A stretch of DNA of 26,921 nt, taken from a virus. A model generated the notes under the pieces. That model had not been told where the DNA came from, ran no database searches, and saw only the letters and a list, made by a program, of their open reading frames with translations. Each line of letters begins with the position of its first letter. The first letter of the stretch is position 1. The position numbers and the translations under genes were made by a program. This document shows positions 1 to 26,921 of the stretch, one piece after another. The stretch covers positions 1 to 26,921 of IMG/VR virus record IMGVR_UViG_3300025952_000002; one strand, 5' to 3'.

Positions 1-87
1 CCACCGTGCATAAAAATATCCTTAAATTGTCCGTTTCATTTTTCCTTAAATTAAATTCGGGGTTTTGGGGCTTTGTTTTAGACGGCA

Positions 88-117
88 TTGAGTGAACATT
101 CTTAATCAGTTTATTAT
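88..117 (+). promoter_or_regulatory. Possible sigma70-type promoter upstream of the first gene
   Basis: TTGAGT at 88-93 and TATTAT at 112-117 are separated by 18 bases, close to the bacterial housekeeping consensus. It lies about 100 bases before the first gene and is the only reasonable promoter candidate in the leader. The -10 runs directly into the hairpin at 118-147, so transcription could be controlled there. The -35 is imperfect, so this is tentative. Confidence 0.3.
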
Positions 118-147
118 AACACCTGCTAAATATATTTTTAGGGTGTT
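118..147 (+). terminator. Hairpin with T-rich flank, terminator or operator
   Basis: AACACC (118-123) pairs with GGTGTT (142-147), and inside it CTAAA (126-130) pairs with TTTAG (137-141); two unpaired bases (124-125) interrupt one arm. The right side continues ATTTTTGG. It could end transcription coming from the left, attenuate the operon that starts at 221, or bind a repressor because it abuts a possible -10 element. The sequence does not decide between these. Confidence 0.4.
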
Positions 148-220
148 ATTTTTGGTGTCAAAAACAAGCGTTTAGCGCAATAAAATTGCATCAAATATTT
201 AGGTCAAAAGAGGTATTGAA

Positions 221-808
221 ATGATAAAGCAGACAACTTCATTTAGTGAAAAAACTGGCGAGGTAATTAATATTAAAAGGGAGGCATTTACCGATTCCAT
301 GAATGAAGACGGTTATAGAATACCGTCTCACAAATTAGGAGCGCGGATATTTGCCGAAGTCCAATTTCCCGAAGCTATGACTGATAGCGATATTGGCAAA
401 ATGACGCGATTAGCGAAGATGATGATAGCTAAAAACAATATGCTTGGATATCGCGGCAAGGGCAAAATCATTCCTTATACAGCCGAGGAAATCGGTGATC
501 TGGTTGGATTAAAGAAAAGACGTTCTCAAGGATTCGTTTCAAAAATGATTGGGCTTGGAATTATGTGTCGCGAAGACTCAAAAGATGAAACGCGATATTT
601 TATTAATCCTGCCTATTTTATGGCGAACGGGCAGCGGCTTTCTATTGATATGTTTATCAGGTTTCAAAAGGAATTGCTTCCGATACTTCCAAAATGGGTT
701 ATAAATGAATTTTTAAACCAGGTCAACAAATACAAAGATGTTTCCTTGCTTCATGGTAATTTTAAAAATTTTATAAAACAACAAAACGAAAAAGCAAAAG
801 TAATTTAA
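221..808 (+). CDS. RepL-like winged-helix DNA-binding protein
   Basis: A 195-residue protein that resembles a group of Firmicutes phage and plasmid proteins related to RepL/replication initiators. The middle part (about residues 84-116, IPYTAEEIGDLVGLKKRR onward) reads as a winged helix-turn-helix, followed by the family-like strand TRYFINPAYF and then GQRLSIDMFIRFQKELLPIL. The early block PSHKLGARIFAEVQFP and MLGYRGKGKI also matches that group. It probably binds DNA as a replication or transcription factor; the exact role is not visible. It stands first in the + strand gene run and is followed by an 11-bp-stem RNA/DNA structure. The start ATG has AGAGGT (209-214) 6 bases upstream. Family placement is by reading only. 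Confidence 0.5.
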   Translation: MIKQTTSFSEKTGEVINIKREAFTDSMNEDGYRIPSHKLGARIFAEVQFPEAMTDSDIGKMTRLAKMMIAKNNMLGYRGKGKIIPYTAEEIGDLVGLKKRRSQGFVSKMIGLGIMCREDSKDETRYFINPAYFMANGQRLSIDMFIRFQKELLPILPKWVINEFLNQVNKYKDVSLLHGNFKNFIKQQNEKAKVI

Positions 809-811
809 TTT

Positions 812-866
812 TAGCCTTGCCATGGGATTATCCTAAAGCGGTAATCCTTCGCCGCTGGCAAGGCTA
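812..866 (+). repeat. Large nested inverted repeat between genes
   Basis: TAGCCTTGCCA (812-822) is the exact reverse complement of TGGCAAGGCTA (856-866). Within the 33-base loop, GGATTA (825-830) pairs with TAATCC (842-847), with two more C-G pairs next to it. The element sits between the stop at 808 and the ATG at 901. No T-run follows on either strand, so it is not an ordinary terminator. It could be a processing or translational control structure of the mRNA, or a protein-binding DNA site ahead of the terminase genes. Confidence 0.75.
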
Positions 867-900
867 TAAAATAGGAGAGCCAGAAAGGAGAGCGGACATT

Positions 901-1158
901 ATGAAAAGTTTAAGCAAGTATGCAATATCATTGCCGGAATTTGTTCAAGAGGCAGATTTACGTGAAATAATGCGGTTCATTAAAGGAGAAGGTAAATATC
1001 GGCTTATAGGCATTGGTATCCACACATATCCGGGAACCATACAGCAAAAATATTGTGAAGAGCTCGAAACGAGAGGATTGATATATCGGCAAACCGATGA
1101 GAAAGATCATATATTTTGGATGCCGGTAGAAGTTAAGGAGAGTGGCAATGATGGATAG
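901..1158 (+). CDS. Small hypothetical protein, possible winged helix
   Basis: An 85-residue protein of unknown function when started at ATG 901, which has AAAGGAG upstream (885-891, spacing about 9). The frame is open further upstream to a TTG at 817, but that codon has no ribosome-binding site and lies inside the stem of the 812-866 hairpin, so 901 is preferred. The C-terminal half (GTIQQKYCEELETRGLIYRQ, then a strand ending FWMPV) has the helix-then-beta pattern of a winged helix that reads a regulatory site. It overlaps the next gene by 11 bases, so the two are probably co-translated. I do not recognise a named family. Confidence 0.6.
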   Translation: MKSLSKYAISLPEFVQEADLREIMRFIKGEGKYRLIGIGIHTYPGTIQQKYCEELETRGLIYRQTDEKDHIFWMPVEVKESGNDG

Positions 1159-1564
1159 ATTTGATTTCGAACCAAGGGATGGCAATTATTATAACATAGT
1201 AGCCCATATGAGGGATGGCGGATTATGGGTCAAATACGAAGATGTTAAAGGCTTGGAATTGCAAGTCGCGACGCTTACCGAACAATTAAGCAAGATGGAG
1301 CGAAAACCAACAGAAAACGAAATTATAGATAAAATCCAAGCTCTTAATTTAAAACCGAATGATATTTTGGTTGTTAAATTAGGTTGCCAGATTAGTCTTG
1401 CTTCAAGAATTAATTTGAAGAGAGGAATTAGCAGAACACTTACAAGAAATGGATTTGAAAATGATATTTTTATCGTTGATGATATAGCAGATCTCAAAAT
1501 AGTCGATACCCTAGATCAGAGAGTGGTGATATCATGCCAGCAGGTAAACCAAGGAAACCGATAA
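1148..1564 (+). CDS. Hypothetical protein upstream of terminase
   Basis: A 138-residue protein of unknown function. AAGGAG at 1135-1140 lies 7 bases before ATG 1148; a GTG six bases earlier would touch the ribosome-binding site and is less likely. Residues about 33-60 (YEDVKGLELQVATLTEQLSK) look like a short coiled coil. The remainder is alpha/beta, with hydrophobic strands DILVVKLG and NDIFIVDDIADLKI. The gene overlaps its neighbours at both ends (11 bases before, 31 bases into terS), so it belongs to the packaging operon. Function cannot be stated from sequence. Confidence 0.6.
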   Translation: MMDRFDFEPRDGNYYNIVAHMRDGGLWVKYEDVKGLELQVATLTEQLSKMERKPTENEIIDKIQALNLKPNDILVVKLGCQISLASRINLKRGISRTLTRNGFENDIFIVDDIADLKIVDTLDQRVVISCQQVNQGNR

Positions 1565-2079
1565 CATTATTAAAGCAAGAGAAAAAGACACATTTGACTA
1601 AAAAGCAAATTGCAGAACGCGAGAAATCTGAAGTTAAGATTGGCGATAAAAATTTAGTCGCGCCTGATTATATCAGGAACGACCTAAACGCTTTCAAAAA
1701 ATGGAATGAAATCCTTGAAATTTATAAAGATGTTGACTTTGTAAGTTCTACCGATTCTGGGTTCCTTGCCCGGTATTGCCTTACATACAGTGAATATTTG
1801 GGCTTGGTAGAACGCAGAAATAAGTTAAACTCAATGTATTCCAATTGGGAAGAATATAAAGATGTTTTACCGGAAGATTTTCGGGATGCAATAGATGAGC
1901 TTTTTAAACACGATTATGAATTACAACTTGAAACCGCTATTAATAAAAAGATGGAACTTCTAATAAAAATGGAGGATCGTTCATTTTTGAATCCACTCGC
2001 AAAAGTAAAAGGCATTCCACAAAAGCAAGAAAAGCCTAAAAAAACACCTTTGCAGCAGCGTGGATTTGGAAATGTATAA
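1534..2079 (+). CDS. terS: Terminase small subunit, P27 family
   Basis: The 181-residue product resembles the P27 family of small terminase subunits, which recognise the packaging site on phage DNA and load the large subunit. It shows the usual basic N-terminus (MPAGKPRKPITLLKQEKK), then APDYIRNDLNAFKKWNEI and the helix-rich FVSSTDSGFLARYCLTYSEY block typical of the family, then a charged, lysine/glutamine-rich tail likely to contact the large subunit. Length fits the family. ATG 1534 is preceded by GGTGAT and lies inside the end of the preceding gene. The split large subunit gene follows 22 bases after the stop. Confidence 0.8.
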   Translation: MPAGKPRKPITLLKQEKKTHLTKKQIAEREKSEVKIGDKNLVAPDYIRNDLNAFKKWNEILEIYKDVDFVSSTDSGFLARYCLTYSEYLGLVERRNKLNSMYSNWEEYKDVLPEDFRDAIDELFKHDYELQLETAINKKMELLIKMEDRSFLNPLAKVKGIPQKQEKPKKTPLQQRGFGNV

Positions 2080-2101
2080 TGGAGGGAAGTTACGATAATG
2101 T

Positions 2102-2791
2102 ATGAAAAAACGAAAAGATTTAATTCTCGAAGAGTTAACGGACTATTGCCATGATGTTGAAGACAAAAAGATCATAGCCTGTCAAAAATATATTTGGGCT
2201 TGTCAGAGGTTTCTCAATGACATTAAAAGAATTGGTTCCGATGATTTCCCGTATGTTTTTAATCCCCAAATGTTTATGAATCTTGATGGCGGAGAAATAG
2301 AGGACTATTATCCGGCAGATAGATATTTGGGTTGGATGGGATTATTTAAGCATAGCAAAGGGGAGCTGGCCGGTCAACCGAAAGTGCCTGTTATTTATGA
2401 AAAATTTGTATATGGTAACATTTACGGATGGGTTCATAGGGATACTTATTTAAGACGGTTCCGGCGATCATATGAGCAGCTAGCACGGAAAAATGCCAAA
2501 AGCCAGGATAAGGCGATACAATCATTGTATGAAATATCTGCTTTCGGTGAACAAATGGCAGAAGCTTACGTAGCAGCAACGAAGAAAGCCGACACAAGGC
2601 ATGTTTGGGGTGAAGCTAAATGGCTTTATAATAATTCCGAATATTTAAGAGATAGTTTTACGTGCAAGTTTGAACAGGACTTAATGCAAGTTGTGATCCG
2701 TCACAAAAAGAGCGGGTCTTTTTTTATGCGGTTATCTAAAGATGATAAAAAAACCGGGGACGGTACATGTCCGCAGTTTATGTGCCTCGAT
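2102..2791 (+). CDS. terL: Terminase large subunit, exon 1 (ATPase N-terminal part)
   Basis: Residues 1-230 of the packaging motor ATPase. Family landmarks are YCHDVEDKKIIACQKYIWAC near residue 15, and the Walker A-type loop LARKNAKSQ at 127-135 followed by the AYVAATKKADTRHVW strand (154-169). The Walker B strand QFMCLD ends exactly at D230, where the group I intron begins. Without splicing, translation adds only five codons (KVFVA) and stops at 2809, giving a truncated protein without the catalytic Glu or the nuclease. ATG 2102 is in the family frame; an ATG at 2098 is out of frame and leads to a 18-residue peptide. GGAGGG at 2081-2086 is rather far (15 bases). Joined to exon 2 the protein is 599 residues, normal for the family. 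Confidence 0.9.
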
Positions 2792-2865
2792 AAGGTATTT
2801 GTCGCTTAGTGTAGTAATACATTAATGAAAATCGGGCAAAATCGGTGAAGGCTAAAATCCACAAC

Positions 2866-2894
2866 TTGCAATAATAGACGCAATATGTTATAAT
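2866..2894 (+). promoter_or_regulatory. Intron-internal sigma70-type promoter for the endonuclease
   Basis: TTGCAA (2866-2871) and a perfect TATAAT (2889-2894) are separated by exactly 17 bases, 21 bases before the endonuclease ATG and directly upstream of its GAGGTGAT ribosome-binding site. It would make the endonuclease independently of terminase transcription. T4 intron endonucleases are known to use their own internal promoters; here this is inferred from sequence. Confidence 0.65.
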
Positions 2895-2914
2895 ATATAT
2901 GAGGTGATTATAAC

Positions 2915-3946
2915 ATGAAAAGCGGCATTTATTGCATAAGGAGCGTTTCGCAAAACAAGATATATATAGGTCAGAGCGTTGATTTAAATCGGAGAATATT
3001 AAATCATAAATATCTTTTAAAAAAAGGAAAACACTCAAATGAAATATTGCAAAGACATCATGACAAGTATGGTATTAATGATTTAAAGTTTGAAACGATT
3101 GAGTTTTGCGAAATAGAAAATTTAGATGATAGAGAACGTTACTGGATTAATTATTATGATTCGATGAATAGAAGCAATGGTTTTAATATGGAATCAGGAG
3201 GAAATGAAAATAAGAAAATTTCAGAAGAGCGAAGAAAAGCAATAACCGGAAACGGCAACCCAATGTTCGGAAGAAAACATTCCCAAGATTTTATAAATTA
3301 TATGAGAATACACAATCGTGCTTCAAGCGATAAATTAACCTTAAAAAATGTTGAAGCAATCAAGCGAAGGCTTTTAAATGATGAAAGACAAGTTGAATTA
3401 GCCAAAGAATATGATGTCACAATATCTACCATAAACAAGATAGCGAAATGCAAAAATTGGGAATGGGTACTGCCGGAATTGAATGACAATTTAATAAAGA
3501 TTTCTGATGAGCTAAAATTAAAACGAGATAACGAATTCAGAAGATTGTTTTCAAAAGGATTGCCGATTTATGAAATTGCGAAAACAACAAATTGTGAATT
3601 TTCTACTATAAAAAAGGTTTTGGGCAAAGAATTAAATGCAAAAAATAGTAACTGGGCATTGACAAAAAAATCTATCCTTGAAGATTATAAAAAAGGATTA
3701 CGTTGCAAAGAGATAGTAAATAAATATAATATTGGAAAATCAACATATGTCAGAATAATTTCTAAAGAATACAATAACGAAAAAACAATATTAAAAGAAA
3801 AAATATTATCTCTTAAAAAGTTAGGAATGCCAAATGTAAATATTGCCGAAACCTTAAATATTCATCGAACAACAGTAACCGAATATCTTAAAAAATATGC
3901 TCCGGAATTTTTAGTGAATCATGTTAATACCGAGGTAAGCGGTTGA
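2915..3946 (+). CDS. GIY-YIG homing endonuclease inside the terL intron
   Basis: A 343-residue intron-encoded nuclease that should cut intronless terL alleles and so spread the intron. The N-terminal GIY-YIG catalytic domain shows GIY at 4-6, YIG at 17-19, Arg27, Glu74 (in DDRERYWINYY) and Asn91 (GFN), matching the I-TevI pattern. Residues 112-123 (GNGNPMFGRKHS) are a NUMOD3-type DNA-binding motif. After that come about four helix-turn-helix units (144-180, 204-236, 252-284, 293-326), suited to reading a long target. The catalytic residues are intact, so it is probably active. ATG 2915 has GAGGTGAT upstream. The last codons (VNTEVSG) run into the ribozyme core and supply the P4 3' strand. It is more AT-rich than its neighbours. 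Confidence 0.93.
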   Translation: MKSGIYCIRSVSQNKIYIGQSVDLNRRILNHKYLLKKGKHSNEILQRHHDKYGINDLKFETIEFCEIENLDDRERYWINYYDSMNRSNGFNMESGGNENKKISEERRKAITGNGNPMFGRKHSQDFINYMRIHNRASSDKLTLKNVEAIKRRLLNDERQVELAKEYDVTISTINKIAKCKNWEWVLPELNDNLIKISDELKLKRDNEFRRLFSKGLPIYEIAKTTNCEFSTIKKVLGKELNAKNSNWALTKKSILEDYKKGLRCKEIVNKYNIGKSTYVRIISKEYNNEKTILKEKILSLKKLGMPNVNIAETLNIHRTTVTEYLKKYAPEFLVNHVNTEVSG

Positions 3947-4113
3947 CCACCGCCACCGTAGAGCGTAGAGATTGAGCGATATGGAAGCAATAACATCTCC
4001 AAGAGTGCCCGACAACCAAAAAAAGGTTGTCTTTTTATTGGTTGAAAATGTACGCCGAACTTATGAAAAATCATAAGAATCAAGGGATAAAAAGCCCTTG
4101 AGATAACAAAGTG

Positions 4114-5223
4114 GAATACCATTTGCATGAAACAACAGAATATTATGATATTGGCACTTCAGGTATGAAAACTAGAAAACAACCGCTCTTATCAATTATC
4201 ACAACTGCCGGATTTGACCTAAGTCATCCATGTTATGCAGTTGAATATGAATATGTTTCTAAAATTCTTAATCCCAATATTGACGTTGAAAATGATAGAT
4301 ATTTTGTCGCTATCTGTGAGGCTGATTTAGATGAAGATGGCGCTCTTGTCGATCCTATTGATAGTGACGAGATACGAATAAAATCAAATCCGATCATCGG
4401 TGATACCGAAACCGGGAAGGAATCAATTTTAATTGATTTGTCCGAAGCACTAGATAAACCCGAGAAAATGCGGGATGTTAAGACAAAGACATTTAACATA
4501 TGGATTAATGAGCGGACTGCTGGTTACATGAACATGGAAAAATGGAAAGCTTGTGGTGCCACAAACAACAATCCCTTTCCAGACGTTCATGGAATGAAAT
4601 GTTTTCCTGGGATTGACCTTTCGGCCACACTCGACTTAACAAGTGTTGGTTTTGATATTCCTTTAGGTGAAGAAAGATATGCAATTTTATCTCATTCGTT
4701 TATGCCGGAAGAAACCTACAAAAAACGCATGAAAGAAAACAAGATACCGTTCAATTTGTGGCGAGAAAACGGATGGTTGACCGTTACCGATGGGGCGGAG
4801 GTCGATTATCATTTTGTGTTAAAATACATTCTTGATATATTTGAAAAATACGAATGGCCCAAGAACGAGTTTTGTTTTGATAAGGCTATGGCAACATGGT
4901 TATCTCATGAACTTCAAGAATCTGGTTTTTCGGTGCCAATTGAAATATATCAAGGATACCGTGACTTAAGCGAACCTACCAAGGATTTGAGGGCAAAGGT
5001 TTACAGCGGTAAAGTAATACATGACAATAACCCCGTTTTAAATTGGGCCATGTCAAACGCAATTATTCGGAAAAGCCCGAACGAATCGATTATGTTGGAC
5101 AAAGACAAAACGGCAGAAAAAATCGACCCGGTAGCGGCGTTAATCAATGCCCATAACCGCGCTATGGTCAACGAACCGGCTAAGAGGTCTATTTATGAGG
5201 AAAGAACGTCATTCAGATTGTAG
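4114..5223 (+). CDS. terL: Terminase large subunit, exon 2 (Walker B Glu, nuclease)
   Basis: Residues 231-599 of the spliced protein. It opens with EYHLHET, completing the Walker B box (CLD joined to EYH), and continues GMKTRKQPLLSIITTAGFD, the coupling motif at about 260-265. The RNase H-like nuclease that cuts the concatemer at the end of packaging follows, with the first acidic residue in PGIDLSATLDLTSVGF (Asp at about 398) and later FDKAMATWL. The family ending KIDPVAALINAHNRAM is present. The reading frame is open from a GTG at 4111, but there is no ribosome-binding site and that codon is intronic, so this is an exon and not a separate gene. The next gene begins 10 bases after its stop. 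Confidence 0.92.
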   Translation, partial: EYHLHETTEYYDIGTSGMKTRKQPLLSIITTAGFDLSHPCYAVEYEYVSKILNPNIDVENDRYFVAICEADLDEDGALVDPIDSDEIRIKSNPIIGDTETGKESILIDLSEALDKPEKMRDVKTKTFNIWINERTAGYMNMEKWKACGATNNNPFPDVHGMKCFPGIDLSATLDLTSVGFDIPLGEERYAILSHSFMPEETYKKRMKENKIPFNLWRENGWLTVTDGAEVDYHFVLKYILDIFEKYEWPKNEFCFDKAMATWLSHELQESGFSVPIEIYQGYRDLSEPTKDLRAKVYSGKVIHDNNPVLNWAMSNAIIRKSPNESIMLDKDKTAEKIDPVAALINAHNRAMVNEPAKRSIYEERTSFRL

Positions 5224-5233
5224 GAGGTTTTTT

Positions 5234-5416
5234 ATGTTCAAATTACCTAAATTAAACCTAAAAAGGCCGCATTTTACCGATGAATTCAAGCAAGAAGTCG
5301 GATTAATCGGCTTTTTTTGTTGTTTCTGTGTTGGTATAGGCGCATATGATTGGCGAATTGCTTGTATTATTGGTGGATTAATGGGGATGTGGTTTCTGTT
5401 CCCTAGAAAGGGGTGA
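5234..5416 (+). CDS. Small two-helix membrane protein between terL and portal
   Basis: A 60-residue protein: a basic N-terminal stretch (MFKLPKLNLKRPHFTDEFK), then a hydrophobic segment around residues 20-34 (VGLIGFFCCFCVGIGAY), a short turn, and a second one at about 38-56 (IACIIGGLMGMWFLF). It probably inserts in the host inner membrane. AGGAGG at 5222-5227 sits 6 bases before ATG 5234; the frame is open further upstream, but only inside terL and without a ribosome-binding site. Small unknown genes are common at this position in HK97-type head modules. A holin role cannot be excluded, but the place in the head operon does not favour it. Confidence 0.65.
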   Translation: MFKLPKLNLKRPHFTDEFKQEVGLIGFFCCFCVGIGAYDWRIACIIGGLMGMWFLFPRKG

Positions 5417-5420
5417 TTGA

Positions 5421-6674
5421 ATGGGCTTTATTACGCGACAAGCTATAAAAAACTTATCGATCCGTGAGCTTGACCATTTAATGGAATATAGTTGGGGCCG
5501 CCCGACTACTGCTGGGGTTCCGGTATCTGAACAGTCTGCGATGAACTTAATCGAAGTCCACAAATGTGTCAAAGTCCGGGCGGAAACGCGGGGATGCTTA
5601 CCGGTAGGGATTTACAAAAAGCGCCCCGATGGTCGAGGCAGAGATCCGGCATATGACCATCCGTTGCAAGATATTTTAAATGTTGCTCCAAACAATGAAA
5701 TGGATTCCCAAACTTATTATGAAAGAATGGAAATCTATTTTTCTTTATGGGGTAATGATTATTCAATTATCACACGCAATGCAAGCCGCAATAAAAACGT
5801 AACCGAACTTTACCCGGTTCCTGCATATCAAATGCAGGTTAAACGTGATCCTGAAACTCAGGATCTTTTTTATGAATATCGAGATCGGGGTCAAACCGAG
5901 CGATTACCGCCCGAAAAAGTGTTTCATATTCGTGGGATGTCGTTTGATGGTCTGACGGGTATTTCGACTATTGGAATGGCACGTGAGGCAGTGGCGCAAG
6001 GGCTTGCAATGCAGGAGTTTACAAACCGGTTTTTCGGTAACGGAATGAATGCGGGTGGAGTAATCGAATACCCCAACGCGCTAACGCCTGAAGCAAAAAA
6101 AAATCTAGTGCAGGGTTTTATGGAGGCCGGAGGTGGATTAGAGAATGCTTGGCGGCCTATTGTGATAGAAGAAGGTGCCAAGTATAACAGAATCCCGATG
6201 TCTTTTGTTGATGCCCAATTTATTGAGGTAATGAACCTTAGTAAAGAGGACATCGATGGTCTTTTCCGTGTTCCACCCCATATGGTTGCGAACCTAAAAG
6301 AATCCACGAACAATAACATTGAACACCAAGGAATTGAGTTTGTAACCTATTCCTTATTACCGATGATAACCCGGTTTGAAAGGATGGCCAACTGGCGATT
6401 ATTAACAAGAGCCGAACGAGCAGCCGGTTATTATGTCAAGGTCAACGTTGATGCCTTGTTGCGCGGTGATGCTGCAAGCCGGGGTGAATATCTGCAAAAG
6501 AAACGTCAGAATGGCGCTTTATCGGCCAATGAATGGAAAGGTCTTGACGATGAGAACCCGATTGAACAAGAGGGCGGCGATGCTTATTTGGTCAATGGTA
6601 ACATGATCAGCCTTGAAACCGCTATGAAGCAGCAACCGAGGACGAATACAACGAACGGAGGAAGTAAGAAATGA
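5421..6674 (+). CDS. Portal protein, HK97 family
   Basis: A 417-residue protein forming the dodecameric ring at one capsid vertex, through which DNA is packaged and ejected. It carries the HK97-type portal signs: an early SEQSAMNLIEVHKCVKVRAE block, DHPLQDILNVAPNNEM (about 75-90), the YDYSIITRN-like strand, PEKVFHIRGMSFDGLTGIS (about 165-185), and GLFRVPPHMVANLKES (about 285-300), followed by a polar Gln/Asn-rich tail. Length is normal. ATG 5421 follows GGGGTGAT. Its stop overlaps the protease start (ATGA at 6671-6674), so the two are coupled in translation. A terminator-like hairpin lies within the gene at 5847-5871. Confidence 0.92.
   Translation: MGFITRQAIKNLSIRELDHLMEYSWGRPTTAGVPVSEQSAMNLIEVHKCVKVRAETRGCLPVGIYKKRPDGRGRDPAYDHPLQDILNVAPNNEMDSQTYYERMEIYFSLWGNDYSIITRNASRNKNVTELYPVPAYQMQVKRDPETQDLFYEYRDRGQTERLPPEKVFHIRGMSFDGLTGISTIGMAREAVAQGLAMQEFTNRFFGNGMNAGGVIEYPNALTPEAKKNLVQGFMEAGGGLENAWRPIVIEEGAKYNRIPMSFVDAQFIEVMNLSKEDIDGLFRVPPHMVANLKESTNNNIEHQGIEFVTYSLLPMITRFERMANWRLLTRAERAAGYYVKVNVDALLRGDAASRGEYLQKKRQNGALSANEWKGLDDENPIEQEGGDAYLVNGNMISLETAMKQQPRTNTTNGGSKK
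5847..5871 (+). terminator. Terminator-like hairpin inside the portal gene
   Basis: GATCCTGA (5847-5854) and TCAGGATC (5858-5865) form a perfect 8-bp stem with a three-base loop, followed directly by six T residues (5866-5871). This is the layout of a rho-independent terminator, but it lies in the middle of the portal coding sequence (codons for RDPETQDLF). It may attenuate late transcription or be silent under antitermination. Confidence 0.5.
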
Positions 6675-7918
6675 GTAAAAAGTTTTGGAGTTTTAAAAAC
6701 GCTAAAGAAGATCCAAAGATCGGTGAACTTGATATTTACGGCGAAATTGCAGACTCTTCTTGGTGGGGCGACGAGGTAACACCTAAGCAATTTAAAAAAG
6801 ATATGGATGCTTTGGGCGATATTTCGGAATTGAACGTCTATATCAATAGTCCGGGCGGCGATGTGTTTGCCGGGCAGACTATCTATTCGATTCTCAAGCG
6901 TAAAAAATGCGCCGTGAATGTATATATCGATGGTCTGGCAGCTTCGGCAGCTTCGGTAATTGCAATGATTGGTAGGGTGGCAGGCAATACCTTAAACGTA
7001 CCTAAGAATGCAATGCTCATGATACACAATCCATGGTCGCTTGCTTGTGGTTATGCTTCTGATATGCGACAAATGGCCGAAACTCTTGATAAGATTAGGG
7101 ATTCTATTGTTGCGGTCTATAAAGATGGTTCTGGACTCGAAGAAAAAGACATCATCGAGTTAATGGACGCCGAAACATGGATGACGGCGCAAGATGCTTT
7201 TGATTTTGGATTTATCGATCATATTGATGAATCCAAAGAAATTGCTGCATCAATTAACGGGAAAATTTTTAATGTTAATGGGGAAAAATTTGATATTTCC
7301 AAATTTAAGAATTTCCCCATCAATAAGATTACCAAAATTATAAATGGTGTAGCACCAAACGATGTTTCCAAGAAAAAGGCACCTGAAGAAGAGGAATGGG
7401 TCGCTCCAACACTTTCGGATTTTACGGATAAATCTTGGGAAAATTTGACCGATTCTGAAAAAACCAACATCGCCGGTCATTTTGCTTGGGCCGCAGAAAT
7501 GCCCCCCGCAACATATGGCGATCTAAAACTACCACATCATAATACAAGCGGTGAAATCGTTTGGCGTGGTGTAGCAAACGCGGCAGCAAGGTTAAGCCAG
7601 AGCAGCATTCCAAACGAAGATATTTCAAAAGTCCAAGCTCATCTGGGAGCACACTATAAAGCTTTTGATAAAACGCCGCCATGGGAAGAGGACGAAGCCG
7701 AAAATAAAGATTTAAAAACAGTGACATTAAATATTGATTTTAAATCACTTGATGAAGCAAAAACCAAAATTGATAATCTAATTTTGGATCTTGAAAAAGC
7801 AGTAGAACTCAAAAACAAATTAACCACCGAAGAGAAACCCGCCGATGAAAGCGGGTTTTTTGATACCCAATTATCCGAAAAAATCGATCAATTAAATCTT
7901 AGGAGGAATGTTAAATGA
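6671..7918 (+). CDS. ClpP-type (S14) prohead protease with C-terminal extension
   Basis: A 415-residue protein whose first 200 residues are a ClpP-like serine protease that matures the prohead. Visible are YINSPGGDVFAGQTIYS (57-73), the nucleophile Ser92 in DGLAASAAS, His119 in MLMIHNPW, and an acidic partner around Asp166 before TAQDAFDFGFID. After a charged linker comes a separate domain (about 242-340) with LPHHNTSGEIVWRGVANAAARL and HLGAHYKAFDKTPPW, a block I recall at the end of other phage proteases or head proteins. A coiled-coil-prone tail (350-385) may act as scaffold. It starts at ATGA overlapping the portal stop and overlaps the capsid start in the same way. A terminator-like hairpin occurs near its end. 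Confidence 0.88.
   Translation: MSKKFWSFKNAKEDPKIGELDIYGEIADSSWWGDEVTPKQFKKDMDALGDISELNVYINSPGGDVFAGQTIYSILKRKKCAVNVYIDGLAASAASVIAMIGRVAGNTLNVPKNAMLMIHNPWSLACGYASDMRQMAETLDKIRDSIVAVYKDGSGLEEKDIIELMDAETWMTAQDAFDFGFIDHIDESKEIAASINGKIFNVNGEKFDISKFKNFPINKITKIINGVAPNDVSKKKAPEEEEWVAPTLSDFTDKSWENLTDSEKTNIAGHFAWAAEMPPATYGDLKLPHHNTSGEIVWRGVANAAARLSQSSIPNEDISKVQAHLGAHYKAFDKTPPWEEDEAENKDLKTVTLNIDFKSLDEAKTKIDNLILDLEKAVELKNKLTTEEKPADESGFFDTQLSEKIDQLNLRRNVK
7835..7861 (+). terminator. Terminator-like hairpin at the end of the protease gene
   Basis: AAACCCGC (7835-7842) pairs with GCGGGTTT (7851-7858) across an eight-base loop, and the T-run extends to 7861. It encodes part of EKPADESGFFD and ends about 54 bases before the capsid ATG. 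By form it is a good rho-independent terminator, yet the essential capsid gene lies directly downstream. Confidence 0.6.
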
Positions 7919-9192
7919 AATTAGAAGCGTTGTATGCAAAAGCAAATGAGTTGCAGACCAAAGTAAACGATCTGCAGACCAAGGAAAATAGAACTGCCGA
8001 AGAAAATGAGCAGCTAAAAACCTTGGTAAACGAGTGGGAAGGTATTGAGAATCAGATTGATACCGAGGAAAAAGTTCAGAAACTGAACGAGAAAACTAAA
8101 CAACCGGAAAATAAGGGTTGGCGGCCAAATGCTCAAATTGCTCCGAACGGAATCACCAAAGACTTTAAAGGTTTTGGTGATTTTTTAATGTCTGTTCGCA
8201 GCGCTTCCGTAACTCCCGGTAATGCTGATTATCAGCGTTTGATTAAGAATTCTGCTTCTGGGGCCAATGAAGCCGTCGATGCCGAAGGCGGATTCCTTGT
8301 CCAAACCGATTTTGTAAGCCAACTGATGGAAGATACCTATGAAACCGGCATTTTACCGAACCGATGCCAACGGATTCCTGTTTCTGCCGTTTCCAATGCC
8401 TTAACAATGAATGGTGTTGACGAATCAAGTCGGGCTAATGGTTCACGTTATGGCGGTGTACAAGCGTACTGGGAAGATGAGGCCGATGCCCTGCAAGGCA
8501 GCAAACCGAAGTTTCGCAAAATCGAGTTAAAACTAAAGAAACTGACCGGTCTTTGTTATGCTACCGATGAGCTTTTGCAAGATGCAAGCGCGTTGCAAGG
8601 AGTAATTCAGAGGGCTTTTGCTTCTGAATTCGGGTTTAAACTCGATGATGCGATTATCCGGGGCAATGGTTCTGGTCAACCTTTAGGCATTTTAAATTCC
8701 GGATCGCTTGTAACTGTTGCAAAAGAAACCAGCCAACCTGCGGATACTGTGGTTTATGAAAATGTTGTAAAAATGTATGCCCGTTGTAATGGTCGAAACC
8801 CAGAATGGTATATTAACCGCCAATTGATTCCGCAACTGGCGTTTATGTCTATTCCGGTTGGCACTGCTGGCGTTCCGGTATTTTTGCCTGCTAACGGCGC
8901 GGCCGGTCGCCCTTATAACACTCTTTTGGGCCTGCCAATCAACATGATTGAGCAAGCATCGGCGCCGGGCGACGTGGGCGATATCACCCTTGGAGACTTC
9001 CAAGAATATTTGTTGGCCGACAAAGGCAATATGGAAAGCGCAGTTTCTATTCATGTTCGCTTCCTATATGCCGAACAAGCTTTCCGGTTTATTTTGCGGA
9101 TTGATGGTCAACCGGTACGAAATACTGCATTAACTCCCTTCAAAGGTTCCGATACTCTATCTAGTTTCGTAACCCTAGCCGAACGAGCCTAA
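7915..9192 (+). CDS. Major capsid protein, HK97 fold
   Basis: The 425-residue product is an HK97-type major capsid protein. Residues 1-65 are a charged coiled coil (repeats of LQTK, TAEENEQLKTLVNEWEGIE) that corresponds to the delta/scaffolding domain normally removed by the prohead protease next door. The mature shell protein follows, with AVDAEGGFLVQTDFVSQLME (about 120-140), LKKLTGLCYATDELLQDA (about 207-224), the hallmark LDDAIIRGNGSGQPLGILNS (about 245-265), and a C-terminal GDFQEYLLADKG / AEQAFRFILRIDGQ ending. AGGAGG lies 8 bases before ATG 7915, which overlaps the protease stop. Cleavage is expected near residues 90-115, but the exact site cannot be read. Confidence 0.95.
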   Translation: MKLEALYAKANELQTKVNDLQTKENRTAEENEQLKTLVNEWEGIENQIDTEEKVQKLNEKTKQPENKGWRPNAQIAPNGITKDFKGFGDFLMSVRSASVTPGNADYQRLIKNSASGANEAVDAEGGFLVQTDFVSQLMEDTYETGILPNRCQRIPVSAVSNALTMNGVDESSRANGSRYGGVQAYWEDEADALQGSKPKFRKIELKLKKLTGLCYATDELLQDASALQGVIQRAFASEFGFKLDDAIIRGNGSGQPLGILNSGSLVTVAKETSQPADTVVYENVVKMYARCNGRNPEWYINRQLIPQLAFMSIPVGTAGVPVFLPANGAAGRPYNTLLGLPINMIEQASAPGDVGDITLGDFQEYLLADKGNMESAVSIHVRFLYAEQAFRFILRIDGQPVRNTALTPFKGSDTLSSFVTLAERA

Positions 9193-9210
9193 ATTAAATA
9201 AACCGTGGGC

Positions 9211-9225
9211 GGCGGTATATCCGCC
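9211..9225 (+). promoter_or_regulatory. Short GC-rich hairpin after the capsid gene
   Basis: GGCGG (9211-9215) pairs with CCGCC (9221-9225) over a TATAT loop in the 62-base gap between the capsid and the next gene. There is no T-run after it, so it is more likely an mRNA-stabilising or processing hairpin than a full terminator. Confidence 0.4.
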
Positions 9226-9254
9226 TAATAAATTAAAATTTGGAGGTAAAAACA

Positions 9255-9710
9255 ATGAATTACCACGTAGTTAATGCATTAGTTCCGGTGGCAGACGCTT
9301 TTGCCGGAACAAAATATACCACTCCCATTAACATGGAGGCTTTCCATCATGTTTCGTTCATAATTCAAACGGGAGTTGGTACAACCGGAACGTCAACCAT
9401 TACTATTTTAGCAAGCGATGATATTTCGAGAACTCATACCACTGCAGTTCCATTTCATTATCAGGCTTGTGTTTCCGGCGATACTTTTGGGGCGACAGCT
9501 GCCGCCGAAACCACTGGATTTACAACTGCCGCGGGTTCAAACAAGATGTATAAAATCGAGGTTGATAACCAAGCTTTAGCTTCAACCGGATATGGATATG
9601 TAATTTTGAAAGCGGTTGAAGTAGCTGCCAGTCCGGTTTTAGGTGGTATTTTGGCAATATTAACCGAACCGCGATACGGCAACGATGTTTTTGATACTGC
9701 AATTGTATGA
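9255..9710 (+). CDS. Probable head decoration protein
   Basis: A 151-residue, Thr/Ala/Gly-rich protein without charged helices, reading as an all-beta virion protein (PINMEAFHHVSFIIQTG, TSTITILASDD, KMYKIEVDNQALASTGYGYVILKAVEV). Its place directly after the major capsid, with its own strong ribosome-binding site (GGAGGT, 9 bases before ATG 9255), suits an abundant capsid-decorating or cement protein. An in-frame start at 9240 would precede the ribosome-binding site and is unlikely. The last bases overlap the start of the next small gene. I see the type, not a specific named family. Confidence 0.6.
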   Translation: MNYHVVNALVPVADAFAGTKYTTPINMEAFHHVSFIIQTGVGTTGTSTITILASDDISRTHTTAVPFHYQACVSGDTFGATAAAETTGFTTAAGSNKMYKIEVDNQALASTGYGYVILKAVEVAASPVLGGILAILTEPRYGNDVFDTAIV

Positions 9711-9871
9711 CGAATATTATACTTTTGCAAAACTGGGGAGGCGCTGAAATGGGCGTCTCCCTTTTAATTGACGATGTGATCGGACAAAATTTAATTGATC
9801 GCGGAATTGCTGAAAAAATTTCTGCTCGAAAGAGTGCTACTAAAAGTAGTGGAAAGGATGAAATAAAATGA
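9707..9871 (+). CDS. Small protein in head operon
   Basis: A 54-residue reading frame starting at ATG 9707, which overlaps the preceding stop as ATGA. It contains NWGGAEMGVSLLIDD then LIDRGIAEKIS, a pattern I recall from short phage head-region proteins that end with a helix and a GIA motif. An alternative start at ATG 9749 (40 residues) has GGGGAGG 7 bases before it; either or both may be used. Its stop overlaps the next start (ATGA at 9868-9871), which argues that it is translated. It may be a small connector or decoration accessory; the function is unknown. Confidence 0.6.
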   Translation: MTNIILLQNWGGAEMGVSLLIDDVIGQNLIDRGIAEKISARKSATKSSGKDEIK

Positions 9872-10362
9872 GTATTGCAAATGTAGGAAGTCAATGGGTA
9901 AGCGGTGCTTTACAGTTTTTTAATAAAGCCACAAAGGCCGCAATTTTCACAATTGATTCCGATGGAGATATCGAACTAGGAACCGGCCAGTACGTCAAAG
10001 GCGAACGATTTACTGTCAACCTTTACAACTTTGCAGCGGCTACGGTGGGCCAGCCGTTTTTTATTGCTCCTGCTGCTTGTAAGATTGTGTCTGCTTATGA
10101 ACGGCATATTACTGTTTGTGATGCAGCCGATACCATGACTATTGAAAAATTAAATACCGGGGAAGCACCGGGGGCCGGTGACGTTTTGCTGGGGGCTGCT
10201 TTTACTCTCAATAGTACTGCCAATACTCCGGTCAGCAGCGCGGCAGTTGCTACCGGCGTTGAATCATTGGTTGCCGGTGATGCCCTTTGTACTAAGTTTG
10301 TAGCCGGTGATGGCACGAATTATGCTGGGGCGGCGATTACGGTTACGATGGAATGGTTATAA
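9868..10362 (+). CDS. Hypothetical virion protein, beta-rich
   Basis: A 164-residue protein. The N-terminus (LQFFNKATKAAIFTIDSDGD) resembles the openings of phage fibre or decoration proteins. The rest is Ala/Thr/Gly-rich beta sequence (VNLYNFAAATVGQPFFIAP, CKIVSAYERHITVCDAADTM, TVTMEWL), similar in style to proteins of head-fibre or capsid-surface type. GGAAAGGATG precedes the start, and a hairpin follows the stop. Located in the decoration block between capsid and connector, it most likely sits on the capsid surface. This is inferred from position and composition, not from a recognised domain. Confidence 0.55.
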   Translation: MSIANVGSQWVSGALQFFNKATKAAIFTIDSDGDIELGTGQYVKGERFTVNLYNFAAATVGQPFFIAPAACKIVSAYERHITVCDAADTMTIEKLNTGEAPGAGDVLLGAAFTLNSTANTPVSSAAVATGVESLVAGDALCTKFVAGDGTNYAGAAITVTMEWL

Positions 10363-10392
10363 GGGCGGATTATTCCGCCCGTTTATTTTAAT
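10363..10392 (+). terminator. Hairpin terminator after the third decoration gene
   Basis: GGGCGGA (10363-10369) pairs with TCCGCCC (10374-10380) over a TTAT loop and is followed by GTTTATTTTA. The stem is strong and the T-rich tail is interrupted, so termination may be partial. It separates the small beta-rich genes from the fibre pair that follows. Confidence 0.55.
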
Positions 10393-10409
10393 GGAAAGAG
10401 GGATTGAAA

Positions 10410-10568
10410 ATGGCTCTCTTGGTCAACGAGGCGTTTGTTAAAGATTTTGTCGGCGAATCTACCGACACAAAACCAACATTGGAAGAACATAATGTTGGTT
10501 CTACTTTTTACGAAACCGATACTAAAGATTTTTATTTATGGGATGGTTCTGCTTGGGGGCTAGTGTAA
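10410..10568 (+). CDS. Small tail/head fibre-associated protein
   Basis: A 52-residue protein ending FYETDTKDFYLWDGSAWGLV, a sequence style frequent in phage appendage proteins, where a beta strand with Trp-Asp-Gly-Ser is repeated. GAGGGAT (10399-10405) precedes ATG 10410 by 4 bases. The stop TAA overlaps the next ATG (TAATG), so the pair is probably translated together and may form a fibre with its neighbour. A perfect 10-bp inverted repeat lies in its coding sequence at 10471-10500. Confidence 0.65.
   Translation: MALLVNEAFVKDFVGESTDTKPTLEEHNVGSTFYETDTKDFYLWDGSAWGLV
10471..10508 (+). terminator. 10-bp perfect hairpin with T-run inside small gene
   Basis: AACCAACATT (10471-10480) is the exact reverse complement of AATGTTGGTT (10491-10500), with a ten-base loop and a short T-run at 10505-10509 (CTACTTTTTA). 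It lies inside the 52-residue gene just before the fibre gene. The stem is AT-rich and the T-run begins four bases late, so it is either a weak terminator/attenuator or a translational control hairpin. Confidence 0.5.
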
Positions 10569-11554
10569 TGAAATATAAAGACATTGCATTGATTGAATCA
10601 AGAATTGAACCATATGCAACAAAAATAGCGCCTTTGGCAATAACCACTCATACGATATGGGTTAATAATCAGCGCATGGATGATTATACCCCAGACGGGA
10701 CTGAATCGTTCCCATATAAAGGCGTGCAGACCGCCCACGATGCGGTACCGACTGGAACCAGCGCAACTAACATATATGAAATCCGCGTAAAGCTAGGATT
10801 GCCTTATACAGGTGATTTGACACTTACAAAGGATTTTATAACTATCGCAGGTGATGGTAACGTTACGGGAGCGGGTTATCGCGGCACAATTGATTCAACA
10901 TCTCAACACCTTACTCTGCGTAACATCAGCATTGTATCAAGTTCAGTCATAAATCAAATAAGAGCAGGACATTTTTTACTCGAACTCAAAGATGTTCACT
11001 CCAATGGTGCCACATGGAATATCGAAGCGACCGGAACCGATGCAGAAAAAAATGATTCCTATGTTCAGGTATATGGGCATAACACTCTTTGGACGGGCGG
11101 CGCAATTAATGTTACCGGGATAAGGGGCGGCGTATTTTTGACAGGCGGTGCCTACTACAGCATTCCGGCAATTAACATTACGGATAGTCTCTTTGACCCC
11201 GGATGCAGTTCCGTAGATAGCAACGTTTTAAATCTTGAAGCGGACTCTATAAGCGAACTTATGAACATGAAAGCCGCTAGAAATACGGTACATGCTAAAT
11301 CAGGTTCAACTGTGTATGCCGATATAACTGCGTTAGCTAATTTGGACAATACGTTTGACCTGCAAGAAGGCAGTACGTTAATCCGTGTTTCCGACGCGCA
11401 AGTCTTAGCGGCTTTTGGGGCAATCAGCGGCGCAGCGGCTGGCGATATTTTTTACCTTGACGCTTCAAAAAATCTTGTACGATTGGCCGCTCCTATCGCG
11501 GCAAGCACATTACAGCATGATGGGGCTGCCCCACATTGGGTAACTAATACATAA
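10568..11554 (+). CDS. Beta-helix fibre protein, probable head fibre
   Basis: A 328-residue protein. It opens with a short helix, then TIWVNNQRMDDYTPDGTESFPYKGVQTAHD, which resembles the start of pectate-lyase-like right-handed beta-helix proteins (expanding a data set 'from x to y' is replaced by strand after strand: ITIAGDGNVTGAG, LTLRNISIVSS, LLELKDVHSNGATWNIEATG, INVTGIRGGVFLTGGAYYSIPAINITDS). The C-terminus (GAAAGDIFYLDASKNLVRLAAP) is a short knob-like end. Such trimeric folds form fibres or bind polysaccharide. Being encoded between capsid and connector and not after the tail tip, it is more likely a head fibre, but a tail role is possible. Start 10568 overlaps the previous stop. Confidence 0.6.
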   Translation: MKYKDIALIESRIEPYATKIAPLAITTHTIWVNNQRMDDYTPDGTESFPYKGVQTAHDAVPTGTSATNIYEIRVKLGLPYTGDLTLTKDFITIAGDGNVTGAGYRGTIDSTSQHLTLRNISIVSSSVINQIRAGHFLLELKDVHSNGATWNIEATGTDAEKNDSYVQVYGHNTLWTGGAINVTGIRGGVFLTGGAYYSIPAINITDSLFDPGCSSVDSNVLNLEADSISELMNMKAARNTVHAKSGSTVYADITALANLDNTFDLQEGSTLIRVSDAQVLAAFGAISGAAAGDIFYLDASKNLVRLAAPIAASTLQHDGAAPHWVTNT

Positions 11555-11570
11555 TTCGGGATGTGATGCA

Positions 11571-12182
11571 ATGTTGCACAAAAAATTTAATCCAAAATTT
11601 GTTCTAAAAACAGCCCCAACCGTCGAACCGGTTACGCTTACCGAAGTTAAAGATTTTTTACGCATTACCGGGACGATTGAAGATGATGTATTAAATTCTT
11701 TAATTGTCGCCGCCCGAAATTATGTCGAGGATTATCAAAACCGGCCATTGATAACCCAAACATGGGAATTATGGCTTGATGATTTTCCTCCGATTGATTG
11801 CATACCAATTCGGTTAAAGGCCGGTTTACAGTCCGTTACAAGCATTAAATATTATCCTGACGGCGGCATAGAAACTACTTTCGCTTCATCGAATTATATT
11901 GTTGATACAACTGATTATGTTGGGAAAATTGTTTTAAATGAAGATTACCAATGGCCATCTGAGGATTTAAGGGCTGTAAACGGTGTATATGTGGAATTTA
12001 TTTGCGGGTATCCGATTAAAGATGTCGGGTTAGTAACTGAAGATCCTGCCGGAAATGTTCCTGAAATGACAAAAACAGCCATGAAAATTTGGATTTCGTA
12101 CCATTATGAAAACCGCGAAGGGATCGATTTACCCAAAGCGGTTAATATTTTATTGGGACTGAATCGGGTGAGCACATTATGA
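11571..12182 (+). CDS. Head-tail connector, gp6-like (phiE125 gp8 family)
   Basis: The 203-residue product begins APTVEPVTLTEVKDFLRITGTIEDDVLNSLIVAARNYVEDYQNRPLI, the four-helix signature of gp6/phiE125 gp8-type adaptors that bind the portal ring and extend the channel. The middle is a beta insertion (SITSIKYYPDGG and following), and the end returns to helix (TKTAMKIWISYHYENREGI). It is followed with a 4-base overlap by the head-closure gene, the usual order. ATG 11571 is preceded by GGATGTGAT. Length is normal for the group. Confidence 0.88.
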   Translation: MLHKKFNPKFVLKTAPTVEPVTLTEVKDFLRITGTIEDDVLNSLIVAARNYVEDYQNRPLITQTWELWLDDFPPIDCIPIRLKAGLQSVTSIKYYPDGGIETTFASSNYIVDTTDYVGKIVLNEDYQWPSEDLRAVNGVYVEFICGYPIKDVGLVTEDPAGNVPEMTKTAMKIWISYHYENREGIDLPKAVNILLGLNRVSTL

Positions 12183-12493
12183 ACGCAGGAATCTTGCGGG
12201 ATAGAATCACCATTCAAAATTATACCACAACCTATAACGTTCTTAACGAACCAATCAAGGCATGGACTGATTTCGCAACGGTTTGGGCTGAAGTTCTAAT
12301 CAACCAAGGACGCGAGTTCTGGGGCGCTAAAAAGCTCGATGCTGAATTATCGGGAATTATCAAAATTCGTTTTAATCATGATATTACTGAATTAATGCGG
12401 ATTATTTATGACGACGAAACCTATCAAATAACAGCGGTAATTCAAGACGTCAAAAAGTCTTGGACTGAATTGCATGTAAAGAAGGTGGAGTAA
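12179..12493 (+). CDS. Head closure protein (SPP1 gp16-like)
   Basis: A 104-residue head-tail joining protein that forms the ring stopping DNA leakage below the adaptor. It shows the familiar plan: GILRDRITIQNYTTTYNVLNEPIKAWTDFATVWAEV, then GREFWGAKKLDAELSGIIKIRF and the strand pair MRIIYDDETYQITAVIQD. Overlaps the preceding gene by 4 bases (ATGA), and the next gene begins directly after its stop. Length is typical for the family. Confidence 0.85.
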   Translation: MNAGILRDRITIQNYTTTYNVLNEPIKAWTDFATVWAEVLINQGREFWGAKKLDAELSGIIKIRFNHDITELMRIIYDDETYQITAVIQDVKKSWTELHVKKVE

Positions 12494-12982
12494 TTGCAAT
12501 CTTCGGTAAAAATTGAAGGGATGGAAGACGTATTCCGTGATCTTCACAAATATGGCGAAAAAGTAAGCAAGGCTAACGAAGAAGCAGCAAAACGCGGTTC
12601 TCAAGTCATTCTTGAAGAAATTCAAGACAACATCGGTAAAGGTTCCCCTTATCCCGAGTGGATTACCGGGGAACTGGAAAATAGTATGAAAGCTAAAATG
12701 GACGGGGTTGGAAAGACGTTTGCGGTGGCACATATTGGAACATTAGGTGCAACTAAGGAACAAGCCATTATTGCAAATGCTGTCGAATATGGGCATGCTT
12801 TTCCAGGTCAAGGACGGGATGTTATTGGAAAAACAGAACATTCAAAAAGCAAAGCGTCGGGGAACCGCGTCAAGGCTTATCCTTTTGCTCGCCCCGCCGT
12901 CAAGTCTTCAAAACGTAAAGTAAACAAAATTTATAAAGAAGAATTGCAGAAAATTTTTGGCAGCGATAACGAGGGGGGTTGA
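12494..12982 (+). CDS. HK97 gp10-like tail/neck protein
   Basis: A 162-residue protein of the HK97 gp10 type, found at the head-tail neck or as tail terminator partner. Signs are KIEGMEDVFRDLHKYGEKVSKANEEAAKRGSQVILEEIQDN, the ITGELENSMKAKMDG strand, AIIANAVEYGHAFPGQG and the C-terminal AYPFARPAVKSSKRKVNKIYKEEL. Translation appears to begin at TTG 12494, immediately after the previous TAA, since GGTGGAG lies at 12484-12490. The next in-frame ATG (12521) would cut into the first helix. The gene ends overlapping the next start. Confidence 0.82.
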   Translation: MQSSVKIEGMEDVFRDLHKYGEKVSKANEEAAKRGSQVILEEIQDNIGKGSPYPEWITGELENSMKAKMDGVGKTFAVAHIGTLGATKEQAIIANAVEYGHAFPGQGRDVIGKTEHSKSKASGNRVKAYPFARPAVKSSKRKVNKIYKEELQKIFGSDNEGG

Positions 12983-13392
12983 TGCCCTTGGAAATTGAAA
13001 CGGCGATAATTATATATTTATTATCCTATTCCGGCCTGACTGATTTGGTTAGTAGCCGGATTTTTGTTAATGGCGCAGTCCCGGAAGATGTCGCATTTCC
13101 TTATGTTTCAATATTTTTGGTTCATGGTCAAGACGAAGAATGTTTTATAGAAAGCCCAGATTTTGCCGAGGATACATTCCAATTTACAAGCGCCGGATTA
13201 ACCAAACTCGATTCGATTAACGTTTCGAGGCAGATTAGAACAGCCCTTAAAGACCACTCTGGCTTAATGGGTGGAACCGGAGGAGTAACCGTCCAAGCAA
13301 TATTGCAAGATGGCCGCCACGATGCAATATATGAACGGGCAGACGGTATAACAGAATTTTACAGGGACGAAGATTTTAAATTTCAATATTAA
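12982..13392 (+). CDS. Tail completion protein (DUF3168/gp17-like)
   Basis: A 136-residue protein with the pattern of DUF3168 tail-terminator or completion proteins, which cap the tail tube and join it to the head. IETAIIIYLLSYSGLTDLVSSRIFVNGAVPEDVAFPYVSIFLVHG contains the helix and the 'P-E-...-FPY' turn of the family. Then LTKLDSINVSRQIRTALKDHSG and VTVQAILQDGRHDAIYERADGITEFYRDEDFKFQY give the final strands. ATG 12982 (TGATG overlap with the previous stop) follows GAGGGGGG; a TTG three bases earlier is less likely. Confidence 0.83.
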   Translation: MPLEIETAIIIYLLSYSGLTDLVSSRIFVNGAVPEDVAFPYVSIFLVHGQDEECFIESPDFAEDTFQFTSAGLTKLDSINVSRQIRTALKDHSGLMGGTGGVTVQAILQDGRHDAIYERADGITEFYRDEDFKFQY

Positions 13393-13408
13393 AAAGGGGG
13401 AATAACAA

Positions 13409-13813
13409 ATGGCAACAGCAGGTAAAACAAGTTCACTTTGGATTGGTTCCAGTTTAACGAAAGTGGCCGAAGGTACGGATGTTAGTATGTCGGTTAGTGG
13501 GAAAACAATTGATACCACTAATTTTGACAGTGACGAATGGGAAGAATATATTAACGGCACTAAATCGTTTAGTATCTCATTCAGCGCAAACTTTATCGCT
13601 ACGAATGCTCAACATCAAGCAATCATGAACAATATCATTAACGATTCGCAAAGCGCCTATGCTTTCGAATATCGTCCAACATCCGGAACTGTTCCTAAGT
13701 TTTCCGGTAGTGTAATCACGGAATCTTTTGATGTAAGTTCAGCGGTGGGTGACAAGGTAAGCTTTAAAGCTTCGCTCAAAGGTTCCGGCGCGCTTACATT
13801 TACCGCATCGTAA
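13409..13813 (+). CDS. Major tail tube protein
   Basis: A 134-residue tail tube protein. It has the plan of the short TP901-1/HK97-type tube proteins: SSLWIGSSLTKVAEGTDVSMSVSGKTIDTTNFDSDEWEEYINGTKSFSISFS, with the loop 'T-T-N-F-D-S-D-E-W' seen in the family, then the hexamer strands TESFDVSSAVGDKVSFKASLKGSG. The protein stacks as hexameric rings around the tape measure. It is preceded by AAAGGGGG and followed 27 bases later by a related larger gene, which copies its core. Length is at the small end for the family, consistent with a single jelly-roll-like core without decoration domain. Confidence 0.82.
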   Translation: MATAGKTSSLWIGSSLTKVAEGTDVSMSVSGKTIDTTNFDSDEWEEYINGTKSFSISFSANFIATNAQHQAIMNNIINDSQSAYAFEYRPTSGTVPKFSGSVITESFDVSSAVGDKVSFKASLKGSGALTFTAS

Positions 13814-13840
13814 TAATGGTTTATTCAAGGAGGTGATCTA

Positions 13841-14983
13841 ATGGCTACACCGGGTAAAGTGGGGCGCGTTTTAACTCAATCTAGCGCCACTCCAGTGGCA
13901 TTTACTGACGAAGCAGCAACGGCAAATGCAGCATATACACGATACACAATTATTGATTCAGATAAACGTTATTGGGATAAAAATACAGCGCCTACGGTTA
14001 AGAAAAACGGGGCAACCGTAACTTCGGGATATTCGGTGGAATACCCAGGCGGCGTGATTGTATTTGATAGCGCTTTATTGGCTTCTGATATTGTAACCAT
14101 ATCTGGTAAATATGTTGTGGTTGAACAATTAGCTGGTTTTTTTAATTGGTCTTTAACGGTCAACAATAAGACAATTGATGCAACTTGCTATGAAAGCGGC
14201 GAATGGGACGAGTTTGTTATGGGTACTAAAAATTTTTCAGTCACGGCGGAGAAATTTTTTGCCAATAGCGAGGACTTTTCGCAGCGGATCGGTGAGGAAA
14301 TGATCGTTGTTTTATATGCTGACTTCGGAACGGTCAAAACCAGATTCGAAGGTTATGCAACGGTGTCTGGAGACGACGTAAGCAGCGCGGTTGGCGAAAT
14401 AGTCAAAGACAAATTAAGTTTTCAAGGGACGCAAGGCGTTTATTTCAGAACCGGCAACGAAACACCTATACTGATCGCTTATGACTCGTTTGACCGAGCG
14501 GATAACGCAGCAAGTTTAGGAAACGCCGATACCGGAGAAACATGGGTAACACTTTCGGGAACCCCACGGATTATAAGCAACCAAGCAAGCGCCACAACTG
14601 GGATTTATCGCGGCTATATTGAGTCTGAAATTACCGATTGTGTCTTATCAGCAAAAATTGTTGATGTTGGTACAGAAGGGGCAGCCTTGATGTTTAGGCT
14701 CGTTGATGTCAACAACAGATATTATGTTGGCGTATATCCGACGTCTTTGGTTTTAGGCAAATTTGTTGCCGGAACACAGACCGTCATAAACACTGTTGCA
14801 CTGGCATTTGTTGACAATGAAATATTGTCAATAACTGTCGACGGAACGGCAATAAAAGTTTATGTAAACGGTACAAAACAAATTGATACAACCGATAGTG
14901 ACTTAACAGTTGGTACTAAATGCGGTATTGGCATAGGCGCTAACGATGATTATCTAGATAATTTTAAGATTGAGACAATTTGA
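13841..14983 (+). CDS. Second tail tube-like protein with lectin-like C-terminal domain
   Basis: A 380-residue protein with three parts. Residues 1-100 are a beta-rich N-terminal domain (RYTIIDSDKRYWDKNTAPTV, EYPGGVIVFDSALL). Residues about 104-200 repeat the core of the preceding tube protein: NNKTIDATCYESGEWDEF against SGKTIDTTNFDSDEWEEY, and DDVSSAVGE against FDVSSAVGD. Residues 214-380 are a jelly-roll-like segment starting YDSFDRADNAASLGNADTGE and ending TVDGTAIKVYVNGTKQIDT, resembling LamG/concanavalin-like sugar-binding modules. It probably decorates the tail tube outside or forms a specialised ring; duplication of the tube gene is inferred. A perfect AGGAGGTGAT precedes the ATG, and a strong terminator follows. 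Confidence 0.72.
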   Translation: MATPGKVGRVLTQSSATPVAFTDEAATANAAYTRYTIIDSDKRYWDKNTAPTVKKNGATVTSGYSVEYPGGVIVFDSALLASDIVTISGKYVVVEQLAGFFNWSLTVNNKTIDATCYESGEWDEFVMGTKNFSVTAEKFFANSEDFSQRIGEEMIVVLYADFGTVKTRFEGYATVSGDDVSSAVGEIVKDKLSFQGTQGVYFRTGNETPILIAYDSFDRADNAASLGNADTGETWVTLSGTPRIISNQASATTGIYRGYIESEITDCVLSAKIVDVGTEGAALMFRLVDVNNRYYVGVYPTSLVLGKFVAGTQTVINTVALAFVDNEILSITVDGTAIKVYVNGTKQIDTTDSDLTVGTKCGIGIGANDDYLDNFKIETI

Positions 14984-14987
14984 TTTT

Positions 14988-15014
14988 AGGGCGGCGTAAA
15001 TGCCGCCTTTTTAT
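14988..15014 (+). terminator. Intrinsic terminator after the tail tube genes
   Basis: GGCGGC (14990-14995) pairs with GCCGCC (15002-15007) over a six-base loop, extended by G-T and A-T pairs, and followed by TTTTTATTTT. It lies between the second tube gene and the tail chaperone gene. It probably lets the abundant tube proteins be made at higher levels than the chaperone and tape measure. Confidence 0.78.
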
Positions 15015-15031
15015 TTTAAGGAGGGGTAATT

Positions 15032-15400
15032 ATGTTAAATGCAGTTGATTTTAATTATTTTGGAAAACCACGTCATTTAAAATTTGACATTAATGCTATG
15101 AGCGATTTTGAACGGGAAATGAAACTTAGCGTTATGGTAGCTATGGGCGCAGAACGTTTTGGGCTTGATGCCACAAGGGTACTGCTATGGGCTGGATTGA
15201 AACACGAAGATCAATCTTTAACCCCATATAAAATAGGGAATTGGATTCAAAAATATATTGTTGACAACGAAACCGGTTTGGTTGAAGCTTTAACCTTGTT
15301 TCAAGAACCGATTTTAGAAGCCATGCATCTAAGCAAAATATTCGGCGAAATTAAAACCGATGATGAAGAATTGGGAAACGTGGGAGCGGAGGAAGTGTAA
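15032..15400 (+). CDS. Tail assembly chaperone, gpG-like
   Basis: A 122-residue protein of the kind that coats the tape measure before tube polymerisation. The sequence (FGKPRHLKFDINAMSDFEREMKLSVMVAM, then GLDATRVLLWAGLKHEDQSLTPYKIGNWIQKYI) is close to the GTA gp10/tail chaperone type. It ends in an acidic tail (TDDEELGNVGAEEV) and stops at TAA 15398-15400, which lies in the loop of the frameshift hairpin. A GGAGGGG site precedes ATG 15032. A heptamer GGGAAAC seven codons before the stop allows a portion of ribosomes to enter the -1 frame, giving a longer G-T protein. Confidence 0.82.
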   Translation: MLNAVDFNYFGKPRHLKFDINAMSDFEREMKLSVMVAMGAERFGLDATRVLLWAGLKHEDQSLTPYKIGNWIQKYIVDNETGLVEALTLFQEPILEAMHLSKIFGEIKTDDEELGNVGAEEV

Positions 15401-15415
15401 AGCTTTACCTCCGCT
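15373..15415 (+). promoter_or_regulatory. Programmed -1 ribosomal frameshift site (GGGAAAC plus hairpin)
   Basis: G GGA AAC (15373-15379) is in the correct phase of the gpG frame (TTG GGA AAC) for simultaneous -1 slippage. Five bases later AGCGGAGG (15385-15392) pairs perfectly with CCTCCGCT (15408-15415), with further AAG/CTT pairing inside, forming the stimulatory hairpin around the gpG stop codon. The -1 frame is open from 15367 to 15735. Lambda uses GGGAAAG for the same purpose in its G-GT genes. Confidence 0.9.
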
Positions 15416-15735
15416 TTTGCGATTGGATCAAGGATGAAGAACCTTTTGCGTATGGAGCTTTAGGACTTATGCCATATGAATTTGGCAGTCTGACATTCGG
15501 CGAATACAAAGCGAAAAAAAAGGGATTTTTCGAAAATCAAAACAATTTTCTCAAACAGCAATCATGGTTGATCGGGATGATGGCGGCAAAAGCGATAGGT
15601 GCGAGCAAAAAATACCCTTATCCCCCGCTTGATAAATTTATAAGCAACGAAGAAATCAAGCAAGAAGAAACAGACGAAGAGTTGTTTGAATTGGCGCAAG
15701 AAAAAGGAATTGAAATCCCGGAAGGGGTGATTTAA
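15379..15735 (+). CDS. T part of the G-T tail chaperone (made by -1 frameshift)
   Basis: Reading after the slip gives RGSGGSVKLYLRFCDWIKDE then EPFAYGALGLMPYEFGSLTFGEY, a continuous 118-residue extension, so G-T is about 234 residues (15032-15379 joined to 15379-15735). The FCDWIKDEEPFAYG and LMPYEFGSLTFGEYKAKKKGF blocks belong to the T domain that binds tape measure and tube proteins. An in-frame ATG exists at 15469 but has no ribosome-binding site and would lose the first 30 residues of the domain, so separate translation is unlikely. The tape measure gene follows 1 base after the stop. Confidence 0.85.
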   Translation, partial: RGSGGSVKLYLRFCDWIKDEEPFAYGALGLMPYEFGSLTFGEYKAKKKGFFENQNNFLKQQSWLIGMMAAKAIGASKKYPYPPLDKFISNEEIKQEETDEELFELAQEKGIEIPEGVI

Positions 15736-15736
15736 T

Positions 15737-18622
15737 ATGGCGGGATCAGGATCTGCTGGGAGTCTGTGGGTCAAACTAGGGGTTAACTCGAAATCGTTTG
15801 ATACGGGTTTAAAAGAGGCTGAAAACAAACTTAAAAAAATGGGTGATACCTTTGCCAACATTGGTCAAAGGTTAACTATTGGTTTGTCTTTGCCATTGGC
15901 ACTGATATCTGGCGCAGCAATTAAATTAGGTATGGATGCGGTGGAATCCGAGAATTTATTCAGCGTGTCGATGGGTAAAATGGCCGATTCAGCGCGAAAA
16001 TGGTCAGAAGATTTACGGAAAAATTTAGGTTTAAATTCTTATGAAGTCCGGCAAAATGTCGGTACATTTAACGTCATGTTGACATCGATGGGGTTGACCG
16101 AAAAGGCCGCTTTTGATATGTCCAAAGGATTGACCCAATTGGCTTATGATATGGCAAGTTTTTACAATCTAAAACCGGAAGAAGCATTTCAAAAATTACA
16201 ATCCGGGATCAGCGGGGAAAGCGAACCATTAAAGCGGTTGGGGATTATTGTTAATGAAACTACCGTTAAAAATTGGGCTTTAAACAATGGACTAATTAAG
16301 CAGGGCGAACAATTAAGCGAAACCGGAAAAGTAGCGGCGCGATATGGAACTATTATGGAAGCTACTAGCAAAGCGCAGGGCGATATGGCGCGAACGCTTG
16401 ACAGTCCTGCAAATAAAATGAGAATCCTGCAATCCCGGATTCAACAAATGGCCATTGATTTGGGGACGGCTTTACTTCCGGCTTTTCAGTCTTTAATGAC
16501 AGCGTTTCAGCCATTAATTCAAATGGTATCAAATGTTGCGGCGTGGTTTAATAAATTAAGCCCGGAAACCCAAATATTAGCTGGTTATTTAATTGCTATT
16601 ACTATAGCTGTTGGCCCGTTGATTCAGACCTTAGGAGTCTTATACAAGACCGGAGCCGGACTGGTTGGACTTTTCCGCATTATAACAACTTCCGGAATCG
16701 TTAAGGCGGTGCAATCACTGGGAACTGCTTTTATAACCATGGCAACTGGTGAAGCGACGGCAACAACGGCAACAGTAAGTTTGGCAGCGGCGTTTGCGCC
16801 TTTTCTAGTCGGCGGAGCAATTATCGTCGGGTTAATGGCAATTATAGGTTGTTTTCAGACACTGCAAAAATATCATAATTTGGCTAATGCCGATATTACA
16901 AAAATGACCGATATTGCTAAATTACAAGAAGAAGAAAAATATTGGAATCAAGAATTAAAAAAACGCAAGGAAGCATTGACAAAATATTCTCAAGGGCCGA
17001 ATACCGGCGATAAAGAAACCGACAGATTGCTTAGAGAACATAACAAATTGCTTGGTAGCGGTAAACTAAGCAATCCGCAAAATGAAGATGTGACAAAAAA
17101 ACAATTGGAAGCAGCCGTAAAAGAAGCAGAAAATAAAACGAAACAAATTAAGCGGCAGCAAGAAAAAATCAATTCAACCAAAACGCCAAAGGTTGTAGCC
17201 CCGGAAATTGTAATACCAGAAATTTCTAACGTTACAGTTCCAGTTGTTAAAACCGAAAAACCAAGGACTCCCGCTGATATCATCAAGGAATACGGTGAAG
17301 CTTTAACCGAAATTAAAAACAAAGAATCGGCAATGACTTCCTTGTTCGATGAACCGGCAGCTAAGGCAGACTTGTTGCTTTCCAAAATTCAGGAACTTTC
17401 GGCTATTGATCCGAGCAACAAAGCTTTAAAGGGCTGGATTACCGACTACAAAACCATCACCGGCGATATTGAAACGGCCAAAAAGCTTGAAGAAGAACGA
17501 CAGGAAAACGAGAAAAAGGCCAAAGAGCAACTTGAAAAGCAGATTGAACAGCGCAAAGAAATCCTTGAATTAATGGATGAAACAACGCAAGCAGCTTCAT
17601 TGATTGGGCAACCAGAATGGAAAAAGCAAGAAGCGGAAAGCAACAAAGAGTATAAAAAGCAGCTTGACGAATATCAATCCGCGCTTGATTCGAAAGCCAT
17701 TTCGCAAGCAGAATATGACGCAGCAAAAATAAGCCTTGATAAAGTTCATAATGCCGAACATACACAAATTATTAATGACGGGTTTAAGACCGAAGTTGGC
17801 AAGGCCACTGAAGCGATTAATGAGCAAATGCAGCTTGATAAAGGTTTAACTCGTGAACAAAAAAAGCAGATTGAAGAACGACTTAAAAATAAATTGGCGG
17901 TAATGCAAGAAAATAATCAGGAAGGCACCCCCGAATATGAAGCAACTTCAAATGCCTATATAAATATTGCCTCTGAAAATTTAGCGAGCAGTGATGATTT
18001 TTCAACTCGTTGGAATGCCGGTCTTGCTGAAGCTAAAAAAAGCTTTTCAACATGGGGCGACGGGATACAAGGCATTGCTTCCACGATTGCAAACGGTATG
18101 TCTTCACTTTTTGAGACAAGCTTTTTTGATATTTGGAGCGGTAACCTTGACGATTTAGAAAGCGCTTTCGAAAGCTTTGTAAATTCGATTACTCAGTCAA
18201 TTGCTAAAATGATGGCTAATTTAGCTTCAAGTCAATTGACCAATTGGATTAGTAGTCTGACAAGTTCGTCTGGCGGTAATGAATGGGTTTCTCGTACTGG
18301 TGCGCGTGCTTCCGGTGGTTCTGTTTATTCGGATAACCCCTACATTGTTGGTGAGGCTGGCCCCGAATTATTCGTCCCTTCATCTTCGGGATCTATTATT
18401 ACTAATTCCCAATTAGCCGCCATGAATCAAGGCGCTGGCAGCTCGGGCAGCGGGGATGTATCGGTAAGTCTTATCAATAATTCCGGTGTTCAAACAACCG
18501 CCAAAGTTACATCAAAGAAAACCGATTCAATGGGTAATCAAGCAATTACCCTAGTGATGGAAGCGGTTACGAAGAACACCGGAGGAAGTAGAGACTTCTT
18601 TAAGGCATTAGGCAAAGCGTGA
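15737..18622 (+). CDS. Tape measure protein
   Basis: A 961-residue protein setting tail length and probably entering the host membrane during ejection. It has the tape-measure opening SLWVKLGVNSKSFDTGLKEAENKLKKMG, the conserved core FQKLQSGISGESEPLKRLGI (151-170), and membrane-prone segments at about 48-62, 281-302 and 350-371. A long charged helical region follows, from about 385 to 760 (many EELKK, EEERQENEKKAKEQLEK repeats). The C-terminus has ARASGGSVYSDNPYIVGEAGPELFVPSSSG, a frequent tape-measure ending. No lytic domain is evident. GGGGTGAT precedes ATG 15737, right after the G-T stop. Confidence 0.92.
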   Translation: MAGSGSAGSLWVKLGVNSKSFDTGLKEAENKLKKMGDTFANIGQRLTIGLSLPLALISGAAIKLGMDAVESENLFSVSMGKMADSARKWSEDLRKNLGLNSYEVRQNVGTFNVMLTSMGLTEKAAFDMSKGLTQLAYDMASFYNLKPEEAFQKLQSGISGESEPLKRLGIIVNETTVKNWALNNGLIKQGEQLSETGKVAARYGTIMEATSKAQGDMARTLDSPANKMRILQSRIQQMAIDLGTALLPAFQSLMTAFQPLIQMVSNVAAWFNKLSPETQILAGYLIAITIAVGPLIQTLGVLYKTGAGLVGLFRIITTSGIVKAVQSLGTAFITMATGEATATTATVSLAAAFAPFLVGGAIIVGLMAIIGCFQTLQKYHNLANADITKMTDIAKLQEEEKYWNQELKKRKEALTKYSQGPNTGDKETDRLLREHNKLLGSGKLSNPQNEDVTKKQLEAAVKEAENKTKQIKRQQEKINSTKTPKVVAPEIVIPEISNVTVPVVKTEKPRTPADIIKEYGEALTEIKNKESAMTSLFDEPAAKADLLLSKIQELSAIDPSNKALKGWITDYKTITGDIETAKKLEEERQENEKKAKEQLEKQIEQRKEILELMDETTQAASLIGQPEWKKQEAESNKEYKKQLDEYQSALDSKAISQAEYDAAKISLDKVHNAEHTQIINDGFKTEVGKATEAINEQMQLDKGLTREQKKQIEERLKNKLAVMQENNQEGTPEYEATSNAYINIASENLASSDDFSTRWNAGLAEAKKSFSTWGDGIQGIASTIANGMSSLFETSFFDIWSGNLDDLESAFESFVNSITQSIAKMMANLASSQLTNWISSLTSSSGGNEWVSRTGARASGGSVYSDNPYIVGEAGPELFVPSSSGSIITNSQLAAMNQGAGSSGSGDVSVSLINNSGVQTTAKVTSKKTDSMGNQAITLVMEAVTKNTGGSRDFFKALGKA

Positions 18623-18631
18623 GGTGATTAA

Positions 18632-18994
18632 ATGGCTAATCCAAATTTTCCAACTCTATCAAAAAAACCGGCCTCAATAATTCCTATTCCAGAAGATGCC
18701 GGTTTAGCAACTGATATGTCAGACGGATATGCAGTAAGCAGGGCACGGTTCACAAGATCGCGTCTTACTTTTTCCGTAACTTATACTGCATTATCATATT
18801 CCGATCTTGAAAAAATTATTGACTTTTATCGAGAGACAATTTATGGGACTGCGCTTGCATTTAATTGGACAAATGAAGATCCAAATTCCAAATATTATAA
18901 TACCATTTTTACGGTACGGATGACTGAATTGGGGGAACCGTCGTTCACTCAGCCACATTGGTGGAGTATTAGTTTTAAGGTGGTGCAAGTCTAA
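18632..18994 (+). CDS. Minor tail protein, lambda gpM-like
   Basis: A 120-residue protein that begins the tail tip block. The sequence (SDGYAVSRARFTRSRLTFSVTYTALSYSDLEKIIDFYRET, then LAFNWTNEDPNSKYYNTIFTVRMTE and PHWWSISFKVVQV) matches the gpM-like/distal tail ring type, in which the protein joins the tube to the tip. It follows the tape measure by 9 bases with a GAGGTGAT site, and its stop overlaps the next start (TAATG). Order M, L, K, J is as in lambda. Confidence 0.72.
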   Translation: MANPNFPTLSKKPASIIPIPEDAGLATDMSDGYAVSRARFTRSRLTFSVTYTALSYSDLEKIIDFYRETIYGTALAFNWTNEDPNSKYYNTIFTVRMTELGEPSFTQPHWWSISFKVVQV

Positions 18995-19608
18995 TGCCAA
19001 ACGAATTAACGACATTACAAAAGCTTGAAAAAAACCGTTTATACTCCGGTGGAGCGTGGATTGTTTTACTTAATATCAATATTAACGATACCTATTATGT
19101 CAAGGTTTGCAACAACAACGAAGATATAACTTTTGGTGGAAATCTATATTATGCATTTCCTTTTTCGATGGAGGTCATTACGCTCGAAGATTCAAAAGGT
19201 GAGATTAATGATATCACATTAAAAGTCTCCAATTTGACCGGGATCATCATGAACTATATTGAGAAAACGGATGGAGCGATCAACTCAACCATTACCATTA
19301 GCGTAGTTAGCTCGAAACATTTGGAAGAAGCGGCGGTGTTTGAAGAAATGATGAAAATAGCATCAATCAGTTATGATGATTCTTGGATTGAATTAAAGCT
19401 ATCTGCCGATTATATCACCTCATTTAGGATTCCGATACGGACTTATAAGCGAGATTTTTGTGATTATCAGTTCAAGAGCGTTGAATGCGGTTATAGCGGA
19501 ACGGAAACCGAATGTAACCGAAGCCTGACACGATGCCGAGCATTAGGTAATAATATTCGTTACGGCGGCGAACCTACTGTTGGAGGCGCTTTCTATGTCA
19601 GCGATTGA
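18994..19608 (+). CDS. Tail tip protein, gpL-like with Fe-S cysteines
   Basis: A 204-residue protein of the lambda gpL/phage BR0599 type. The C-terminal part contains Cys156, Cys165, Cys174 and Cys181 (FCDYQF, VECGY, TECNRS, TRCRALGN), then NNIRYGGEP. Lambda gpL has four cysteines in a like arrangement that hold a [4Fe-4S] cluster, so a cluster is expected here; that is inference from the family. The N-terminal part is beta-rich, forming the ring below gpM. Start ATG 18994 overlaps the previous stop, and the end overlaps the NlpC/P60 gene by 14 bases. Confidence 0.85.
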   Translation: MPNELTTLQKLEKNRLYSGGAWIVLLNININDTYYVKVCNNNEDITFGGNLYYAFPFSMEVITLEDSKGEINDITLKVSNLTGIIMNYIEKTDGAINSTITISVVSSKHLEEAAVFEEMMKIASISYDDSWIELKLSADYITSFRIPIRTYKRDFCDYQFKSVECGYSGTETECNRSLTRCRALGNNIRYGGEPTVGGAFYVSD

Positions 19609-20017
19609 TGATTTAATCGGTGCACCGTTTGTTGATGGCGGGACGGGGCCGGGATATGATTGTTGGCATTTGGCAATGGAGGTTTGGCAGCGAATGACCG
19701 GACAAGAATTGCCTGATTATCAAATTCCCTGTCATAATTCAAACGAAATTAGTTCAATGATTAAGACCGAAACGATAACAAAATATCAAAAAGTTTCGAA
19801 ACCACCAGTTCCTGCTTTGGTGGTTTTTAAATTTAATGAGCCGGTTTACTCAAACCATATTGGAGTTTATTTGGGTGGATGTTGGTTTATTCACGCGCGA
19901 GAGAAGACCGGAGTAGTAAAAGAACGGTTAGACAGCTCATATTGGCAGCGTGCGGTGCAGGGATTCTACATACCGAGGTGGCAAAATGAAATTAGTAATA
20001 AACAAGAATCCATTTGA
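19595..20017 (+). CDS. NlpC/P60 peptidase-like tail protein, gpK-like
   Basis: A 140-residue tail tip protein with an NlpC/P60 cysteine peptidase fold. Cys23 in GPGYDCWHLAMEV is the nucleophile; His88 in YSNHIGVYLGG and His100 in WFIHAREKTG complete the usual set. It may cut peptidoglycan locally when the tail docks, or act during tail assembly. ATG 19595 has TTGGAGG 8 bases upstream; the longer frame from TTG 19580 starts in front of the ribosome-binding site and is rejected. The end overlaps the start of the gpJ-like gene by 32 bases. Lambda gpK also has an N-terminal JAB domain, which is absent here. Confidence 0.88.
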   Translation: MSAIDDLIGAPFVDGGTGPGYDCWHLAMEVWQRMTGQELPDYQIPCHNSNEISSMIKTETITKYQKVSKPPVPALVVFKFNEPVYSNHIGVYLGGCWFIHAREKTGVVKERLDSSYWQRAVQGFYIPRWQNEISNKQESI

Positions 20018-23000
20018 TAATAGTTCGAGAGAAATCAAAGATATTACACCGGATAAACCTATATTTGATTTGATTAAACCTTATATCCCAGATTGCAAAT
20101 ATGACATAATCCTTGACGACAGGATCATTCCGTTTGAGGAATCGAAGTCAATTATTCCAGCGGACGGCCAAACTTTGGCGATCCGGGCGGTCATAAGGGG
20201 CGGCGGTGATTCTGGCAAAAACGCGGGGCAGGTAATAGCGACTTTGGCATTGGCGATAGCTACGCAGGGGGTCGGGGCATATTATGCGAGTGCGGTGGGT
20301 GTATGGGGTGCAGCTTCTTGGGCGGCGGCTTTAGCCGTTACGGCGGTTGGCGGTTATCTTATAAATTTATGGTTTGGTTCTAATGACGATGATTCAGATA
20401 CCTCATATGAGTGGGGCAATGTTGATGCCAATGACCGCGAGGGTGGAGCAATCCAAATGACCTATGGCACAATTAAAGTCGGTGCCAACGGTCAAGCCCA
20501 GATAATTAGCGAATATGTGACTTACGACGGGAGCAATCAATATTTAAATATTCTTTTATGCGGCGGGGAGGGGCCATGTGATTATACCGGAGATGGCGAG
20601 GATGCTAATTGTACCGGGATATCAAACATTAAAATTAACGACAACGATATAGCTAATTATGATGACGTGACGGTTTACAAACGGGCAGGGCTGAATAATC
20701 AGACTAAGATCCCTAATTTTGACGACTCATATGATACTAAGAGCTTGTCATATATTCTGGATTATGATTCAGTTTGGAAAACCGATACGTTAAACGGAAC
20801 GGGTCAGGGGTTAGAAGCGGTTTTTAGTTTTCCATCCGGACTATACCATACCAAAAAAAACGGTAACCGAGAAGATACTTCTGTGACTATCCAGTTGCAA
20901 TATAAACTTGTGGCTTCTAGCGATTGGATCGGCTGGGGGAACGCATTAAGAACGGATGCAGTTACACGGCAAGACACTTATAAAATTAATATAAGTGGCG
21001 ATTACTCAGAAATATATCCTGCCGGAGCGGACGTTACTATGATTGCCGCATCGGGAAATGTCATAACCACCGTTAGCTCAAGCAATTATTATGAAAGTAC
21101 TGACGACACCGGAAGCATAATATCATCGTATACAATCATTGTTGTGCCTGTTTCAGTTCCGAGCGATATAACATCTTTACGGAGATATGAAGATTATTAC
21201 AAGATAACCAAAGAAACAACAGATCCGGTCTATGTCGTTAAACGGATGGATAATGTAACCGAAGGGCAATATGACATTAGGGCGAGATGTATTTATAAAA
21301 GTGGGACGTCTAGTGGTTATTGCAATACTATTTACTGGCTTTCAATTGCCGGAATTACCTATGATGATTTTACAAGGCCAAACAAAGTATTGCTTGCCCT
21401 TCAAGCCTTAGCTACCGATCAATTGTCAGGGACTATTAATGTAACTTGGAATCAAACCAGAAGCTATGTTTATGTTTGGGTTCCTACAAGTGAGGTCGAT
21501 CCTTGGGGAGATGGTTCATATGTCCAAAAACCAGCCAATAACCCGGCTTGGGCGGCGTATGATATCCTTCACGGGTGTTACAAATTTTATAATATTAATA
21601 CTGAGGCTTATGAATATGTGATTAAGCGAATAGCGGCCAATAAATTTCTTTACGCTGATTTTAAAAGCTGGGCTGATTTTTGCGATGAATATGAGATCAC
21701 CTGCGCTTATTTTGTCAATGACACTCAAAAACTTTGGGATGCCTTAAGCCCATTGGAGACTATTGGGCGGGGGAAGGTTTGCCAGTTTGGAACAAAGATC
21801 GGGGTAATGATTAATCAGCCGGGGGATGTTGTTCAAAAGTTCAATTACTCTAACATTATTTCAGAATCATTTCAAGGTGAATTTGTCGGGCAGAGTGAGC
21901 GGGCAAACGCTTTAGAGGTATCTTTTCTTTACGCCGATCGGGATTATAAACGTTTCTATTTTCCAGCATATGGCGATGATTACAATGAAGCGGAAACGGT
22001 CAACCCAACTTCGATATTTTTACAGGCTTGCAGCAGTTTTGGTGTGGCTTGGCGACACGCCCAATATCAATTACGGCTAAACATATACCTTTATCGTTCC
22101 GCAAAATGGCAATGTGACGTTGATTCTATCAGCTGCCGGTTGGGTGACGTCGTGGCAGTGTCAACTCCAAAATGGGGCGTGGGTGGCCGAATAGTTGACG
22201 TTGGTGACAATTGGATCGAAGTCGAAAAGACCATCGACGCATTTGGCGAAGTGATTAATGGAGTTGAACGGACTCCGCTAGTGACCTATATCGTCAAGAT
22301 TACACTTTCCGATGACACGATTATTACCAAAACCGTCAGCCAAACTATAAGCTGTGCTATATTCGGGCGAGGTGGATATACCTTGGGAGCCGAAAACGGC
22401 CCAATAACCGGGACAAGAATCTATTTTACCGAAGCGTTTACCAATGATCGGGCAACGGCAACCTATGTGAATCCAACTACTTTTACGGTTTTGGGCGACT
22501 TGACCGTGAGCATTCCGGTTGGTAAAACCGACTTGATCCTTTACGCCGGTTATGGTGACATTTATCAAGTGACCGTTTCGGCGTCAACTTACGACGGCAC
22601 AAAAACAACTGTAGTTTGTGATAACGTACCGTCAGATATTACGGAAGCACGGTGGGAATTTACCAAACCGGAACAGTACAATCTTTATAGCTTCGGGACT
22701 GACGGGGCAGATTGCAAGCTATTCCGATTGACAAGGATTGAACGACACGATGATGTAACCGCTACTCTTTCGGGGCTGGAATACATTGCAGAAGTTTATG
22801 AAGATGATACCACAGTTCCAACGGTTGAGAGCGGAGCAGATACAGGGACGGTGACGGCAACAGTTTCAGAGCATACCGATCAAGGTGGGGATTTATATCT
22901 CGATATCGGATGGTTACCGTCGCGAAAGATTTATTATGGCGCATTGATTTTTATCAACGGAACGCAGGTTGCTAAAGTTGATATGTCGGTTAATGCCTAT

Positions 23001-24032
23001 TCCTACAAAGTGGCGGCAACGGGAGATTATACGGTAAAAATAACCGCGCTTGATTATTTCGGAAATGCATATGCAAGCACGTCTGTAACCTATACCCTCA
23101 CCGGAGAGACTGCACCGGGAGACATCACTACATTAACAGATTATCTTGATGATGGCGTTTTATATCTGTCGTGGAATTTGTTGGATGATTCCCGGTCAAT
23201 CCTCTACGAACTTCGTAGAGGATTGGGCTGGACAGATGCTACCGTCTTGGGCCGGACTTCCGATAACAAATATGTCGTTTCGGGTGATGGAACCTATTGG
23301 GTAGCGGCTTATTATCGGGCACTTTACTCAGAAACTCCTATCAGTATTGCCATTGAAGGAACATCGGCAATTCGGAACGTTTTAGCGGTTTGGGATGAAG
23401 CGGTGACGGGTTGGAACGGGACACATACCAATACCCAAAACCTTAACGGTGAATTGTGGTTAACGGCGTTAGGAATGTTTGACGATATCCCAGACTTTGA
23501 CGCAATAGCCGATTTAGATACCTATGGAGGCGTTGCCACAAGCGGAGCCTATCAAGTACCTGCCGACCACGTTATAACGCTTGAAAAGACCTCATCTTGC
23601 CCAATTTATTACACTTTGACTTCGACAGGTGAAACAGTCACGCCGCAGGTTAGACTTGCAGCAACGGCAGGAACTTTTGGAGATTGGCAGACACTTATAA
23701 ATGGTCAAGCCTATGTTGGGTTAGAATTTGACTTTAGGTTATCCATAGCATCAACTGGGGAAATAGTCAGAGTTTCGGCGTTTACATTTACCATAGATGT
23801 TCCTGACGCAGTTGATAAAGGGACAAATGTCTTGATTCCAATTGACGGTTTGTCAATCGCTTTCAACCGCACATTTCATGAAGCACCGGGGATTAGCGTT
23901 ACAATTTTAAACGCAAGTTCCGGGGATGATTCCGAAGTAACAACGCCAACAAAAACCGGATTTACTGTATCCTTGAACAATAGCGGAACGGCAATTTCAA
24001 AATACATATCGTGGACAGCGATAGGATATTAG
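19986..24032 (+). CDS. Tail tip host-specificity protein, TipJ/gpJ-like with fused gpI-like N-terminus
   Basis: The 1348-residue protein is the central tip and probable receptor-binding component. Residues 1-70 are a beta-grasp-like region (MKLVINKNPFDNSSREIK, IILDDRIIPFEESKSIIPAD). A glycine/alanine-rich hydrophobic stretch follows (about 77-130: GKNAGQVIATLALAIATQGV onward), as in lambda gpI and TipJ proteins. Then come the gpJ body (DREGGAIQMTYGTIKVGANG, ANALEVSFLYADRDYKR) and fibronectin-like modules (LSWNLLDDSRSILYELRRG near 1060-1080). The C-terminus is more repetitive beta sequence. ATG 19986 is chosen for its GAGGTGG site; the frame opens at 19950. A 29-bp palindrome is present at 23197-23225. 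Confidence 0.88.
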   Translation: MKLVINKNPFDNSSREIKDITPDKPIFDLIKPYIPDCKYDIILDDRIIPFEESKSIIPADGQTLAIRAVIRGGGDSGKNAGQVIATLALAIATQGVGAYYASAVGVWGAASWAAALAVTAVGGYLINLWFGSNDDDSDTSYEWGNVDANDREGGAIQMTYGTIKVGANGQAQIISEYVTYDGSNQYLNILLCGGEGPCDYTGDGEDANCTGISNIKINDNDIANYDDVTVYKRAGLNNQTKIPNFDDSYDTKSLSYILDYDSVWKTDTLNGTGQGLEAVFSFPSGLYHTKKNGNREDTSVTIQLQYKLVASSDWIGWGNALRTDAVTRQDTYKINISGDYSEIYPAGADVTMIAASGNVITTVSSSNYYESTDDTGSIISSYTIIVVPVSVPSDITSLRRYEDYYKITKETTDPVYVVKRMDNVTEGQYDIRARCIYKSGTSSGYCNTIYWLSIAGITYDDFTRPNKVLLALQALATDQLSGTINVTWNQTRSYVYVWVPTSEVDPWGDGSYVQKPANNPAWAAYDILHGCYKFYNINTEAYEYVIKRIAANKFLYADFKSWADFCDEYEITCAYFVNDTQKLWDALSPLETIGRGKVCQFGTKIGVMINQPGDVVQKFNYSNIISESFQGEFVGQSERANALEVSFLYADRDYKRFYFPAYGDDYNEAETVNPTSIFLQACSSFGVAWRHAQYQLRLNIYLYRSAKWQCDVDSISCRLGDVVAVSTPKWGVGGRIVDVGDNWIEVEKTIDAFGEVINGVERTPLVTYIVKITLSDDTIITKTVSQTISCAIFGRGGYTLGAENGPITGTRIYFTEAFTNDRATATYVNPTTFTVLGDLTVSIPVGKTDLILYAGYGDIYQVTVSASTYDGTKTTVVCDNVPSDITEARWEFTKPEQYNLYSFGTDGADCKLFRLTRIERHDDVTATLSGLEYIAEVYEDDTTVPTVESGADTGTVTATVSEHTDQGGDLYLDIGWLPSRKIYYGALIFINGTQVAKVDMSVNAYSYKVAATGDYTVKITALDYFGNAYASTSVTYTLTGETAPGDITTLTDYLDDGVLYLSWNLLDDSRSILYELRRGLGWTDATVLGRTSDNKYVVSGDGTYWVAAYYRALYSETPISIAIEGTSAIRNVLAVWDEAVTGWNGTHTNTQNLNGELWLTALGMFDDIPDFDAIADLDTYGGVATSGAYQVPADHVITLEKTSSCPIYYTLTSTGETVTPQVRLAATAGTFGDWQTLINGQAYVGLEFDFRLSIASTGEIVRVSAFTFTIDVPDAVDKGTNVLIPIDGLSIAFNRTFHEAPGISVTILNASSGDDSEVTTPTKTGFTVSLNNSGTAISKYISWTAIGY
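23197..23225. repeat. 29-bp palindrome within the gpJ-like gene
   Basis: The 14 bases at 23197-23210 (CAATCCTCTACGAA) are the exact reverse complement of those at 23212-23225 (TTCGTAGAGGATTG), around a single central C at 23211. In RNA this makes a 13-bp stem with a three-base loop. In protein it encodes the SILYELRRG segment of a fibronectin-like domain. Function is unknown; see findings. Confidence 0.9.
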
Positions 24033-24040
24033 GAGGAAAC

Positions 24041-25054
24041 ATGAGTCAAAATTCAATAGTTGTAGCAAATGGAACCGGGGCAGCCGTGAGGACTGCCCTT
24101 AATAATGCCCTTGATTCCCTGTCTTGCGATTTTTCCGGCGCTTCTGAACCCGGAACCACTTGGGCATTGATGAAATGGGCAGATACTACTAACAACATTT
24201 TAAAGATTCGGAATTTGGCTAATACTGCATGGATTAGTTTTATGGATTTAACAACGGGGGATATATTGACCAATGCAGCAACAGCAACAACGGCAACGAA
24301 TGTATATATGCCAATAAAGGTATTCAATAACCTTGCTGTGCAAGTACCAAATGGTTTATATGTAAGAATTATTGCTGATTACATATCGCTATTCAATGCA
24401 AGCTACTTAACGGTAGTGGTTAAATCGATAAATGTTATAGTTGATATAACGGCAGTTGGGGCTGACGGTTTGGATTCCGGTAGCATGGCTGCTAATACCT
24501 GGTATTCCATTTGGGTAATTTATAATAAAACAACCGAAACCACCGCAGCAATAATTTCTTTAAATGCATCTAGCCCGGTTTTGCCAAGCGGATATACTTA
24601 TTTTGCCAGAGTGGGATGGGCAAGAACCACTAGTAGCGCTAATCAGCTTCGACATATGGATCAATTTGGTGGAAAGGTAAATTATTTATTTGATTCTGGG
24701 ATGTATGTAATCGCCAGCGGAGCCGCAGGAACTTATTCATCAACAACTCCAGTTTGGGTGACAGCAAATTTAAATAATTTTATTCCATCAACCGCCAGAG
24801 AAGCCAACACTGTCACATATAACAATTATGAAGGTGGGGCTTTAAGCAATGTTATTGTGGCACCAAACAACTATTATGCGGGGATAGCAAGCGCAACCGG
24901 AAATATCCCTCCACTATATTTAAATAGTTCACATGCCGCTATAATCAAAACATCGTTTGGTTTGGAAACATATGGTGATAGCCGATTACTTTATTGGGTT
25001 AGTTCCGCGGCTGGTGGTGCTATTTATTGCACTGGATGGGAAGACAATCTTTAA
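24041..25054 (+). CDS. Tail fibre/receptor-binding protein
   Basis: A 337-residue protein. The N-terminus (NALDSLSCDFSGASEPGTTW, ALMKWADTTNNILKIRNLAN) follows the fibre-type opening often seen in phage appendage genes next to gpJ. The centre is serine/threonine/alanine-rich beta sequence, and the end (SFGLETYGDSRLLYWVSSAA) may be the binding head. AGGAGG lies 4 bases before ATG 24041; the longer frame from 24011 lies in gpJ and is unlikely. It ends tail-to-tail with the minus-strand gene, sharing 4 bases. Confidence 0.75.
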   Translation: MSQNSIVVANGTGAAVRTALNNALDSLSCDFSGASEPGTTWALMKWADTTNNILKIRNLANTAWISFMDLTTGDILTNAATATTATNVYMPIKVFNNLAVQVPNGLYVRIIADYISLFNASYLTVVVKSINVIVDITAVGADGLDSGSMAANTWYSIWVIYNKTTETTAAIISLNASSPVLPSGYTYFARVGWARTTSSANQLRHMDQFGGKVNYLFDSGMYVIASGAAGTYSSTTPVWVTANLNNFIPSTAREANTVTYNNYEGGALSNVIVAPNNYYAGIASATGNIPPLYLNSSHAAIIKTSFGLETYGDSRLLYWVSSAAGGAIYCTGWEDNL

Positions 25055-25464
25055 AACTTTATTCTAATTCCCCAATTATAATTTCCTGTTATACATTTAA
25101 AAGTATTACAAATCATATATTGCTGATAATATTCTTTGAATTTATTTAAAACATTATTTTTGGTTTTTAAATGGCTAATAATAAAATCTATAACAATAGC
25201 GGACGCGAAATAAGTATTTGCTTCTTTGATTGATGGGTGCTTTCCCAAAAAATGGTTCGTTTCATGGTAAACATATTCCGAACCATCGTAATCGGAAACA
25301 TATGGCGGTTCCCATTTTCTTGTTGCGATATCTCTGGTTTGCCCCCAGTCAATCAAGCGCATAACTAATAATGTTGTATCTGATTTATCCCATTCGGCCA
25401 GACAAGGAGTTGATAAGCAAAACAACAATATCAAAATTATAAATATTTGTTTCACGCGAAACAC
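25051..25464 (-). CDS. Secreted conserved protein of unknown function (DWGQT/LGKHPS family), moron
   Basis: A 137-residue protein on the opposite strand, starting at GTG (25462-25464). Residues 1-23 form a signal peptide (MFRVKQIFIILILLFCLSTP, ending CLA before EW). The rest carries WDKSDTTLLVMRLIDWGQTR, YHETNHFLGKHPS, ANTYFASAIVIDF and YNWGIRIKF. I recall this pattern from a widespread family of short exported bacterial and phage proteins with unknown role. Oriented against the late genes and having its own promoter (TATAAT at 25500-25495 on the minus strand), it is most likely expressed from a prophage (lysogenic conversion) or early. A role in changing the host envelope or in excluding other phages is only a guess. 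Confidence 0.72.
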   Translation of the reverse strand: MFRVKQIFIILILLFCLSTPCLAEWDKSDTTLLVMRLIDWGQTRDIATRKWEPPYVSDYDGSEYVYHETNHFLGKHPSIKEANTYFASAIVIDFIISHLKTKNNVLNKFKEYYQQYMICNTFKCITGNYNWGIRIKF

Positions 25465-25494
25465 TTTCTTCCGTAGTGATACACTTTTGAATTG

Positions 25495-25527
25495 ATTATA
25501 TCACCATTAACATAAAAATGATATAAT
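25495..25527. promoter_or_regulatory. Symmetrical divergent promoter/operator
   Basis: ATTATATCA (25495-25503) and TGATATAAT (25519-25527) are perfect inverted repeats 15 bases apart. Each contains an extended -10 element (TGATATAAT) pointing outward: the left one to the minus-strand gene, the right one to the ribbon-helix-helix gene. The -35 positions are poor, typical for extended -10 promoters. A dimeric repressor could bind the two arms and shut off both genes at once. Confidence 0.7.
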
Positions 25528-25545
25528 AATTTTGAGGTGATTATC

Positions 25546-25692
25546 TTGGCTGTATCTGAAAGCAATACAAGAATCCTTGTCACTTTGCCGAAAGACATTA
25601 TGAAAAAAATTGAGGATGACGCGAGAAAAGAAGATCGGTCAATTAGTAATATGATTTTGAGGATTATTAAGGAATATTATACCACATCTTAA
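25546..25692 (+). CDS. Ribbon-helix-helix (Arc/CopG-like) transcriptional regulator
   Basis: A 48-residue protein started by TTG 25546, 4 bases after GAGGTGAT (25534-25541). Its sequence is the ribbon-helix-helix plan: the DNA-contact strand NTRILVTLPKDI (7-18), helix A to about 29 (MKKIEDDARKED), the turn RSIS, and helix B NMILRIIKEYY (35-45). Such proteins bind inverted or direct repeats as dimers or tetramers. The obvious target is the symmetrical region 25495-25527 in front of it, so autoregulation and control of the minus-strand gene are plausible. No toxin gene of the usual kind is attached; the next gene encodes a secreted PDZ protein. Confidence 0.8.
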   Translation: MAVSESNTRILVTLPKDIMKKIEDDARKEDRSISNMILRIIKEYYTTS

Positions 25693-25738
25693 AAGGATTT
25701 ACCCGAAACATGGAGAATAGTGGGATGAGGCGAATGGA

Positions 25739-26449
25739 ATGAGAAGGATAATTTTAATAGGAGCTTTGGTAATTACATTAATTTGTGGGATTTCATTTGA
25801 AGTTTGTGCTGCGTCAATTGAAATTAAAGGAATTGACAAAAAGACAGTAATGGATGTTTCAACAAAGGCCATGCTTGAAGCTGGTTTTAATATTATGTCC
25901 GTAAATGATTATCAAATAATATTTAAAGCTGATTCTAAAAATCCTACTCATCAAATTTTCTTTGGAACACGTTTTAATGTAGTTCCTGAAATTAGGATAT
26001 TTTTAAACTTTATCCAAATAGAACAGACTGTAACAATTACTGGAGAAAGCAAGATAGTATCAAACCCCAATAGTGCTTTTGAAAAATCGACTTCATTTAA
26101 GCCGGATGACATCGTGCCATATCTTAATTATATTAAAGAAAAGTTTTATGGTTCGATTATGTTTGGCTTAAGCTTTTCAAATAAAAAAGTAAAAAAATGC
26201 TATGAAGTTTTGAGAGTATGGAAAAACAGTAGCGTTGAAAAAGCAGGAATTGAAGTCGGTGATTTAGTAAAAGAGGTTAATGGAGAGCCAGTAAAAAAAA
26301 TGAATTTTAAAGAATTTGATTTGCTTTTCGATGTTCCGGAAGGAACCAAAATTGATTTAATTATCATTAAAAAATCTGGCGAAGAAAAACAAGTCACTAT
26401 TGAAAAAGCCTTTGTTCCCGGTGAGTACCAATATTTATTAAAGCAATAA
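25739..26449 (+). CDS. Secreted PDZ-domain protein
   Basis: A 236-residue exported protein. Residues 1-24 are a signal peptide (MRRIILIGALVITLICGISF, cleavage near VCA). Residues 25-135 form an alpha/beta domain I do not recognise (IEIKGIDKKTVMDVSTKAML; QTVTITGESKIV). Residues 139-223 are a PDZ domain (MFGLSFSNKK, SSVEKAGIEVGDLVKEVNGE, GTKIDLIIIKKSGEEKQVTI) without an attached protease. It would sit outside the cytoplasmic membrane and bind peptide ends. It lies 46 bases after the regulator gene and before a strong terminator, so it may share that promoter. The ribosome-binding site is weak (GAGG). It is probably a cargo (moron) gene acting on the host envelope. Confidence 0.72.
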   Translation: MRRIILIGALVITLICGISFEVCAASIEIKGIDKKTVMDVSTKAMLEAGFNIMSVNDYQIIFKADSKNPTHQIFFGTRFNVVPEIRIFLNFIQIEQTVTITGESKIVSNPNSAFEKSTSFKPDDIVPYLNYIKEKFYGSIMFGLSFSNKKVKKCYEVLRVWKNSSVEKAGIEVGDLVKEVNGEPVKKMNFKEFDLLFDVPEGTKIDLIIIKKSGEEKQVTIEKAFVPGEYQYLLKQ

Positions 26450-26474
26450 TTAATTTTAACATTAAATAATTTTT

Positions 26475-26499
26475 AACCGCTCAAGCAGCGGTTTTTTTA
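26475..26499 (+). terminator. Strong intrinsic terminator after the PDZ gene
   Basis: AACCGCT (26475-26481) pairs with AGCGGTT (26487-26493) over a five-base loop, followed by a run of T to 26498. It ends the moron transcript before the next phage gene, whose AAGGAGG site follows 18 bases later. Confidence 0.9.
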
Positions 26500-26523
26500 T
26501 ACTTAATTTTAAGGAGGCAAATT

Positions 26524-26921
26524 ATGGCAACTTTAACAAACTCGTCAAATACCACATCAGATGGTATAGCAACGCTTGGCTATGATATAGGGGATAAAGT
26601 CGGGCATTATATGGCGCTGGTTGACACAAGCGGAAATGTGGTTTCAACGTTGCCGGTTACGATTGATGGCGCTGCAGCGAGTAGCGGAAGATTGCCGGTA
26701 GACATAAGCGGCATGACTTTAGACTTGACCAATACATCTATTACAATCAGTGATTTAGACATTACAGACCGCGAGGAACGGGAACTAGGCAAGGTCAAGG
26801 TGGATGACGCCGGAATCGTTGTTCCGACCGACAAGCAGGCTATATATCGCCATTTAGAGGTTGATTACAGCACGCCTATAACCGGCAGTGGGACTTACAC
26901 CTCATCGGCGGTTGATGGCTT
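26524..26921 (+). CDS. Phage structural-type protein, partial (3' end beyond window)
   Basis: A reading frame of 132 codons still open at the window end. AAGGAGG lies 6 bases before ATG 26524. The sequence starts MATLTNSSNTTSDGIATLGY and contains DISGMTLDLTNTSITISDLD followed by TDREERELGKVKVDDAG. I have seen the DREER-LGKV segment in short phage and prophage proteins near tail fibre genes, without an established role. It is acidic and beta-rich, suggesting a virion or fibre-associated protein. Being truncated, its domain content cannot be completed. Confidence 0.65.
   Translation, partial: MATLTNSSNTTSDGIATLGYDIGDKVGHYMALVDTSGNVVSTLPVTIDGAAASSGRLPVDISGMTLDLTNTSITISDLDITDREERELGKVKVDDAGIVVPTDKQAIYRHLEVDYSTPITGSGTYTSSAVDG

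Follow-up and report, generated by a model that had tools for sequence, protein, structure and literature searches.

The large terminase gene (terL) of a virus recorded in IMG/VR is interrupted by a 1322-nt insert which, judged by homology and covariation, is a group IA-type intron. In the window, by which we mean the whole stretch of 26,921 nucleotides analysed, terL lies as two open pieces (2102-2791 and 4114-5220) with these 1322 bases between them, and the insert houses an ORF of 343 amino acids. We hold it very nearly certain that the insert is a mobile intron carrying a GIY-YIG endonuclease gene in its L5 loop, which splits terL at the Walker B motif and would both self-splice and home. 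The features behind this reading are collected in Table 1.

Table 1 Features of the split terL gene and its intron (positions in the window; L002, L003, L048 and L200 are relatives described in the text)
Feature	Position	Strand	Basis
terL exon 1, N-terminal part of the TerL ATPase with Walker A region ARKNAKS, ends at Asp230 (...QFMCLD)	2102-2791	+	PF03354, 59.5 bits; alignment with intronless relatives; purifying selection against L002/L003
Group IA-type intron, 1322 nt	2792-4113	+	Not in 29 relatives at the exact site; homologous cores and covariation
Internal guide, GGUAUUU to exon 2 (P10) and GUCG to exon 1 CGAU (P1, U.G at the splice site)	2794-2804	+	11 contiguous pairs over the junction
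P2 hairpin with GUAA loop, contains the in-frame TAG 2807-2809	2806-2825	+	RNA fold; same hairpin in cr111_1 and other introns
P3 5' strand UCGGGCA, partner 4006-4012	2832-2838	+	Covariation, 34 introns
P4 5' strand (2843-2847) and P5 5' strand GGC (2850-2852)	2843-2852	+	Homology alignment; fold
Candidate sigma-70-like promoter of the endonuclease gene, TTGCAA-17-TATAAT	2866-2894	+	17-nt spacing and position same in L048 and L200; scan
343-aa GIY-YIG homing endonuclease with NUMOD3 and tandem helix-turn-helix units, in L5	2915-3946	+	Pfam GIY-YIG, 34.5 bits; orthologs in L048 and L200; model
P5' GUU (3923-3925) and P4' UACCG (3928-3932)	3923-3932	+	Homology alignment
P6 hairpin GCGGU/ACCGC	3939-3953	+	Homology alignment; fold
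P7 5' strand GCGUA, guanosine-binding site, partner 4051-4055	3963-3967	+	170/170 paired
P7.1 extension GAGAU/AUCUC	3968-3999	+	Homology alignment
P3 3' strand UGCCCGA	4006-4012	+	Homology alignment
Intrinsic-terminator-like hairpin GACAACC/GGUUGUC with U5	4011-4036	+	Scan; fold; relatives
P8 CAACCAA/UUGGUUG, strands 4013-4019 and 4038-4044	4013-4044	+	Homology alignment; fold
P7 3' strand UACGC	4051-4055	+	Homology alignment
P9 hairpin (4060-4077) and P9.1 hairpin (4080-4101)	4060-4101	+	Fold
Conserved intron 3' end GATAACAAAGTG, terminal G	4102-4113	+	Same motif at the 3' ends of related introns
terL exon 2, catalytic Glu231 (EYHLH...), rest of the ATPase, nuclease domain and stop	4114-5223	+	PF20441, 136 bits; alignment of relatives

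Insertion site and the predicted spliced terminase

Intronless terL relatives were collected with exon 2 as the query, and both exons were compared by tblastn with 31 related contigs. Residue 230 adjoins residue 231, with 0 nt between them, in all 29 loci that cover the junction (27 distinct). The DNA of the closest relative, L002, reads CTCGAT/GAATACCATTTG here, identical to the exon ends of the window, and this CTCGAT/GAATACC junction pins the insertion to 2792-4113. There is no freedom to move either boundary, because the first intron base is A where exon 2 begins with G, and the last base of exon 1 is T where the intron ends with G. The insertion, as read from these alignments, separates Asp230 from Glu231 of Walker B. 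These boundaries and the Asp/Glu split had been put forward in an earlier note on the sequence, which also suggested looking for intronless relatives with this junction, and both were borne out, together with the end rules of group I introns: a U precedes the 5' splice site and is paired U.G with the guide, and the final intron base (4113) is G.

The corresponding residues of L002, D236 and E237, are invariant in 12 aligned TerLs; across 27 relatives the Glu never varies, and L018 alone has Glu in place of the Asp. In a structural model of the L002 TerL, whose best solved match is HK97 TerL (6z6d), strand 230-236 terminates at the junction Asp, placing the junction at the end of an ATPase beta strand.

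The joined exons encode a protein of 599 amino acids that aligns with the TerL family without extra or missing residues at the junction, as the earlier note had expected. They give a single continuous match to TerL_ATPase (PF03354) over positions 2-176 of the 178-position profile, scoring 88.5 bits compared with 59.5 bits for exon 1 alone and 86.2 bits for intronless L002, and they also match TerL_nuclease (PF20441, 134 bits), so that ATPase and nuclease would both be present after splicing. Exon 2 differs from L002 at 139 synonymous and 23 non-synonymous codons, and in both exons the substitutions relative to L002 and L003 fall mostly at third codon positions, indicating purifying selection and a terL gene in use. 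Translation of unspliced TerL would terminate six codons into the intron at the in-frame TAG (2807-2809), from which it follows, as had been proposed, that packaging would depend on RNA splicing.

Ribozyme core and its homologues

The proposed P1/P10 guide held up: GGUAUUU-GUCG forms 11 contiguous pairs with the ligated exons, of which two, the U.G at the splice site and the pair at the inner end of P10, are G.U, and equal pairing was reached in 48 of 60,000 random 30-mers of the window. For the intron RNA lacking the ORF, the minimum-energy fold (z -5.4) contains P2, P3, P4, P5, P6, P8, P9 and P9.1; P7 is absent from it because it forms a pseudoknot with P3. Homology, covariation and folding together place the core helices P3-P8 and P4-P6 in order. 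The helices drawn in the earlier note (P2, P3, P4, P6, P7, P8 and P9) were thereby recovered, and P8 is best read as CAACCAA/UUGGUUG, the nearer hairpin at 4011-4031 being a terminator-like alternative. P7.1, an extension that lies between P7 and P3', suggests group IA.

Sequences related to the intron occur in many phages. Its 5' part is similar to an intron in the major head gene of the crAss-like phage cr111_1, and its 3' part resembles segments of staphylococcal, Clostridioides, Caldibacillus and other phages, some with annotated endonucleases. Homologous cores sit in the MCP and tape-measure genes of other phages, and a scan with one core motif returned 117 viral stretches. P3 was paired in 227 of 238 cells over 34 distinct introns, compared with a mean of 185 and a maximum of 198 in 5000 shuffles, a control that leaves the relatedness among the introns in place. 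P7 was paired in 170 of 170 cells, a count that is partly biased as many introns were found via a motif spanning P7', which makes P3 the cleaner test; the versions GCGUA/UACGC, GAGUA/UACUC and GACUA/UAGUC among relatives are compensatory changes. The identification as a group I intron is supported by these homologous cores, the covariation in P3 and P7 and the ORF-excised fold.

The Infernal search that the earlier note had suggested did not give the expected hit: the Rfam model RF00028 yielded no match on the intron at its gathering score and none by cmscan at E<=10, its best score being a weak 11.7 bits (E 0.03). The model also fails on most of the homologous introns, finding at its cut-off one of 12 loci around similar introns (L046 alone). 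We attribute the miss to the ORF of about 1 kb in L5 and to the poor reach of RF00028 for this clade; an Rfam match is a detection criterion for group I introns, not a defining one.

Unannotated cores were also seen in or beside the tape-measure and head-tail genes of TPWB06, CBP1, phiCDKH02 and ROSA (L037, L038, L039 and L041), some of them overlain in the public records by spurious small ORFs. In L098, around 931-2650, there are apparently two cores separated by about 1.6 kb, with the first P4 followed by another P4'-P7-P3' set; they are possibly two introns in one gene or a nested pair.

The endonuclease gene and its putative control signals

The ORF matched GIY-YIG (PF01541), NUMOD3 just below the curated cut-off, and several helix-turn-helix domains. 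G4-I5-Y6, Y17-I18-G19, R27 and E74 are invariant across the three orthologs, so the motif and the catalytic Arg and Glu are present. A model of low confidence (pTM 0.35) shows the catalytic domain followed by four helix-turn-helix-like units in a row. The orthologs are 42% (L048) and about 50% (L200) identical to it; a single-sequence query against viral contigs found no relatives, and an alignment of two endonucleases used as the query was successful. Protein and ribozyme share sequence: the reading frame begins within L5, and the codons at its end also specify P5', P4' and the 5' strand of P6.

The endonuclease is probably made from its own promoter within the intron. Simple scans find many promoter-like sites in the AT-rich window (13 versus 6.9 expected), and the case for this candidate therefore rests on its conserved position. 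The -10 box lies in one arm of a 10-bp inverted repeat (2885-2894/2907-2916), whose loop contains the Shine-Dalgarno sequence and whose other arm ends at the start codon. The predicted hairpin (2885-2916, -9.0 kcal/mol) would mask the start codon only when transcription begins further upstream, a layout that by analogy resembles that of T4 I-TevI, where a hairpin hides the start region in long transcripts only (PMC2988022). The T4 td intron is likewise of group IA and combines a GIY-YIG endonuclease with an internal promoter, although it resides in a different host gene.

The terminator-like hairpin at 4011-4036 shares bases with P3' and with the 5' strand of P8, and it cannot form together with P8. 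Of 28 introns that carry an ORF in L5, 15 have such a terminator in P8; staphylococcal introns related to one another make up the majority of these, leaving perhaps three independent cases. None was found in 20 introns lacking an ORF or in three whose ORF lies in P7.1. In fold predictions, RNA that ends with the U run adopts the terminator, and P8 forms when its 3' strand is present. One model is a built-in switch between endonuclease and TerL, in which RNA from the internal promoter, without the 5' strands of P3 and P4, would terminate at P3'/P8, while full-length terL RNA would form P3 and then P8, read through and splice. We regard such a switch as rather unlikely. In a model of antitermination by P3, adding the 5' part lowered the pairing at the base of the terminator only from 0.97 to 0.81, so thermodynamics alone lends a P3-driven switch weak support and does not speak for a strong one. 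We found no description in the literature of a terminator overlapping P8 for T4 introns, nor of one embedded in a group I core in a search that was thin on subscription journals.

Introns at the same site in other terL genes

Two further terL genes are interrupted at the identical site. One, in IMGVR_UViG_3300032038_002440 (L048), has an intron of 1291 nt and was the single true same-site intron among eight contigs returned by a junction pattern scan, the other seven being chance matches. The second is a prophage of a cultured strain, Lachnoanaerobaculum orale DSM 24553 (NZ_RRCM01000001.1; L200), with an intron of 1206 nt at 4900-6105. All 14 exon bases at the junction, CTCGAT/GAATACCA, are identical to the window in both. 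They also share with it an orthologous GIY-YIG endonuclease in L5, a TTG(C/A)AA-17-TATAAT promoter and a terminator in P8, but differ in having GACUA/UAGUC as P7, in lacking P2 and in nesting the terminator inside P8.

The TerL of the window is about 44% identical to those of L048 and L200. Between the window and L200, TerL identity is 44% and endonuclease identity 50%; between L200 and L048 the values are 65% and 53%. The endonucleases have diverged less than the distant TerLs predict, and close TerL relatives are empty on both sides (L002 and L003; L030), which favours lateral movement into a conserved site, although identities near 50% make a coarse clock. The three ribozyme cores do not group together: that of the window lies closer to introns of other phages, with a P8 almost identical to the P8 of staphylococcal introns, which may reflect a reshuffling of ribozyme and endonuclease.

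Discussion

In the mechanism we favour, the intron RNA within the terL transcript would fold to a catalytic core and excise itself with guanosine and the P1/P10 guide, and the exons would be ligated without loss into the 599-aa motor ATPase-nuclease. The endonuclease would cut intronless terL at the conserved Walker B sequence, whereupon the intron would be copied in; empty alleles exist among the relatives. Termination at the terminator-like hairpin in P8 could lower the amount of full-length terL RNA.

Other explanations of the insert were weighed against this mechanism. A dead or non-splicing remnant, in a terL pseudogene or a defective prophage or genome, would suit the reduction of P5 to wobble pairs (GGC/GUU) and the failure to match Rfam, yet both exons and the endonuclease gene are open, differences from L002 and L003 are largely at third positions, the core helices are all intact and the guide matches the exons exactly; we consider decay very improbable. 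An assembly chimera is what one might suspect of an IMG/VR record whose near relatives, L002 and L003, do not have the insert, but an intron at the same base with an orthologous endonuclease recurs in two independent records, one of them the prophage of a cultured bacterium (L200), which leaves an artefact hardly credible.

Walker B of TerL is also known to host inteins (mycobacteriophage TerL1-e, PMC5050341), mobile elements that splice as protein rather than RNA, and a translational bypass element could be imagined as well. Both are ruled out by the frame, in which TAG 2807-2809 stops translation six codons in; moreover, the endonuclease ORF is separate from TerL, with a ribosome-binding site and start of its own, and a group I core is present. 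A group IA-type intron that would self-splice and home is retained as the favoured explanation.

Group I introns in terL are already known from LL-H, Moonbeam, SIOphi and phiAGATE. That of Lactobacillus phage LL-H was reportedly described by Mikkonen and Alatossava in 1995. In the LL-H genome (NC_009554), ...IAVWF/EEF... compared with the uninterrupted ALWFEEF of intronless phiJB places this endonuclease-ORF intron within Walker B too, but in another TerL subfamily, about one codon further upstream and with an HNH rather than a GIY-YIG endonuclease. The earlier suggestion that this Walker B position may be less described is thus partly right: the exact site differs from that of LL-H, and the LL-H intron and the TerL1-e inteins (PMC5050341) also reside in the motif. 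The terL genes of the Bacillus phages Moonbeam, SIOphi and phiAGATE (PMC4299906, PMC11878797) differ from that of the window in holding two or three introns each, mostly with HNH/VSR-type ORFs. The SIOphi and phiAGATE introns splice in infected cells, and some phage introns failed to splice in vitro and required cell factors (PMC11878797).

Two things are added to the known terL introns: the use of one site, with a single endonuclease family, in three lineages, and a putative terminator placed inside the core. The candidate promoter, this terminator and the two further lineages at the site also go beyond the earlier note. Mobile introns appear to settle repeatedly in the motif with which the packaging motor hydrolyses ATP, which is occupied at one exact site in three lineages whose TerLs are down to 44% identical and, in LL-H, at nearly the same spot. 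As Rfam misses nearly the whole clade, annotated phage genomes probably hold many split genes labelled truncated or 'hypothetical'. The layout of promoter and terminator, if real, would show how an endonuclease can be expressed inside a structural operon without disturbing, or while controlling, its host gene. Elsewhere in the window, a PDZ-domain protein is encoded 3' of the phage structural genes (25739-26449), which is unusual company.
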